The notes under the pieces were generated by a model that saw only the letters and a program-made list of their open reading frames with translations, searched no databases and was not told the origin of the DNA. Of a stretch of DNA of 64,000 bases, positions 1 to 64,000 are shown piece after piece. Source of the DNA: Cyanobacteriota bacterium (GTDB taxonomy: Bacteria > Cyanobacteriota > Cyanobacteriia > CACIAM-69d). Within the stretch, counting starts at the first letter, position 1. Each line of letters starts with the position of its first letter. The position numbers and the translations under genes were made by a program. Location: the NCBI GenBank assembly GCA_022402445.1, contig JAKRSF010000004.1, positions 586,120 to 650,119 on the forward strand, given 5' to 3'.

Positions 1-3243
<3,243 letters not shown>

Positions 3244-3330
3244 GTCTTGTGGTGGCGCTAGAAAATTCTGGATCGGCGTGAGGGATGGCTAGGGCGCGAT
3301 CGCGCGCCCCCAAGCAACAGCAATCAGGAA

Positions 3331-6300
3331 CTACTCCTCATCAGGCTCGCGGGAAAAAGCCTCATAGGTCGGCCTCGACGGCGCACGGCGGCCCCCCGCA
3401 TCCGCCATCAGATCCACCTCCACATCCTGGCTCGTGCCATCGTCCTGGATCTCCGTCTTATGGACCGCAATATCCAAACACAACGACTGCAACTCCCGCA
3501 TCAGCACCTTGAAGGACTCCGGCGTCCCCGGCCTCGGAATCGCCTTGCCCTTCACGATCGCATTGAGCGCCTCATTACGCCCCTGCATATCATCCGACTT
3601 CACCGTCAGCAGCTCCTGCAAAATGTAGGCCGCCCCGAACGCCTCCAGGGCCCACACCTCCATCTCCCCGAACCGCTGACCCCCCTGCTGGGCCTTACCC
3701 CCCAGCGGCTGCTGCGTCACCAACGAGTACGGCCCCGTCGATCGCGCATGGATCTTGTCATCCACCAAATGCACCAGCTTGAGCATGTACGCCTTACCCA
3801 CCGTCACCGGTCGGTCAAACGGCTCCCCAGTCCGGCCATCGTAGATTTGGATCTTGCCCGAATTCTCCGGATCAAACAGCCAATCCTTGCCCGTCTCCTC
3901 CCGGGCCTCCATCAGCTTGCCGTGGACCGTCTCCCGCGACGTCTCCGCCCCGTACATCTCATCAAACGGCGTAATTTTGAAGCGCACCCCCAGGCAGTCC
4001 CCCGCCCAGCCCAGCAAGCATTCAAAAATCTGCCCCACATTCATCCGGGACGGCACCCCCAGCGGGTTCAGCACCACATCCACCGGCGACCCATCGGGCA
4101 AATAGGGCATATCCTCCGCCGGCAAAATCCGGGAAATAATCCCCTTATTGCCGTGGCGACCCGCCATCTTATCGCCCACCTGAATCTTCCGCTTCTGGGC
4201 CACATAGACCCGCACCACCATATTCGCCCCCGGCGGCAGCTCATCCCCCTGCTCCCGGGTAAACACCCGCACATCCACCACCCGGCCCTTCTCGCCGTTC
4301 GGCACCCGCAGGGAGTTATCGCGCACATCCCTGGCCTTCTCGCCAAAGATCGCCCGCAGCAGTTTCTCTTCCGGCGGCTGATCGGATTCCCCCTTCGGCG
4401 TCACCTTACCCACCAGAATGTCGCCCGACTCCACCCAGGCCCCAATGCGGATAATGCCCCCCTCATCCAACTGGCGCAGGGCATCCTCCCCCACGTTGGG
4501 GATTTCCCGGGTGATCTCCTCAGGCCCCAGCTTGGTCTGACGCGCCTCAATCTCATATTTTTCAATGTGGATCGAGGTATACACGTCGTCATAGACCAGC
4601 CGCTCACTGATCAAAATCGCGTCCTCGTAGTTGTAGCCCTCCCAGGGCATATACACCACGGTGACATTCTGACCGAGGGCCAGCTCGCCCCCCTCCGTCG
4701 CGGAGCCATCCGCCAACACCTGACCCGTCACCACCCGCTCGCCGTGGTAGACAATCGGCCGCTGGTTCAGACAGGTGTCCTGGTTTGATCGCTGGTACTT
4801 CTGCAACTCATACTCGTGCTCAACCCCCTGGGGATCGCGCACCCGGATATAGTCCGCCGAAACGAAGGACACTTCCCCATCCGTCAGGGAGACAATCACC
4901 ATCCCCGAGTCCCGAGCCGCCTGGGCCTCCAGACCCGTCCCCACCAGGGGGCGCTCGGGTCGCAGGAGGGGCACCGCCTGCCGCTGCATGTTGGAACCCA
5001 TCAGGGCACGGTTGGCGTCGTCGTGCTCCAGGAAAGGAATCAACGACGTGGCCACCGAAATAATCTGCACCGGCGACACGGCCACATAATCCACCTGATC
5101 CGGCGTCGTGGTCGTGAATTCCTGGCGGTAGCGCACGGGAACCGATTCCCCGAGGATGTTGCCCTCTTCGTCGATGGGTACGTCCCCTGGCGCAACGCGC
5201 AGATCATCTTCCTCGTCGGCGGTCATGTAAACGGGGGCGCGATCTTTCAAGATGCGGCCGTTTTCCACCTTGTAGGACGGGGTGGCAATGAAGCCGTAGT
5301 TATTGACCCGGGCGTGGGTGGCTAGGGAACCAATCAAGCCCGCGTTGGGGCCTTCCGGCGTTTCGATGGGGCAGATGCGGCCGTAGTGGCTCGGGTGAAT
5401 ATCCCGCACGGCGAAGCCCGCCCGCTCCCGGGTCAGACCGCCAGGACCGAGGGCGCTGAGGCGGCGCTTGTGGGTCAGTTCCGCCAGGGGGTTCGTCTGG
5501 TCCATGAATTGGGACAACTGGGACGAGCCGAAAAATTCCTTGATGGCGGCCACGAGGGGCTTGGGGTTCACCAGGGAGGCGGGGGTCAGGGAGTCGGCGT
5601 CGGAGACGGTCATGCGCTCCCGGATGATGCGCTCCAGGCGGTTGAGCCCAACGCGCACCTGGTTTTGCAGCAGTTCCCCGACCGATCGCACCCGGCGGTT
5701 GCCCAGGTGGTCGATGTCGTCGGTGGAGCCGATGTCAAATTCCAGGTTGATCAGGTAATCGATCGCGGCGAGGATATCCTGGGGCGTCAGCACGCGCACG
5801 GAATCCGGCGTATTCAGGTGGAGCTTTTTGTTGATCTTGTAGCGGCCCACCTTGCCCAGGTCGTAGCGCTTCGGATCAAAGAAACGGGAATCGAGGAGCT
5901 GCTGCCCCCCGGACACCGTGGGGGGTTCACCGGGCCGCAGTTTGCGGTAGAGCTCCATCAGGGCATCATCTTCGGAAAAATCCCCCTCCTTTTCGATGGT
6001 GCGCTGGAGATATTCCGGATGGCGCAGGCCGTCGAGGATTTCGGCGGTGCTCCAGCCGAGGGCCTTGAGGAGAACCTGGGCCGACAGTTTGCGGGTTTTG
6101 TCGATGCGGACCCACACCATGTCGTTCTTGTCGGTCTCGAACTTCAGCCACGCGCCCCGGTTCGGGATGAGGCTGGCGCTGTAGCTGCGGCGACCGTTTT
6201 TGTCCGTTTCCGACTTGTAGTAAACGCCCGGACTGCGGACGATTTGGTTGACGATGACCCGCTCCGCACCGTTGATGATGAAGGTGCCGCGATCGGTCAT

Positions 6301-6621
6301 CAGGGGCAAATCGCCGATGAAGACTTCCTGCTCCTTGATTTCGCCGGTTTCCTTATTGATCAGCCGGGTGGGCACGTACATCTGCACGGAGTAGGTGCTG
6401 TCGCGCCGCTTGGCTTCGTCAACGTCGTATTTGGGCCGCTTGAGCTTGTAACTCTTGCCTAGGAAGTGCAGTTCTAGCTTGCCGGTGTAGTCCGTGATGG
6501 GCGAGAAGCTGTCGAGTTCTTCAATCAAGCCTTCCTCGAGGAACCAACGGAAGCTGGCGCGCTGGATCTCGACGAGATCGGGCAGGGTGAAGGCGGGGGT
6601 GGTGTAGGTTAGGTCGGTCAT
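3331..6621 (-). CDS. rpoB: RNA polymerase beta subunit (RpoB)
   Basis: 1096-residue beta subunit. Visible landmarks are the rifampicin-region segment [27 protein letters not shown], and [12 protein letters not shown] near the active centre. The start was set at ATG 6621 ([11 protein letters not shown]) because GAGGAG lies four bases upstream. An in-frame TTG at 6648 would add nine unrelated residues and is rejected. It is first of the three polymerase genes on this strand, 179 bases after tatD. The order rpsT-tatD-rpoB-rpoC1-rpoC2 is, to my knowledge, common in cyanobacteria. Confidence 0.97.
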
Positions 6622-6800
6622 GCGTCTCCTCAAGCAGGTTACGCCCAATGCGAACCCTTAAGTTTAGCGGATTTTCAGTAGGACTACAATTTAGTCGCGG
6701 GCCGGGGAGCGAAAATGACGATGCTCGCCAAACCGAAATGCGGTGGGCGAGGGGTGGCGGTGGGGATGGTCAGGGTTCATCGGCCCCGGTGGCTGGGGGA

Positions 6801-7634
6801 TTATTCTGCATGGGCAGGGGTGGCGATCGCGGGGGTCAGATCTAGGGGTTGGGGCAGACGGAAGAGGGCGCGGGCGTTCTGGCTGGTTTGGGCCGCGATC
6901 GCGCCGACGCTGGTGTCCCGCAACTGGGCGAGGCGATCGGCCACATGGGTGACATAGGCCGGTTCATTGCGCTTACCCCGTTTGGGGACGGGGGCCAGGA
7001 AAGGACAGTCGGTTTCGATCAACAGGCGATCGTCCGGCACAAGCTGGGCGGAGGCGTGGATCGCTTCAGCCTTCTTGAAGGTGACGGTGCCGCTGAAGCT
7101 AATGTGTAGCCCCAGATCCAGAAACCATTGGGTTTCCTCGGGGGTGCCGCCCCAGCAGTGCATGACCCCCCGCAGGCGATCGTCCGGACGGTCCCGGCGC
7201 AGCGCCCGCAGCAGGTCCGCCGCCTCAGGGGCCGCATCGCGACAGTGGATGATCACCGGCAGATCAAGATCCATCGCGATCGCCAACTGGGCCAAAAACG
7301 CCTCCGCCTGGAGCGATCGCGCCGTGGACTTATAAAAATCCAGCCCCGTCTCGCCAATGGCCACCACCTTCGGATTAGATCGGGCCAAGGTCCGCACCCG
7401 CTCCGGCAGCGACGCCTCCCAAACCCGCTCCACATCCAGCGGATGGAGCCCCACCGCAAAAAAGACCTCCGGGTAGCGCGCCGCGATCGCAGCGGTGCGA
7501 TCGAACTCATCCGGGGTCACACAAGAATGCACGAGCGCGCCAACCCCGGCCTCAAGCCAGCGTAGGCGCACCGCGTCCAAATCATCCTCAAAGGTTGGAA
7601 AATTGACGTGAACGTGCGTATCAATAAACTCCAT
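6801..7634 (-). CDS. tatD: TatD-family metal-dependent deoxyribonuclease
   Basis: 277-residue TIM-barrel metallohydrolase of the TatD family. The metal-ligand motifs appear in family order: DTHVHVNF at the N-terminus, GETGLDF, IHCRDA, MHCWGG and ETDCPF. Members act as 3'-5' exonucleases or general DNases in DNA repair and turnover. It lies between rpsT (95 bases upstream) and rpoB on the same strand, so it is probably cotranscribed with translation and transcription genes. Its substrate cannot be told from sequence. Confidence 0.93.
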
Positions 7635-7728
7635 TGCGCTGCCGTGGTGCGGACTCCGAAACGGCCAAACCCCGACGCTCGACCGGGCAACGGCGGGTTG
7701 CCACGGGGGCGATCGTCAACGGCACCCT

Positions 7729-8025
7729 TTAAGACGCGGCGGCGGTGGAGCGCTTGAAGTAGGCATCGAGGCGCGACTTTTTGCGAGCCCCATTGTTGGC
7801 ATGGAATGCACCGCGCTTGACGGCCTTATCGATTTTGCTGAACGCGATCGACTTTTGCTCATGGATCGCTTGCAGCCCCTCGTTCGACGGGTTGCTTGCA
7901 TAGGCGTCCACCGCCAAGAAGAACTTCTTCATGAAGGTTCTGACGGTGGATTTGTAGTACTTATTGCGAAGGCGATTGCGCTCGGCAACCTGGACGCGCT
8001 TGATTGCAGACTTAATATTGGCCAC
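7729..8025 (-). CDS. rpsT: 30S ribosomal protein S20
   Basis: 98-residue basic helical protein beginning [21 protein letters not shown], the typical S20 start, and rich in Lys and Arg throughout. It binds 16S rRNA early in 30S assembly. The start codon is GTG at 8025; no stronger start is available because the protein already begins exactly where the family begins. It is the first gene of the minus-strand run leading into tatD and the RNA polymerase genes. Confidence 0.96.
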
Positions 8026-8372
8026 GACCGATCTCTGATACTACCAGTGCGTTTGCGGGAAATGTCCGGTCGTTTATTGTATCACCCTTCGCCGGTTGCG
8101 GGTGCTTCTGGGTCAATTGTATTTTTGGGACCGCTGGGCGATCGCCGGAGGGGCTGAGGTTTTGCCGATGGTTGGTCGATGGGCCGCCGGTGGGTCACCG
8201 ATGGCTTGCCTAAGGATCCACCCGATTGCGCCGTGGTCCGGTCGGAATCAATGGCGGAATCTATAATGTTTGTTAAACCTAGCACTTCGGGTTCCTCGCG
8301 ATCGCGGGGGACGGTGGGTGGCAATGGGGGCGGTCACTAGCTGAATTGAACGATCGGGACGCTGAACTTCAC
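8026..8372. other. Divergent intergenic region between rpsT and hisD
   Basis: 347 bases with no supportable gene; a minus-strand frame at 8082-8324 has no recognisable protein. It must hold the outward promoters. On the plus strand TATAAT at 8262-8267 is the best -10. On the minus strand TACAAT (reading 8081 to 8076) is a possible -10 for rpsT about 50 bases upstream of its start. Neither has a good -35 at normal spacing. Confidence 0.5.
8262..8267 (+). promoter_or_regulatory. Candidate -10 element for hisD
   Basis: A perfect TATAAT hexamer about 105 bases upstream of the hisD start, in an AT-rich patch of an otherwise GC-rich gap. No TTGACA-like -35 is present at 16-18 bases, so an activator may be needed, or the match may be chance. 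Confidence 0.4.
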
Positions 8373-9674
8373 ATGCTGCGAATCATCACAGAACGGGACG
8401 AAGCCCGCGCGGAACTGCGCCGGATTTGCGAGCGCACCCACACCGAAGGGGTTGCCAACAAGGAAGCCACGGTGCGGGAAGTGCTGCAAACGGTGGCCCG
8501 CCAGGGCGATCGCGCCGTCCTGGCCTATACCGCTGAATTTGACGGGCAAACCCTCACGGCGGACCAGTTGCGGGTGAGCGGTTCGGAGCTTGATGCGGCC
8601 TACCAACAGGTGTCGAAGGATCTGTTGGCGGCGATCCAGCGGGCGGCCCGACAAATTGAAGCGTTCCACCGCCAGCGGGTGCCCAAAAGCTGGGTGCAGT
8701 TCGGCGATCGCGATGTGGTCCTCGGGAAGCGCTACACCGCCGTGGATCGGGCGGGGCTCTATGTGCCCGGTGGCCGCGCGGCCTATCCCAGTACGGTGCT
8801 GATGAATGCCATCCCCGCCAAGGTGGCCGGCGTCGGGCGGACGGTGATGGTGACGCCCCCCGGTCCCGGCGGTGTGATGAATCCGGCGGTGCTGGTGGCG
8901 GCCCAGGAGGCGGGGGTCCAGGAAATCTATCGGGTTGGCGGTGCCCAGGCGATCGCGGCCCTGGCCTACGGCACCGAAACCATCCCCAAGGTGGACGTGA
9001 TCACGGGACCGGGCAATATCTACGTCACCTTGGCTAAGCGGCTCGTGTACGGCACCGTGGGCATCGATTCGTTGGCGGGGCCGTCGGAGGTGCTGGTGAT
9101 TGCCGATCGCAGCGCCAACCCGGTCCATGTGGCGGCGGATCTGCTGGCCCAGGCGGAGCACGACCCCATGGCGGCGGCGATTTTGATCACGCCGGATCTG
9201 GACCTGGCCAAGCGCACGGTGGAATGCGTCATGGCCCAACTGGAGGGTCACCCCCGCCGCATTGATACGGAAAAATCCATCGCCCACTACGGGGCCGCGA
9301 TCGTGGTGTCGAGCCTAGAGGAGGCGGCGGAACTCTCGAATGAATTCGCGCCGGAGCACCTGGAACTGGAGGTGGACGAGCCCTGGGCCTTGGTGGAGCA
9401 TATCCGCCACGCGGGGGCAATTTTCCTGGGCCATTCGACGCCGGAGGCCGTGGGGGACTATCTGGCGGGGCCAAACCACACCCTGCCCACGTCTGGCTCG
9501 GCGCGCTATGCCTCGGCCCTGGGGGTGGAGACGTTTATGAAGCACTCGAGCATCATTTCCTATTCGGCGGCGGCCTTGGCGGAGGTGGCGGATGCGGTGG
9601 AAATTTTGGCGGAGGCGGAGGGGCTGCCGTCCCATGCCAACTCCGTGCGCCTGCGGCGGGATGCGGCCCTGTAG
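8373..9674 (+). CDS. hisD: Histidinol dehydrogenase
   Basis: 433-residue zinc enzyme that performs the last two oxidations of histidine biosynthesis, L-histidinol to L-histidine with NAD. Conserved segments are [22 protein letters not shown], the zinc-site region [20 protein letters not shown] and the C-terminal [13 protein letters not shown]. The start is ATG 8373 (MLRIITERD); an in-frame TTG at 8346 would add nine residues with no family support. It is transcribed away from rpsT and stands alone, without other his genes nearby. Confidence 0.96.
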
Positions 9675-9777
9675 GGGAAGATCCGGGGTTGAATATTACG
9701 CTTAATCGCCCAGCGGTCGGGGCTTAGGGCAAGTATTGTAGACTACTGCTTGAGTCCCCGTTCTGCGAGGTGTTGCG

Positions 9778-10212
9778 GTGCTGAAGGTCGTTTTAGTTGC
9801 CCTCGATCGCTCTGACCTGTCCCAAGCAGAGGTGACGATGTTGCGATCGCTCCAGCTCGGCCCCCATTCCAAGGTGGTGTTGGCCCACGCGATTCCTGTG
9901 GATGCGCCGGATGCGGAAACGTCCCTCGATCGCCCCCACGGATCGTCCCAGGAGCAGTACCGCGCGATCGAGCAGCAGTTGCAGATCTACCAAGGGGAAC
10001 TGCCCTGCCCGAGCCACATCGAAATCGTGTGCGGCGATCCGGCGGATGAGATTGTGCGCCTTGCCAATATTCACCGGGCGGATTTGATCGTCATTGGCAG
10101 CCGGGGCCTCAGCGGCATGGATCGCATTTTGCAGGGGTCCGTCAGCAGTGAGGTGATTGAGCGGGCGGCCTGTTCGGTGCTGGTGGTGAAGGCCAAGGGC
10201 GGTGGCTCCTAG
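9778..10212 (+). CDS. Universal stress protein (UspA family)
   Basis: 144-residue single Usp domain. It begins with the family's first strand (VVLVALDRS) and ends with the ATP-binding signature GSRGLSGMDRILQGSVS, fitting G-2X-G-9X-G-S/T, so it is probably of the nucleotide-binding type. Usp proteins are cytoplasmic and linked to stress survival; a specific role cannot be assigned. The start is GTG at 9778 with GAGG about nine bases upstream. It lies 103 bases after hisD and is probably its own unit. Confidence 0.92.
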   Translation: MLKVVLVALDRSDLSQAEVTMLRSLQLGPHSKVVLAHAIPVDAPDAETSLDRPHGSSQEQYRAIEQQLQIYQGELPCPSHIEIVCGDPADEIVRLANIHRADLIVIGSRGLSGMDRILQGSVSSEVIERAACSVLVVKAKGGGS

Positions 10213-10262
10213 TTCCGTGTTCCGTGAAATTTCCCAGCAGTTTTTAGTCGTTGTCCCCCAGA

Positions 10263-10282
10263 CAAGGGGCTTAAGCCCCTTG
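10263..10282. repeat. Perfect 20-base palindrome between usp and pcrA
   Basis: CAAGGGGC followed by TTAA and GCCCCTTG is a perfect inverted repeat in the 170-base gap between the stress-protein gene and the helicase gene. It could form a strong hairpin in RNA, but no T-run follows, so it is not a classical intrinsic terminator. Similar CAAGGGGCTTAAGCCCCTTG units occur, as I recall, as small dispersed repeats in cyanobacteria; only one copy was noticed here. Confidence 0.6.
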
Positions 10283-10382
10283 CTCCAGAAGGTTTAGCGC
10301 CATCTGAGTCTGTTTAGGAGATGATCCGAGCGTTCTCCCCAGTTGATTTGTTTAGCCCCCGCGATCGCGCCGCCCCGTTGCC

Positions 10383-12812
10383 ATGTCAGATTTTCTTGCC
10401 CAACTCAACGCCGCCCAACGTCAGGCGGTGGAACATTACAGTGGCCCGCTGCTGGTGGTGGCGGGGGCCGGTTCTGGCAAAACCCGCGCCCTAACCTTTC
10501 GCATTGCCCACCTGATTCAGCATTACCGCGTCGATCCTGAACAAATTCTGGCGGTTACGTTTACCAATAAGGCCGCTAGGGAAATGAAGGAGCGCATCAA
10601 AACGCTTTTTGCTCAACAGGAGGCACGATCTCGCTATCAAACCCCCTTCGATCTACTGCCACCGAACCTGCAAACGCGCCTCAAATCCCAGGTTTACAGC
10701 GACACCATTAAACACCTTTGGATCGGTACGTTCCATGCCCTGTGTGCCCGCATCTTGCGCCTGGATATCGAAAAATATCGGCACCCGAAGGGCCACCGCT
10801 GGACCAGGGATTTCACGATCTTTGATGAGTCGGATGTGCAGGCCACCATCAAGGAAATTGTCACGAAGGATATGAACCTGGATGACAAAAAATTCCAGCC
10901 TCGCCAGATGCGCCACGCCATCAGTAATGCCAAAAACCTGGGCCTAACGCCGGAACAGTTTGAGCGCAGTGAACCCAACTATCGCGGGCGCGTGATCGCG
11001 GAGGTCTATAACCGCTACCAGGGATCGTTGGCGGCCAATAATGCCCTGGATTTTGATGATCTCATTGGGATGCCCGTCAAATTATTTGAGCAAAATGAAC
11101 AGGTTCTGGCCTATTGGCACTCCAAATTCCGCCACATTTTGGTGGATGAATATCAGGATACAAACCGGGTTCAATATGATTTCATTCGTCTGCTGGTGAC
11201 CAATGGCGAAGCGACGGATCAGTTTGGGGAATGGCAGCATCGGTCCATTTTTGCGGTGGGGGATGCGGACCAGTCCATCTATTCATTCCGGTCGGCGGAT
11301 TTTACGATCCTGATGGATTTTCAGGGGGATTTTGGCGACGGTCGCCCCGATGATGAAACGGCGACGATGGTGAAATTAGAAGACAATTACCGATCGCGCG
11401 AAAACATCCTCCACATCGCCAATGAGTTGATTGAGCGCAATACGGAACGCATTGACAAGGTCTTGCGGGCCACGCGGGGGGCGGGAGAGGCGATCGTTTG
11501 CCACCGGGCGGACAATGAAATCTTCGAGGCGGAATTTGTTGTTAACGCGATCGCGGGCCTCGTCCACAAAAATCCGGAATTATCCTATGGGGATTTCGCG
11601 ATTTTGTATCGCACCAATGCCCAATCTCGCCCCTTTGAAGAGGTGCTGCTGCGGCGCAATATTCCCTACACGATGGTGGGGGGGCTGCGGTTTTATGATC
11701 GCAAGGAAATTAAGGACGTTTTGGCCTACCTGCGTCTGCTGGTGAATCCGGCGGACTCCGTCAGTTTGAAGCGGATCATCAATGTGCCCCGGCGCGGCAT
11801 TGGCAAAACGACGCTCGATCGCCTGGAGGGGGCGGCCCAGCAGTTGGGGGTGCCCCTGTGGGAAATTGTGGCGGATGAGGATTCGGTCAAAACCCTGGCG
11901 GGGCGCACGGCGAAGGCCATTACCCAGTTCGCGGAGCTGCTGCAAACCTGGCGATCGCGGGTGGATCAGGTGGGTGCCCTAGAGGTGTTGCAGGGGATCG
12001 TGGAGGGGTCCGGCTACGGGCGCGATCTGGAGAACCAGGGCACGGATGAGGCGGCGGATCGGCTGGCGAACGTGCGGGAGTTGGGCAGCGCCATGCAGCA
12101 ATATGCCGAAGACAACGAAGACCCATCCCTGACGGGCTTTTTGGCCAATGCGGCCCTGGCGTCGGACCTCGATTCCCTCCAGGAGGGCCAGGAGGCGGTG
12201 GCCCTGATGACGCTCCACGGGGCCAAGGGGCTGGAATTTCCGGTGGTGTTTTTGGTGGGCCTCGAACAGGGGCTGTTTCCCAACTACCGCTCGATTGATG
12301 ATCCGCGATCGCTCGAAGAGGAGCGTCGCCTGTGCTATGTGGGCATCACGCGGGCAAAGGAACGGCTGTTTTTGACCCATGCCCAGGAGCGGCGGCTGTG
12401 GGGGGCGCGGGAACCGGCGGTGCCGTCCATGTTCCTCGACGAGCTGCCCCGGGAGTACCTCAGTGGGGATGTGGGGGGCTTGAGTTTGGTGAGTCGCCGC
12501 GATCGCGCGGCCCTGGCAGCGGCCCAGGTAACCCCCGCCAGTGGCAATGGATCGGGCGATCGCCGCACCCGTACCCCCAGTTCCCGCGCCAGCAAATCAC
12601 CGGACGCAACTTCGGGGGGCAGAAAATCCGTCAAGCGCCGCCCCGAACAAACCTGGACCGTGGGCGATCGCGTGGTCCATGAGCGGTTCGGCTCCGGGCG
12701 GGTCAGCCATGTGTTTGGCGAAGGGGGAAAAATCACGATCGCCGTGCGCTTCGACGGGGGCGGCCAAAAAATCTTTGATCCGAGCCTCGCCCCCGTCCAT
12801 AAATTGCCCTAG
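10383..12812 (+). CDS. pcrA: UvrD/PcrA-type superfamily 1 DNA helicase
   Basis: 809-residue 3'-5' DNA helicase of the UvrD/Rep/PcrA group, used in excision repair and clearing of blocked replication. The Walker A motif AGAGSGKT is at residues 27-34. Further helicase motifs are VTFTNKAAREM (Ia), LVDEYQDTN (II), VGDADQSIYSFR (III), MTLHGAKGLEFPVVF (V) and YVGITRAKERL (VI). After a low-complexity linker the C-terminus (GDRVVHERFGSGRV...IAVRFDGGGQKIFD) looks like the Tudor-like domain with which PcrA/UvrD contacts RNA polymerase. It is monocistronic by spacing. Confidence 0.95.
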   Translation: MSDFLAQLNAAQRQAVEHYSGPLLVVAGAGSGKTRALTFRIAHLIQHYRVDPEQILAVTFTNKAAREMKERIKTLFAQQEARSRYQTPFDLLPPNLQTRLKSQVYSDTIKHLWIGTFHALCARILRLDIEKYRHPKGHRWTRDFTIFDESDVQATIKEIVTKDMNLDDKKFQPRQMRHAISNAKNLGLTPEQFERSEPNYRGRVIAEVYNRYQGSLAANNALDFDDLIGMPVKLFEQNEQVLAYWHSKFRHILVDEYQDTNRVQYDFIRLLVTNGEATDQFGEWQHRSIFAVGDADQSIYSFRSADFTILMDFQGDFGDGRPDDETATMVKLEDNYRSRENILHIANELIERNTERIDKVLRATRGAGEAIVCHRADNEIFEAEFVVNAIAGLVHKNPELSYGDFAILYRTNAQSRPFEEVLLRRNIPYTMVGGLRFYDRKEIKDVLAYLRLLVNPADSVSLKRIINVPRRGIGKTTLDRLEGAAQQLGVPLWEIVADEDSVKTLAGRTAKAITQFAELLQTWRSRVDQVGALEVLQGIVEGSGYGRDLENQGTDEAADRLANVRELGSAMQQYAEDNEDPSLTGFLANAALASDLDSLQEGQEAVALMTLHGAKGLEFPVVFLVGLEQGLFPNYRSIDDPRSLEEERRLCYVGITRAKERLFLTHAQERRLWGAREPAVPSMFLDELPREYLSGDVGGLSLVSRRDRAALAAAQVTPASGNGSGDRRTRTPSSRASKSPDATSGGRKSVKRRPEQTWTVGDRVVHERFGSGRVSHVFGEGGKITIAVRFDGGGQKIFDPSLAPVHKLP

Positions 12813-12941
12813 CCTGTCCCCTAGTCCGTCCCTTAACCTGCCCCAATCCGCCGCGCCAACCGATACAGCGCCATCGGAGGCGGGTGATAGACTATCAGGC
12901 TTGTTCCCCTCGACGCCCTTATTTTTGGCAGGATCGCACCC

Positions 12942-14339
12942 GTGGTCACCCTAACCCCCAACCCCAGCTATAGCCTCGCTTTCCGCATCGAAATCCCGAA
13001 CCAGGTGGGTATGCTCGCCAATGTCGCCCGCGCGATCGCCGAGAGCGGCGGCAACCTGGGCCAGATCAATCTGATCGAGCAAACCCGCGCCACCTCCCTG
13101 CGGGAAATCACCGTGGACGCCGCCAGCAGCGAACATGCCGAGCAGATCGTTGAAACCGTCAAGGCCCTGCCGGACATCAAAGTGCTGGAGGTCTACGATC
13201 GCACCTTCAACCTGCACCGCAGCGGCAAGATCAGCATCGTCAGCAAAATTCCCCTCACCAGCCAGTCCGACCTCGCCATGGCCTACACTCCCGGCGTCGG
13301 GCGCATCTGCAAGGCAATCGCGGCGGAACCGGAAAAGGTCTACAGCCTGACCATTAAGCAAAACACCGTGGCGATCGTCACCGACGGCAGCGCCGTCCTG
13401 GGCTTGGGGAACCTCGGCCCCGAAGCCGCCATGCCGGTGATGGAGGGCAAGGCGATGCTGTTCAAGGAATTCGCCGGGGTGGATGCGTTCCCCATTTGTC
13501 TCAACACCCAGGACACGGACGAAATCGTCGAAACCGTCAAGCGCATCGCCCCGGTCTTTGGCGGCGTCAACCTGGAAGACATCAGCGCCCCCCGCTGCTT
13601 TGAAATTGAACGGCGTCTGCGGGAAGAGCTGGACATTCCCATCTTCCATGACGACCAGCACGGCACCGCGATCGTCTCCCTGGCGGCCCTGAGCAACGCC
13701 CTGCGCTACGTGGGCAAGGCCATGGGGGATGTGCGGATTGTCATCAACGGGGCCGGGGCGGCGGGCATTGCGATCGCGCAACTGCTGCGATCATCCGGGG
13801 CCGGGGAAATTTGGATGTGCGATTCCCGAGGGCTGATCACCCGCGATCGCACCGACCTGACCCCCCAAAAGCTAGAATTCGCCGTCGATCGCCCCGGTCC
13901 CCTCACCCTCGCCGATGCCATGGTGGGGGCCGATGTGTTCCTAGGGGTCAGCGCTCCGGGCGTGGTCAGTCCCGAAATGGTCGATTCCATGGCCGCCGAT
14001 GCGATCGTCTTCGCCATGGCCAACCCCATCCCGGAAATCCAGCCGGAGCTGATCCGCGACAAAGTGGCCGTCGTCGCCACGGGCCGCAGCGACTACCCCA
14101 ACCAAATCAACAACGTCCTCGCCTTCCCCGGCATTTTCCGGGGTGCCCTCGACTGCCACGCCCGCAAAATCACCCCGACCATGTATCGCGAAGCCGCCCT
14201 CGCGATCGCGGCCCTCGTCAAATCCAGCGAAATCAGCGCCGAACACATCATCCCCTCCGTCTTTGACCAGCGCGTCGCGATCGCCGTCGCCGCCGCCGTC
14301 CAGCAGGCCGCCCGTCAAGATGGCGTTGCCCGCACCTAG
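12942..14339 (+). CDS. NAD(P)-dependent malic enzyme with N-terminal ACT domain
   Basis: 465-residue enzyme for oxidative decarboxylation of malate to pyruvate. The first 85 residues (FRIEIPNQVGMLANVARAIAE...) are an ACT regulatory domain. The malic domain follows (AYTPGVGRICKAI, VTDGSAVLGLGNLGP, IPIFHDDQHGTAIV), then an NAD(P)-binding Rossmann segment (INGAGAAGIAIAQLL). The length matches the roughly 463-residue cyanobacterial enzyme. The ACT domain suggests allosteric control by an amino acid or other small ligand. The start is GTG 12942. A bidirectional terminator follows at 14377-14418. Confidence 0.94.
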   Translation: MVTLTPNPSYSLAFRIEIPNQVGMLANVARAIAESGGNLGQINLIEQTRATSLREITVDAASSEHAEQIVETVKALPDIKVLEVYDRTFNLHRSGKISIVSKIPLTSQSDLAMAYTPGVGRICKAIAAEPEKVYSLTIKQNTVAIVTDGSAVLGLGNLGPEAAMPVMEGKAMLFKEFAGVDAFPICLNTQDTDEIVETVKRIAPVFGGVNLEDISAPRCFEIERRLREELDIPIFHDDQHGTAIVSLAALSNALRYVGKAMGDVRIVINGAGAAGIAIAQLLRSSGAGEIWMCDSRGLITRDRTDLTPQKLEFAVDRPGPLTLADAMVGADVFLGVSAPGVVSPEMVDSMAADAIVFAMANPIPEIQPELIRDKVAVVATGRSDYPNQINNVLAFPGIFRGALDCHARKITPTMYREAALAIAALVKSSEISAEHIIPSVFDQRVAIAVAAAVQQAARQDGVART

Positions 14340-14376
14340 CAGGCCAAAGGCCAAAGGCAAAAAGAGCTAAAAAAAC

Positions 14377-14418
14377 AGAAACCGGGCCTTGGAACTCACC
14401 CCAAAACCCGGTTTTTGT
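14377..14418. terminator. Bidirectional intrinsic terminator between malic enzyme and ndhJ
   Basis: The arms GAAACCGGG and CCCGGTTTTTG form a GC-rich stem with a loop of about 20 bases, flanked by T-runs on both strands. It sits between two convergent genes and can serve both. Confidence 0.75.
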
Positions 14419-14460
14419 GTGTATTAAATTCAACGAATCCAACGAATTTAACCGCAGATC

Positions 14461-14997
14461 CTAATAGGCTTCCTGCAACTCGTAGAAATCCGGCGACACA
14501 TAATCCTTCCGCAGGGGCCAGCCCACCCAATCCTCCGGCATCAAAATCCGCTTCAGATTCGGGTGACCCTCATAGACCAGGCCATACATGTCATAGGTCT
14601 CCCGCTCCTGCCAATCCGCCGCCTTCCAGATCCAATAGACCGACGGCAAACGCGGATCCTCGCGCGGCACAAACACCTTAAAGCGCACCTCCTGGGGTTG
14701 ACGCACCCCATCGGCCACCTTGATCAGGTGATAGACACTCACCAGCGCCTTCCCCGGCCCCTCATCGTAGCCACACTGGCATTGCAGGTAATTAAACCCG
14801 TAGGCATACAGCGCCATCGAAAACGGCACCAGCACCTCGCGATCGACCTTGAGCACCTCAACCCCAAGATCATCGATTTCCAACAGCTCATGGCCGAAGC
14901 CATTGTCCGTCAGCCATCGGGACACCTTCGCCTGCTCCACCAGGGCCGCAGAAGCCTGATCCGACCCACTCTCCGGCGTCTTCATCTCCTCTGCCAC
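14461..14997 (-). CDS. ndhJ: NAD(P)H-quinone oxidoreductase subunit J
   Basis: 178-residue homologue of the 30-kDa complex I subunit (NuoC/NdhJ), part of the hydrophilic arm of thylakoid NDH-1. The family motif [20 protein letters not shown] is near the C-terminus, followed by [13 protein letters not shown]-like sequence. The start is GTG 14997, five bases after the ndhK stop; AGGAGG lies about ten bases upstream. An ATG four codons downstream (14985) is a possible alternative. It is the last gene of ndhC-K-J. Confidence 0.95.
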
Positions 14998-15002
14998 GAC
15001 TC

Positions 15003-15740
15003 CTAAGCCTCCTGGGGTTGCGAAATGGACTGCAACGCGGGCGGCACCGGCGTCCCGATCGCGGCGGTCAGGGCCGCAGGGGGCGTCGTGCGAGCCGCCG
15101 ACTGCACATATTCACCCGTCAAAATCGGCGGCACCTCGCGCATCTGGTGGGCCACCTCAAAGGTGCGGCTGTGGTCCTGCAAAAGCTGGCTACGCTCCGA
15201 GAGGGACTCATTGGCCACCTTCTTGCGGAGTTTAACGATCGCATCGACGATCGCCTCCGGACGCGGCGGACAACCGGGCAAATAGACATCCACCGGAATC
15301 AGCTTATCCACCCCCCGCACCGCCGTCGTGGAATCCATGCTGAACATGCCACCGGTAATCGTGCAGGCCCCCATGGCGATCACATACTTCGGCTCCGGCA
15401 TCTGCTCATAGAGCCGAACCAGGGCCGGGGCCATCTTCATCGTCACCGTCCCCGCCGTAATCAGCAGATCCGCCTGCCGGGGGCTCGATCGCGGCACCAG
15501 ACCAAAGCGATCGAAGTCAAACCGCGACCCGATCAACGCCGCAAACTCGATGAAGCAGCAGGCCGTCCCGTAGAGCATCGGCCACAGGCTCGACAGCTTC
15601 GCCCAGTTGTAGAGGTCATCCACCGTCGTCAGAATCACATTTTCTGACAGATCTTGGGTCACCTCCGGGCGTCCCGTCGGGTTCATCACCGCCGCCATCG
15701 GATCATTCGCGGGGGCATTTTGTTGCGTATTTACGACCAT
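15003..15740 (-). CDS. ndhK: NAD(P)H-quinone oxidoreductase subunit K
   Basis: 245-residue subunit carrying the N2-type 4Fe-4S cluster. The cluster cysteines are visible in [25 protein letters not shown] and [11 protein letters not shown]. The start ATG 15740 (MVVNTQQN) was chosen over the ATG at 15761 because AAGGAG lies eight bases upstream and other cyanobacterial NdhK proteins begin at this point. It overlaps the ndhC stop by ten bases, so translation is probably coupled. The C-terminal 50 residues are Pro/Ala-rich and outside the conserved core. Confidence 0.95.
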
Positions 15741-16093
15741 TCCAATGCTCCTTTGCGCCATGCGTACACCAATCCCACCACGAGGATGGCAATGAACACC
15801 AGCGCTTCAATGAACGCCAGCAACCCCAGTTGGTTGAAAGCTACCGCCCAGGGGTATAGAAACACCGTCTCCACATCAAAGATGACAAAGACGAGGGCAA
15901 ACATGTAGTAGCGGATGTTGAACTGGATCCACGCGCCGCCGATCGGTTCCATGCCCGATTCATAGGTGGTGCGGCGCTCTGGCCCGAGGCCGCGCGACTG
16001 GACGAGCCGGGAGCCACCAAGGGCCAGGACCGGCACAAGGGAGCAGATGATGAGGAAGCCGAGGAAATATTCGTAGCCACTGAGCGAGAACAC
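15731..16093 (-). CDS. ndhC: NAD(P)H-quinone oxidoreductase subunit 3
   Basis: 120-residue membrane subunit (NuoA/ND3 type) of NDH-1 with three predicted transmembrane helices: about residues 6-28, 62-84 and 90-112. The conserved loop [16 protein letters not shown] and the acidic second helix [15 protein letters not shown] identify the family. It is first in the ndhC-ndhK-ndhJ operon. A purine-rich AGAGAGAAGG lies upstream of the ATG. Confidence 0.96.
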
Positions 16094-16450
16094 GGGTTGG
16101 CCTTCTCTCTAACTAGCTTGGGTGGATAACTGCGGGGGGCTGGGCAGGGCCAACCTATTTTGACATGAACCGACCGGTCCCGCCTTTGGGGCTGCTGCTC
16201 CCATGGATTAGTTGTGCCGATGGGGGGGAGACGGGGGGATTATGACGCGGGCCATGGCACAGGTCAGGGGGCGATCGCATCATTATGTAATAATCTTTAA
16301 AACAATCTTTAAGGAAACGTCAGGATCTGCGCCACCGATGGCTCGGGGCGATCGCGGCTTTTAGCGTCGGCTGCCGGTGCCGGTGGCATTTTCCTGCGTT
16401 TGGTCCCTTGGTTTCGGTCCTCCGGTTACTACGTTTGCCCCCCATTGCCC
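16094..16450. other. Divergent regulatory region between ndhC and rubA
   Basis: 357 bases without a gene. The notable content is an AT-rich patch at 16281-16316 in GC-rich surroundings. It holds two direct copies of AATCTTTAA (16293-16301 and 16305-16313), 12 bases apart, which is about one helical turn. This looks like a paired binding site. The patch is about 140 bases upstream of the rubA ATG and 200 upstream of ndhC. Confidence 0.5.
16293..16313 (-). promoter_or_regulatory. Tandem TAAAGATT motif upstream of the rubA-ycf48-psb cluster
   Basis: Two copies of TAAAGATT (minus-strand reading), each preceded by T, lie 12 bases apart. The same octamer occurs upstream of psaI (21175-21182) and psbD (25695-25702). 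The half-site spacing resembles direct-repeat sites of response regulators. The cognate protein is unknown; similarity to the RpaB HLR1 site is only partial. Confidence 0.4.
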
Positions 16451-16873
16451 ATGAGTACCCCAGACTTCGATCCGGCGCAGTCGTCCTCCGCTCCAGTGGC
16501 GGGGGGAGCCCCTAATCCAGAGGGAACCCTAGAGGCGGCCCCGGAGGCGATCGCACCGCCGCCGCCCCCCGATCGCCACGAATGCCGCGCCTGCGGTTAC
16601 GTGTACGAACCCAGCCGGGGGGATGGCCGCTCCCAGAGCACCGTGGGCACCCCCTTCGAGGCGTTGCCCCCCACCTGGCGCTGCCCCGTCTGTGGCGGCA
16701 AGATCACCCAGTTTGACAACATTGGTCCGGCGGGTAAGGCATCCGGATTTGAAGAAAACCTGGGCTATGGCCTGGGGGTCAATAGCCTGACGCCGGGGGC
16801 CAAAAACCTGCTGATTTTCCTGGGGCTCGCCACCGCCTTTGCCTTCATGCTCAGCCTCTATGGCCTGCGCTAG
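16451..16873 (+). CDS. rubA: Membrane-anchored rubredoxin RubA
   Basis: 140-residue protein. It has a Pro/Ala-rich N-terminus, a rubredoxin iron site formed by two CxxC pairs (CRACGYVYEP and CPVCGGK), and one C-terminal transmembrane helix (about residues 116-136, LLIFLGLATAFAFMLSLYG). RubA is needed for early assembly of photosystem II and I in oxygenic phototrophs, where it sits on the thylakoid membrane. The ATG 16451 gives MSTPDFDP; a longer in-frame extension to 16400 is not supported. It heads the rubA-ycf48-psbEFLJ cluster. Confidence 0.95.
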   Translation: MSTPDFDPAQSSSAPVAGGAPNPEGTLEAAPEAIAPPPPPDRHECRACGYVYEPSRGDGRSQSTVGTPFEALPPTWRCPVCGGKITQFDNIGPAGKASGFEENLGYGLGVNSLTPGAKNLLIFLGLATAFAFMLSLYGLR

Positions 16874-16948
16874 GGGTTTGCCAGCGCGCGCCTGCCGGTG
16901 CGCCCCCCATCCGCGACCGCGATCCTTCACTGATGCTTAACGCGACCT

Positions 16949-17989
16949 ATGGTTGGTTTATTCAACGCCCTTAAACGTCTCAAATATTTGGTGCCCCTGC
17001 TGGCGATCGCCCTGCTCTGCGCCAGTTGCAGCAAGGTGCCTTCCCTGAGCAGCAACCCCTGGGAAGTGGTGGAACTGCCCACCGAAAAAACCATCCTCGA
17101 TATCACCTTTGACCCCAAGGGCGATCGCGGCTGGATGGTGGGCAAAGGGGCCACCCTGCTCGCCAGCACCGACGGCGGCAAAACCTGGGTGGATCAATCC
17201 TTTGACTTCGGTGACGGCAATAACTACAACCTCTCCTCCGTCAGCTTCGAGGGCGACGAGGGCTGGGTGGTGGGCAAACCGTCCCTGCTGCTGCACACGG
17301 ACGACGGCGGCCGCAACTGGTCCCGCATTCCCCTGAGCAATAAATTACCTGGTGATCCGACGCAGATCTTCGCGATCGCTCGCGGCAAGGCGGAAATGGT
17401 GACGGACCTCGGGGCCATCTACCAAACCCAGGATGCGGGCCAGCATTGGAAGGCCCTGGTCCAGGAGGCCGTCGGCGTCGTGCGCAATATCCAGCGTTCC
17501 ACCGATGGCCGCTATGTGTCCGTATCCTCCCGGGGGAACTACTATTCCACCTGGAATCCTGGGGATGAATCCTGGCAGCAGCACAACCGCACCAGCTCCC
17601 GCCGCCTGCAAAATATGGGCTTCACCCCCGATGGTCGCCTCTGGGCGATCGCCCGGGGCGGTCAGGTGCAGTTCGGGGCCAACAGCGGCGACGAGGAAGC
17701 CTGGGAAGAACTGCAAAGCCCAGAGGTGCAAACGAGCTGGGGCTTTTTGGACATTGCCTACCGCACCCCTGAGGAGCTATGGCTAGCGGGCGGCAGCGGG
17801 AACCTGCTCTACAGCCCCGACGGCGGCCAGACCTGGATCAAAGATCGCGAGGTGGAAAGCGTCCCCTCCAACCTCTACAAGGTGTCCTTCTTTGGCACCG
17901 ATCGCGGCTTCATCCTCGGCCAAGAGGGCATCGTCCTGCGCTACAACAGCGCGATCGCGCCCCAAGCCAGCGACACCCCCGCCGCCTAG
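16949..17989 (+). CDS. ycf48: Photosystem II assembly factor Ycf48/HCF136
   Basis: 346-residue lumenal assembly factor that binds newly made D1 and its reaction-centre complex. The N-terminus is a signal with a lipobox-like end (ALLCASC, Cys27), implying a lipid-anchored protein. The remainder is a repeating seven-bladed propeller; blades show the recurring STDGGKTW, HTDDGGRNW, TQDAGQHW and SPDGGQTW motifs. It lies 75 bases after rubA and is followed by psbEFLJ, the usual cyanobacterial arrangement. Confidence 0.95.
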   Translation: MVGLFNALKRLKYLVPLLAIALLCASCSKVPSLSSNPWEVVELPTEKTILDITFDPKGDRGWMVGKGATLLASTDGGKTWVDQSFDFGDGNNYNLSSVSFEGDEGWVVGKPSLLLHTDDGGRNWSRIPLSNKLPGDPTQIFAIARGKAEMVTDLGAIYQTQDAGQHWKALVQEAVGVVRNIQRSTDGRYVSVSSRGNYYSTWNPGDESWQQHNRTSSRRLQNMGFTPDGRLWAIARGGQVQFGANSGDEEAWEELQSPEVQTSWGFLDIAYRTPEELWLAGGSGNLLYSPDGGQTWIKDREVESVPSNLYKVSFFGTDRGFILGQEGIVLRYNSAIAPQASDTPAA

Positions 17990-18018
17990 GGGCAGCCTCG
18001 GGAAAGGCCCTCAGAATC

Positions 18019-18048
18019 TTGTAGAGTTTTTCCCGAGTTCTGTATCAT
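18019..18048 (+). promoter_or_regulatory. Possible internal promoter for psbEFLJ
   Basis: TATCAT at 18043-18048 matches the -10 consensus at five of six positions. It is preceded after 18 bases by a weak TTGTAG (-35 match three of six). It would give a leader of roughly 110 bases before psbE. The 175-base gap after ycf48 leaves room for such a promoter. Confidence 0.3.
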
Positions 18049-18164
18049 GAAAACTAGCTAACGGTCGGAATGTTGGGCTTCCCGTACCTAACGGCGGTGC
18101 CGAACCTGTCCGAAACCCGCTATCTGCCCTTGTCTATTGTCATTTTAGAGACCACCACAAATCT

Positions 18165-18419
18165 ATGTCTGGTTCCACTGGGGAGCGTCCCTTTTCGGAT
18201 ATTGTGACCAGCGTCCGGTATTGGGTGATCCATAGCATCACCATTCCGGCCCTGTTTATCGCTGGCTGGCTGTTCGTGAGCACGGGTCTGGCCTATGACG
18301 CCTTCGGCACGCCCCGCCCGAATGAATACTTCTCCGAGAATCGCCTGGAGTTGCCGATCGTCAGCGATCGCCTGGAGTCGAAGCAACAGATCCAAAACTT
18401 CATCGAGAAGGCGAAGTAA
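18165..18419 (+). CDS. psbE: Cytochrome b559 alpha subunit
   Basis: 84-residue photosystem II protein. The start [20 protein letters not shown] is nearly invariant in the family. The heme-ligand histidine is H23 in [10 protein letters not shown], just before the single transmembrane helix. With PsbF it forms cytochrome b559, required for PSII reaction-centre assembly. It is first of psbE-F-L-J; psbF starts 27 bases downstream. Confidence 0.97.
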
Positions 18420-18446
18420 TTTTAGAAAACCCGCATAGGACGGACC

Positions 18447-18578
18447 ATGGCAACGAATACGAATCAACCGGTTTCTTATCCGATTTTCACGGTACGGTGG
18501 TTGGCGGTTCACACCCTCGGGGTGCCGACGATCTTCTTCCTCGGCGCGATCGCCGCCATGCAGTTCATTCAGCGTTAA
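18447..18578 (+). CDS. psbF: Cytochrome b559 beta subunit
   Basis: 43-residue single-helix protein translated from ATG 18447. The segment [20 protein letters not shown] carries the heme-ligand H22, and the C-terminus MQFIQR is typical. It pairs with PsbE to bind the cytochrome b559 heme. An AGGA-type ribosome site precedes the start. Confidence 0.96.
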
Positions 18579-18594
18579 TTAACGTAGGTTCTTT

Positions 18595-18714
18595 ATGGAA
18601 CGTCTTCCCAACCCTAATAAGCAGCCCGTCGAGCTAAATCGGACCTCGCTGTACCTGGGGCTGCTGTTGGTTTTCGTACTGGGCATTTTGTTCTCTAGCT
18701 ACTTCTTCAACTAG
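18595..18714 (+). CDS. psbL: Photosystem II protein L
   Basis: 39-residue single-helix PSII subunit from ATG 18595. It begins [20 protein letters not shown] and ends FSSYFFN, both hallmarks of PsbL. It sits near QA at the dimer interface of PSII. It is 16 bases after psbF. Confidence 0.96.
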
Positions 18715-18898
18715 AACCTTGGGCCAGATGGGGCTATGGGAGCCGTTGGTGCCAGTGGCCATCCATCCATCGTTCGGTTGAAGCGCTAGGGTTCGGACTT
18801 GCTGGGCAATGTTGACGATGCGATCTTTGCTGCTGAGTGACCATTGCTAGGCAACTGATCATCAACCTATTCATCCTATTTTGAGAGAGGTAAGACCC

Positions 18899-19018
18899 TT
18901 GTCTGGAGGCGGAAGAATCCCCCTGTGGGTGGTGGGCACGATTGCCGGTATCGGTGCAATCTTCATTGTTTCCCTGTTTTTCTATGGCGCTTACGCGGGT
19001 CTCGGCTCGTCGCTCTAG
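18899..19018 (+). CDS. psbJ: Photosystem II protein J, TTG start
   Basis: 39-residue single-helix PSII subunit; [14 protein letters not shown] and the C-terminus [13 protein letters not shown] are typical of PsbJ. The only usable start is TTG at 18899, because an in-frame TAA lies just upstream and no ATG or GTG occurs before the conserved region. GAGAGG eight bases upstream supports it. Psb genes are usually tightly packed, but 184 bases separate psbJ from psbL here. A terminator follows at 19121-19153. Confidence 0.93.
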
Positions 19019-19120
19019 GTCGCCACGCTGCTGTTGCTATTTTCAACTCTCGTATTTTCGGGCGATCGCGTCGGTTGCTGGCCGCCCCGTTGACGGGAGG
19101 TTAGGCAGGTTCTTCAAAAG

Positions 19121-19153
19121 GCGTTCTACAGCGTTGACTGTGGGACGCTTTTT
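19121..19153 (+). terminator. Intrinsic terminator after psbJ
   Basis: GCGTTCTACAG pairs with CTGTGGGACGC (one G-T wobble and a small internal loop) and is followed by TTTTT. It lies about 100 bases after the psbJ stop and probably ends the rubA/psbEFLJ transcript. Confidence 0.65.
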
Positions 19154-19282
19154 GGCCCTTTGGGGGCATCGGGTGCGGGGCAATGGGGCCAAGGGGATGA
19201 CCGGCGCTGGAGCCCAGGGAGAGGGCGCGATATACTGCGGTGATGGAGCGTTTGTTGCGTTTGTTAAGGAAAGGCGGCACCC

Positions 19283-19936
19283 ATGACCACATTTGCCACG
19301 GCAAAATCTGACATGAGCGAGCTGCGGCGACTGAAGGCGCTGCTCCCGCCTGAGCTTCAGAGTTGGGTGATGGTGGAAAAGGCGATCGACGTGAATCCAC
19401 CGCTGATCCGCTCGGAGGAGTTGGGCAAGGATGAGGTGGAAATCCAGGTGGATTTGGTGGCCTGGGAGCAGCTAGCTAAGGATCAGCGCAACTTGCTGTT
19501 TTGGCATGAGGTGGCGCGCATCCAGAACGATACGATTCCGCGCGATGGCTGGGAGATGGCGGCCCTGGCGATTGGTCTGGGGGGCGCGGTGGGGGAGCTT
19601 TGGGTGCAAGATGGCCTGCTGCTGCTGCTGGCGTTGGCCCTGTGTGGGGTGTCGGGCTACCGGCTCTATCAGAAAAATAATAGCGATCGCACCCTGCGGG
19701 AGGCGGTGGAGGCGGATGAGCGGGCGATCGCTTTGGCGACGCGGTTTGGCTATTCGCTGCCCAATGCCTACAAGAGTTTGGGATCGGCCCTGAAGACGCT
19801 GGTGGAGCAAACGCCGAAGAAGCGTCTCCGCAGTCGCTATGAGGCACGGTTGCAGGCCCTCAAGCGCAGTGCGGCAAAGGCGAAGGCCCGGGCGAAGGGG
19901 GCGGCGAGCGGTCCGACGGAGATGCCCCTGTCCTAG
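19283..19936 (+). CDS. Conserved cyanobacterial membrane protein, DUF3318 type
   Basis: 217-residue protein of unknown function. The N-terminal region (SELRRLKALLPPELQSWVMVEKA) and a short FWHEVARIQ segment, resembling an HExxx motif but without a second histidine, precede two closely spaced hydrophobic helices at about residues 90-130. A basic Lys/Ala-rich tail ends the protein. I recognise the overall pattern as the cyanobacterial DUF3318 family; no biochemical role is known to me. It is separated from psbJ by a terminator and is a single-gene unit. Confidence 0.75.
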   Translation: MTTFATAKSDMSELRRLKALLPPELQSWVMVEKAIDVNPPLIRSEELGKDEVEIQVDLVAWEQLAKDQRNLLFWHEVARIQNDTIPRDGWEMAALAIGLGGAVGELWVQDGLLLLLALALCGVSGYRLYQKNNSDRTLREAVEADERAIALATRFGYSLPNAYKSLGSALKTLVEQTPKKRLRSRYEARLQALKRSAAKAKARAKGAASGPTEMPLS

Positions 19937-20070
19937 GGCGGTGGGGGTTGGCCCTGTTCGCTGAACCCCTTGAAACCTTCTCTGACTCTGGAATACAACC
20001 GATGGGGCAAGGGGCTGAATCCTCTTGTCTCGATTTTTTGGGCGTTTTGATGCGTCCCTTGGACTCGTCC

Positions 20071-20856
20071 CTAGAGTTGGCCGATGTATTTGTGGGATTG
20101 GGGGATGACGCGCACCTGGGGCAGGATTTGCTTCAGGAGGCTGTGCCAGTGGAGCACTTGATCGGGGGTGGGCGGTTCTGGGGGGGCTTGGTTGGGTTTG
20201 ATGGGGGCGCTCAGGGGGCTGGCGGGCTGGAGGATGTAGGGGGTGTCGGGGGCGATCGCGGCGATGCTGCGGGCGGAGTTTTCTAGATCGGCGTCGGTGG
20301 TGTCGCGGGTGGCGATCGCTTTGACAAACACGGTTTTACCGGCGGCCACACATTGCCGCAAACAGTCCCCATGCTGGGGGCCGTGGTCTTCGCCGCTGGC
20401 GCTGGGCAGTTTCCAGTCCATGCCGATCGCGTCGAGCCAGGGCAACACCTGGGCCAGTTGGGCCGGTCGATGGCCGCCGGTTTCTAGGTAGATGGGTAGG
20501 TTCGTTGCCGCCTTGACCTGGGGCAAAAATTCCGTCAAGAAAGGGGCATGGAGCAGCGGCTCGCCCCCCGTGAGGCTGATGCTGTCGTGGAGGTGGGGGG
20601 GCTGATGTTGGCCATCGACCCAGGCCAGCAATTGTTCGAGGGAAACGGGATTGGGGAATTCGACAAAATCCCGCAGGCCCGCGTGCTGTTCCACCTGCAC
20701 CGAGGGGCTCGGCTGCCAGGTGCGATCGCTGTCGCAGAAATGGCAGCGCAGATCGCAGCGGCCAAAGCGAATAAAAATTTGGCGGGTGCCAACGATCGGC
20801 CCCTCGCCCTGGAGGGCCGAAAAAATCTCGACAAGGTTGGCCTGGGGACTGCCCAT
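20071..20856 (-). CDS. queE: 7-carboxy-7-deazaguanine synthase (QueE), radical SAM
   Basis: 261-residue radical SAM enzyme that makes 7-carboxy-7-deazaguanine from carboxy-tetrahydropterin in the queuosine and deazapurine pathway. The 4Fe-4S cysteines are C34, C38 and C41 (RCDLRCHFCDSD). The SAM-contact motif SLTGGEPLLH and the N-terminal EIFSALQGEGPIVG are typical. No other queuosine genes are adjacent. It is 131 bases downstream of psaI on the same strand and could be read from the psaI promoter. Confidence 0.92.
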   Translation of the reverse strand: MGSPQANLVEIFSALQGEGPIVGTRQIFIRFGRCDLRCHFCDSDRTWQPSPSVQVEQHAGLRDFVEFPNPVSLEQLLAWVDGQHQPPHLHDSISLTGGEPLLHAPFLTEFLPQVKAATNLPIYLETGGHRPAQLAQVLPWLDAIGMDWKLPSASGEDHGPQHGDCLRQCVAAGKTVFVKAIATRDTTDADLENSARSIAAIAPDTPYILQPASPLSAPIKPNQAPPEPPTPDQVLHWHSLLKQILPQVRVIPQSHKYIGQL

Positions 20857-20987
20857 GGGACGGGGGATGGGGAGGGTGGAACAGGACTAAAAAAAACCCT
20901 CGCAAGAATCCCTGGGGGGTGCGAAGGTCAAGGGTTCAAAGAAATGGATCAACACAGACACACGGCGGAGGTCGCCGCGATCGCGGC

Positions 20988-21092
20988 CTAGGCGTCGCTC
21001 TCGATGTACAGGAACAGCAGGCCCATGGCTACGGCCGGGAACACCAGGCCGGTCAAGGGCACGAAGATCGACGGAAGAAACGAAGCTGCCAT
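20988..21092 (-). CDS. psaI: Photosystem I subunit VIII (PsaI)
   Basis: 34-residue single-helix protein from ATG 21092 to TAG 20988. The start [15 protein letters not shown] and the end [12 protein letters not shown] match cyanobacterial PsaI, which stabilises PsaL and the photosystem I trimer. It is slightly shorter at the N-terminus than the usual 38-40 residues. AAGG lies about eight bases upstream. It is not next to psaL here; the downstream gene is queE. Confidence 0.9.
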
Positions 21093-21133
21093 ACAAAAAG
21101 TCCTTATCTTAATGGATGCAAACTCTCATCCGA

Positions 21134-21163
21134 ACTATACAGGGGCCGTTGCGGAATTGTTAA
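21134..21163 (-). promoter_or_regulatory. Promoter of psaI
   Basis: On the minus strand TTAACA (-35, 21163-21158) and TATAGT (-10, 21139-21134) each match consensus at five of six positions and are spaced by 18 bases. This gives a leader of about 35 bases before the psaI ATG. A TAAAGATT motif lies just upstream at 21182-21175, where an activator could act. Confidence 0.6.
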
Positions 21164-21174
21164 AGGCTGCTAAA

Positions 21175-21182
21175 AATCTTTA
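21175..21182 (-). promoter_or_regulatory. TAAAGATT motif upstream of the psaI promoter
   Basis: Octamer identical to those upstream of rubA and psbD, located 12 bases upstream of the psaI -35. It is in a short AT-rich tract. Its function is inferred only from recurrence. Confidence 0.35.
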
Positions 21183-21236
21183 ACAATCTCGATCTGGCCC
21201 CCTGGCCCCCGGCCAAACCCGCCTGACCCGGAGATC

Positions 21237-23633
21237 CTAGCGATCGCGGCGCTGGGAACGCGGCAGTTCAAAGAGGTCGAGGCCCAAGGGATCCGGCAAG
21301 GGGCGATCGCGGGGCCGCTCGAAGGGGGGCACCACCGACGCAACCAACTCTGCCCGATGGCTTTGGCGATTGGTGGCCGCATCCATCGTCACCGCCTGGA
21401 GGGTCACCTCCAGCAGATCCGGCGGCAGATTGAGGGTCACCTTCGCCTCCAGTTCATCGAGGCCATTGGGGCGCATCTGGCTGAGCCACTGGGGCATGAC
21501 GATGAAATTGCGGGTTTGGCGATCCTCCACCCAGAATTTCACCAGCAGTTGCGCCCCCGTGTCGGCCACGCGCACCCGCACGATCGCGGGCTGGCCCCCC
21601 ACGAGGGGATCCGTGGCGATGCTCAGGCGCGGCGTGGGGACGGGCAGGGCGGCGAGGGCTTTCAGGTCTGGATTTTGGACGGGCGATCGCGGGGACGGCG
21701 GCCCCTCTTCGATCACGATTTCCCGCTGCACCAGCTCCGCATCGGCGGCCAGGGGTTCCGGCAGGGGCGGGCTGGCGTGTTCCCCGTGGCTGGCGAGCCA
21801 GTGCTCTAGTTCGCGATCGTCCGCCAGGGCATTTAAACGGCCCCAGAAGCGCTGATCGTGGCCCAGGGGCGGCGGGGCGGCGGGGGCTTTGGCGGCAAAG
21901 GCGGGCGGGGGCGCGGCTGGAGTTTGGGGGACGGCTGGAGTTTGAGGGGTGGCTTGGGGAACGGCTTGGGGGGCGATCGCGGGGGCCGTTGACGGTTGTG
22001 ATGACAAGGGCGACGGCGACGATTGTCCCTGGGGCCGCTGGGGCCGCCGGGGTTCGCCGGGGAGGGTGGGGGAGACCAAGGGCCGCGATCGCGTCGAAGT
22101 CGGCGGCGGCGGCAGGGCCGGTTGGGCGGACGCTCCCTGGCGACCCGAGACAAAGTTGAGCAACTGGGTATCTAGGGTTGACCCATGGGCCTGGAACGGC
22201 AAACGCCCACTGGGGGACGGACGCTGCACCGGGGCCGCCTGGGCGCAGCGCTCCGGCGAAAAGGCCGGGTCGATCGCGCGCATCAGCAACGTCGCATCCG
22301 CCGCCACCGTAAAGGTCTGTTCCACCAGGGGTTCATCACTGGCCACCGTCGCGCGGTAGAGGCCCAAATGCCCCAGCAGCAGAAACCCCTGGCTTTCCAC
22401 CGGCAGTTCCACATCCAGGGCAAAGGGGCAGGGCAGGGGCAGGGCATTGGCGTCCGTGGCCCCCAGGGCGCAGTGGTGCAGCGGGCGGCTGAGGCAGACC
22501 ACCATCCGCTGGGTGGCCGGATCCCGCAGACTCACCTGCAACTCCAGGCCCACCGGCAGGGTTGGGGTGGTGGCTTCGCGGGGGTCGCCTTCGAGGGAAA
22601 TGACGCCATCGAGGGTCAGGGGGCGGCCCCAGGCGGTGATGTAGGTGCTGTGTTCTAGGGCCAGACGCAGGCGATCGCTCTGGAGGGCGATGGGCAGGGT
22701 GGGGCGCTCGGCGGACGAGGGCGTACCGGTTGGGGGGGGTGAGGCGACGTTGGAATTGCCCTGGGCTAGGCGATCGGCCACCCGCACGAGGCGATCGCCT
22801 CCCCCCTGTAGCAGACGATCGCGGGGGGGCATGAAGGGGGCCGGTTCCTGCGGCGGTGGACTGGTTGGGGGCGGGGTTGGATCGGCGGTGGGCTCCGGCG
22901 CGATCGCCCCATCCGCCCCAGTGTTGAGATCCCCGGTCGGCTCAGGGGACACCAGGGCACCATCGGGCACACCGGCCTCGGCGGTTTGGGTCAACTCTTC
23001 CGGTGAATGCCCTTCAACTTCAACTTCGGCTTCGGCGATCGGGGCGACATCGTGCTGATCCCCAGACGACTCCCCAACCGCGATCGCGGGAATGTTCGCC
23101 TCCTCGGGCGTCCGTGAAATTTCAGGCAGCGCCTCCACCACCGATTCAGGGGCCAGGACTCCGGGCGGCGTTGGCTCCGCGATCGGCAGTTCAGCGGATT
23201 CCCCCGCCCGCGCCCCAGCGGCCCCTACGATATCCCCCGACTCCCCAGGATCCGCCATCGGCGCGATCGGCTCTAGCCACAGATCCGACTCCACCGACAG
23301 CACCTGAAGTTCCATCTCATAGCGCCAGGGGTCCGCCTCCTCCAGGGCCGAGCAGCGGAACTCCCACCGACCGGGCCGCAGTTGCGTATAGGGCACGATC
23401 GCCAGCACCCCGTCTCCATTGGTCTGGCCCGATCGCTTCTGGACCCGCTGCCGCCCGCCCCCAAGGGCCGCATCCTCCGGCAGGAAGGCAATGCGAACCT
23501 CCACCGCCGCATTGACATAGCTGGAGCGCGCCACGATCCGGTAGCGCCCCTCCAGGATTTCAACCGTGGGGGACTCCAGCGGCAGCCATGCGCGATCGCC
23601 TTCCTTCTGGATTAGAAATTCCCAGTATTCCAT
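21237..23633 (-). CDS. Large proline/alanine-rich protein of unknown function
   Basis: 798 residues; not assigned to a known family. The first 120 residues (MEYWEFLIQKEGDRAWLPL...) look like a compact beta-rich domain. A Pro/Glu/Ala-rich linker covers about 140-310. A second beta-rich region follows (about 320-470, LEHSTYITAWGRPLTLDGVI...). A very Pro/Gln-rich linker lies at about 500-620. A third beta domain (about 680-770, PRLSIATDPLVGGQPAIVRVRVAD...) ends the protein. No signal peptide or catalytic motif is evident. The alternation of beta domains and disordered linkers suggests a scaffold or multi-ligand binding role, but this is a guess. It is cytosolic as far as sequence shows. Confidence 0.7.
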   Translation of the reverse strand: MEYWEFLIQKEGDRAWLPLESPTVEILEGRYRIVARSSYVNAAVEVRIAFLPEDAALGGGRQRVQKRSGQTNGDGVLAIVPYTQLRPGRWEFRCSALEEADPWRYEMELQVLSVESDLWLEPIAPMADPGESGDIVGAAGARAGESAELPIAEPTPPGVLAPESVVEALPEISRTPEEANIPAIAVGESSGDQHDVAPIAEAEVEVEGHSPEELTQTAEAGVPDGALVSPEPTGDLNTGADGAIAPEPTADPTPPPTSPPPQEPAPFMPPRDRLLQGGGDRLVRVADRLAQGNSNVASPPPTGTPSSAERPTLPIALQSDRLRLALEHSTYITAWGRPLTLDGVISLEGDPREATTPTLPVGLELQVSLRDPATQRMVVCLSRPLHHCALGATDANALPLPCPFALDVELPVESQGFLLLGHLGLYRATVASDEPLVEQTFTVAADATLLMRAIDPAFSPERCAQAAPVQRPSPSGRLPFQAHGSTLDTQLLNFVSGRQGASAQPALPPPPTSTRSRPLVSPTLPGEPRRPQRPQGQSSPSPLSSQPSTAPAIAPQAVPQATPQTPAVPQTPAAPPPAFAAKAPAAPPPLGHDQRFWGRLNALADDRELEHWLASHGEHASPPLPEPLAADAELVQREIVIEEGPPSPRSPVQNPDLKALAALPVPTPRLSIATDPLVGGQPAIVRVRVADTGAQLLVKFWVEDRQTRNFIVMPQWLSQMRPNGLDELEAKVTLNLPPDLLEVTLQAVTMDAATNRQSHRAELVASVVPPFERPRDRPLPDPLGLDLFELPRSQRRDR

Positions 23634-23733
23634 TGAGTGAACCAGCGTCTGCGGCCAAGACCGAGAAAAGTGACCCTATCCTAACCCCATCCCCCCAGTC
23701 CTAGGAGACCCCAACGCGATCGCGCGATCGCCC

Positions 23734-24279
23734 CTAGCCGTAGCGCATTTGGGATAATTTTTCGCGCACCGATCGGTCCAGCCCCGACGCCAAAAACCGC
23801 CCCGCCGAGCGCGTAGACCGCCCGCGATCGCGCCGCAGACTTTGGCTAGAGCGCTCCATATCCCCCAAAAGCTGGGCGCAGGACATCCATTCCGCCCCGT
23901 AGCCGCTCACCGTGAGCCGGTGGGTCCGATCAGACGTGGCCACCATCAGCCGATGGCGCGCAAAGGCCAGATCCCGCTTGAGGACGGCGCAGGTTTTTTC
24001 AATATAAGTATCAGCACTCTGGCCAAATTCCGTATACACCACCGTCAGCCGGTCCGACATCACCTCGCGGCTGCCCCCGTCGTCCCGGTAATGGGCATCA
24101 AAAATAAGCTGGGTTTCAATACCCTGGTGGGCGCTGTAGTTGACCAACTCCTGGGCGAGGCTCTGGCGGGCGGCGTCGAGGCCATCGCGATCGCGTAGGC
24201 CCCTGAGGTGTTCGCCCTGGCCAATGGCGTTGTAACCGTCAACAAGCAGCAGGGTCCGGCGTGGGGTGGGGGCATTCAT
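23734..24279 (-). CDS. NYN-domain ribonuclease-like protein (YacP/Rae1 type)
   Basis: 181-residue PIN-like NYN domain protein. The acidic residues expected for metal binding are seen in LLLVDGYNAIGQ, LIFDAHYRD and VATSDRTHR. The family includes B. subtilis Rae1, a ribosome-associated mRNA endonuclease. By similarity this is probably an RNase, but the cyanobacterial target is unknown. The C-terminal 40 residues are Arg/Ser-rich and may contact RNA. Confidence 0.85.
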   Translation of the reverse strand: MNAPTPRRTLLLVDGYNAIGQGEHLRGLRDRDGLDAARQSLAQELVNYSAHQGIETQLIFDAHYRDDGGSREVMSDRLTVVYTEFGQSADTYIEKTCAVLKRDLAFARHRLMVATSDRTHRLTVSGYGAEWMSCAQLLGDMERSSQSLRRDRGRSTRSAGRFLASGLDRSVREKLSQMRYG

Positions 24280-24532
24280 GGCGAGGTTTAGGGATAGGGG
24301 GGATAGCGGGCAAGGAGGGTCAAAATAGCCTGACGTTGCGGAAATTTAGGACTTAGGACAAAGCAGCGGCCAGATGATGGATTCATCACGGCCCCATGGG
24401 TCAAGGGGACAATGCCCCAGGGGACCAAGGCCCAAGGGGTAAAGCCGTTAAGGGCAGATGAATGACTCACCCTGATCCGTTGAGAATCTTAACGATTCCT
24501 ATCCTAATATGCCGTTCTCCCAGAACCGTTCC

Positions 24533-25216
24533 CTAGGGCGTGGCGGCCATGAGCTTGGCCCGGAGCCGCTGGGGATTGCCCGAGTCCGCCACCTGGCCCC
24601 CCTCGATCAAGAAGGCCCCATCGCAATAGTCCAATTCCCCGAGGCGGTGGGTGACCCACAGGGCGGTGATGCCGCGATCGTTCACCAGCCGCCGCACCCG
24701 CTCCACGAGATCCCGCTGGCTGTCCGGGTCCAGCAGGGCCGTCGGTTCGTCCAGTAGCAGCACCTCGCAGTCCGTGGCGATCGCCCCCGCGATCGCGACC
24801 CGCTGCTTTTGGCCACCACTGAGGGCATAGATGGGCCGCCGCTCCAGATCCAATAAATTCACCTCCGCCAGGGCTTGGCGCACCCGACTGCGGGTTTGAG
24901 ATGACGACAGGCCCAACTCTGCCAAACCAAAGGCCACATCCGCCCCCACCGTCGGCATCACCAGTTGGCGATCGGGATTTTGAAACACAAACCCCACCGG
25001 CTGCCGCAGGAGCACCGTCCCCGCCGTCGGGGTCAGCAGGCCCGCCAACAGTTGCAGCAGCGTTGATTTACCGCTGCCGTTGTCCCCCAGGAGCATCCAA
25101 AATTCCCCCTGGGGCACCGCCAAAGAGCAGTCCGAAAGGATCAGGCGCTCCGGCGATCGCGCAAAGGACAGCCCCTCGACCCAAATGCCCGCCGTCTCCC
25201 GCGCCGCGATCGCCAT
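24533..25216 (-). CDS. ABC transporter ATP-binding protein, CbiO/energy-coupling type
   Basis: 227-residue ABC ATPase with Walker A LGDNGSGKST, Q-loop FVFQNPDRQLVMPTV, signature LSGGQKQR, Walker B VLLLDEPTALLD and H-loop WVTHR. The FQNPDxQ segment is typical of energy-coupling-factor ATPases such as CbiO/EcfA. No transmembrane or substrate-binding partner gene is next to it, so the transported compound is unknown. The start ATG 25216 has GGAGG five bases upstream. Confidence 0.88.
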   Translation of the reverse strand: MAIAARETAGIWVEGLSFARSPERLILSDCSLAVPQGEFWMLLGDNGSGKSTLLQLLAGLLTPTAGTVLLRQPVGFVFQNPDRQLVMPTVGADVAFGLAELGLSSSQTRSRVRQALAEVNLLDLERRPIYALSGGQKQRVAIAGAIATDCEVLLLDEPTALLDPDSQRDLVERVRRLVNDRGITALWVTHRLGELDYCDGAFLIEGGQVADSGNPQRLRAKLMAATP

Positions 25217-25261
25217 AGATCCTCCAGAATCCGCCCCGATCTCCCCAAACCGCCAGCGGCC

Positions 25262-25543
25262 CTAGGAATTTCCCGAACTGGCCGCCGCCAAAAATCCCGG
25301 CACCCGCGCCCCACCGGACGCCGCCCCCTGCTTCTCCGTCAGTTGCACCGCCGCCACCTCCGACGCCAGGATCGACACCCGCTTACCCACCTGGCGATCG
25401 CACACCAGTTCAATCACCCCCGTCGTCTCCCCCCGCAGGGCCGCCAGCACCCGCTGATAATCCGCCTCCGCATCGGCCAACTCCTTACGCTGCACCGAAA
25501 GGGACGCCGCCACCTGCTTCAACAACACTTCAACCGTATACAT
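25262..25543 (-). CDS. Conserved hypothetical protein (small, cyanobacterial)
   Basis: 93-residue protein beginning MYTVEVLLKQVAASLSVQRKE. It alternates helix and strand (ADAEADYQRVLAAL, GVIELVCDRQVGKRVSILASEVAAVQL), suggesting one compact domain. I recognise similar short proteins in other cyanobacteria but know no function. The start is ATG 25543; an in-frame TTG 15 bases upstream is unlikely. It precedes the ABC ATPase by 45 bases on the same strand, so the two are probably cotranscribed. Confidence 0.65.
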   Translation of the reverse strand: MYTVEVLLKQVAASLSVQRKELADAEADYQRVLAALRGETTGVIELVCDRQVGKRVSILASEVAAVQLTEKQGAASGGARVPGFLAAASSGNS

Positions 25544-25865
25544 CCGCGTCAATCCCAATAATTCCTAAGACCAAACCGAATCCAGCCTAAACCGCCAAGG
25601 CCCCCAACGGGCGAGAGGTCAACCCCAATGGGCCAAATTTTCAGACCACCCCCGGACCGCCCCAGGGGATGTACGGTATAATTGCACCCAAAGGTAAAGA
25701 TTCTTAAACTTTACTCAGAATCAAGGGGCGTCCGGGAACGCACCAGGGGCGATCGCCCCCAGGCATTTTTCTATATCTCATGCTGCACCCGTCCCCGGAG
25801 CCCAGGGAAGCTTTTTCCCAATTCGCATCTGATAACTGCTAACTGCCGATTCGGAGATTTGAATT
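25544..25865. other. psbD upstream region
   Basis: 322 bases without a gene, containing the psbD promoter. TATAAT is at 25677-25682, followed closely by an inverted repeat GTAAAG (25694-25699) and CTTTAC (25709-25714) with a nine-base spacer. Within it TAAAGATT lies at 25695-25702. The roughly 175-base leader before psbD is AT-richer than its surroundings. Confidence 0.5.
25677..25714 (+). promoter_or_regulatory. psbD promoter -10 and adjacent inverted-repeat operator
   Basis: TATAAT (25677-25682) has no TTGACA-like -35 at normal spacing. The GTAAAG-n9-CTTTAC inverted repeat begins 12 bases later, around or just after the expected start site, where a repressor or activator could bind. It includes the TAAAGATT octamer shared with psaI and rubA. 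Confidence 0.45.
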
Positions 25866-26924
25866 ATGACCATCGCAGTTGGACGCGCGAGCGCAGAGCG
25901 GGGATGGTTCGACGTCCTCGACGACTGGCTCAAACGCGACCGCTTTGTGTTTGTGGGCTGGTCCGGCCTGCTGCTGTTCCCCTGCGCCTACCTGGCGGTT
26001 GGGGGCTGGCTGACGGGGACCACCTTCGTGTCGTCGTGGTACACCCACGGCCTCGCCTCCTCCTACCTGGAGGGTTGCAACTTTCTGACCGTCGCCGTCT
26101 CCACCCCCGCCAACAGCCTGGGCCACTCCCTGCTGCTGCTGTGGGGTCCTGAGGCCCAGGGGGACTTCGTCCGCTGGTGCCAACTGGGGGGCCTGTGGAA
26201 CTTCGTGGCGCTGCACGGAGCCTTCGGCCTGATCGGCTTCATGCTGCGTCAGTTTGAAATTGCGCGCCTGGTGGGCATCCGTCCGTACAACGCGATCGCC
26301 TTCTCCGGCCCGATCGCCGTGTTCGTGTCCGTGTTCCTGATGTACCCCTTGGGTCAATCGGGCTGGTTCTTCGCCCCCAGCTTCGGCGTCGCATCGATCT
26401 TCCGATTCCTGCTGTTCCTGCAAGGGTTCCACAACTGGACCCTGAACCCGTTCCACATGATGGGCGTGGCTGGGATTCTGGGCGGTGCCCTGCTGTGCGC
26501 CATCCACGGAGCAACGGTGGAGAACACCCTGTTCCAAGATGGTGACAAAGCGAACACGTTTGGAGCGTTTGAACCGACCCAAGCGGAAGAGACCTATTCC
26601 ATGGTGACGGCGAACCGTTTCTGGTCGCAGATCTTCGGGATTGCGTTTTCGAACAAGCGCTGGCTGCACTTTTTCATGCTGTTCGTGCCGGTGACGGGGC
26701 TGTGGATGAGCTCCGTGGGCATTGTGGGTCTGGCGCTGAACTTGCGTGCCTATGACTTCACGTCGCAGGAGATCCGTGCGGCTGAGGATCCTGAATTCGA
26801 GACGTTCTACACGAAGAACATCCTGCTGAACGAGGGCATCCGTGCGTGGATGGCTCCGCAGGATCAACCCCACGAAAAATTTGCCTTCCCTGAGGAAGTG
26901 CTTCCTCGCGGTAACGCGCTGTAG
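25866..26924 (+). CDS. psbD: Photosystem II D2 protein
   Basis: 352-residue D2 reaction-centre protein with five transmembrane helices. It is recognisable from [20 protein letters not shown], the chlorophyll/quinone segments [16 protein letters not shown] and [14 protein letters not shown], and the C-terminus EVLPRGNAL. In many cyanobacteria the main psbD overlaps psbC. Here no psbC follows: a terminator and 700 bases without a recognised gene do. This is therefore probably the separate second copy (psbD2 type), often stress- or light-induced, although other copies cannot be seen in this window. Confidence 0.97.
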
Positions 26925-27634
26925 GGCAGCAAGGGCAACATTTTTCTGGCTCGAAAGCCTTGATTGTATTGAGGTGGCTTGGGCGATGACTCCGTAGGGG
27001 GTCTTGGCCTGAGCCCTTGGGCTAATCCGATCTGGACGACCTCCTATGCCTGTGGGGGGTCGTTTTTTGTGGGCTTTTGGGGGGTGATGGTTGCGGGGTT
27101 TGTTGCGTTTGTTGCGACGATCGCGCGATCGCGCCCCATTTTTGGCAGTTGTGCTAGTTTTAGATTCAGGCCAGTCCGCTAGGCCAATCCCGACGGGAGT
27201 TCTTCGGAGCGATGATCGACGGAACCCTAGCTTCAATGGGATTACGGCTGGGTTGTTTAGTTAAACAGGAGGTGTTGCCAATGGACTGTAGCAGTAAACA
27301 ATTGGGGCGTCGCGTTGGAGAATGCTGGCTGTATACCGAATTGTCATTCGGTTAAGGTTGCAAGCTCTAGACCATCTGCGATGGGGCGTGTCATTTTCCA
27401 TGGCAGCACCTAATCGATAGAACCTTCGGCAGTCGAGTTTCAACGACGACCGCCCAGCTAGACCGCTCCCGTTGGGGTTTGTTTGACAGGGATTTGCTAC
27501 GGCAAATGGCTTGCTCAAATGCCTCGACGGGAGCGGATAGTTTTTGGTGGGGCAGGGGTTGGGTTGATGGGGGTGGAAACCCTGCGGCAGGTTTTGCAAG
27601 AATTGATCAGGAATCTTAAGGAATTTGGGGATCT
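26925..27634. other. Long low-coding intergenic region with nested hairpins
   Basis: 710 bases between psbD and the pterin dehydratase gene, the longest gene-free stretch in the window. Beyond the psbD terminator it has noticeably fewer HIP1 sites and lower GC. A ten-base perfect inverted repeat, CCGCTCCCGT (27463-27472) with ACGGGAGCGG (27527-27536), encloses a perfect six-base hairpin ATTTGC-TACG-GCAAAT (27492-27507). A short frame of 24 codons at 27281-27355 has AGGAGG nine bases upstream of ATG, but the peptide is not recognised. A structured RNA or a decayed mobile-element remnant is possible. Confidence 0.45.
27036..27068 (+). terminator. Intrinsic terminator after psbD
   Basis: ACGACCTCC pairs with GGGGGTCGT (one wobble) across a loop of about ten bases and is followed by TTTTTT. 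It is about 110 bases after the psbD stop and ends a single-gene transcript. Confidence 0.75.
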
Positions 27635-27919
27635 ATGGCACTGCTAGGGCAAGGGGAAATTGAGCGGCGGTTGGGTAGTTTGCCCGGTTGGCAGCAGCGC
27701 GATCGCGCCATTGTGTGTGAGCGGGTGTTTGCGGATTTTGTCACCGCGATCGCCTTTGTCAATCGCCTGGTGGAACCGGCGGAGGCGGCCAACCACCACC
27801 CGGATCTGAGCATTTCCTATAACCGGGTGACCGTTACCCTGACCACCCACGATGAGGGGGGGCTCACGGAAAAGGATTTTGATCTGGCCCAGGCGATCGC
27901 CACCCTCATGGCTCCCTAG
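27635..27919 (+). CDS. Pterin-4a-carbinolamine dehydratase family protein
   Basis: 94-residue protein with the family active-site region AANHHPDLSISYNRVTVTLTTH and the C-terminal GGLTEKDFDLAQAI. The family dehydrates 4a-hydroxytetrahydropterin and recycles pterin cofactors. Cyanobacteria often have it without a recognised aromatic hydroxylase, so its role here may be in molybdopterin or other pterin metabolism. It is a single gene, preceded by the long gene-poor region. Confidence 0.9.
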   Translation: MALLGQGEIERRLGSLPGWQQRDRAIVCERVFADFVTAIAFVNRLVEPAEAANHHPDLSISYNRVTVTLTTHDEGGLTEKDFDLAQAIATLMAP

Positions 27920-28149
27920 GCGAGCACCGCCGCACCAATGGCCCGCCCCCCGCGATCGCCCCATCAACCGGCGCAGCCTTGGCCCGGAATGGCCCGCAGC
28001 GATTGACGAAACGCGCCAACAATGGTTGGGGAATCCGGGGGAACCATGTAAACTAGGGGGAGAATGGCGAACCCATGGGGAACGGGATGTGGAAACGGTC
28101 CCCCAACCGGCGGTAGCCATTCCTATGGTGTGAGGATTAGGAGAAAACC

Positions 28150-29790
28150 ATGCACAAGGTTTTGTGGAAATCGCTACTGGGCTGCCCTGCAATGCTCGGT
28201 GCCATGGCCGTGGCGTCCGCCGCGATCGCAACGGAAGCTGCACCGTTCCAAGGGGTCAACACCCTTGAGACCGAGGCCGCTTCGGTGTCCTTCGACGACA
28301 TCGACCAACTCAATCGCTACAGCAACGAAGGCCGCCGCACCCGCGCCGCCGCCGAGCAAGTTACGTCCGTGTCGCAACTGTCGGACGTGCAGCCCACCGA
28401 CTGGGCCTTCCAGGCGCTGCAATCCCTGGTGGAGCGCTACGGCTGCATCGCCGGTTACCCCGACGGCACCTTCCGGGGCAACCGGGCCATGACCCGCTAC
28501 GAATTTGCCGCCGGTCTGAACGCCTGTCTCGCCAAGGTGGAAGAGCTGATCGCCACCTCCGTCGCCGACATGGCCACCCGGGAAGATCTGGCCATCCTGG
28601 AACAGCTTCAAGAGGAATTCCGGGCGGAGCTCGCTACCCTGCGCGGCCGGGTGGATAGCCTCGAAGGGCGCGTGTCCTTCCTGGAGAAAACCCAATTCTC
28701 CACCACCACCAAGCTGACCGGTGAAGTAATCATGATGCTCGCCGGGGCCACCGGCGATCGCGCCACCGGCGCAGACGACAACCAAATCGTCTTCCAGCAC
28801 CGGACCCGTTTGAACTTCAACACCAGCTTCTCCGGCGAAGATCTGTTGATCACCCGGTTGCAGGTGGGGAACTCCCAGCAGTTCAACGGCTTGAGCGGCG
28901 AAGGTACCCTGACCAACCAAGTGTTTGGTGACACGGGCAACACCTTCACCCTCGACACCCTGCAATACCAGTTCCCCCTGGGCAGCAAGGCGCGGGTCTA
29001 CCTGACCGCCAACGCGGGCATCTGGGATGACATGGCCAACACCATGAATCCCTACTTTGAAGACTTCGACGGCGGCAGCGGCTCCCTGTCGGCCTTCGCC
29101 CAGCGCAACCCCATCTACCGCATTGGCGGTGGCGCGGGCCTGGGGGTCAACTATGACTTCAGCGACAACCTGCAACTGACCGTGGGTTACCTGGCCGGTC
29201 AAGCGGCGAGCCCGAACCTGGGTGAAGGGCTGTTCAACGGCAACTACTCTGCCCTGGCCCAGTTGACCTACGACAATGGCCGCTTCGGCATCGGTGCCAC
29301 CTTCAACCATGCCTACTTCAAGGAAGGGCAGTTCGCGTTTGACAACGCGGGCTTCGGCCAAGGGTTTGCGGGCACGACCCGTGCCAATAGCCTCGCCAAG
29401 CTGGATCGGGTGACCACCAACTCGGTGGGTCTGCAAGGGTACTACCAGTTCAGCCCCCGCTTGGCTCTGACCGGCTTTGTGGGCTATACGGACGCGGAAG
29501 GCAAGAACAGCAACGCGGCCGATGCGGAGATCTGGTACTACGCCCTGGGGCTGGCCCTGCCGGATCTGGGTAAGGAAGGGAACCTGGCGGGTCTGTTTGT
29601 GGGGGCGCAACCCTACGAAACCAGCGGCGACGATGTGGAAATTCCGTTCCACGTGGAGCTGTTCTACAAGTACCAGGTGAACGACTTCATCTCGATCACG
29701 CCCGGTGTGATCTGGCAGACGAACACCAACCAGACGTCGGATCTGGATGATGTGTTTGTGGGTACCCTGCGGACCACCTTCGTGTTCTAG
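28150..29790 (+). CDS. Outer-membrane porin with SLH domain
   Basis: 546-residue cyanobacterial porin of the SomA/iron-uptake porin family. In order: a signal peptide (about 1-28, ending ASAAIA), one surface-layer-homology domain (about 77-130, DVQPTDWAFQALQSLVERYG...CIAGYPDGTFRG...RYEFAAGLNACL) that anchors to the peptidoglycan-linked polymer, a coiled coil (about 131-185), and a beta-barrel of the OprB type ending in FVF. Such porins allow passage of inorganic ions and small solutes. A strong terminator follows, so it is monocistronic. Confidence 0.92.
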   Translation: MHKVLWKSLLGCPAMLGAMAVASAAIATEAAPFQGVNTLETEAASVSFDDIDQLNRYSNEGRRTRAAAEQVTSVSQLSDVQPTDWAFQALQSLVERYGCIAGYPDGTFRGNRAMTRYEFAAGLNACLAKVEELIATSVADMATREDLAILEQLQEEFRAELATLRGRVDSLEGRVSFLEKTQFSTTTKLTGEVIMMLAGATGDRATGADDNQIVFQHRTRLNFNTSFSGEDLLITRLQVGNSQQFNGLSGEGTLTNQVFGDTGNTFTLDTLQYQFPLGSKARVYLTANAGIWDDMANTMNPYFEDFDGGSGSLSAFAQRNPIYRIGGGAGLGVNYDFSDNLQLTVGYLAGQAASPNLGEGLFNGNYSALAQLTYDNGRFGIGATFNHAYFKEGQFAFDNAGFGQGFAGTTRANSLAKLDRVTTNSVGLQGYYQFSPRLALTGFVGYTDAEGKNSNAADAEIWYYALGLALPDLGKEGNLAGLFVGAQPYETSGDDVEIPFHVELFYKYQVNDFISITPGVIWQTNTNQTSDLDDVFVGTLRTTFVF

Positions 29791-29828
29791 GGACGCGATC
29801 GCGGCAAACTTCCCATAGATTTTGCTTC

Positions 29829-29867
29829 AAAACTTCCCCATCATCATTGGCGGTGGGGAAGTTTTTT
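29829..29867 (+). terminator. Intrinsic terminator after the porin gene
   Basis: AACTTCCCCA (29831-29840) and TGGGGAAGTT (29854-29863) form a perfect ten-base stem with a 13-base loop, followed by a T-run. It is a strong terminator 40 bases after the porin stop. Confidence 0.9.
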
Positions 29868-30017
29868 GCTGCGGGAATGGCCCACAAAACTTAACACGTA
29901 TAGCCCAGGCGGGTTCCGTGGCGATGGCCGCCCTTTGATAGACTTGAGAACTGAAAAGCGCAATATTTACGCGCCATGCAGCCTTAAAAACTGCAAGCAG
30001 TCGGGAGGAATTTTTTC

Positions 30018-31055
30018 GTGGAAAGCACCCTCGGTTTAGAAATTATTGAGGTGGTCGAGCAGGCAGCGATCGCCTCGGCCCGGTGGATGGGGAAGGGCGA
30101 GAAAAACACGGCTGACCAGGTGGCGGTGGAGGCCATGCGGGAGCGCATGAACCGCATCCACATGCGCGGTCGGATCGTGATCGGCGAGGGCGAGCGTGAC
30201 GATGCACCGATGCTGTATATCGGTGAAGAGGTGGGCATTTGCACCCGCGAGGATGCGAAGACCTACTGCAATCCTGATGAATTGATTGAAATCGATATTG
30301 CCGTGGATCCCTGCGAGGGGACGAACCTGGTGGCCTATGGTCAGAACGGTTCGATGGCGGTGTTGGCCATTTCGGAAAAGGGCGGCCTGTTTGCTGCGCC
30401 GGACTTTTATATGAAGAAGCTGGCGGCTCCGCCGGCGGCGAAGGGAAAAGTCGATATCAATAAGTCGGCGACGGAAAACCTCAAGATTTTGGCGGACTGC
30501 CTCCAGCGCACCGTTGAGGAGCTGGTGGTGGTGGTGATGGATCGCTCCCGCCACAAGGAGTTGATCCAGGAGATCCGCGAGGCGGGTGCCCGGGTGCGTC
30601 TGATCAGCGATGGGGACGTGTCGGCGGCCATTTCCTGCGCGTTCTCCGGGACGAATATCCATGCCCTGATGGGGATTGGTGCGGCTCCGGAGGGGGTGAT
30701 TTCGGCGGCGGCGATGCGTTGCCTCGGCGGCCACTTCCAGGGGCAGTTGATCTACGATCCGGCGGTCGTCAAGACGGGGCTAATCGGTGAGAGCCGCGAG
30801 GGCAACCTGGCCCGCCTGAAGGAGATGGGCATTGAGGATGCCGATCGCGTGTATGACGCCGAGGAGCTAGCCAGCGGCAACACGGTGCTGTTTGCGGCCT
30901 GCGGCATCACGCCGGGGACCCTGATGGAGGGGGTGCGCTTCTTCCATGGGGGTGCGCGGACCCAATCGTTGGTCATCTCCAGCGACTCGAAGACGGCGCG
31001 CTTTGTGGACACGATCCACATGGTGGAAAGCCCGCAGCATTTGCAACTGCACTAA
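30018..31055 (+). CDS. glpX: Bifunctional fructose-1,6/sedoheptulose-1,7-bisphosphatase, GlpX type
   Basis: 345-residue class II bisphosphatase of the Calvin cycle and gluconeogenesis. Family motifs are [34 protein letters not shown] (metal site) and [10 protein letters not shown]. In cyanobacteria this enzyme serves as both FBPase and SBPase, giving fructose 6-phosphate and sedoheptulose 7-phosphate. The start is GTG 30018 with GGAGGAA upstream. It is followed by a HIP1-built terminator. Confidence 0.95.
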
Positions 31056-31068
31056 CGGCGGCTAAGGG

Positions 31069-31119
31069 GGGCGATCGCGATCTCAGGCTGAAAAAGCTGG
31101 GGGGCGCGATCGCCCTTTT
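31069..31119 (+). terminator. Intrinsic terminator after glpX built from two HIP1 sites
   Basis: GGGCGATCGC (31069-31078) and GCGATCGCCC (31106-31115) form a perfect ten-base stem, followed by TTTT. Each arm contains the HIP1 octamer GCGATCGC. Confidence 0.75.
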
Positions 31120-31177
31120 GTATTGCCCTCGAATTGGGTGCCAGGACGCCAGCCCTTAAGAAACCTTTTCAATAAAA

Positions 31178-32476
31178 ATGAACATTGTTGTTATTGGTCT
31201 GAGCCATAAGACTGCGCCGGTGGAGGTGCGCGAGCGCCTGAGCATTCCGGAGCCGGCCCTGGAGGAGGCGATGGGGCATCTGCTGGACTGCTCCCACGTG
31301 GAGGAGGTGGCGGTGCTGAGTACGTGCAACCGGCTAGAAATTTATTTTGTCACCAGCAGTACGGAGCAAGGGGTCCGGGAGGTGGTGGAGTTCCTGGCGG
31401 AGCGGGGTCGCCTGACGACGGAGGCCCTGCGCCAGCATTTGTTTATTCTGTTGCGCCAGGATGCGATCGCGCACCTGATGCGGGTGGCGGCGGGGCTCGA
31501 CAGTTTGGTGCTCGGGGAGGGGCAAATCCTGGCCCAGGTGAAGACCACCCACAAGCTGGGCAAGCAATATCAAGGGATTGGGCGGCTGCTGGATCGCCTG
31601 TTTAAACAGGCCCTGACGGCGGGCAAGCGGGTGCGGACGGAGACGAGCATTGGCACGGGGGCCGTGTCGATCAGTTCGGCGGCGGTGGAGTTGGCGCAAC
31701 TCAAGCTGGGGGATTTGTCGCAAAAGCGCATTGCGATCATTGGGGCGGGCAAGATGTCGCGGCTGCTGGTGCAGCATTTGCTCTCGAAGGGGGCGCAGCA
31801 AATCACGATCCTCAACCGGTCGATGGAGCGGGCGGAGGAGTTGGCCCAGCGCTTTAGTGAGGTGAAGCTCCACCTGCAACCGATCTGCAATCTGCTCAGC
31901 GCGATCGCGGCGGCGGACATCACCTTTACGAGCACGGGGGCAACGGAGCCGCTGGTGGATCGCGCCAAGCTGGAGCCGGTGCTAACGGGGGACCATGCCC
32001 TGACGATTTTTGATATTTCCGTGCCCCGGAACGTGACGGCGGATGTGAATGAGCTGCCGCTGGTGCAGGCGTTCGATGTGGATGACCTGAAGGAGGTGGT
32101 GGCCCAGAACCAGGAGAGCCGCCGCAAGATGGCCATGGAGGCCGAAGAACTGATCGAGGAGGAGGTGGATGCCTTCGAGGTGTGGTGGCGATCGCTCGAT
32201 ACGGTGGCGACGATCAACTGTTTGCGCCAAAAGGTGGAGTCGATCCGTGAGCAGGAGCTAGAGAAGGCCCTGTCGCGGCTGGGGTCGGAGTTTGGCGAAA
32301 AGCACAAGGATACGATCGAGGCCCTGACCCGAGGCATCGTCAACAAAATCCTCCACGATCCGATGGTGCAACTGCGGGCTCAGCAGGACATTGAGGCGCG
32401 CAAACGGGCCATGCAAACGCTCCATCTGCTGTTCAACCTGGAGGCGACGGATACGGAACAGCGGTTGGCGAGCTAG
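31178..32476 (+). CDS. hemA: Glutamyl-tRNA reductase
   Basis: 432-residue enzyme reducing glutamyl-tRNA to glutamate-1-semialdehyde, the first committed step of heme, chlorophyll and bilin synthesis. The nucleophilic cysteine is C50 in [11 protein letters not shown]. The catalytic domain motif [20 protein letters not shown] and the NADPH-binding [11 protein letters not shown] are clear. The last 100 residues are the helical dimerisation domain. It is a single gene with a bidirectional terminator downstream. Confidence 0.96.
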
Positions 32477-32536
32477 GGGCGGCCATTTTCTGCGGAAACA
32501 CCACGTCACGCCAAAGCCAAACGAAGCCCAATGAAA

Positions 32537-32572
32537 AAGGAGCCTGGGATTGTCCCAAGCTCCTAATTTTTT
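32537..32572. terminator. Bidirectional terminator between hemA and ftsH
   Basis: GGAGC-CTGGGA and TCCCAA-GCTCC form a stem with a three-base loop. It has AATTTTTT on the hemA side and TTTTT on the complementary strand, serving the two convergent genes. Confidence 0.8.
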
Positions 32573-32601
32573 GTGAGTTTTGCGGTTTAGAGGGTCTGGG
32601 C

Positions 32602-34437
32602 CTACGCGATCGCGGCCAGCTTCACCTCAGAGCGATCCAGGAGCTCCTGAAGCTCTTGGGCATCCACCGTTTCGCGCTCCACCAGCATCCGGGCCAGTTC
32701 ATCGAGCACCGAGCGGTTTTCCACCAGCACATGCTTAGCGCGGCGGTAGGCTTGATCGACGAGGTTACGGACCTCATCGTCGATCGCGGCGGCAGTCTCC
32801 TCAGAGAAATCGCGCTCGGCGGCAATGTCGCGGCCCAGGAACATATTGCCCTGCTGACGACCCAGCGCCACCGGCCCCAGGCGATCGCTCATGCCAAAAC
32901 GGGTCACCATCTGCCGCGCCACGCGGGTCACCTGTTGCAGGTCATTGGACGCGCCCGTGGTCACCTCCTCATCGCCGTAGACGATTTCCTCCGCCAGACG
33001 GCCACCCAGGGCCACCGCCATTTGGTTTTGCAGGTAGGTGCGCGAATACAGGCCCGAATCCATCCGATCTTCGCTCGGCGTGAACCAGGTCAGGCCGCCC
33101 GCCCGCCCGCGCGGAATGATGCTGATCTTTTGCACCGGGTCGTAGTCCGGCATCAGCGCCCCCACCAGGGCATGGCCCGCCTCGTGGTAGGCCACCAATT
33201 CCTTGCGCTTCTCGCTCATGACCCGATCCTTCTTCTCGGGACCGGCCAGGACGCGATCAATCGCATCGTTCACCTCATCCATGGAAATTTCCGTGAGGTT
33301 GCGCCGCGCCGCCAGAATCGCCGCCTCGTTCAGCAGGTTGGACAGATCCGCACCGGTGAACCCAGGGGTCCGACGGGCGATCTTGTCGAGATCCACATCC
33401 TTACCCAGGGACTTGCCACGGGCGTGGACATTGAGGATTTCGCTGCGACCAGCATAGTCCGGGCGATCGACCACCACCTGGCGATCGAAACGACCGGGAC
33501 GCATCAGGGCCGCATCCAGCACATCCGGGCGGTTCGTGGCCGCCACAACGATGATGCCCGTGTTGCCCTCAAAGCCGTCCATTTCCGTGAGCAACTGGTT
33601 GAGGGTCTGTTCACGCTCGTCGTTGCCGCCGCCGAGGCCCGCGCCCCGCTGGCGACCCACCGCGTCAATTTCATCGATGAAGACGATGCAGGGGGCGTTT
33701 TGCTTGGCCTGCTCGAACAGGTCGCGGACGCGGGATGCGCCGACGCCGACGAACATTTCTACGAATTCGGAGCCGGAGATGCTGAAGAAGGGCACGCCCG
33801 CTTCGCCCGCCACGGCCCGCGCCAGGAGGGTTTTACCGGTCCCCGGAGGGCCGACGAGGAGGACGCCCTTGGGGATTTTTGCGCCGATCGCGGTGAAGCG
33901 GTCTGCGTTTTTGAGGAAGTCCACCACCTCGGTCAGTTCGAGCTTGGCCTGCTCGATGCCCGCCACGTCATTGAACGTGATCTGGGTTTGGGGCTCCATC
34001 TGGACCCGGGCCTTGGATTTGCCGAAGGTCATCGCCGGGTTGCCGCCGCCGCCCTGGGCGCGCCGCAGCAGGAAGAACAGGCCCACCAGAACCAAAATCG
34101 GGAAGAATAGCCCGCTCAAGGCCCGCAGCCAGCCATCATCCGAGGGGGGCTGCACGGCGATATCGACATTGTTCTTGGTGAGAATGTCGATGATTTCCGG
34201 GTCGTTGGGCAGGTTCACCAGGACACGGTTGCCGTCTTGGGTCTTGGCGAGGGCGCGGGTGCGATCGCCGCTGAGGCTGACGCTATCAACCTTTTTGGCT
34301 TCCACCTGCTGGACAAATTCGCTGTAGCGCCAGGTGTCCTGGACCTGGGGCTGTCGGTCAAAAAAGGCCGTCCCGAGGGCGATCGCCACGACGGCAAGCA
34401 GGACATAGAGCCCGCCGTTTCTCCACCGCTTGTTCAC
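32602..34437 (-). CDS. ftsH: ATP-dependent zinc metalloprotease FtsH
   Basis: 611-residue membrane protease. Two N-terminal transmembrane helices (about residues 10-27 and 102-124) flank a lumenal/periplasmic domain. The AAA+ module has Walker [10 protein letters not shown], Walker [10 protein letters not shown] and the second region of homology. The zinc site HEAGH is in [12 protein letters not shown]. In cyanobacteria FtsH proteases degrade damaged D1 and other membrane proteins in PSII repair; which of the usual four paralogues this is cannot be settled here. Confidence 0.95.
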
Positions 34438-34557
34438 TGGGGCAATCCTCCTAAACTTTGGTTCTGCCAGGATTTGATTAATTTCGTGTTAACTAATGTT
34501 AACGCAATTGTTTCGCCACCGGGGCATGGGGCGTCAAGTTGTTCTGGCGTGGGCTTT

Positions 34558-35370
34558 TTAGGGCCATAGGGTCTGTAGAAATTTTAGGCGATCGCGGGGG
34601 GTGGGGCGATCGCGCAGGGGCTGGCCGTCGGGGGCGAGGACGGTGTGGATGGGGACGGGGCCGTAGACGCTGTTGCTGTAGGCGATCGCATCGAGGCTTT
34701 CGACCAGTTCGGGGCTCCAGGGGAGTTCTGTGACGGTTTCGCCGCGCGATCGCAGGGATTCGATCAAAATCTCACGGGCGATTCCCGGCAGGATTTCGCC
34801 CAGTTCGGGGGTCAACCATTGGGGGCCGTCGGGGCCGCGATCGCGGTAGCCCCAGAGGTTGCCGGTGCTGGTTTCGAGCCAATTTCCGTCGCGATCGACC
34901 AAAATCCCTTCGGCGGCCCCGTGGCGTTGGGCGTCCGTCAGGGCAAGCCAACTGGGTAGATAATTGCCGGTTTTCTGGGCCGCGATCGCCCGTTGATAGG
35001 TCGGTCCCACCGCTAGCCACGCGATCACCCCCTGGTCCCGCCGCGTTTGCCAGTCCGCCGGGAGCGATCGCCCCACGATCCACTCGCGCCCATCGGCCAG
35101 GATCACCACCCGCAGAACCGCAGACTCCCGCGCCAATTGGGCCGCCGCCATTTCTAATCGTGGCCAGTCGGGCTCCGGCCACCCGAGAGAATTAAGGCTA
35201 TGGAGGAGGCGATCGCGGTGGGCCAGCCAGTGGGTCGCCGGGTGGTGCAACTGACCTTCGATCACCCGCAGGGTCGTGAACGTGTTCGCCCCATAGATCA
35301 GCGCCGGATCTCGAATCGAGAGGGTAATGGTATCCCCGTCGATCCATTGGCCGTCATACCAATAGGTCAT
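34558..35370 (-). CDS. Aminotransferase class IV, probable aminodeoxychorismate lyase
   Basis: 270-residue fold-type IV PLP enzyme. The N-terminus MTYWYDGQW...LIYGANTFTTLR and the PLP-lysine region AAQKTGNYLPSWLAL are clear, as are the phosphate-binding ETSTGNLWGY and the substrate-side EILPGIARE. The lyase that makes p-aminobenzoate for folate is the usual cyanobacterial annotation of this type. A branched-chain or D-amino-acid aminotransferase is possible. The start is ATG 35370; the in-frame GTG at 35379 is less likely. It lies 117 bases upstream of the ftsH start, on the same strand. Confidence 0.8.
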   Translation of the reverse strand: MTYWYDGQWIDGDTITLSIRDPALIYGANTFTTLRVIEGQLHHPATHWLAHRDRLLHSLNSLGWPEPDWPRLEMAAAQLARESAVLRVVILADGREWIVGRSLPADWQTRRDQGVIAWLAVGPTYQRAIAAQKTGNYLPSWLALTDAQRHGAAEGILVDRDGNWLETSTGNLWGYRDRGPDGPQWLTPELGEILPGIAREILIESLRSRGETVTELPWSPELVESLDAIAYSNSVYGPVPIHTVLAPDGQPLRDRPTPRDRLKFLQTLWP

Positions 35371-35429
35371 GGCTCCCACCGCAACGGTTCAGACGTGGTC
35401 TAAAATTTCGCTCTAAAATCTCGCCCAAT

Positions 35430-35458
35430 AAAAAACGGAGAACCCTAGGGGCCTCCGT
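35430..35458 (-). terminator. Terminator of the rplU-rpmA operon
   Basis: On the minus strand ACGGAG and CTCCGT, with further CCC/GGG pairing inside, form a stem followed by TTTTTTATT. It lies about 110 bases beyond the rpmA stop. Confidence 0.75.
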
Positions 35459-35568
35459 CCAGTGGTGACTCAATCGATTCGAGTGGGCTGTAAAAACCAT
35501 AGCCTGCGGCGGTGGATCATCCTTAGGACTACCCTCGCAGGGCTAAACCCAACATCTCTGAGGATGTC

Positions 35569-35841
35569 CTAGGCGGCCACTTCGGTGGCGGCGGGGTAGA
35601 CGCTGACTTTTTTGCCACTCTTGCCGCGCCGCTCGAAGGTCACAACCCCATCGATGAGGGCGTAGAGGGTGTCGTCATTGCCGCGACCGACGTTGTTGCC
35701 GGGGTGGAATTTCGTACCGCGCTGGCGAACGATGATGTTGCCGGCCCGCACGACTTCGCTGCCGTAGCGCTTCACGCCGAGGCGTTTGGCGTTAGAGTCG
35801 CGACCGTTCCGGGTACTGCCGGTACCTTTCTTATGAGCCAT
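35569..35841 (-). CDS. rpmA: 50S ribosomal protein L27
   Basis: 90-residue ribosomal protein beginning [20 protein letters not shown], the canonical L27 start whose N-terminal tail reaches the peptidyl-transferase centre. It is in the usual rplU-rpmA pair, 101 bases downstream of rplU. A terminator follows. Confidence 0.97.
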
Positions 35842-35942
35842 GGTTTACCTCAAAAGTTGAAGATGTCTGCGGAGGATGTGGCCCTCAAGTTTCCCCATGA
35901 TCGCCTATTTCAGGGGCGATCGCGGGGGCGGGGCGATCGCGA

Positions 35943-36284
35943 TTAGTCTGCGGTGGTCAGGGTTTTGCCGCCGTAGGTGATGGATTCGACCATCAGGCGG
36001 GTCAACTCTTGGCGGTGCCCGTTTTTCTTGCGGGTCTTTTTCTTGGGTTGCATCTTATAGACGATGATCTTGCGACCGCGCAGGTGGCGCATCACTTTGC
36101 AGGTGATGGTGGCCCCGGAGACGGTGGGCTGACCGATTTCGAGGGTGTCGCCGTCGCGGACGAGCAGGACGTTTTCGAGGGTCAAGGTGGCGTCTTCTTC
36201 GGCTGCCAAACGGTTCACGTCGTAGAAGCGACCGGGCTCGACGCGCAGTTGCGTGCCGCTGGTTTCGATGATTGCGTATGCCAT
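35943..36284 (-). CDS. rplU: 50S ribosomal protein L21
   Basis: 113-residue protein with the L21 start [23 protein letters not shown] and the basic C-terminal [20 protein letters not shown] segment. It binds 23S rRNA in the 50S subunit. It is first gene of the rplU-rpmA operon, transcribed away from the caspase locus. Confidence 0.97.
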
Positions 36285-36623
36285 GGGCGTTTGATGCTGA
36301 TGGGGTTGCCGTACGGGTAGCCGATCGCGGAGTGCGCGGTGGCTTTGTTGCTATCTGTCGCTCGACCCGATCCGAGCAACGGCGGGTGGCTTGCGGGCGC
36401 TTGGCCCGATTCTTGGGGGCATTGGCGCGATCGCGCTGGGCCTGACCAATGGATGAGCCGACTTACCAGTATCAGGAATGGCGGTGACGGCTGTCAAGCG
36501 ATCGTTGGGCGTGTTTGGACGAGGGGTGATGGGTGGGTGGGGGCGATTAGGTCTCCCCTGAAATCCAGTTACATTAGTGGCAGCGGTTCCGAAACGTTTT
36601 CCTTTTACCCCTCTGCCTTGTCC
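36285..36623. other. Divergent region between rplU and the EACC1-like gene
   Basis: 339 bases. A plus-strand frame continues open upstream from 36624 to a TTG at 36339, but that part has no protein-like pattern and is taken as chance. No convincing -35/-10 pair was found for either direction; TACATT at 36570-36575 is a weak -10 candidate for the conflict-type operon. Confidence 0.4.
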
Positions 36624-37022
36624 ATGGCTGAAAATGTGTCGATTGTGATTGATTTTCGCGATGCCGATCGCGATGACGTGCTTCTGGAGCGTCAGACCCA
36701 AACCCTATTCCGTGAGCTGCAACGGCTTGACGAGATTGCGGCGGTGGAGCGGGTGGCGGATCCGAATCCACCGGAGGGGAATTTTTCCGGCGGCAGTTGG
36801 CTACCTGGAAAGCTGGTGGTTCAGATCCTGGTCCAAGGAGTTGCAAAGGCAATGGGCGTGATCTCAAAGCAGTTGGGCGGACGGGCGATCGTGATTGAGA
36901 CAAAGGGACCTGGCGATTACAGGGTTGAAGTGAAAAATTCTGATGACCTAGAGAAGGCAACAAAACTCGTCCAGAAGCTTGCCCTGGGGGAACCGTTGGA
37001 TGATGGGACCCCCTCGAAGTAG
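36624..37022 (+). CDS. EACC1-like 'effector-associated constant component' protein
   Basis: 132-residue alpha/beta protein. The N-terminal strand and helix (ENVSIVIDFRDADRDDVLLERQTQTLFRELQRLD) are followed by a VADPNPPEGNFSGG turn, a helical region (LVVQILVQGVAKAMGVISKQLG) and a terminal strand-strand-helix (AIVIETKGPGDYRVEVKNSDDLEKATKLVQKL). This order, including the PPEG turn and the closing 'G-x-x-x-EV...A...' unit, resembles the small EACC1 proteins encoded just before effector genes in bacterial conflict systems. The assignment is from pattern memory. Its stop is six bases before the caspase start, so the two are almost certainly co-translated. Confidence 0.6.
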   Translation: MAENVSIVIDFRDADRDDVLLERQTQTLFRELQRLDEIAAVERVADPNPPEGNFSGGSWLPGKLVVQILVQGVAKAMGVISKQLGGRAIVIETKGPGDYRVEVKNSDDLEKATKLVQKLALGEPLDDGTPSK

Positions 37023-37028
37023 CGCCCT

Positions 37029-38753
37029 ATGGGGATTGGACAGAAGTTTGCGCTGCTGATTGGTGTGGGCGATTATGCCGAAGACTCGGGCCTCAAGGGA
37101 CTCAGTACGCCGACGCGGAATGTGGCGGCCCTAGCTGAGGTGCTGGGGAATGAGGCGGTGGGCGGGTTTGCGGTGACGCCGCTCCTGAATCCGACCCAGG
37201 TGGACATGAGTCGGGCAATTTCGGACCTATTCTATAGCCGCGATCGCGAGGATCTGCTGCTGCTCTATTTTTCGGGCCATGGCATCACGGATGAGGAACG
37301 GCGGCTCTATCTCAGCAACCGCGAAACGCGCAAATATGCCGACGGCACCCTGAATAAGGGCACGGCCATCAGCGCCAACACCATCAAAGACATGATGGGT
37401 AGCCCGCTCCATCGGCGGGTGATGGTGGTGCTGGACTGCTGTTTTGCTGGGGCTTTTGGTGAAGGCATCCTGACCATGGATGACCAGACGGTGGATGTGG
37501 CGGCGGCGCTGGGGGGCCAGGGGCGGGTGGTGCTGACGGCGGCCGATTCCATGGGCTATGCCCTCGAAGAGTCGGACCATGAGCTATCGGTCTATACGCG
37601 CTATTTCCATGAGGGGCTGGTGACGGGGGCGGCGGCGAGCGAGGGATCGGAGTGGATTTCGGCGCGGATGCTCCATGACTATGTGGCGACGCGGGTCCGG
37701 CTGGGGGGCTATGCCATGAAGCCGGAAATCTATGTGGAAAAGGACGGCTGCGGAATCTACGTGGCGCGAGCGAAACCTGGCGATCCGGAGGTGCGCTATC
37801 GGCGGGAATGCGCGGAATATTTTGACGATTCGTGCGGTATTTTTCCATCGGCGGCGGTGAAGCTTCTGGAACGCAAGGCAACGGGGCTCGGCATCACTCC
37901 AGAACGGGCGGCGGAACTGCGGGAGGCGGTGCGGCGACCGTGGGTGGAATATCGCGAGAATTTGCGGGAGTATCGCTTGGCGCTAGCTGAGGACTTGACC
38001 CACTATGGGATGCAGTTGCCGGAGGTGGCGCGGCGGGCTCTGGCGGCGTTGCGGCAGGAACTGAGTTTGAAGGATGAGGACGCCGACGCGATCAATGTGA
38101 AACTGATGGCGGCTGTGCCAGCATCGACCAAAGAAATCGTGAAACCTGTGACAGCCCCGGCAGCGGTAGAACTGAGCCGCGAGGAAGCACCCCAGCCCGC
38201 AACCGAACCGACGCCGCCACGCTATCAAAAGCTAGAGGAACTGCTGGCGGCGGGAGACTGGAAGGGGGCTGACCAGGAGACGCGAGCGGTGATGCTGGCG
38301 GTGGCGAACCGAAAGGAACAAGGGTGGCTGGATGAGGACAGCATTAACGAATTTCCCTGCGAGGATCTTCGGGCCATTGATGGTCTCTGGGTGCGCTATA
38401 GCCAGGGAAAGTTTGGCTTCAGTGTTCAGAAGGAAATTTATGTTGCCTGCGGCGCTAAGCTGGATGCGAAAAATCCCAGTTTGAATATTTGGAGAGCATT
38501 TGGGGATCGCGTGGGCTGGCGTTTGGAGGGTTGGTGGATCAATTGGACAAGCGTCTATTTCTATCTAGATGGGTTGAATCGCGGCACTCTTCCCGGGGCG
38601 TGGTTTGCAGGAGATTTGGCCGGTGCGGACCCGGGAGACGATTCTTATTCAGCGCGTCTAAAGAAGCTTTCCAATAACCAAGCTTGGCTTAGGAGCGCTA
38701 GGATATTCTCTCGCCTCACCCAAAGACTTGTAGCCAGATTAAACCATCAATGA
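37029..38753 (+). CDS. Caspase-like protease fused to a GUN4 domain
   Basis: 574 residues. Residues 1-250 are a C14/metacaspase-like peptidase: FALLIGVGDY, the catalytic H84 in YFSGHG and C138 in VLDCCFAG, with an intact dyad. Residues about 253-357 are two helical repeats (EYFDDSCGIFPSAAVKLLERKATGLGIT; ...LREYRLALAEDLTHYGMQLPEVARRAL) of a kind often seen between domains in cyanobacterial signalling proteins. After a Pro/Ala linker, residues about 397-525 form a GUN4 domain (LEELLAAGDWKGADQETRAV, LDEDSINEFPCEDLRAIDGLW, GKFGFSVQKEIY). GUN4 binds porphyrins and bilins in chlorophyll synthesis. The fusion suggests a protease whose activity is set by a tetrapyrrole or GUN4-type ligand. No signal peptide or membrane helix is seen. 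Confidence 0.85.
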   Translation: MGIGQKFALLIGVGDYAEDSGLKGLSTPTRNVAALAEVLGNEAVGGFAVTPLLNPTQVDMSRAISDLFYSRDREDLLLLYFSGHGITDEERRLYLSNRETRKYADGTLNKGTAISANTIKDMMGSPLHRRVMVVLDCCFAGAFGEGILTMDDQTVDVAAALGGQGRVVLTAADSMGYALEESDHELSVYTRYFHEGLVTGAAASEGSEWISARMLHDYVATRVRLGGYAMKPEIYVEKDGCGIYVARAKPGDPEVRYRRECAEYFDDSCGIFPSAAVKLLERKATGLGITPERAAELREAVRRPWVEYRENLREYRLALAEDLTHYGMQLPEVARRALAALRQELSLKDEDADAINVKLMAAVPASTKEIVKPVTAPAAVELSREEAPQPATEPTPPRYQKLEELLAAGDWKGADQETRAVMLAVANRKEQGWLDEDSINEFPCEDLRAIDGLWVRYSQGKFGFSVQKEIYVACGAKLDAKNPSLNIWRAFGDRVGWRLEGWWINWTSVYFYLDGLNRGTLPGAWFAGDLAGADPGDDSYSARLKKLSNNQAWLRSARIFSRLTQRLVARLNHQ

Positions 38754-38943
38754 TTTCGATATGGATAGGCGTGCTGTGGAAATAGCGATCGCCATCCCAG
38801 CCACTGTCGATCAGAGCATAGCTATCACGGGCCTCATCCACGAGAAGACGCGATCGGTAGGGACTATTGGCGCTGTTGCGATAGTCCACATGTTCTTGCA
38901 GGACAGCTTGGATAATGGCGCGGCAGTTCAGCGGGGTATCCAT
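38716..38943 (-). CDS. Truncated XisI-like protein
   Basis: 75-residue frame beginning MDTPLNCRAIIQAVLQEHVDY and ending IHIEIIDGLIWLQVFG. It matches the start and core of XisI-family proteins (about 110 residues), named after the fdxN-element excision factor but found widely beside other genes. The usual C-terminal third after IW-Q-DGTEEG is missing. The stop at 38716-38718 falls inside the antisense 3' end of the caspase-GUN4 gene (38 bases of overlap), and none of the three frames continues with XisI-like sequence. No XisH partner is adjacent. It is probably a remnant, though a short functional form cannot be excluded. Confidence 0.7.
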   Translation of the reverse strand: MDTPLNCRAIIQAVLQEHVDYRNSANSPYRSRLLVDEARDSYALIDSGWDGDRYFHSTPIHIEIIDGLIWLQVFG

Positions 38944-39011
38944 TGCAAAATTACCTCATCAATCCAACCGTAGCGCGGTCATCTGAACTGCTCAATCCTT
39001 GGCAACTGCAT

Positions 39012-39620
39012 CTAGGGAAGTATGGCTGATAACTCAATTTCACCCCAAACCTGCCCCGCGATCGCGACGATCGCCCGTCCCCCCACCGGCACCATTTCGC
39101 AAACCTGATAATCAGCCCCCGCCGCCGTCATCACCGGTTCGCTGTAGCAAAACAATTGGCGATCGGGCAAACTGACAATCCAATACAGCGGAATCGCCGC
39201 CTCCGCATAGAGCCGCTTTTTGAGGCCGCGATCGCGCTCCAATGTCGCATCCGCAATTTCCACCACTAAACCCAAATCCGCCGCACCGGGGTGGCGATCG
39301 CGGTAATCACGGGGATCGCCACGGACAACCGTTAAATCCGGCTCCGGTTCACTCGTTGCCAACGTAATCGGCTCTTGACTATCGATATACCAACCATCGG
39401 GCGCGATCGCCTCGAATGCCGTGCGCAATAGCTTGGTGGCGAGGCGATGGGGCGGATTTTTCGGCATTTTCAGGGTCAGCAGACCGTCTAGGAGTTCCAC
39501 GCGATCGGCCTCAGTCAGGATGCCCGCGCTCACCATTTGGCGATATTGGGCAACGCTGAGCCGCCAGATCGGTTCACTGGGGACGGCAAACAGTTGGGGG
39601 TTCAGTGCAGTGGTGGACAT
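39012..39620 (-). CDS. Uma2 family endonuclease-like protein
   Basis: 202-residue member of the Uma2 (DUF820) family, a PD-(D/E)xK nuclease fold very abundant in cyanobacteria. Catalytic-type residues are seen in EPEPDLTVV (Asp), LVVEIADAT (Glu) and GLKKRLYAEAAIPLYWIV (Lys). Its biological role is not established; members often occur in accessory regions near mobile or toxin-like genes. The start is ATG 39620 (MSTTALNP); a longer frame to 39653 is not supported. It lies 68 bases upstream of the XisI-like gene on the same strand. Confidence 0.85.
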   Translation of the reverse strand: MSTTALNPQLFAVPSEPIWRLSVAQYRQMVSAGILTEADRVELLDGLLTLKMPKNPPHRLATKLLRTAFEAIAPDGWYIDSQEPITLATSEPEPDLTVVRGDPRDYRDRHPGAADLGLVVEIADATLERDRGLKKRLYAEAAIPLYWIVSLPDRQLFCYSEPVMTAAGADYQVCEMVPVGGRAIVAIAGQVWGEIELSAILP

Positions 39621-39674
39621 GGCAATTTCCCAAAGCCCAGATACCCCCATCATGCCTCGCTTCCCGCGATCGCC

Positions 39675-42176
39675 CTACCGAACCTGCAACTCCAGACGGG
39701 TTTGACCATCCGCCACCTGAAGCCCCGTGAGCGATCGCAGGGCCGCCTCCACCTGACGGATCGTGGCGCGATCGCCGAGAGTGCTAGCGCGATCATCAAG
39801 GATCAGCCGCACGATCGCCCCGCCGCGCACCTCCACCGTGAACAGCAACGTACCGCTCGGGCCAGGATTGCCGAGGACCGCCGTCAAGGTTTGGATCAGT
39901 TGGGCGCGATCGCGATCGCCCCAGCCATCCGCCCGCAGAATCTGCACCGGCGCATCCTCCTCAGGGAAATTCCCCGTCAGCGGCGCTTCACTGGCTGCCA
40001 GGGAATCCACCCGGCCCCTCGGCAGTCCCCCACTCCGCTGCGTCGGCGGCGGCGCTGGCAGGGGCGCAGACTGGGGCGGCATCCCCATGGCGCGCGGCAC
40101 GCCCATCCCTTCCATATCGCCAAAGATGCCCTCATGGCTCACCCCGTCCGGCATTTCCACGGGCACGCTGACGGTGCGGCGGCTGCCGTCGGGATCGACG
40201 CGCACCTCTTCACTGACGGCCACAAAGGCGGTGTAGTTCGACAGCAGCCGATAATCCAAGGCCGTTTGGGTGGCCGCTTCCACCAGGGATTGCACCTCGC
40301 CGCCGTTCATTTGCAGCATCAGATCCTTCAGGCGCGATCGCCCCCATAGCTGCGCGATCGCGGGATTATCGTTGGCCTGGTCAAAGGTGAGATTAAAACG
40401 CTGTTCGTAGGGCTGCCCCTGGGCCGTGCGTCCGGTGATGATCAGCGTCCCGTTCTGGCGATCGGCTTTCTTACCAAAGAGCACCAGGGGCTGGGCGGCA
40501 AACAGGTCCGGCAAGGCGCTGGGATAGAGAATCGGCGCATCCCCCGGCCCTTCCCAGCGGACGGCCACATCCGTCAGGACCGGATTGGCGATCTGGCTAA
40601 AAAAGGTTTCGGCGGCGGGGGCCACCGGTTCGTCGTAGCGCACCACCTGGGCCATGCCGCGCCCCACCTCCGCCAGCCGTTCGATCAGGAAGCGATTGAC
40701 GGAACTGCCCACGCCAAAGGTAAACAGCCGATTACGCCGCTGGAGCTGTTCCCGCACGGCCCCGATCACTTCCACGTCATTGCCGATGTAGCCGTCCGTG
40801 AGCAGGACGATACTGCGGAGCCGTTCATTGGGGGCGGCGGGGAATTTGAGGACCGCTTCCATGCCCTCCATGAGGTTGGTGCCGCCGTTGGCATCGAGGC
40901 TGTCGATGTAGCGATAGGCGCGATCGCGGTTGGCTCGGGTATTGGGCAGGGGGGCGTTCGAGAGGCGGGTGGCGGTGTTGGCGAAGTCAATGATCGTAAA
41001 GGTGTCGTCCGGGTTGAGGCCGTCGATAAAGCGGCGCATCAGGGCCTTGGATTGCTCCAGGGGCGGCCCCATCTGGGAGCCGGAGGTGTCCATCAAAAAG
41101 ACCACATCCTTCGGGACGATCGCCCTAGCCGGGTAGTCGATCGCGGGGATGAGATAGGTTGCGAAATGGCCGCCGCGATCGTCCGCCTGGGTGAGCACCG
41201 TCGCCTGGGTGGTTCGGCCCGCCACGCGGTAGCGCAGGATCAGATCCTTGTTGGGGATGGTGTCGTCGGGGGCGAGGCGCGCGGTTTGGCGATCGCCCTG
41301 AATTGCCGTGAGGATGCGATGGGACGGGGACTGGATGGCTTCGATGGACATCCCCGGCTCAAAGGTGACCGTGACGTTAATGTCGTTGCCCGTGCGGACC
41401 TCCGGCGGCAGAATCGGCGGATTGATGCGGCTGGCGTCGGGTACGCGGGTGGTGTTGCCGCGATCGTCAATGGGCTGGCCGGGGATGTAGCGGGGGCCGA
41501 CCACCATGGGGAAGACGAATTCATAGTCGCCGCCGCTGAATTTGAGGGATTCGGTGTAGCGGATGGTGACCTGGATCGATTCGCCGGGGCGGATATTGGC
41601 GAGGGATTGGGTGAAGATATTGTCCCGCTCCTGTTCCAGGAGGCCCGTGGTGCGGCCCTGGCGGCGGGCTTCGTCGTAGATGCGGCGGGCCTCTTCGCGC
41701 TTTTTGATGTCCCCTCGGATGACGCGATCGCCGATGCGGATTTCCATTTCATCCACGGCGGCCCCATCCGGCAGGGGGAACACGTACACCGCTTCGAGGG
41801 CTTCGGGGAAGGGATTCGTAAAGGTTTGGGTGACTTCGACGCGGGTGACGTTACCGGCAATGCGGGCCGCCACGTCGGTTTTATCGAGGACGAAGCGATC
41901 TTGGGTGCCGTCGGGGTTGGCGACGTAGAGGCCGCCGAGGGGTTGGGGGTTGGGCATGGGGCTGGGGGCGCGATCGCGGGGGAGTTGGGCCAGGGTTTGG
42001 GGCGAGGTGGGGGGTGCTGATCGGGCGATCGCCGCGATCGCCGATTCCGGAGCCAGGGCCGCGATCGCCAGCAGCAGACTGACCAGACCAATGCCCCGCA
42101 GCGGTGACAGCGGTGGGGTGGACGTGGGACGGGGCCGCTTGGCCAACCGTTGTCCCCTGGACCCTTGATAACCCAT
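39675..42176 (-). CDS. Secreted VIT and von Willebrand A domain protein
   Basis: 833 residues. The N-terminus has a basic stretch and a hydrophobic helix (about 25-45, LVSLLLAIAALAPESAIA), so it is exported or membrane-anchored. A VIT domain (about 75-205; TQTFTNPFPEALEAVYVFPLP, KKREEARRIYDEARRQGR) is followed by a von Willebrand A domain. The vWA domain has an intact metal site DTSGSQMG at about 362-369, with a second site DANGGTNLMEG. The C-terminal region is Pro-rich, then a beta-rich tail. This is the inter-alpha-trypsin-inhibitor heavy-chain-like architecture, suggesting calcium/magnesium-dependent binding at the cell surface. ATG 42176 has GAGGGG seven bases upstream; the GTG at 42191 is rejected. 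Confidence 0.88.
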   Translation of the reverse strand: MGYQGSRGQRLAKRPRPTSTPPLSPLRGIGLVSLLLAIAALAPESAIAAIARSAPPTSPQTLAQLPRDRAPSPMPNPQPLGGLYVANPDGTQDRFVLDKTDVAARIAGNVTRVEVTQTFTNPFPEALEAVYVFPLPDGAAVDEMEIRIGDRVIRGDIKKREEARRIYDEARRQGRTTGLLEQERDNIFTQSLANIRPGESIQVTIRYTESLKFSGGDYEFVFPMVVGPRYIPGQPIDDRGNTTRVPDASRINPPILPPEVRTGNDINVTVTFEPGMSIEAIQSPSHRILTAIQGDRQTARLAPDDTIPNKDLILRYRVAGRTTQATVLTQADDRGGHFATYLIPAIDYPARAIVPKDVVFLMDTSGSQMGPPLEQSKALMRRFIDGLNPDDTFTIIDFANTATRLSNAPLPNTRANRDRAYRYIDSLDANGGTNLMEGMEAVLKFPAAPNERLRSIVLLTDGYIGNDVEVIGAVREQLQRRNRLFTFGVGSSVNRFLIERLAEVGRGMAQVVRYDEPVAPAAETFFSQIANPVLTDVAVRWEGPGDAPILYPSALPDLFAAQPLVLFGKKADRQNGTLIITGRTAQGQPYEQRFNLTFDQANDNPAIAQLWGRSRLKDLMLQMNGGEVQSLVEAATQTALDYRLLSNYTAFVAVSEEVRVDPDGSRRTVSVPVEMPDGVSHEGIFGDMEGMGVPRAMGMPPQSAPLPAPPPTQRSGGLPRGRVDSLAASEAPLTGNFPEEDAPVQILRADGWGDRDRAQLIQTLTAVLGNPGPSGTLLFTVEVRGGAIVRLILDDRASTLGDRATIRQVEAALRSLTGLQVADGQTRLELQVR

Positions 42177-42437
42177 GATTTGACCCCTCACTAACGCCGA
42201 TTCAACTCGATCAAGTGGGATGGGGCGAGGCTCGGGCCTTGCGCTGGGTCTGCCCCACGGCCCCGGTCCACCGCTTCCGGCTCCCTACCCCCCTTTTCGG
42301 TTGGGCTCATCCTAAATCCGGCCTGGGGGAGATCGCGGCGATCGCGGTCAATTCTTCAGATGGTCCGGGGGGGTGCCTGGGCCGCTAAGCTAAAACGACG
42401 GTTCCCTTGCCCTGTCACGCCGTCCCGCTCTGCGCCC

Positions 42438-44024
42438 ATGTCTGTTAAACGGATTTTGCTGATTGTCCTGTCGTGCCTCGCGATCGCGCTGATCGGCACG
42501 TCATTGCTCGCCAGTGTGGATCGTCCCCAGATCCAGGGGCGGCTTCAGCTCTATCAAACCAATCTGCTCCTGCGGGCGAGCGGCGATTTGGGGGAAGCGC
42601 TGCCTGCGCCAGCGGTCACCGAGGCCGAAGATGAGGATGAAACGCTAATCCAGGTGCGCCGAAGCCTGTTGGGCCAGGACTTTTTTGCGGAAGCCCTCAA
42701 GCAATACCAATCCGTGCGGCAACAGGATGCGGCGGTGCGCGATCGCCTAATCACGGCGGCGGATCGGGCGGTGTTTGCGGGGCAGCCGGACGAGGAGCGG
42801 CAACTGCGGGATCAGGTGCGGGGGGCGGCGCGATCGCTGGCGGAGTTGGATCTGCGCATTGGCATCCTCCAGGCCCATCGCGCGGATCTCGACGCTGCCC
42901 GCCGCACCTGGGAAAGTTTAGAGGCCACCGTCGCGGAACTGCCGGAGCCGGAGCGATCGCCCCTGACCCCCCTGGCGAATTTGGCGGCGGATCTCGATGC
43001 CCTCTGGACGGATCCGGCCACCCCCCCGGCGGATCTGGCGACGCGATCGCGGCAACTGGACGGCTGGTTTGGCGATCGCGTCCTGGCCCGTACCTATGGC
43101 GCAACGGGTGATGAAGCGGCCCTGACGGACTTGGTGCGCCGCAGCCGCGCGATCGCCGATCGCACCTTGATCGAATTGGCGATCGTCAATACCGTCCCCC
43201 TCCTGGGCCTGCTGGTGGGCACCGGCCTGCTGATTAGCTTGATTGTCCAACGCATCCGCCGGGGCGATCAGGCCATCTTGTCCTTCGGCGATCGCTGGCG
43301 GTGGGAGGTGCCCTGGGATGGGGAAGCGATCGCCCAAGTCCTGGTTCTCGGATTTTTCTTCACCGGCCAATTGGTGCTGCCCTTGGTGCTGCCCGCCGCG
43401 AGCCAACTGGTGCTGGGGGTGCCGCCGAGCGCCCTGACCGGCCCCGCCCGCGCCGCCTTTTTGTTAGTGCAATACGGCCTGTTGGCGGGCATCGGCATCG
43501 CCGTGCTGATCTACTCCATCCGCTCCTTCGGCCAGCTTTCGGGGGACTGGTTCCGGTTCCGCCTGGGCGATCGCTGGTGGCTGTGGGGTCTGGGGGGCTA
43601 CCTCAGCGCCCTGCCGATCGTCGTGGGCATTTCCCTGCTCAATCAACCCCTCTGGCAGGGGCAAGGGGGCAGTAATCCCATCCTGGCGATCATCCTCGAA
43701 AGCAATGACCCCTGGACCGTCGCCTGTTTCGTGATCACCGCCGCGATCGCCGCCCCCCTCTTTGAAGAAACCCTGTTCCGGGGATTTTTGCTGCCCTCCC
43801 TCACCCGCTACATGCCCGTCTGGGCCGCCATCACCCTCAGCGCCTTCATTTTCGCGATCGCCCACCTGAGCGTTTCTGAAGTGCTGCCCCTCATGGCCCT
43901 GGGCATCGTGTTGGGGGTGGTCTACACGCGATCGCGCAACCTCCTCGCCTCGATCCTGCTCCACGGCCTCTGGAACGGCGGCACCCTGGTTAGTCTCCTC
44001 TTCCTCGCCGGATCCGCCCGCTAG
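42438..44024 (+). CDS. CPBP family intramembrane glutamic protease
   Basis: 528 residues. An N-terminal helix (RILLIVLSCLAIALIGTSLL) is followed by a long soluble helical region (about 25-230) and then seven or so transmembrane helices. The CPBP/Abi motifs are FEETLFRGFLLPSL (paired glutamates), FAIAHLS and LLHGLWNGG. These are Rce1-like membrane proteases; some process peptides or protect against bacteriocins. The large soluble N-terminal part may sense or bind a partner. The start is ATG 42438 (MSVKRIL); an upstream extension to 42360 is not supported. It is transcribed away from the VIT/vWA gene. Confidence 0.88.
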   Translation: MSVKRILLIVLSCLAIALIGTSLLASVDRPQIQGRLQLYQTNLLLRASGDLGEALPAPAVTEAEDEDETLIQVRRSLLGQDFFAEALKQYQSVRQQDAAVRDRLITAADRAVFAGQPDEERQLRDQVRGAARSLAELDLRIGILQAHRADLDAARRTWESLEATVAELPEPERSPLTPLANLAADLDALWTDPATPPADLATRSRQLDGWFGDRVLARTYGATGDEAALTDLVRRSRAIADRTLIELAIVNTVPLLGLLVGTGLLISLIVQRIRRGDQAILSFGDRWRWEVPWDGEAIAQVLVLGFFFTGQLVLPLVLPAASQLVLGVPPSALTGPARAAFLLVQYGLLAGIGIAVLIYSIRSFGQLSGDWFRFRLGDRWWLWGLGGYLSALPIVVGISLLNQPLWQGQGGSNPILAIILESNDPWTVACFVITAAIAAPLFEETLFRGFLLPSLTRYMPVWAAITLSAFIFAIAHLSVSEVLPLMALGIVLGVVYTRSRNLLASILLHGLWNGGTLVSLLFLAGSAR

Positions 44025-44062
44025 ATCCCTCGCAACAAAACCAGTCACAAACCCAGCAAAAA

Positions 44063-44112
44063 GCGATCGCCGCCTTGGATCCCCCATCCGTCGCCGCGAT
44101 CGCCTTTTTTTT
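44063..44112. terminator. HIP1-based terminator between the CPBP gene and pyk
   Basis: Two GCGATCGC sites (44063-44070 and 44096-44103) pair as arms. A-rich sequence precedes and TTTTTTTT follows, so it can act for both convergent genes. Confidence 0.65.
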
Positions 44113-44177
44113 GATCTTTTGAGCTTTTGAGCTTTTCCTAGATCAGGTTTTGCTGTAATTCGGCTCGAAAGCAGCCC

Positions 44178-45959
44178 CTAAACCGACGCCTGCATCTCCG
44201 CCAGCGTATTGCTCGCAATGCCCGAATAGACCGACCCCCGTTGAGCATCCAGCGTCACGATCGCCCCATCGCGGATCGTCTCCGTCGCCCGTTGCACCCC
44301 CAAAATCACCGGAATACCCAAGCGCTGCGCGATCGTCGCCGCATGGCCCGTCAAATTATCATCCTCCGTAATCACCCCCGCCGCCCGCCGCAGGGCCTCC
44401 ACATAATCCGCATTCGTCGCCGGAGCCACCAAAATATCCCCCGGACTCAGGCCATTGGCATCCATCGCACTGCGCGCCACCCGCACCCGGCCACTGACCG
44501 CCCCATTGCCAATACCGCGCCCGCGCCCGAGCACCGACGTCACCACCTCCACCTTGATCAAATCCGTCGAGCCCGACACCCCCTGGAGCGTCCCCGCCGT
44601 CATCACCACCAGATCCCCCTCCTTGAGCAGGGACTCCTCCTGGGCCAAGCCGATCGCGGCTTGAAACGTCTGGTTATGGGACGGCAAATCCAGCACCATC
44701 AAAGGCCGCACCCCCCACACCAACTGCAACTGACGGGCCACATCCACCTGGGGCGTCACCGCCAGAATCGGCGTCCGGGGCCGGAATTTCGACACATTGC
44801 GCGCCGTCGCCCCGCTCTTGGTCAGGGTCACGATCGCGGCGGCCTCAAGCTGGTCCGCAATATCCCCCACGGACTTAGAAATGGCATTGGGAATCGAGCG
44901 GGTCACCCCCGACGCATTGTGGGACCCCTGCTCCTGCTCAATGCGGCGGGCAATGCGATCCATCGTCGCCACCGCCTCCACGGGATATTCCCCCACCGCC
45001 GTCTCGTTCGACAGCATCACCGCATCAGTGCCATCGAGGATCGCGTTGGCCACGTCGGAAATTTCGGCGCGGGTGGGGCGCGGATTATTGACCATGCTGT
45101 CGAGCATTTGCGTGGCCGTAATAATCGGAATGCCCAGGCGGTTGGCGGTCTGGATCAGGCGCTTTTGCAGAATGGGCACATCCTCGGCGGGCAATTCCAC
45201 CCCCAGGTCGCCCCGGGCCACCATGACGCCGTTGCACAGGGACAAAATCGCCTCCATTTGCTCGATCGCCTCGTGCTTCTCGATCTTGGCGATGACGGGC
45301 ACATGCTTGCCCCGGCTGGCGATCAATTCACGAATTTCCAGCACATCCTGGGGATTGCGCACGAAGCTGAGGGCAACCCAATCGACCCCCTGATCGAGGC
45401 CGAACATCAGATCTTCCTTGTCCTTGTCCGTGAGGGCCTTGACGGAGAGATAAACGCCGGGGAAGTTTACCCCTTTGTTGTTGGAGAGGCGGCCCCCCAC
45501 CACGGTGCGACAGATCAGGTCTCCGGCCTCGCGATCGACCTTTTCTACGCGCATTTCCACGCGCCCGTCGTCCAGGAGAATGGTGGCACCGGTGGGCACT
45601 TCCTGGGCGAGCATGTCATAGGTAACGGAGCTCATTTCCTGGCTGCCGATCACCTCGCGGCTGGTCAACAGGAACGGGTCGCCTTTTTTGAGGACGATGG
45701 ACCCTTCGGCAAAGCGTCCGAGGCGGATTTTGGGGCCTTGTAAATCCTGTAGAATCGCGACCGGTTGATTCAGTTCAAAGGAGATTTGACGAATCAGGCG
45801 GATGTTGCGCTGGTGGTCGGTGTGGGTGCCGTGGGAGAAGTTGAGGCGGAGGGTGGTGGCACCGGCTTCGATGAGTTCGCGCAGGACATCGGGTTGGCTG
45901 GTGGCGGGGCCGATGGTCGCGACGATCTTGGTGCGGCGGGGGAGGGGTTGCGCGGACAT
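44178..45959 (-). CDS. pyk: Pyruvate kinase with C-terminal PEP-utilising domain
   Basis: 593 residues, longer than the 470-residue short form. The kinase core shows RRTKIVATIGPAT, FSHGTHTDH, VIAKIEKHEAIEQM, MVARGDLGVELP and SNETAVGEYP. After the usual C-terminal domain, the last 100 residues form the PEP-utilising swivel domain (ILVAPATNADYVEALRRAAG, LTGHAATIAQRLGIPVILG). This extended type is common in cyanobacteria and bacilli. It makes pyruvate and ATP from phosphoenolpyruvate. Confidence 0.96.
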   Translation of the reverse strand: MSAQPLPRRTKIVATIGPATSQPDVLRELIEAGATTLRLNFSHGTHTDHQRNIRLIRQISFELNQPVAILQDLQGPKIRLGRFAEGSIVLKKGDPFLLTSREVIGSQEMSSVTYDMLAQEVPTGATILLDDGRVEMRVEKVDREAGDLICRTVVGGRLSNNKGVNFPGVYLSVKALTDKDKEDLMFGLDQGVDWVALSFVRNPQDVLEIRELIASRGKHVPVIAKIEKHEAIEQMEAILSLCNGVMVARGDLGVELPAEDVPILQKRLIQTANRLGIPIITATQMLDSMVNNPRPTRAEISDVANAILDGTDAVMLSNETAVGEYPVEAVATMDRIARRIEQEQGSHNASGVTRSIPNAISKSVGDIADQLEAAAIVTLTKSGATARNVSKFRPRTPILAVTPQVDVARQLQLVWGVRPLMVLDLPSHNQTFQAAIGLAQEESLLKEGDLVVMTAGTLQGVSGSTDLIKVEVVTSVLGRGRGIGNGAVSGRVRVARSAMDANGLSPGDILVAPATNADYVEALRRAAGVITEDDNLTGHAATIAQRLGIPVILGVQRATETIRDGAIVTLDAQRGSVYSGIASNTLAEMQASV

Positions 45960-46144
45960 GAACTTGCCGAAAAACAGCGGGTTTAACGATAGCAGGAATC
46001 GCTCCTGCTCCCATAACGCTACTCAGTTTAGCTTTGGTGCGATCGCGATCTTCACTTTTGGCGGGATTTGCGGGATTTACGGATGGGATGATGGAACTGG
46101 CTAATGCGGCTAATCAGGTTAGTTGATGGGGTGGATGAATCGGT

Positions 46145-47086
46145 ATGGGGATGCAGTGGGATGGGTTGCTGAGGAATTTGGGGGATTGGTACGGGGGGTT
46201 TGAACGGATTGAGCCGCGTACGGGCGATCGCTTGGGCATCGAGCCGAGTTTGGTGTCGCTGCGGACGCCGGATGGGGGGACAACGGTGGTGCAGCGGATC
46301 CGGCGGGCGTCGGGGCCGATCGCGGACTGGGAGGATCCGAATGTTCAGGGGCTGCTGTGCGATCGCCAACTGTTCATTTCGTCGTTGGGGCGGGGGTTTA
46401 TGGCCCTGCCGTCGGGGGCGTTTTCCCAGGGTTCGACCCAGTTGGGGCCGTTTGCGGAGTTTGGGGCGGAGCTGGGGTTGATCGAGGGCGATCGTCGGGT
46501 GCGGCTGGTGATGCGCTTCGATCGCGGCGGTGCCCTGGAGCCGATGACGCTGATGCCGGAGTGGCGCGGGGAGGGTCCAGCTTGGGGAGATGATGAGTCT
46601 GGCTCTAAATCTGGGTCGGGCGCGATCGCCTCTGGTGCCCCTGGAGAAAACCTATTGGCGGCCCTGGTGGGGACGTGGCGCGGCGAGACGATGACGGTCT
46701 ACCCGGACTTTCGCCCGAGCGATCGCGGCTCTTGCGAATTGACGGTGGCGCGATCAGGGGCCGATGGGTCGGCGATCGAGCAATGTCTGACCTTTGGGGG
46801 GGCCATGGGGAGCGGGACCGTGCGATCGCGCGGCCACTTCGACGGCCATCGCATCCGGTTTGAGGGTCAAGAAACCCCCGGAAAACCCGCCGTCCAGGTG
46901 TTGCTACTCAAGGATGGAATTTCCGCCAACTGCCCCGAACAGGTGCAACTCCGACAACCCTTTGTCTTGGAACTAGGCTGGCTCGTGGCCCCCAACCGCC
47001 GCCGCAGACTGGTGCGCCACTACGACGCCTCCGGCGAATGGACCAGCCTCACGGAAATTGTTGAAGAAAAAATTGACCCGTCGTAG
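46145..47086 (+). CDS. DUF3598 family protein (lipocalin-like, unknown function)
   Basis: 313 residues beginning MGMQWDGLLRNLGDWYGGFERI, a start typical of the cyanobacterial DUF3598 family. The pattern of short beta-strands in two halves (LLCDRQLFISSLGRGFMALPSGAF; LLAALVGTWRGETMTVYPDFRPS) suggests two lipocalin-like barrels. Function is not known; a pigment or lipid ligand is conceivable. A second in-frame ATG lies at 46151. The TAG stop at 47084-47086 is part of the inserted GTAGGGG repeat end, so the native C-terminus may have been replaced. Confidence 0.7.
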   Translation: MGMQWDGLLRNLGDWYGGFERIEPRTGDRLGIEPSLVSLRTPDGGTTVVQRIRRASGPIADWEDPNVQGLLCDRQLFISSLGRGFMALPSGAFSQGSTQLGPFAEFGAELGLIEGDRRVRLVMRFDRGGALEPMTLMPEWRGEGPAWGDDESGSKSGSGAIASGAPGENLLAALVGTWRGETMTVYPDFRPSDRGSCELTVARSGADGSAIEQCLTFGGAMGSGTVRSRGHFDGHRIRFEGQETPGKPAVQVLLLKDGISANCPEQVQLRQPFVLELGWLVAPNRRRRLVRHYDASGEWTSLTEIVEEKIDPS

Positions 47087-47222
47087 GGGCGGGGTTTTCC
47101 CGCCCAGCCCCCGCCAGTGACCCCGCCCTGTCACTGCGATCTTGCATATTGCCAAGATGGAATGCGGGTTTGGGGCGATCGCGTAGGGCCGGGTGGGCCG
47201 GGTTGGGAGCCCCAACCCCTAC
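47083..47222. repeat. MITE-like repeat, copy 1, between convergent genes
   Basis: 140-base element starting GTAGGGG and ending CCCCTAC. Each end continues into its own small hairpin (CGGGGTTTTCCCG at the left, TTGGGAGCCCCAA at the right). The left TAG is the stop of the DUF3598 gene; the right CTA is the TAG stop of the minus-strand DUF2288 gene. A related copy is at 50241-50346. No coding capacity. Confidence 0.7.
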
Positions 47223-47584
47223 GGCACGGTTTGGGGCTCGCGGATCAGCACAAACGGAGCCACGATCAGCGCCTCAAACGTACTGGCTTGGGCCTGCTCA
47301 TTCCAGGCGCTAAGCTGCTCCGGCAACGGTTTATAGATGGCCTGCTCATCAATCCAGCGGCGCACATTGGCGGCCTTATCCTCCGCCAGGGCCACCCCCA
47401 CCTCCACCAAATCCATCTCGGCGGTCACCACAATCACCGCGTCGCGCTTGGCGTGGGGTTGCAGCCAATCCCACCGGGCGGGACCGACCGCCTCGGCCAA
47501 CTGTTGCCGCAAATCCTGGGGGCGATCGCGCCCGTCCCCCTCACCGTTGGGGCCACTGGCCGTCCTGTCTAAATCGCTACTCAT
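47219..47584 (-). CDS. DUF2288 family protein
   Basis: 121 residues. The core WDWLQPHAKRDAVIVVTAEMDLVEVGVALAEDKAANVRRWIDE and the end TFEALIVAPFVLI match the small DUF2288 family found in cyanobacteria and proteobacteria. Its function is unknown. It is third in a minus-strand run after efp and accB (36 bases after accB). The last residues after IREP and the stop come from the adjoining repeat. Confidence 0.75.
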   Translation of the reverse strand: MSSDLDRTASGPNGEGDGRDRPQDLRQQLAEAVGPARWDWLQPHAKRDAVIVVTAEMDLVEVGVALAEDKAANVRRWIDEQAIYKPLPEQLSAWNEQAQASTFEALIVAPFVLIREPQTVP

Positions 47585-47620
47585 GGGCTTTGGGGGCTTG
47601 ACCTTCCGTAATACTGGACC

Positions 47621-48133
47621 CTAGGCGGGCCGCACCCGCATGAGGGGCTGGTCAAACTCCACCGGCTGACCGTTCTCGACCAAAATTTCCACCACCTCGC
47701 CGCTCACCTCCGCCTCTAGCTCATTCATCAGCTTCATGGCTTCGATGATGCACACGGTCTGGCCCGACGAGATGCGATCGCCCACGGATACAAAGGGCGG
47801 TTCCCCCGGAGCCGGAGCCCGATAGAACGTACCCACCATGGGGGACAAAATCGCCACGGTATTGTCCTCCTGGGCCAGGGGAGACGCCCCGCCGCCCGTG
47901 GAAACCGCCGCCGGAGCCGGAGCCGCCATCGGCATCGGTTGGGGGGGCATCGCGATCGCCGCATCATAGATCGGCTGCGGCATGGCCATCGGAATGCCCA
48001 CCGGAGCCCCCGCCGCCGCCACGGCCTTCTTCACCGTCAGCTCAAAATCCCCCTCCTTGAGGGTGACCTCGGCAATGTCCGCCTGACTGATGGTTTGCAG
48101 CAGTTCCCGCAGTTCTTCAAAGTCCAGTGGCAC
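47621..48133 (-). CDS. accB: Biotin carboxyl carrier protein of acetyl-CoA carboxylase
   Basis: 170 residues. The N-terminus [20 protein letters not shown] is followed by a Pro/Ala-rich linker and a biotinyl domain with EAMKLMNE, whose lysine is biotinylated. It carries CO2 for malonyl-CoA synthesis in fatty-acid production. The start was set at GTG 48133, where other cyanobacterial AccB proteins begin; GAGGGAG lies upstream. A longer frame to 48211 would add 26 unsupported residues. It follows efp on the same strand. Confidence 0.94.
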
Positions 48134-48223
48134 GAATTTTGGGACTCCCTCAATCCTCGATAGTGTCTGGCCCAGCAGTCGGGGGCTCCGCGATCGCGGG
48201 GCCGTCGTCACCCCTTTGATCGC

Positions 48224-48784
48224 TTAGTTTTCGCGACCGAGGTACGAATCATCGCGGGTATCAATCTTGATCCGCTCGCCGATGGTGATGAACAGGGGCA
48301 CCATCACCTGAGCGCCCGTTTCCACCTTGGCGGGCTTGGTGCCGCCGGTGGCCGTGTCGCCCTTGATGCCCGGATCCGTTTCAATGACCTCAAGCACCAC
48401 GCTCGTCGGCAGCGACACTTCCAAAATCTGGTCATTCCAGGTCAGGACCGTCACGTCCATCCCTTCCTTGAGGTATTTCACGCGATCGCCAATCTGCTTG
48501 GCATCAATCCGCATTTCCTCATAGGTTTGCAGATCCATAAAGACGTACTGCTCGCCGTCTTTGTAGGTGTGCTGCATGTCGCTCTTTTCGAGACTCGCCG
48601 ACGGCACCGTTTCCCCCGCCCGGAAGGTGCGCTCCACCACGGCACCGGTCTGGGCATTTTTGAGCTTGGTTCGCACGAAGGCAGACCCTTTCCCAGGTTT
48701 CACGTGCAAAAACTCGACCACGCGCCAAACGTAGCCGTCGAGTTCGATCGTTACGCCGGGGCGGAAATCGTTACTGGAAATCAT
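48224..48784 (-). CDS. efp: Translation elongation factor P
   Basis: 186-residue factor that relieves ribosome stalling at polyproline. It begins [17 protein letters not shown]; the tip lysine is K32 in [10 protein letters not shown]. The ATG 48784 fits the family; a longer frame upstream is not supported. The efp-accB order is common in cyanobacteria. The many proline-rich proteins in this window would be natural clients. Confidence 0.96.
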
Positions 48785-49004
48785 TAGATGGTGGACACTT
48801 GGGGGACAACGACCGGGATACACTGTACCCCTTTTCGGGACGTTTGGGTATCCCTGGCGACCACGCGATCGCGGCCACTGTGGCCTCCCTTTCCGGGCGA
48901 TCGCGGGGGGACCTCGAACGGCATTGGTGGCGATCGCGCCCTATGGCACGATGAAAGAATCGTAGCAAAACAATCAATTTTAGAAAGGCAGGTTTCGCGA
49001 TCCT

Positions 49005-50201
49005 ATGGGCAGTTCAAGGCAAATCGAGGACCGCCACGGGCGGCAGTTTTGGCAACGACTTTGCCAACGGCTTCAGGGTTGGCTGACGATGGCGGTGCGG
49101 CCATGGCGTAGCGATCAAGGTCTGGGCTGGGGGGCGCGATCGCTGGCGATCGCCACCACCCTAGTGCTCACCTGGGGGGTATTCACCAATCCCGCCCAGG
49201 CGGCCCTACCGGCAGGCAACGCCATCACCGATGGGGGGGCACTCCTGCGCAATGCCCTGCCCATTGACAATGGCCCCGTGCGCCAGGTGCAGTCGGACAT
49301 CGAATCCATGGCCGATCTACTGCGGGCGAAGCGCTGGAGCCCCGTCGGAGCCAAGGCCAAAAATGCGGCCCGCATCCTGACCTACGATCGCGATGCCCTG
49401 CTGGCGTCGGTGCGCCCCGAGGAACAGACCCAAGCCGCCGCCATCCTCGATGACCTGGCCGCGCGGGTGGAAAGCATCCGGGAAGCCGTCGAAAACCGCG
49501 ATCGCGAAGCGGTCTGGACCGAGCGCCGCCAATTCCTCAACGCCCTCAGCACCCTCGAAGAATCCATGGTGCAAGGGTTCCCCTACGAGGTGCCCGCCGA
49601 ATACGCGAACCTGCCCCAGCTCAAGGGCCGCGCCACGATCGCCTTTGAAACCACCCAAGGCCCCATCACCGCCGTGGTGGATGGCTACAGCGCCCCGGTG
49701 ACCGCCGGTAATTTTGTCGATTTGGTGCAGCGCGGTTTCTATGACGGCCTGAAATTCACCCGCGCCGAAGATTCCTATGTGCTCCAGTTCGGCGATCCGG
49801 AGGGGAAAGAAGAGGGCTTTATTGACCCGAAAACTGGCGAATATCGCGCTATTCCCCTAGAGATCCTGGCCCAGGGGGATACGGAACCCACCTACGGCAT
49901 CACCCTCGAAGATGCGGGCCGCTATGGGGATTTGCCCGTACTGCCGTTCTCGTCCTACGGTACCCTGGCCATGGCCCGCCCGGAGCCGGACCCCAATGGC
50001 GCATCCTCCCAGGTGTTCTTCTTCCTGCTGGACAATGAACTGACGCCGCCCGGTCTGAACCTGCTGGATGGGCGCTATGCGGTCTTTGGCTATACGGTGG
50101 ATGGCCGCAAGGATGTGCTGGGCAAACTGAGCGCTGGCGATCAAATCCTGTCGGCGAAGGTGATCAGCGGGGCCGAGAATTTGGTGCTGCCCGCGTCCTA
50201 G
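49005..50201 (+). CDS. Lumenal cyclophilin-type peptidyl-prolyl isomerase (TLP40/CYP38-like)
   Basis: 398 residues. A signal peptide ends NPAQAALP (about residue 66 from ATG 49005; a start at 49089 would give a more usual signal length). Residues about 75-190 are a helical bundle (SDIESMADLLRAKRWSPVGAK...) like that of plant CYP38/TLP40. The C-terminal half is a cyclophilin domain (IAFETTQGPITAVVDGYSAPVTAGNFVDLVQRGFYDGLKF), with diverged active-site residues. The plant homologue assists PSII assembly in the thylakoid lumen; the same is inferred here. Confidence 0.88.
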   Translation: MGSSRQIEDRHGRQFWQRLCQRLQGWLTMAVRPWRSDQGLGWGARSLAIATTLVLTWGVFTNPAQAALPAGNAITDGGALLRNALPIDNGPVRQVQSDIESMADLLRAKRWSPVGAKAKNAARILTYDRDALLASVRPEEQTQAAAILDDLAARVESIREAVENRDREAVWTERRQFLNALSTLEESMVQGFPYEVPAEYANLPQLKGRATIAFETTQGPITAVVDGYSAPVTAGNFVDLVQRGFYDGLKFTRAEDSYVLQFGDPEGKEEGFIDPKTGEYRAIPLEILAQGDTEPTYGITLEDAGRYGDLPVLPFSSYGTLAMARPEPDPNGASSQVFFFLLDNELTPPGLNLLDGRYAVFGYTVDGRKDVLGKLSAGDQILSAKVISGAENLVLPAS

Positions 50202-50240
50202 GGAAGGGGGTCAAATTTCCCTTCCTCAACCGATTATTCC

Positions 50241-50346
50241 GTAGGGGCGGGGTTTCCCCGCCCAGCCCCCACCGACATCGATCGCCCCAAGGTTGAACGG
50301 GTTTGGGGTGATCGGTGGGGCGAGGGTTGGGAAACCCAACCCCTAC
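50241..50346. repeat. MITE-like repeat, copy 2
   Basis: 106-base element with ends GTAGGGG and CCCCTAC. Terminal hairpins are CGGGGTTTCCCCG on the left and TTGGGAAACCCAA on the right. It is related to copy 1 at 47083-47222 mainly in its ends and GC-rich centre. It lies 39 bases after the cyclophilin gene, between it and the ho1 terminator. Confidence 0.7.
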
Positions 50347-50380
50347 GACAACGGAATTGATAGCACGCCCTTATGACCGA

Positions 50381-50429
50381 AAAAATCGCGATCGCGCCTC
50401 AGACCCAGGGTGGTTTCAGCGCGATCGCG
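50381..50429 (-). terminator. ho1 terminator built from two HIP1 sites
   Basis: CGCGATCGCGC (50387-50397) and GCGCGATCGCG (50419-50429) form a perfect 11-base stem. On the minus strand it is followed by ATTTTTT, about 35-80 bases after the ho1 stop. Confidence 0.75.
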
Positions 50430-50464
50430 GTTTAGTTTTGTTGATGGTTTAAGTCAACGGGGAA

Positions 50465-51187
50465 TTACTGGCCCGCAGCGGGGGTAAATTCCGTGCTGCC
50501 CCGGCTCTTGCGGCGGGTGAGGGAATTGAACAGCATCTGGCCGATCGCCTTGATCAGATTGCCCTCCAGTTCCCCAAACATCTTCATGTTCATGCCAAAG
50601 GCCGCATTGGCCTCATCGACGATGCGATCGGCCGTCGCCTCATCCACCGGCAGCCCATCGAGGGTGGCGCGGTACTGGGTTTTGAACGCCTTCTCATCGG
50701 ACACCTGGGCGAACTCGTAGAACGCCGTGCCCTGACCGTCCTGGAGCCCCATGGCCGTCACGGCAATCTTCTTGAGGATTTGGCCGCCCGACAGATCCCC
50801 CAGGTAGCGGGTGTAGGAATGGGCCACCAGCAGTTCCGGCGCGGTGCGGGCGATCTCCTGGATGCGCGCCACATACTCCTGGGCCACGGGCGACGGGGCC
50901 ACCGTATCGCGCCAGTTGCTGCCGAAGTAGTAGGCCAAATCCTGCTCTAGGGCCAGCTTGCGATCGAGTTCCGGGAAACGGATCTGCGACACGATCGGGT
51001 GATCCAGCAGCTTATCCATTTCCGCTTCCATGGCGGAATAGACAAAGTAAAGGTTGGCCACCAGGCGACGGTAGGAATTCTTTTCGACGACGCCGCGCAG
51101 GAAGCACCGCACAAAGCCCATGTTCTCGGCCATGGAGTGGGACTTCTTGGTGCCCTCGCGCAGTTTGATGGCTAAATTGCTGCTCAT
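50465..51187 (-). CDS. ho1: Heme oxygenase (HO1)
   Basis: 240-residue ferredoxin-dependent heme oxygenase that opens heme to biliverdin, the precursor of phycobilins. The proximal histidine is H17 in LREGTKKSHSMAEN. The distal-helix signature YTRYLGDLSGGQILKK is present. The start ATG 51187 (MSSNLAIKLREG) matches the family; the open frame upstream to 51289 is not coding. It is a single gene with a HIP1-built terminator. Confidence 0.96.
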   Translation of the reverse strand: MSSNLAIKLREGTKKSHSMAENMGFVRCFLRGVVEKNSYRRLVANLYFVYSAMEAEMDKLLDHPIVSQIRFPELDRKLALEQDLAYYFGSNWRDTVAPSPVAQEYVARIQEIARTAPELLVAHSYTRYLGDLSGGQILKKIAVTAMGLQDGQGTAFYEFAQVSDEKAFKTQYRATLDGLPVDEATADRIVDEANAAFGMNMKMFGELEGNLIKAIGQMLFNSLTRRKSRGSTEFTPAAGQ

Positions 51188-51561
51188 GTTAAAACGTCCG
51201 CATGGATTGCTTATGGGGAGGCGCGATCGCGTTTTCGGAGGTCGCACGGTACCACAGACCGGCAATAGCACCGCGAAAACGGGCCTCAATGTCCCAGCGT
51301 AGCTCGATTTTTTGGGGCTCTTTATTAAAAAGTCTTAAGGTTCTTTACACTCGATCGCGTTCTGCGGCGACGGATGACGGAACGTTGCGGTGGGAAATGC
51401 GCGATCGCGGCGGTGGCGGTCGGACGAATCGGGCGATTTGCGGCAAGGCGCGCCTTTAGAATAGGGGGTCCGGCGATCGCGTCGCCGATTGCCGTCATGC
51501 TTGAGCCATACCGGTTCGCCCATTCGTCCATCATTCCCTCAGTCAAGGAAAACCCACCATC
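51188..51561. other. Divergent region between ho1 and gltX
   Basis: 374 bases. Open frames crossing it are shadows without protein-like pattern. An AT-rich patch at 51308-51350 (TTTATTAAAAAGTCTTAAGG, then TTCTTTACAC) is the likely ho1 promoter zone; TTTACA there resembles a half-site of the RpaB light-response motif. No clear gltX promoter was found. Confidence 0.4.
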
Positions 51562-53016
51562 GTGACCGTTCGCGTTCGCCTCGCCCCTAGCCCCACGGGA
51601 AATCTACACATCGGCACCGCCCGCACGGCGGTGTTCAACTGGCTCTTTGCCCGCCACCACGGCGGTACATTTGTCCTGCGCGTTGAGGATACGGATCTGG
51701 AGCGATCGCGCCCGGAATACACCCAAAACATCCTCGACGGCCTCACCTGGCTGGGGCTGACCTGGGATGAGGGGCCATTTTTCCAGTCCGAGCGCCTCGA
51801 TCTCTACCGCCAAGCGATCCAAACCCTGCTCGATCGCGGCCTCGCCTACCGCTGCTACACCAGTTCCGAAGAGCTCGACCAACTGCGGGAGCGCCAAAAG
51901 GCCCGCAATGAGGCCCCCCGCTACGACAACCGCCACCGGGATCTGACCGCAGAGCAGGAGCAAGCGTTTATTGCCGAAGGGCGTCAGCCGGTGATCCGCT
52001 TCAAAATCGACGATCGCCGGGTGATCACCTGGACCGATCTGGTGCGCGGCACGGTCACCTGGAAGGCCAGCGATCTCGGCGGCGATATGGTCATTGCCCG
52101 GGCCGCCAGCGGCGATGCGATCGGTCAGCCCCTCTATAACCTGGCCGTGGTGGTAGATGACATTGATATGAAAATCAGCCATGTCATTCGCGGCGAAGAC
52201 CATATTGCCAATACGGCCAAGCAAATCCTGCTCTACGAAGCCCTGGGGGCAACGGTGCCGGAATTTGCCCATACGCCCCTGATTTTGAACAGCGAAGGGC
52301 GCAAACTCTCGAAGCGCGATGGGGTGACCTCCGTGGCGGAATTCCAGGCCATGGGCTACACCGCCGAAGCCTTGGCGAACTATATGACCCTGCTGGGCTG
52401 GTCGTCGCCGGATTCGACCCAGGAGGTGTTTACCCTGACCGAGGCGGCCAAGGTGTTTGGCTTCGAGCGGGTGAACCGGGCCGGCGCAAAATTCGATTGG
52501 GATAAGCTCAACTGGCTCAACGGCCAATATCTCCACCGGATGCCGAGCGATCGCCTGCTGGATCTGCTGATGCCCCGGTGGGCGGCGGCGGGCTATGAAT
52601 TTGACCCGCAGGGCGATCGCCCCTGGCTGGAACCGTTGGCGGCCCTGTTGGCGACGGCCATGATCCGGCTTGATGAGGCGGCCACGGTGGCGAAGCTCTT
52701 CTTTGAGACGCCCTTGACCTATGACGAGGCGGCCACGGCCCATCTCCAACAGGAGGGCATTGCCCCAATTCTGGAGGCGACGATCGCGGCGATCGCGGCG
52801 ACGGAGGGCGAGCTGGATTCAGAGGCCGCCGGGGCCATTGTGAAGGACGTGGTGAAAACCTCCGGCGCGAAGAAGGGGCTGGTGATGCGGACGTTGCGGG
52901 CGGCGCTGATGGGGGCCATGCAGGGGCCGGAGATGGTGCCCTCGTGGCTGGTGCTGCACCGGCGCGGGGTGGATGGCGATCGCCTGACGGCGGCGTTGGC
53001 CCTGGCCCAGGGGTAG
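51562..53016 (+). CDS. gltX: Glutamyl-tRNA synthetase
   Basis: 484-residue class I synthetase with HIGTA ([17 protein letters not shown]) and KLSKRDG motifs. It charges tRNA-Glu, feeding both protein and, through hemA, tetrapyrrole synthesis. The start is GTG 51562 ([13 protein letters not shown]). No neighbouring gene appears cotranscribed. Confidence 0.96.
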
Positions 53017-53206
53017 GGATCTCGCGCCACAACGGTTGGAAAGGGTGGATGGGGGCGGCCCGCGATCGCGGGGGTGAGTTGCTAAACTGGCCTGCGATAT
53101 GGCGGCGCGGGGCCTTGTGTCGGTGACCTTGGTGAAGGTTGCGCCATGATTTGCCGGTGCAGTCCCGCGATCGCCCCCCTCACACCCACACCCACCCGAC
53201 AGCTCT

Positions 53207-54385
53207 ATGGCTATTTCCCCTGGCGACATCCGTGGCCGATCGCCCCTCCGACCCCGCTGGTCCTTCGGCTCAATCGGCTCAGTCGGCTCCATGGCGTTTT
53301 TGGCGACCTGTGCCGTGGCCCTGGTGACCCCAGCGGCGCGGGCGATCGTTCTGCCGGATGCCCCCGCGATCGCGGTACCCACAGCCAATTCCACGGCCAA
53401 TTCATGGCTCGCCCAGGCCAACAATCCCCAACTCAACCAGCTCATCGAACAGGGGCAGCAACTGGTGGAACAGCGGGACTGGGAAGCGGCGGCCCAGGTC
53501 TATCAACGGGCGGCCCAACTGGACGGCCAAAACGCCCGCATCCACTCCGGCCTCGGCTACGTGCGGGCCATGCAGCAAAATTATCCAGCGGCGGCGGCGG
53601 CCTATCGGCAGGCGGTGGCCCTGGCCCCCCAGGAGGCGGAATTTCACTATGCCCTGGGCTTCTCCCTCGCCAACGCGGGGGACTATGACGGCGCGATCGC
53701 GGCCTACCGCCAATCCGTCACCCTCGATCCGAGGCGCGAAAACGGGTTCATGGGCCTCGGGGCCGTCCTCTTTCGCCAGGAAAACTACGGCGGCGCGATC
53801 CAAGCCTACCGCCAAGCCCTCACCCTCAACCCCCGCAACGCCAAGGCCCAGGAATTTGTGGGCACGTCCTACCTACTCCTGGGGGATTTGCCCCGCGCCG
53901 CCGAAGAACTCCAGCAGGCCCTCGTCCTCAACCCCCGCAACGATGGGGCACACCTGAATTTGGGCCTGGTGCGCCTGCGCCTGGGGGATGCCGCCGCCGC
54001 GCGCCAATCCTTTGAGCAGGCGGCCCGCCTCAATCCCCGCAACGGTGATGTGCAGCTTCAGATCGCCCGCATCCTAGAGCAGGAAAATGACCTCGAAGGG
54101 GCGATCCAAGCCTATCAACGGGTGCTGACCGTCGAACCCCAGCGGGCGGACATCCATCGGGCGATCGCGGCCCTGTGGGAACGAAAGGATGATCCCCTCA
54201 TGGCGATCATTGCCTACCGCCGTTTGGTGGACCTGGAACCCAATGATGCCAGCGCCCGCCTTGGCCTGGGTAGAGCCCTCCTGCGCCAGCGTCGCTACTT
54301 TGAAGCGCGCCAGGAATTGGAGCGGGCGTTGGAGATGGGGGCGCAGGAGGCGCAGGATCTGCTGGGGGAACTGCCCGATCGCTAG
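53207..54385 (+). CDS. Exported TPR-repeat protein
   Basis: 392 residues. An N-terminal signal (about 28-46, MAFLATCAVALVTPAARA) suggests export to the periplasm or lumen. From about residue 70 to the end there are about nine tetratricopeptide repeats, each starting with a Y/F-x-x-A-x-x-x-Y pattern (AAQVYQRAAQLDGQNA, AIAAYRQSVTLDPRRE, AIQAYRQALTLNPRNA and so on). Such a protein is a scaffold; the partner is unknown. Confidence 0.85.
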   Translation: MAISPGDIRGRSPLRPRWSFGSIGSVGSMAFLATCAVALVTPAARAIVLPDAPAIAVPTANSTANSWLAQANNPQLNQLIEQGQQLVEQRDWEAAAQVYQRAAQLDGQNARIHSGLGYVRAMQQNYPAAAAAYRQAVALAPQEAEFHYALGFSLANAGDYDGAIAAYRQSVTLDPRRENGFMGLGAVLFRQENYGGAIQAYRQALTLNPRNAKAQEFVGTSYLLLGDLPRAAEELQQALVLNPRNDGAHLNLGLVRLRLGDAAAARQSFEQAARLNPRNGDVQLQIARILEQENDLEGAIQAYQRVLTVEPQRADIHRAIAALWERKDDPLMAIIAYRRLVDLEPNDASARLGLGRALLRQRRYFEARQELERALEMGAQEAQDLLGELPDR

Positions 54386-54406
54386 GGGGCGTTCACGCTG
54401 GATCAC

Positions 54407-55384
54407 TCACTCCTCGACCCGATAGCCAAATTCCTGGAGGCGCGATCGCGACTGCCGCCAGTTGGGGCGCACATTCACAAACAGTTCCAGATGCACCTTG
54501 CCATCGATGAGGCGCTGGATCTGCTGGCGGGCGGCGGTGCCAATGAGCTTGAGCATACTGCCGCCCTTGCCGATGAGGATGCCCTTCTGGGAATCGCGCT
54601 CCACGTGGATCGCCGCCTGGATGCGGGTGAGTTTCGGGTCCGACTCGTCCACCCGCTCGACGGAAATGGCGACGGAGTGGGGCACCTCTTCGCGGGTATG
54701 TAGCAAAATCTGTTCGCGAATTAATTCCCCCATCACGAACCGCTCCGGGCGATCGGTCACCAGGTCCGGCGGGTAGTAGTAGGGGCCGGGGTCGAGGCGG
54801 GAGACGATCTGGCTTAGCAGCTCCTCGATGCCTTCCCCCGTGGTGGCGGAAAATTTGGCGATGCCCCAGCCGTGGTCCGCCGCGATCGCGCGGTAGCCCT
54901 CATCCAGCGCCTCATCCGTCTGCAAATCCGCCTTATTGATACCCACGATCGCCGGAACCCCCGCCGCCTCGACCCATCGGGCCACAAACTCATCCCCGCG
55001 CCCCGCCGCCACGGACCCATCCACCACCATCAGGGCCACATCGGCGGAATTGAGGGCATTTTGGGCATTTTTCACCAGCACTTCCCCCAGGGCATGGTGG
55101 GGTTTATGGATTCCCGGCGTATCCACCAGGATGATTTGGGCCGTCGGCAGGGTCAAAATCCCCTGGAGGCGGTTGCGGGTGGTTTGGGCCGTGGGGGAAA
55201 CGATCGCCACCTTCTGCCCCACCAGGCCATTGAGCAGCGTGGATTTACCCACATTGGGGCGGCCCACGATGGTGGCAAATCCGGAGCGGAACCCCTCCGG
55301 CGCGATGGGGATGGTCCCGCCTAGGGCGCTCAGATCGGAGGACGGCTCGGCGATCGATTCCAGGGTCGGATCAGGGGTAGACAA
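54407..55384 (-). CDS. era: GTPase Era
   Basis: 325-residue GTPase for 16S rRNA maturation and 30S assembly. The G1 motif GRPNVGKST is at residues 41-49; DTPG (G3) and NKAD (G4) follow. A C-terminal KH domain (IQAAIHVERDSQKGILIGKGGSMLK) ends the protein. It converges with the TPR gene, with 21 bases between stops. Confidence 0.96.
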   Translation of the reverse strand: MSTPDPTLESIAEPSSDLSALGGTIPIAPEGFRSGFATIVGRPNVGKSTLLNGLVGQKVAIVSPTAQTTRNRLQGILTLPTAQIILVDTPGIHKPHHALGEVLVKNAQNALNSADVALMVVDGSVAAGRGDEFVARWVEAAGVPAIVGINKADLQTDEALDEGYRAIAADHGWGIAKFSATTGEGIEELLSQIVSRLDPGPYYYPPDLVTDRPERFVMGELIREQILLHTREEVPHSVAISVERVDESDPKLTRIQAAIHVERDSQKGILIGKGGSMLKLIGTAARQQIQRLIDGKVHLELFVNVRPNWRQSRSRLQEFGYRVEE

Positions 55385-55477
55385 CGGCGGATATCCAGAG
55401 TGCGATTCCCCTGCATCTTAGAAGTTTTTGCCCGGAATCTTCGCCCCGGCTCTTGACCTAGGGGGGTCGCCCCACCG

Positions 55478-56977
55478 TCAGGGGGAACAGTCGAGGCAGT
55501 CGTGATAGGGCTTGGAGTCGCCGCGATCGCGCGGGGCAATGTCCTGGGGAATTTCCAGATGGAACGTGGTGCCCACACCGGGCTCCGAATCGAGCCAAAT
55601 GCGCCCCCCGTGGCGATCGACGATCGCCCCCTTCGCGATCGACAGGCCCAGACCCGTGCCGACTCCGGGGGGTTTGGTGGTGAAAAACGACTCAAAGATT
55701 TTTTGCTGGATCTCCGGCGGGATACCTGGGCCGTTGTCACTGACGGAAATTTGCACCATGGCCGCCCCGCCCTGGGCCTCCGGAGCCGCGATCGCCCGGG
55801 TCGCGATCGTCAACTGGGGACCGCCGCCGTCCGTGTAGCGATCGCCCTGGGCCGCCTCCTCCATCGCATCGAGGGCATTGCCCAGCAAATTCATCAGCGC
55901 CCGCTCGATCGCCCCCGGATAGCACGTCACCGGCGGCAGGGGGTCGAGCGATCGCGTCACCTGCACATCCGCCCGCCGCCCGCGCCCCTTGAGCCGATTC
56001 GCCACAATCGTGAGGGTATGGTCAATCGTCTCCCGCAGATCCACCGTTTGCGGCTGGGTATCGTCCGATCGCGACACCGCCCGCAACGCCGACACCGTGC
56101 GATAAATGCGCTCTAGGCCCACCTGCATCGAATCGAGCACCTTTGGGAGATCCTCCCCCAGAAAATCCAGCTCGATATCCTCAATGCGCGCCGCGATTTC
56201 CGGCGGCGGCTCCGGCAAATATTGTTGGTAAAGCTGCACCAACCCCAGCAAATCCTGGGCGTATTGGGTCACCGGATCGAGGTTGCCGCGCACAAACCCC
56301 ACCGGATTATTGAGATCGTGGGCAATGCCCGCCAGCATCCGCCCCAGGGTCGAGAGGCGCTCCGCCTCCAGCAGGGCCGCCCGGGCTGAGGTTAATTCCC
56401 GCTCCCGTTCCGCTAGGGTGTCCTGGGTTGCCTTGAGGGTCTCCTCCAGTGCCTTGTATTCCGTAATGTCCTCCACGAAGCCTTCGTAGTAGAGAAGCTC
56501 GCCGTCGTCGTCATAGACCGATCGGGCGCTTTCACGAATCCACAGGACGGTGCCATCCTTGCGGCGCACCTGGGACTCGAAGCCGTTGATGCTGCCTTCC
56601 TGGGCCATGATCCGCACGAAGGTGTCGCGATCGCCAGGGTTGGTGTAGAGTTGGTGCCCCACATTGGTGAGGGCCGCCACCAGGGCCGCCGGTGAGTCGT
56701 AGCCATACAGCCGTGCGAGGGCGCGGTTGGCGCTCATGTACCGCCCGTCCGGCGTGGTTTGAAAGATACCCGCGATTGCATTTTCCACAATGCTACGGTA
56801 GCTGGCGTTGATGCCCTTGACCATGCGCGATCGCAATTCCGGACTGTGGGGACTGAGGCGGGGGGGCTTGGGGGCGGGGCTGGGGCTGGGAATGGTAGGG
56901 CTGCCACCGGCGTCGTCGAGGTTGCGGTGGGGCTGCCGGGTGTGGCGATTGAAAAAAGCCAGGTATTCCGCTGTCAT
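55478..56977 (-). CDS. PAS-domain sensor histidine kinase
   Basis: 499 residues. A Pro/Ser-rich N-terminus is followed by one PAS domain (about 55-168; IVENAIAGIFQTTPDGRYMSANRALARLYGY) with a PAC segment. A coiled coil leads to the dimerisation helix with phospho-acceptor H220 in AGIAHDLNNPVG. The ATPase domain has NLLGNALDAM (N box), DNGPGIP (G1) and GTGLGLSIAKGAI (G2). There is no membrane helix, so it is a cytosolic sensor. No response regulator is adjacent, making it an orphan kinase. The start is ATG 56977; GTG 56992 is an alternative. Confidence 0.9.
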   Translation of the reverse strand: MTAEYLAFFNRHTRQPHRNLDDAGGSPTIPSPSPAPKPPRLSPHSPELRSRMVKGINASYRSIVENAIAGIFQTTPDGRYMSANRALARLYGYDSPAALVAALTNVGHQLYTNPGDRDTFVRIMAQEGSINGFESQVRRKDGTVLWIRESARSVYDDDGELLYYEGFVEDITEYKALEETLKATQDTLAERERELTSARAALLEAERLSTLGRMLAGIAHDLNNPVGFVRGNLDPVTQYAQDLLGLVQLYQQYLPEPPPEIAARIEDIELDFLGEDLPKVLDSMQVGLERIYRTVSALRAVSRSDDTQPQTVDLRETIDHTLTIVANRLKGRGRRADVQVTRSLDPLPPVTCYPGAIERALMNLLGNALDAMEEAAQGDRYTDGGGPQLTIATRAIAAPEAQGGAAMVQISVSDNGPGIPPEIQQKIFESFFTTKPPGVGTGLGLSIAKGAIVDRHGGRIWLDSEPGVGTTFHLEIPQDIAPRDRGDSKPYHDCLDCSP

Positions 56978-57307
56978 CACTATGGTTTCCACCGCTTGCC
57001 CTGTTCTTCTCCATTATCGGTGCGACCTTGGCGGGTTCCTGTGACGGGACGATGGTTTTGGCGTGATGTGAAGGGGCGGTTTGTGGCGATCGCGGTAACC
57101 GACTGCGATGATCCTGAGGTTAAGGAACCGCGATCGTGATCATTGACAATTCCCGATCCGCTAGGCCATCCCCCTGGGGGACGGGTGCAACGGGTGGGGC
57201 ACATCGGGGGGTCGGGATCGGTGGCCGTCGCGATCGCTTCGGAGCAAACTGGGGAACTATGGCACCATGGCCCCAACGCCCGTGCTGAAACGTTTCTCCC
57301 AACACCC
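56978..57307. other. Divergent region between the histidine kinase and methyltransferase genes
   Basis: 330 bases. A plus-strand frame is open from a TTG at 57143 but has no protein-like pattern before ATG 57308. TTGACA at 57143-57148 would be a good -35, but no -10 lies at correct spacing. Otherwise nothing is seen. Confidence 0.4.
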
Positions 57308-58675
57308 ATGACTGCCGACAATCCCGCGATCGCGCCCCAGACGGACACCCCCACGGACGCCCCCCCGGACGATCTGCTCGCCAAAATTCGCGCCCAGTTT
57401 GACCGCGCCCCCTATCCGCGCATTGCCCTCGATACCCTGCCGCCCCCCCCTAAGCTCTACTACCACAGCGTCCAGACGGCCTTCTATCGCCGGGATCAGC
57501 GGGTGGTGGATCCGGCGGGCATGGACATTCTAGACGTCGGTTGCGGCAGCGGCTTTGGCACCATGGCCCTGGCGATCGCGAATCCGGGGGCCACGGTGGT
57601 GGGGGCGGACCTGTCGCCCGCGTCGGTGGATCTGGCCCAAAAGCGCCTGGGGCATCACGGCCTGGGCGATCGCGCCGAATTCGTCACCCTTTCCCTCGAA
57701 GAATTGGCCCAGTTGGGGCGGCAGTTTGACTACATCAACTGCGACGAGCTGCTGTACCTCCAGCCGGACCCCGCCGCCAGCCTCGCCGCCATGGGCGCAG
57801 TCCTCAAACCCCACGGCATCATCCGCGCCAATCTCCACAGCCGCCACCAGCGCAGCGAATATTTTAAGGCACAGCAAATCGCGTCCATGCTGGGGCTGCT
57901 GGACGACAATCCGGGGGAATTCGAGGTGGAAGCCTTTAGTGACCTGTTCGACGCCCTGCGGGATGACTGTCGCCTCAAGGCCCGCACCTGGAACAAGGAC
58001 AACCGGGAGCAGGAGGAAAAGATGATGATGAATTTCCTCTTCCAGGGCGATCGCGGCTTCACGGTGCCGGACTTGTTTGACATGCTGGGCGCGGCGGATC
58101 TGGAATTCGTCAGCATGATCAACTGGCAGGGCTGGAATCTTCTGGAGCTTTTCAAGGATCAGGAGGAACTGCCGGCGTTCCTGGCGATGGGGCTAGACAT
58201 GGCGGAGGAGGCGGACAAACTCGCCCTCTACGAACTGCTGCATTTTGAGCATCGCCTCATTGACTTTTGGTGCAGCCACCCGGACGCGGGCGATCGCGAC
58301 TGGACCCCCGTGGAGGAATGGGAGCCGGAGGACTGGGAAGCAACGGTGGTGCATCTGCATCCCCAACTGCACACGGACGAATTCCGCCAAGCATTGGAGG
58401 CGGCGGCCCTCGATGGCAAAAACCTCAACATGAATGACCATTTGCCCTTCCCCTGGGGGCTGGCGACGGTCAGTAGCGCCATGGCGGGTCTGCTGGCACC
58501 GTTGTTCAGTGGCCCGAAATCCTTTGAGGACCTGGTGGCGGCGGGGCGGCGATCGCGCCCGGTGGATCCCGTCACCCTCGATCCCATGGGGCCGGATCAG
58601 GCCATGGCCCCCCTGCGCTACCTCCTGCGGGAATTTGTGAAGGCGGGCTATGTCTTCGTCGAGCCGATGGCCTAA
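57308..58675 (+). CDS. SAM-dependent methyltransferase, large two-domain type (first paralogue)
   Basis: 455 residues. The N-terminal class I methyltransferase has the SAM motif ILDVGCGSGFG at residues 74-84, acidic post-motif VGADLSPAS, and FDYINCDELLYLQPDP as motif IV. It is followed by a C-terminal domain of about 220 residues (FLFQGDRGFTVPDLFDMLGAADLEF, LLHFEHRLIDFWCSHP, HLHPQLHTDEFRQ...) ending in a short helical tail. The long C-terminal half is reminiscent of the regulatory domain of protein-lysine methyltransferases that modify surface proteins; this is inference. The next gene is a paralogue of the same length, and both precede a pilin gene. Confidence 0.8.
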   Translation: MTADNPAIAPQTDTPTDAPPDDLLAKIRAQFDRAPYPRIALDTLPPPPKLYYHSVQTAFYRRDQRVVDPAGMDILDVGCGSGFGTMALAIANPGATVVGADLSPASVDLAQKRLGHHGLGDRAEFVTLSLEELAQLGRQFDYINCDELLYLQPDPAASLAAMGAVLKPHGIIRANLHSRHQRSEYFKAQQIASMLGLLDDNPGEFEVEAFSDLFDALRDDCRLKARTWNKDNREQEEKMMMNFLFQGDRGFTVPDLFDMLGAADLEFVSMINWQGWNLLELFKDQEELPAFLAMGLDMAEEADKLALYELLHFEHRLIDFWCSHPDAGDRDWTPVEEWEPEDWEATVVHLHPQLHTDEFRQALEAAALDGKNLNMNDHLPFPWGLATVSSAMAGLLAPLFSGPKSFEDLVAAGRRSRPVDPVTLDPMGPDQAMAPLRYLLREFVKAGYVFVEPMA

Positions 58676-58796
58676 TCCCCCAGGCTGAGAAGGTTTGGCT
58701 AATTTCTTGCCCGTTTTTGCCAATTTTGTGACCGCTAATGGTCCGCCCGTCGCGTTCAGTCGTTGCGTCCAGTCGTCGCGTTTAAGTAGTTTCCCC

Positions 58797-60161
58797 ATGT
58801 CCCAAAGTTCTTCAGCGCCCTCCCCCGCAACGCCGCCGGTGGATGTGGAAAAGGTCCGGCAGCAGTTTGACGGCACGCCCTACCCCTGGCTGCCCATGGA
58901 CACCGATCCCCAGGAGTGCCGCCACCTGTTTTCGAGCCACTGCGCGGCGACGGCGTTCTATGCCCGCGATCGCCACCTGGATCACCTGAGCGTGGGGGAT
59001 GAGCTGAGCATTTTGGACGTGGGCTGCGGCAGTGGCTTCAAGGGGCTGCTGCTGGCCCATGCCAACCCTGGGGCGCGGGTGCTGGGGATTGATATTTCCG
59101 GCAAATCCATCGAACTGGCCCAAGAGCGCGCCGAGATCCAGGCCATGGCCGACGCCCTGGAGTTTCGGGTGATGGACATTGCCGATCTGGCCAAGCTGGA
59201 GGAGCGGTTTGACTACATCAACTGCGATGAGGTGCTGTACCTGCTCCCGGATCCGGCGGCGGCCCTGGCGGCGATGAAGGCGGCCCTCAAACCCCACGGC
59301 ATCATCCGCACCAATCTCCATAACCGCTACCAGCGATCGACGGTCTATGACGCCCAGGACTGTTTGCAGCGGCTGGGGATGTGGGATTGGCCGGACCAGC
59401 GCCAGGGCATCGAAACGGTGGAGGCATGGCTCAATGCCCTCGATCCGAGTTTGGGCATTGCGCGCATGTGGCAGCCCCACCGAAACAAGGATGTGGACGA
59501 TCGCGCGGAGGTGGTGATGGCGAATTTGCTGCTCCAGGGCGATCGCGGTTTCAGCGTGTTGGATATGGCGCAACTGCTGACGGCGGCGGATCTGCACCTG
59601 GCGCGGATGGTGGAACCGAAGGATTGGGATGTGGTGCGGCTGTTCCGCGATCGCGAGGCCCTGCCGGAGCCGCTGCCGGAACGGTTGGCGACGCTGGATC
59701 AGTTCGAGAAAATGCACCTCCATGAACTGCTCAGCCCCAGTAACCGGTTGATTGATTTCTGGTGCTCGCCCGTGCCCTCCCGCGATCGCCCCGACGCCGC
59801 CACCTGGACCGAGGCGGATTGGGACACCCATGCCGTGGCCCTGCATCCGTTGCTGCACACGCCGGAGTTCCAGGAGCAACTATTTGACGCGGCGCGCACC
59901 CTCAAACCCCTAGATCTGCGGAAACTCTTTTCGGTGACCCATGGCATGACCGTGGTCAGCAGCCAACTGGTGCCCGCCCTGATTCCCCTGCTCGATGGGC
60001 CGCAGTCGCGCGATCGCCTGTTGCTACGGCTCCTGGAGGTCTATCCCCTCAATCCCGTCACCGGAGAAGCGACCGATCGCGATCGCCTGAAAACGGCCCT
60101 GACCACCGCGATTATTGACCTAGAGGCGGCGGGTTACCTGCTGCTGCCGCCCCAGCCCTAG
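58797..60161 (+). CDS. SAM-dependent methyltransferase, large two-domain type (second paralogue)
   Basis: 454 residues, collinear with the preceding gene. The SAM motif ILDVGCGSGFK is at residues 72-82, then VLGIDISGKS and FDYINCDEVLYLLPDP. Shared C-terminal blocks are LLLQGDRGFSVLDMAQLL and ELLSPSNRLIDFWCSP. It arose by tandem duplication but is now clearly diverged in between, so the two probably have different substrates. The start is ATG 58797; an open frame to 58695 is not supported. It is 159 bases upstream of the pilin gene. Confidence 0.8.
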   Translation: MSQSSSAPSPATPPVDVEKVRQQFDGTPYPWLPMDTDPQECRHLFSSHCAATAFYARDRHLDHLSVGDELSILDVGCGSGFKGLLLAHANPGARVLGIDISGKSIELAQERAEIQAMADALEFRVMDIADLAKLEERFDYINCDEVLYLLPDPAAALAAMKAALKPHGIIRTNLHNRYQRSTVYDAQDCLQRLGMWDWPDQRQGIETVEAWLNALDPSLGIARMWQPHRNKDVDDRAEVVMANLLLQGDRGFSVLDMAQLLTAADLHLARMVEPKDWDVVRLFRDREALPEPLPERLATLDQFEKMHLHELLSPSNRLIDFWCSPVPSRDRPDAATWTEADWDTHAVALHPLLHTPEFQEQLFDAARTLKPLDLRKLFSVTHGMTVVSSQLVPALIPLLDGPQSRDRLLLRLLEVYPLNPVTGEATDRDRLKTALTTAIIDLEAAGYLLLPPQP

Positions 60162-60320
60162 GGACCGTCCCCCTCGGATCCGCCCCCGCCCCAGGCGATC
60201 GCGCCGGGAAAATCGAAAAAAAATTGGGAAGGGTGATATGAATCCGCAAAAGGCTGGGTAAATTCACCTCAGGAAGCAAAGAACTCTTCTGCCCCCCCAA
60301 ATCTCAAGGAGAGAACCCCC

Positions 60321-60818
60321 ATGAAGACCGATTTTAAAGCCAAGCTCATCCAACACCTCGCCAACAAGCGCGGTGAAGAGGGCTTCACCCTGATTGAACT
60401 GCTGGTGGTGATCATCATCATCGGTATCCTGGCCGCGATCGCCCTGCCCTCCTTCCTGAACCAAGCGGCGAAAGCCCGTCAGTCGGAAGGCAGCACCTAC
60501 GTGGGTACCCTGAACCGTTCCCAGCAGGCGTACTACGTTGAGAACGCCAAGTTTGCCGCTGACCTGGCAACCCTGAAGGCGGGCGTGCCGGCGGAAACCG
60601 ATTCCTTCAAGTACACCAGCGTTGGCACCGCGAACGAAGCGACCAACAACGCCGACACCAAGGCGGACGCCCTGAAGAGCTTCAAGGGCCAAGTGAAGCT
60701 GAACCCCGTTTCCCAGCAGGCGGACGCGATCCTCTGCATCACGGAGACCGCTGGTCAGGCCGCTGCGGCTGCTGCCAAGTCTTCGACCGACATCACCAAA
60801 GCTTGCGCTTTCCCCTAA
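60321..60818 (+). CDS. pilA: Type IV major pilin (PilA)
   Basis: 165-residue prepilin. A 21-residue basic leader ends at G21 before F22 (GFTLIELLVVIIIIGILAAI), with Glu at position +5, the PilD cleavage and methylation site. The hydrophobic N-terminal helix is followed by an Ala-rich globular head. Two cysteines near the end (DAILCITE and KACAFP) can form the C-terminal disulfide loop. AAGGAGAG lies seven bases upstream of the ATG. It is needed for twitching, DNA uptake and flocculation in cyanobacteria. A terminator follows. Confidence 0.95.
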   Translation: MKTDFKAKLIQHLANKRGEEGFTLIELLVVIIIIGILAAIALPSFLNQAAKARQSEGSTYVGTLNRSQQAYYVENAKFAADLATLKAGVPAETDSFKYTSVGTANEATNNADTKADALKSFKGQVKLNPVSQQADAILCITETAGQAAAAAAKSSTDITKACAFP

Positions 60819-60881
60819 CCCTTGAGTTAGCGTGAGGGGCTAGGAGCTTGATTGCCCTAGAACCCAGTAGATGATGAATGG

Positions 60882-60911
60882 GGGCGATCCTTCGGGGTCG
60901 CCCTATTTTTT
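60882..60911 (+). terminator. Intrinsic terminator after pilA
   Basis: GGGCGATCC-TTCG-GGGTCGCCC, a nine-base stem (one G-T wobble) with a stable TTCG tetraloop, followed by TATTTTTT. It lies about 65 bases after the pilA stop. Confidence 0.9.
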
Positions 60912-60935
60912 GCGTTTTTTAGGACTGGGGAAGGG

Positions 60936-61268
60936 TCAGTAGCGGGGTATGGCGCGATCGCACCGAATCGAATAGGCATCGATGCCGCCGCGCACGTTGA
61001 TCGTTTGGCCGTAGCCCTGCTGTTCGAGCCACTGGCACATCTGCGCCGATCGCATTCCGTGGTGGCACAGCACAATGACGGGTTTATCTGGGTCCAAGAG
61101 GGTTTGGATGCGATCGCCCCAGTCCTGATATTCACTCAGGGGGAGGTTCATAAAACCGGGCAACTGCGCGATCGCGAGTTCCTGGGGTTCGCGCACATCG
61201 ACGAATTGGGCCGTGTCGTCCTGGGCTTGCAGCCGCTCGGCGAGGGTTTGTACGTCGATTTCTTGCAT
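60936..61268 (-). CDS. Rhodanese-like sulfurtransferase domain protein
   Basis: 110-residue single rhodanese domain. The active cysteine is in VLCHHGMRSAQM, and FVDVREPQEL and the C-terminal NVRGGIDAYS are typical. It transfers sulfane sulfur to an unknown acceptor. The start is ATG 61268 (MQEIDVQTL); the longer open frame is not supported. It is last of the four-gene minus-strand run from mltA. Confidence 0.88.
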   Translation of the reverse strand: MQEIDVQTLAERLQAQDDTAQFVDVREPQELAIAQLPGFMNLPLSEYQDWGDRIQTLLDPDKPVIVLCHHGMRSAQMCQWLEQQGYGQTINVRGGIDAYSIRCDRAIPRY

Positions 61269-61317
61269 GGTGGACGTTGAGGGTTGACGTTGACTGTGGC
61301 TGGGACGGGCTGGGGGA

Positions 61318-61782
61318 TCAGGTGGGGCGCGATCGCTCCCGCCCGAGGGCCTCGATCGCATCCCCGAGGGCCGTCGTTAGATTTTGGCGCGTGGTTTCGT
61401 GGGCCTGCTGTTCCGCCTGGAGGGCCTGGGCCAGTTGCCGGATCCGCTGGCGCAGGTCGCGGCATTCCTGCAACAGATCGCCATCGGCGTCCGGTTCATC
61501 GCCCCCGAGGGTGGGCATGTCCAAATGATCCTGGGGCGTTTCCCCCGCCATGGGGCCGTCGCCGATGCCCTGGAAGCGATCAAGCTGCTGCTGCAACCGC
61601 TGCAAATCTAGCCGTGCCGCCTCCGCCTCCCGCCGCCGCTGCTGCGCTTCGATGGTGTAGCGTTCCTGCCACCGTTCCGCCGCTTCGTAGGCCGCGTCGC
61701 GATCGCGTTTGAGATCCGTCACCTGCTGTTTGAGGGTCTGGATCTCGTCAATCCATTGGGCGATTTGCTGGGGGTTGGTCAT
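61318..61782 (-). CDS. Coiled-coil protein of unknown function
   Basis: 154 residues, almost entirely helical with heptads in two blocks (about 5-70 and 104-150), split by an acidic Gly/Asp-rich loop (GDEPDADGD). There is no signal peptide or known motif. I have seen similar short coiled-coil proteins in other cyanobacteria without a known role. It begins six bases after the TPR gene stop, implying coexpression with it. Confidence 0.65.
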   Translation of the reverse strand: MTNPQQIAQWIDEIQTLKQQVTDLKRDRDAAYEAAERWQERYTIEAQQRRREAEAARLDLQRLQQQLDRFQGIGDGPMAGETPQDHLDMPTLGGDEPDADGDLLQECRDLRQRIRQLAQALQAEQQAHETTRQNLTTALGDAIEALGRERSRPT

Positions 61783-61788
61783 GGGGCG

Positions 61789-63369
61789 TTAGGGGGTGGG
61801 GGCGGCGGCCTCGGGGGGCGAGGGCGGCGTTGGGGCGATCGCGTCGTCGGCGGGTGCTGGGGCGGCGGAGCGCTGCAAAAAGGCGTCGATTTCGCGAGCC
61901 GCGTCCTGGTTGCCCCCTTTTAGGTACAGGGTTTGGGCGCGGCGCAGGTTGGCCTTGGCCTCTTCGAGCTTGCCCTGGCGACCGAGGATGCCGCCCAGAA
62001 TTTTATAGGCTTCCGGGTCGTCGGGGGCTCCCGCGATCGCCTGCTTGAGCTCCTCGATCGCGCCGTTGGCATCCCCCTGGTTATAGAGCACCACGCCCAA
62101 GACCCCGTGGAAGGTAGGGCCGTCCGGGTCAATGCCCTGCTTGGCGAAGCGCACCTGGATGGCGTTGGCGGCGTTGAGATCCCCCTGTTGACGGAATAAA
62201 TTGCGGGCAATTTTGAGCGACAGCAGCCCCTCGGCCCGTCGCCCCTGCCGCTCGAAGCTGTCGCCGAGGAGTTCATAGGCCGGGGCGCAGCTTGGATCCT
62301 GGCTCACGAGGGCGTTCAGGGCCGCGATCGCGTCGTCAAGGCGTCCGGCGGCCACGAGGGTTCGCACCTGCACCAGCGGCGGACTGTCGGGGGAAATGTC
62401 AGGATCCGCCACCGTTCCCGGTGTTTCCGTCCCTGCGCCCCCTTCCGTGAGGGGATCCGGCGGCGGCGCTGCCGGGGCTGGTGCGGGATTTGGCGGGGAA
62501 TCTGGGGCTGGGTTGGCCGCTGCCGTTGAAGTGGATGCTGGCTCTGGTGCGGGTACCGGTGCCGGTTCTGGGGGAGTTTGCAGGGGCGGCGGCGGCGCGG
62601 GGCTGGCGGACTCGCTCGCCACATCCAGCTTCACCAGGCGAGGATTCCCCGCGATCGGCACATCCAGGCGGATATCCAGTTGAATGGCCCCCAGATCAAT
62701 GCGCGTCCCCAGGGCCACGTGGGGCACGGGCAAGTTGCGCGACTGCACCTGGGCGATGCTCGCTTCGATCAGTTCAAAGGCGCGATCAAGGGTGCTCTGG
62801 ACGGCTTCGGGATCTCCGGCGGCGGCCAGGTCGCGATCGCTCAGGGGATCATCCAAACTCAGGGAACCGAGGGTCTGCGGCTGGATGGCCGTTTCCACCA
62901 CCTGGCCCACCACCCGCTGCAAATCGGCAAAATTCAGCCGGGTGCCCGGATCCTGGACCGGCGGCGGTGGTTCCGCCACTGGCCCCGCCGACAGCAGATG
63001 GTCCGCCGCGATCGCGCCCTCGCTGCGATCAGGGGCCGCCTCCCCCGGTGGATTGGCCGGTTTGCCGTCTAGATCGAGCCCCTCGGTCCATTCCGCCGCC
63101 ATCTTGCCCAAGGCCCAACCCTCGACGATCGCGCGGCGTTCCATGCGATCGATCTCCAGCTTTTCTAAAGCCCGCCGCGTGAAGCCCACCATGCGATCGC
63201 GATCGGGAGCCAGCACCCCCATAAACCCAACCGCGAGCCCCCCATCCCCCCGCCGCTCCACCTGCACCGAAATCCCCTCCTTCCGCAGGGGCCGCGACAT
63301 CAGCGCCGCGATCGCCTCCAGGTTGCCCTGTTTGGCCTGGTTGAACAGTCGGGTCGAATCATCAGTCAT
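61789..63369 (-). CDS. TPR-repeat protein with long Pro/Ala-rich linker
   Basis: 526 residues. The N-terminal part (about 1-260) starts with a conserved block (STRLFNQAKQGNLEAIAALMSRPLRKEGISVQVER...) seen at the start of several cyanobacterial TPR proteins. A Pro/Ala/Gln linker covers about 265-330. Tetratricopeptide repeats at about 335-500 (AIAALNALVSQDPSCAPAYELLGDSF; AIEELKQAIAGAPDDPEAYKIL) end the protein. No signal peptide was found. It is probably a scaffold. The start is ATG 63369; a longer frame to 63408 is unlikely. It lies 43 bases after mltA. Confidence 0.75.
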   Translation of the reverse strand: MTDDSTRLFNQAKQGNLEAIAALMSRPLRKEGISVQVERRGDGGLAVGFMGVLAPDRDRMVGFTRRALEKLEIDRMERRAIVEGWALGKMAAEWTEGLDLDGKPANPPGEAAPDRSEGAIAADHLLSAGPVAEPPPPVQDPGTRLNFADLQRVVGQVVETAIQPQTLGSLSLDDPLSDRDLAAAGDPEAVQSTLDRAFELIEASIAQVQSRNLPVPHVALGTRIDLGAIQLDIRLDVPIAGNPRLVKLDVASESASPAPPPPLQTPPEPAPVPAPEPASTSTAAANPAPDSPPNPAPAPAAPPPDPLTEGGAGTETPGTVADPDISPDSPPLVQVRTLVAAGRLDDAIAALNALVSQDPSCAPAYELLGDSFERQGRRAEGLLSLKIARNLFRQQGDLNAANAIQVRFAKQGIDPDGPTFHGVLGVVLYNQGDANGAIEELKQAIAGAPDDPEAYKILGGILGRQGKLEEAKANLRRAQTLYLKGGNQDAAREIDAFLQRSAAPAPADDAIAPTPPSPPEAAAPTP

Positions 63370-63412
63370 GGGGTGGGGCAGCGGGGGCGGCGGCGGATCA
63401 TGCAGCATCAGC

Positions 63413-64000
63413 CTAGCGCAGCAGGAGATAGTACAAACTGCCCCTAGAGCCGGTCACCCCCGCCCGGTTGCCCGCCTCGACGCCGGTGCCCATGAAATAG
63501 TCCACCCGACCGGGGCCAATCATGGCGCTGCCCGTATCTTGATCCAACACAAATCGGCTCACGGTGCGGTAGACCATCTGGCCGCTGCGATCGCGGTAGG
63601 GCAAACTCGTATGCACCAGGGCCAACGCCCCCGCCGGCATGATCGCGCGATCGGTGGCGATCGACCGCTCCGGCGTCACCGGCAGGCCCAAATTCCCCGT
63701 CGCCGGAGCCCCATGGGTCTCCCGGAAGAAAATGAACCGGCTATTGCGCGGCAAATAATTATCCAACTCCGCCGGATTGCGCCGGAAATAGTCGATCATC
63801 ACCGGCAGCGTCATGCCATCGAGGGGCAGCCGCCCATCCTTCGCCAGTTCGCGCCCCACGCTGACGTAGGGATAGCCGTTGTGGTCCGCATAGCCCACCG
63901 TCGCCACGCTCCCGTCCGGCAGTTGCAGCCGCGCCGATCCCTGGATATGCACCAAAAAGGCGTTCATGCGGTCATCCAGCCAAAACAGTTCCTGGCCGCG
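63413..64000 (-). CDS. mltA: Murein transglycosylase A (MltA)-like, partial
   Basis: C-terminal 195 residues of a lytic transglycosylase; the start is beyond the right edge (the frame stays open to base 64000). The segments FWLDDRMNAFLVHIQGSARLQL, DHNGYPYVSVGRELAKDG and the double-psi-barrel '3D' end (VSRFVLDQDTGSAMIGPGRVDYFMGTG) are typical of MltA, which cleaves peptidoglycan to leave 1,6-anhydro ends. It is first visible gene of the run mltA-TPR-coiled coil-rhodanese. Confidence 0.9.
   Translation of the reverse strand, partial: RGQELFWLDDRMNAFLVHIQGSARLQLPDGSVATVGYADHNGYPYVSVGRELAKDGRLPLDGMTLPVMIDYFRRNPAELDNYLPRNSRFIFFRETHGAPATGNLGLPVTPERSIATDRAIMPAGALALVHTSLPYRDRSGQMVYRTVSRFVLDQDTGSAMIGPGRVDYFMGTGVEAGNRAGVTGSRGSLYYLLLR

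What the first reader, a model, noticed from the sequence alone, without database searches (positions are those of the whole stretch)
36624..38753. Two-gene EACC1-like / caspase-GUN4 operon: candidate conflict or stress-death system
A small alpha/beta protein resembling the constant component of effector-based conflict systems is coupled by six bases to a caspase-like protease with an intact His84/Cys138 dyad. The protease carries a C-terminal GUN4 domain. GUN4 binds tetrapyrroles, so a protease gated by porphyrin or bilin is plausible in a phototroph. The locus sits in an accessory-looking stretch with Uma2 and XisI-type genes. Pairing and domains are seen; the immune or cell-death role is inference.
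Basis: partly seen in the sequence, partly recalled or inferred. Interest (0 to 1): 0.8.

Follow-up and report, generated by a model that had tools for sequence, protein, structure and literature searches.

The report
Caspase–GUN4 operon with soluble EACC1-like partner
A cyanobacterium carries a two-gene unit resembling bacterial self-destruct immunity switches: a small partner protein plus a caspase-like protease with a GUN4 sensor, and in related genes the tip of that GUN4 domain turns out to be wildly variable, as if built to recognise changing targets.

Summary
Gene 1 (36624-37022) is an EACC1-like protein. It misses Pfam's EACC1 model, but its family profile matches real actinobacterial EACC1s far above shuffles. 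It lies six bases upstream of a caspase-like protease (intact His84/Cys138) with a C-terminal GUN4 domain (37029-38753). The pairing recurs: 34 of 41 cyanobacterial caspases of this NCBI family have the partner upstream. The pair is a sister branch of Kaur et al.'s 'System 4' whose partner, by hydropathy, lacks the transmembrane helix said to define EACC1.

Gating by porphyrin or bilin is not supported. Residues needed for tetrapyrrole binding are absent in 19 of 19 GUN4 domains of this kind, but present in the genome's housekeeping Gun4. GUN4 is one of several interchangeable C-terminal modules, so it is better read as a sensor.

An unexpected result: in related genes, GUN4 (fused to caspase, kinase, TIR or NACHT) ends in a tail random in sequence and length. 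The tail is kept open in frame, sits where the tetrapyrrole motif was, and is followed by a conserved DNA element offering stops in all three frames. The window carries only a weak remnant. An immune or cell-death role remains inference.

The parts
36624..37022 (+). ORF1: EACC1-like small alpha+beta protein, 132 aa, no transmembrane-grade segment by hydropathy
   Evidence: ORF; profile link to EACC1; hydropathy; AlphaFold2, mean pLDDT 77
37023..37028 (+). six-base intergenic gap
37029..38753 (+). ORF2: caspase-like protease with C-terminal GUN4, 574 aa
37044..37697 (+). caspase domain (residues 6-223); His84 codon 37278-37280, Cys138 codon 37440-37442
   Evidence: best-ranked solved folds are paracaspase MALT1
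37785..38114 (+). helical segment (residues 253-362) between caspase and GUN4, no Pfam hit
   Evidence: AlphaFold2 model; Pfam scan of 37740-38219 empty at E 0.01
38217..38597 (+). GUN4 domain (residues 397-523), lacking the LxNxLR motif
38595..38705 (+). tail between the GHLP-equivalent codons and the element remnant: the position that is hypervariable in related genes; here no G/T bias (0.57 against 0.56 for the rest of ORF2)
   Evidence: comparison
38706..38732 (+). weak remnant of the conserved 3' DNA element (TTCTCTCGC..AGACTTGTA, with a 5-nt insertion)
   Evidence: best-scoring place in 750 overlapping tiles of both strands of the window, but 11 of 1000 shuffles of the same segment score as high or higher (best shuffle 35 against 28); no intact copy

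Best explanation
It is a cyanobacterial two-gene conflict (immunity or regulated-death) unit of the EACC1-caspase kind. The C-terminal GUN4 domain is the sensor end, the caspase is the effector, and the small EACC1-like protein is the constant partner that holds or assembles the protease in a controlled state. Recognition of an intruder-derived or damage signal by the GUN4 end, most likely a protein or other surface bound by its tail rather than a tetrapyrrole, lets the complex switch the protease on, which then cuts cell proteins and stops the cell. Shown here: the two genes, their recurrent pairing and parallel divergence, the EACC1 relationship, the intact catalytic dyad, the exchangeable C-terminal modules, the loss of tetrapyrrole residues, and the hypervariable tails of relatives. 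Inferred: assembly, sensing, protease activation and the immune outcome.
For: Pairing: partner upstream in 34 of 41 caspases over the NF047832 cut-off (one partner a fragment) and in 52 of 80 named loci; 29 of 34 single-sequence hits of ORF1 have such a caspase directly downstream, one of the 29 caspases being below the cut-off. Distances of partner and caspase correlate (r 0.677, 0 of 2000 permutations as high, 81 pairs). EACC1 link. C-terminal modules in 40 members: FGE-sulfatase 15, GUN4 6, periplasmic-binding 5, TPR 4; GUN4 needs 11 changes on a 128-row caspase tree, at least 7 on starred branches, so it is a swapped module. The FGE/C-lectin type is a proposed antigen sensor (PMC10907252, passages). 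The nearest GUN4 found in same-family genomes (53% identical) belongs to NACHT proteins. The unit is accessory: 1 of 6 genomes of its family has the partner. Tails of relatives are hypervariable and selected to stay open.
Against: I know of no phage, death or protease experiment on it. 28 of 80 related caspases have no detectable partner. The genomic setting is largely core chromosome with Uma2 and a short XisI nearby, not a rich defence island. The window's own GUN4 tail shows no G/T bias and no intact element, so it may be frozen. ORF1 itself does not hit PF19953, and a second weak family, DUF2604, scores as well as EACC1 in the relatives (3 of 34, best E 0.0018, against 10 of 34, best 0.002). 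Caspase homologues in cyanobacteria are also discussed for ordinary homeostasis (PMC7517822, passage).
Confidence: 0.55

Rival explanations
1. Tetrapyrrole-gated protease: GUN4 binds a porphyrin or bilin and thereby reports photosynthetic or pigment stress, switching the caspase on or off.
For: GUN4 fold is intact (E 1.6e-33); proposed in print for GUN4 fusions (PMC7159879, passages); a Chlamydomonas GUN4 without the motif Asn still bound porphyrin (PMC10156173, passages).
Against: LxNxLR absent in 19 of 19 GUN4 domains of this caspase family, present in the housekeeping Gun4; positions inferred to match plant F191 and R211 also lost. PMC10156173 reports that no GUN4 paralogue of its tree keeps the key Asn. 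The region is hypervariable in relatives, which does not fit a fixed ligand.
Confidence: 0.15
2. Ordinary regulated proteolysis: an orthocaspase used in normal physiology, ageing or abiotic stress, with GUN4 as a protein-docking domain and the small partner as an inhibitor or chaperone.
For: Literature on cyanobacterial orthocaspases includes homeostasis (PMC7517822 passage). The gene pair is kept without a surrounding set of defence genes in the window.
Against: Patchy presence (27 of 291 genomes over the caspase cut-off; 1 of 6 family genomes for the partner), module swapping and relation to a predicted conflict system argue for an accessory, arms-race role.
Confidence: 0.2
3. A frozen or decaying relic: an immune unit whose sensor tail no longer diversifies and which may no longer be triggered.
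For: No intact 3' element in the genome at 3 mismatches, remnant only, no G/T bias in the tail, long branch of the window caspase.
Against: Both reading frames are intact, the dyad is intact, and both gene products still match their family profiles.
Confidence: 0.1

Closest known systems
EACC1 two-gene system ('System 4'), Kaur et al. 2020 (PMC7159879, passages seen)
   Same: 5' small EACC1-type gene followed by a caspase with variable C-terminal domain; caspase passes NF047832; profile match of the small proteins
   Different: described for actinobacteria and sporadically proteobacteria; EACC1 there is built on a conserved TM helix. The cyanobacterial branch is not TM-like (19-residue hydropathy maxima 0.58-1.61 in 33 sequences against 1.84-2.16 in 6), and GUN4 is not among the System 4 variable domains in the passages seen
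Caspase-GUN4 (meta/orthocaspase) proteins of cyanobacteria, PMC2853523 (2010) and PMC8283722 (2021), passages seen
   Same: caspase domain together with GUN4; 29 of 473 orthocaspases carry GUN4 in PMC8283722
   Different: the small upstream partner, the loss of tetrapyrrole residues and the variable tail are not mentioned in the passages seen
Housekeeping Gun4 (Mg-chelatase cofactor; 1y6i, 1z3x)
   Same: GUN4 domain, E 2.6e-12 to 1z3x
   Different: no LxNxLR
DGR-diversified sensors of conflict systems, PMC10907252 (passages seen)
   Same: variable C-terminal sensor end on conflict-type effectors; here too conserved DNA lies on the 3' side of the variable part
   Different: tracts vary in length (35 of 36 close pairs) and are G/T-rich; one tract had no second copy in its genome

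Membership tests
EACC1 (PF19953) | window ORF1 scores over the Pfam cut-off | tested here: not met
   no hit; own genome no hit; 10 of 34 family members reach only E <= 0.1, best 0.002, and DUF2604 reaches 0.0018 in 3 of 34
EACC1 (PF19953) | profile homology to accepted EACC1 proteins | tested here: met
   hhalign 98.4%, score 86.3 against at most 15.1 in 100 shuffles; L121 and L127 pass PF19953
EACC1 (PF19953) | single conserved transmembrane helix (PMC7159879) | tested here: not met
   hydropathy only: window 1.43, 33 cyanobacterial sequences 0.58-1.61, 6 others 1.84-2.16; AlphaFold2 gives strand plus helix there. Therefore filed as EACC1-like sister branch, not EACC1 proper
EACC1 two-gene system | 5' EACC1-type gene directly followed by a caspase gene with variable C-terminus | tested here: met
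NF047832 caspase, EACC1-associated | score over NCBI cut-off 140 | tested here: met
   141 bits; 143.6 in the genome search; a narrow pass
Caspase family C14 | His/Cys dyad | tested here: met
   H84 and C138
Caspase family C14 | protease activity | not testable with these tools
   needs assay
GUN4 (PF05419) | profile match | tested here: met
   116.2 bits, cut-off 29.2
Tetrapyrrole-binding GUN4 | LxNxLR bilin motif and inferred porphyrin residues | tested here: not met
   Phe, Asn and Arg absent in 19 of 19; the first Leu is kept in 1 of 19
Diversity-generating retroelement target (for the tails of relatives) | fixed-length, adenine-directed variation | tested here: not met
   length differs in 35 of 36 close pairs; composition G .39 T .33 A .17 C .11. 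No template is known, so adenine-directed change was not tested directly
Diversity-generating retroelement target (for the tails of relatives) | template repeat and reverse transcriptase | tested here: inconclusive
   one tract of one genome had no second copy; reverse transcriptase not searched systematically

The most novel reading that the evidence does not exclude
Cyanobacterial conflict proteins (GUN4 fused to caspase, kinase, TIR or NACHT) use GUN4 as an immune-receptor scaffold. Its C-terminal tail is renewed by a dedicated process that inserts random sequence of random length between the GHLP codons and a conserved DNA element carrying stops in all three frames. This resembles junctional diversity rather than a retroelement, and the window operon is a now-fixed member of that receptor family coupled to a soluble EACC1-like switch.
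Probability: 0.42. Interest if true: 0.93.

Novelty: new variant of a known kind. Interest (0 to 1): 0.7.

Why it matters
The pair shows that EACC1-type switches reach cyanobacteria in a form without the membrane helix on which the published activation model rests. It also weakens the easy 'pigment sensor' reading of GUN4 fusions. The tails of related GUN4 genes look like a length- and sequence-random receptor repertoire in bacteria, with a frame-independent end signal. If a mechanism renews them, that would be a route to receptor diversity beside DGRs, and it is directly testable by resequencing cultures.

Tried and rejected
PF19953 directly on ORF1 and on whole genomes: no hit over the cut-off. 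Of 13 weak hits in 291 genomes the best, and one other, nevertheless fall on ORF1 relatives (one search compared with 19).

PDB fold search of the ORF1 model: only common ferredoxin-like arrangements, none with E of 0.001 or less, best Z 7.5, at the level the tool calls unspecific. No function is read from it. Absence of a named family there proves nothing.

Phage records with ORF1: no match at E 0.01. Promoter and terminator scan: no more than shuffles.

Synteny: in 5 relatives of the family the flank of rplU holds other reading frames (by eye), so no conserved neighbourhood supports a core function.

HemA 4 kb upstream was considered as a tetrapyrrole link and set aside: nothing shows that it belongs to the unit.

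The 3' peptide tails (SRLVNC, SRIETC, SHRDL) were first taken for a protein motif (pattern in 14 of 21 GUN4 stretches, in one of them at an inner GUN4 end, against 1 of 295 control frames); they are one DNA element read in three frames.

Full report
OBSERVATION. Both genes are present as stated: ORF1 36624-37022 (132 aa), six bases, ORF2 37029-38753 (574 aa). ORF2 is a caspase (residues 6-223) plus GUN4 (397-523) by Pfam, and passes NCBI's 'caspase, EACC1-associated type' narrowly, 141 against 140 bits. The dyad H84/C138 is intact; in 40 aligned sequences, window included, C138 is invariant and H84 conserved in 90% or more (L116 and L119 lack the His). The best-ranked solved folds for the ORF2 model are paracaspase MALT1 structures, as expected of a caspase fold.

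IS ORF1 EACC1? Directly, no: Pfam finds nothing. A single-sequence search found 34 places in 24 of 291 cyanobacterial genomes, the own gene included; 29 of 34 have a listed NF047832 caspase directly downstream on the same strand, one of them below the cut-off, and 5 do not. From the caspase side, 41 places in 27 of 291 genomes pass NF047832. I read the other 40 plus the window; a profile of the small genes matches upstream in 34 of 41, one of them a fragment, and not in 7 (the profile was built from most of these same neighbours, so this count is partly by construction). From the plasmid collection (99 records with a caspase match) I fetched 9 loci. In the 7 actinobacterial or proteobacterial ones the cyanobacterial profile matches before the caspase in 7 of 7, E 6e-10 to 1e-4, one in the same open frame as the caspase and one partial; of the 2 cyanobacterial ones, L128 has the partner and L120 not. 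Of the seven proteins, 2 pass PF19953, 3 more hit it below the cut-off and 2 do not hit it. Profile against profile, with 6 of the 7: probability 98.4, score 86.3; 100 column shuffles reach at most 15.1, and the reversed profile 13.0. Against this: among 34 family members scanned singly, PF19953 appears at E <= 0.1 in 10 (best 0.002), but DUF2604 appears in 3 with best 0.0018, so single-protein scans alone would not decide. On the profile evidence ORF1 belongs to a divergent sister branch of EACC1.

A DEFINING FEATURE IS MISSING. Kaur et al. [quoted passage not shown] The best 19-residue hydropathy is 0.58-1.61 in 33 cyanobacterial sequences (window 1.43) and 1.84-2.16 in 6 others. AlphaFold2 gives a beta strand and a helix there (mean pLDDT 77, moderate). 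I therefore call it EACC1-like, and the membrane-sensor model is not supported for this branch. No dedicated TM predictor was available.

HOW GENERAL IS THE PAIR? In 80 named cyanobacterial loci (the best 80 of 517 confirmed) the partner is upstream in 52 and GUN4 lies in the caspase frame in 12, of which 8 have the partner and 4 do not. L129, the row nearest to the window's caspase, has EACC1-like, caspase and GUN4 with the last two in different frames and a Pepco gene before them. Partner and caspase diverge in parallel: r 0.677, 0 of 2000 permutations as high, 81 cyanobacterial pairs with partner stretches of about 97 residues or more (not corrected for the species tree). Within its own family the partner occurs in 1 of 6 genomes. 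So it is an accessory unit, mostly kept together where present.

THE C-TERMINUS IS A SWAPPED MODULE. Among 40 members (39 relatives and the window; the broken L114 left out) Pfam finds FGE-sulfatase in 15, GUN4 in 6, periplasmic-binding in 5 and TPR in 4. On a tree of 128 caspase domains (L114 and the short L128 left out) GUN4 needs 11 changes, at least 7 forced by starred branches (quick tree, with several long branches, the window's among them). FGE/C-lectin ends are proposed antigen sensors in conflict systems (PMC10907252, passages). The GUN4 domain nearest to the window's in same-family genomes, 53% identical, sits at the end of NACHT proteins. PADLOC's PD-T4-6 model also matches the window's GUN4 part, E 1e-36. 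This places GUN4 at the sensor end of several immune-type architectures. Kaur et al. instead saw such variable ends as effectors released by self-cleavage; the data here do not decide, but the ligand-binding nature of the commonest alternatives favours sensing.

NOT A TETRAPYRROLE SWITCH BY KNOWN RESIDUES. PMC10156173 (abstract and passages) shows that the Asn of LxNxLR is needed for bilin binding in Chlamydomonas GUN4 and is missing in the members of its paralogue clade; that variant still bound porphyrin. PMC8967248 (abstract and passages) shows that plant F191 and R211 matter for porphyrin. I infer from the spacing in the chloroplast GUN4 chain that R211 is the Arg of LxNxLR and F191 the Phe of the preceding 'EFxW'. 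The genome's housekeeping Gun4 keeps all of these. Of 19 GUN4 domains of this caspase family, one per locus and one of them (L129) in a separate frame, 0 keep the Phe, the Asn or the Arg. Fold kept, known binding residues lost. Binding by other residues remains possible.

AN UNEXPECTED FEATURE OF RELATED GUN4 GENES. The 3' ends of many of these GUN4 genes share a DNA element, consensus TCTCTTCTCTCGC(A/G)TCGAGACTTGTAAA, that is translated in three different frames. At up to 2 mismatches it occurs at 78 places in 38 of 291 cyanobacterial genomes, and the reversed control at none. Counting these and other loci in hand, at up to 4 substitutions, I had 99 distinct places; 82 have GHLP-type codons of GUN4 (one substitution allowed, so a few may be chance) within 260 bases upstream and 17 do not. 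Places were found by the element, so its own conservation is by selection; that of the upstream part is not. Between the GHLP codons and the element lies a tract of 29-159 bases, its length evenly spread over the three frames (28, 27, 27). (a) In 36 pairs with at least 85% identity over the 330 bases before it, five 60-base upstream windows average 83-87% and element plus 32 bases 86%, while the tract averages 48%, and its length differs in 35 of 36; random tract pairs give 47%. One pair of genomes shares an identical tract (L282, L286), so tails can also be inherited. (b) Of 77 tracts of at most 110 bases, 5 have an in-frame stop; the other two frames have 39 and 45, and shuffles give a mean of 43.9, minimum 32 in 1000: the tails are translated and selected to stay open. 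(c) In the 72 open ones the element is read equally in the three frames, 24/24/24; 64 end at one of its three stops, 3 slightly further on and 5 not within the sequence read. (d) Tracts average 73% G+T against 48% upstream; 58 of 77 exceed 65% G+T and 19 do not, while 0 of 77 upstream segments do; the tails are rich in Gly, Val, Trp, Leu and Phe. (e) The genes carrying them include kinase-GUN4, TIR-GUN4 and caspase-GUN4 and NACHT-GUN4. (f) One 87-base tract had no second copy in its genome (only this one was tested). This is not the fixed-length pattern of DGRs. The variable tail occupies the place of the tetrapyrrole motif.

WHAT THIS SAYS ABOUT THE WINDOW. The own genome has no intact element (23-mer at 2 mismatches; 25-mer at 3). 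The 3' end of ORF2 holds a weak match (38706-38732): the best-scoring place of 750 tiles on both strands, at the expected position, but 11 of 1000 shuffles of the segment score as high or higher. The tail has no G/T bias. So the window's GUN4 end is at most a frozen member of the variable family; that link is suggestive, not shown.

MECHANISM. Most likely: the GUN4 end perceives an intruder or damage signal, the EACC1-like partner keeps or assembles the protease, and the caspase then cuts cell proteins and halts the cell. Sequence evidence supports the architecture; sensing, assembly, activity and outcome are inference (0.55).

PRIOR ART. In the held library, 'EACC1' in this sense is in two of the 13 papers listed, judged by title (PMC7159879, PMC8195603; passages seen); the spelled-out name is in one. 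GUN4 with caspase and cyanobacteria, GUN4 with NACHT and GUN4 with hypervariable bring no paper whose listing, or whose passages where I opened it, describes variable GUN4 tails; the 'hypervariable' passages of PMC7159879 shown to me concern DGR/FGS or other systems. PMC7517822 lists GUN4-like domains among features of DGR variable proteins or their paralogues. Subscription papers are not held, so prior description elsewhere is possible.

Noticed in passing
L285, L248-L250, L257, L278, L197, L295 and others: Hypervariable, frame-independent GUN4 tails flanked by GHLP codons and a conserved 3' DNA element; the element is in 38 of 291 cyanobacterial genomes.
   Followed up: partly
L237:1462-4983 (G165:C6): EACC1-like domain fused to the C-terminus of a Roc-COR GTPase, beside an AAA ATPase gene and two EAD10 genes (one with WD40): the domain is not confined to caspase pairs.
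   Followed up: partly
L226, L227 (G045:C9, G033:C10): NACHT-GUN4 proteins in same-family genomes whose GUN4 is 53% identical to the window's.
   Followed up: partly
L284 (G147:C7): A protein-kinase-like reading frame runs directly into a tract end and element whose last 30 tract bases equal those of L258, without a GUN4 anchor: the tail may have moved between genes (kinase read by eye).
   Followed up: no
L129:1960-2388 and L317:7207-7629: Pepco-domain genes before caspase-GUN4 loci.
   Followed up: no
L197 and L290: Three tract-plus-element ends in a row in one locus, each with GHLP-type codons before it.
   Followed up: no
L295 / L315:8993-9044: The element and its downstream flank are duplicated in tandem, 51 bases apart.
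   Followed up: no
window 38719-38943: Short XisI (75 aa; profile positions 1-71 of 110), overlapping the end of ORF2 on the other strand; no XisH among the neighbouring ORFs that I scanned.
   Followed up: no
L128 (Pseudanabaena galeata plasmid): EACC1-like/caspase pair next to XisI and XisH genes, the annotated caspase only 159 aa long, upstream of an IS1380 transposase gene.
   Followed up: no
L137: Upstream of a partner-less caspase lies what looks like the degraded 3' end of an EACC1-like gene, so some orphans may have lost the partner (by eye).
   Followed up: no
window 31178-32476: hemA (glutamyl-tRNA reductase, read by eye) lies about 4 kb upstream; no sign that it belongs to the unit.
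   Followed up: no
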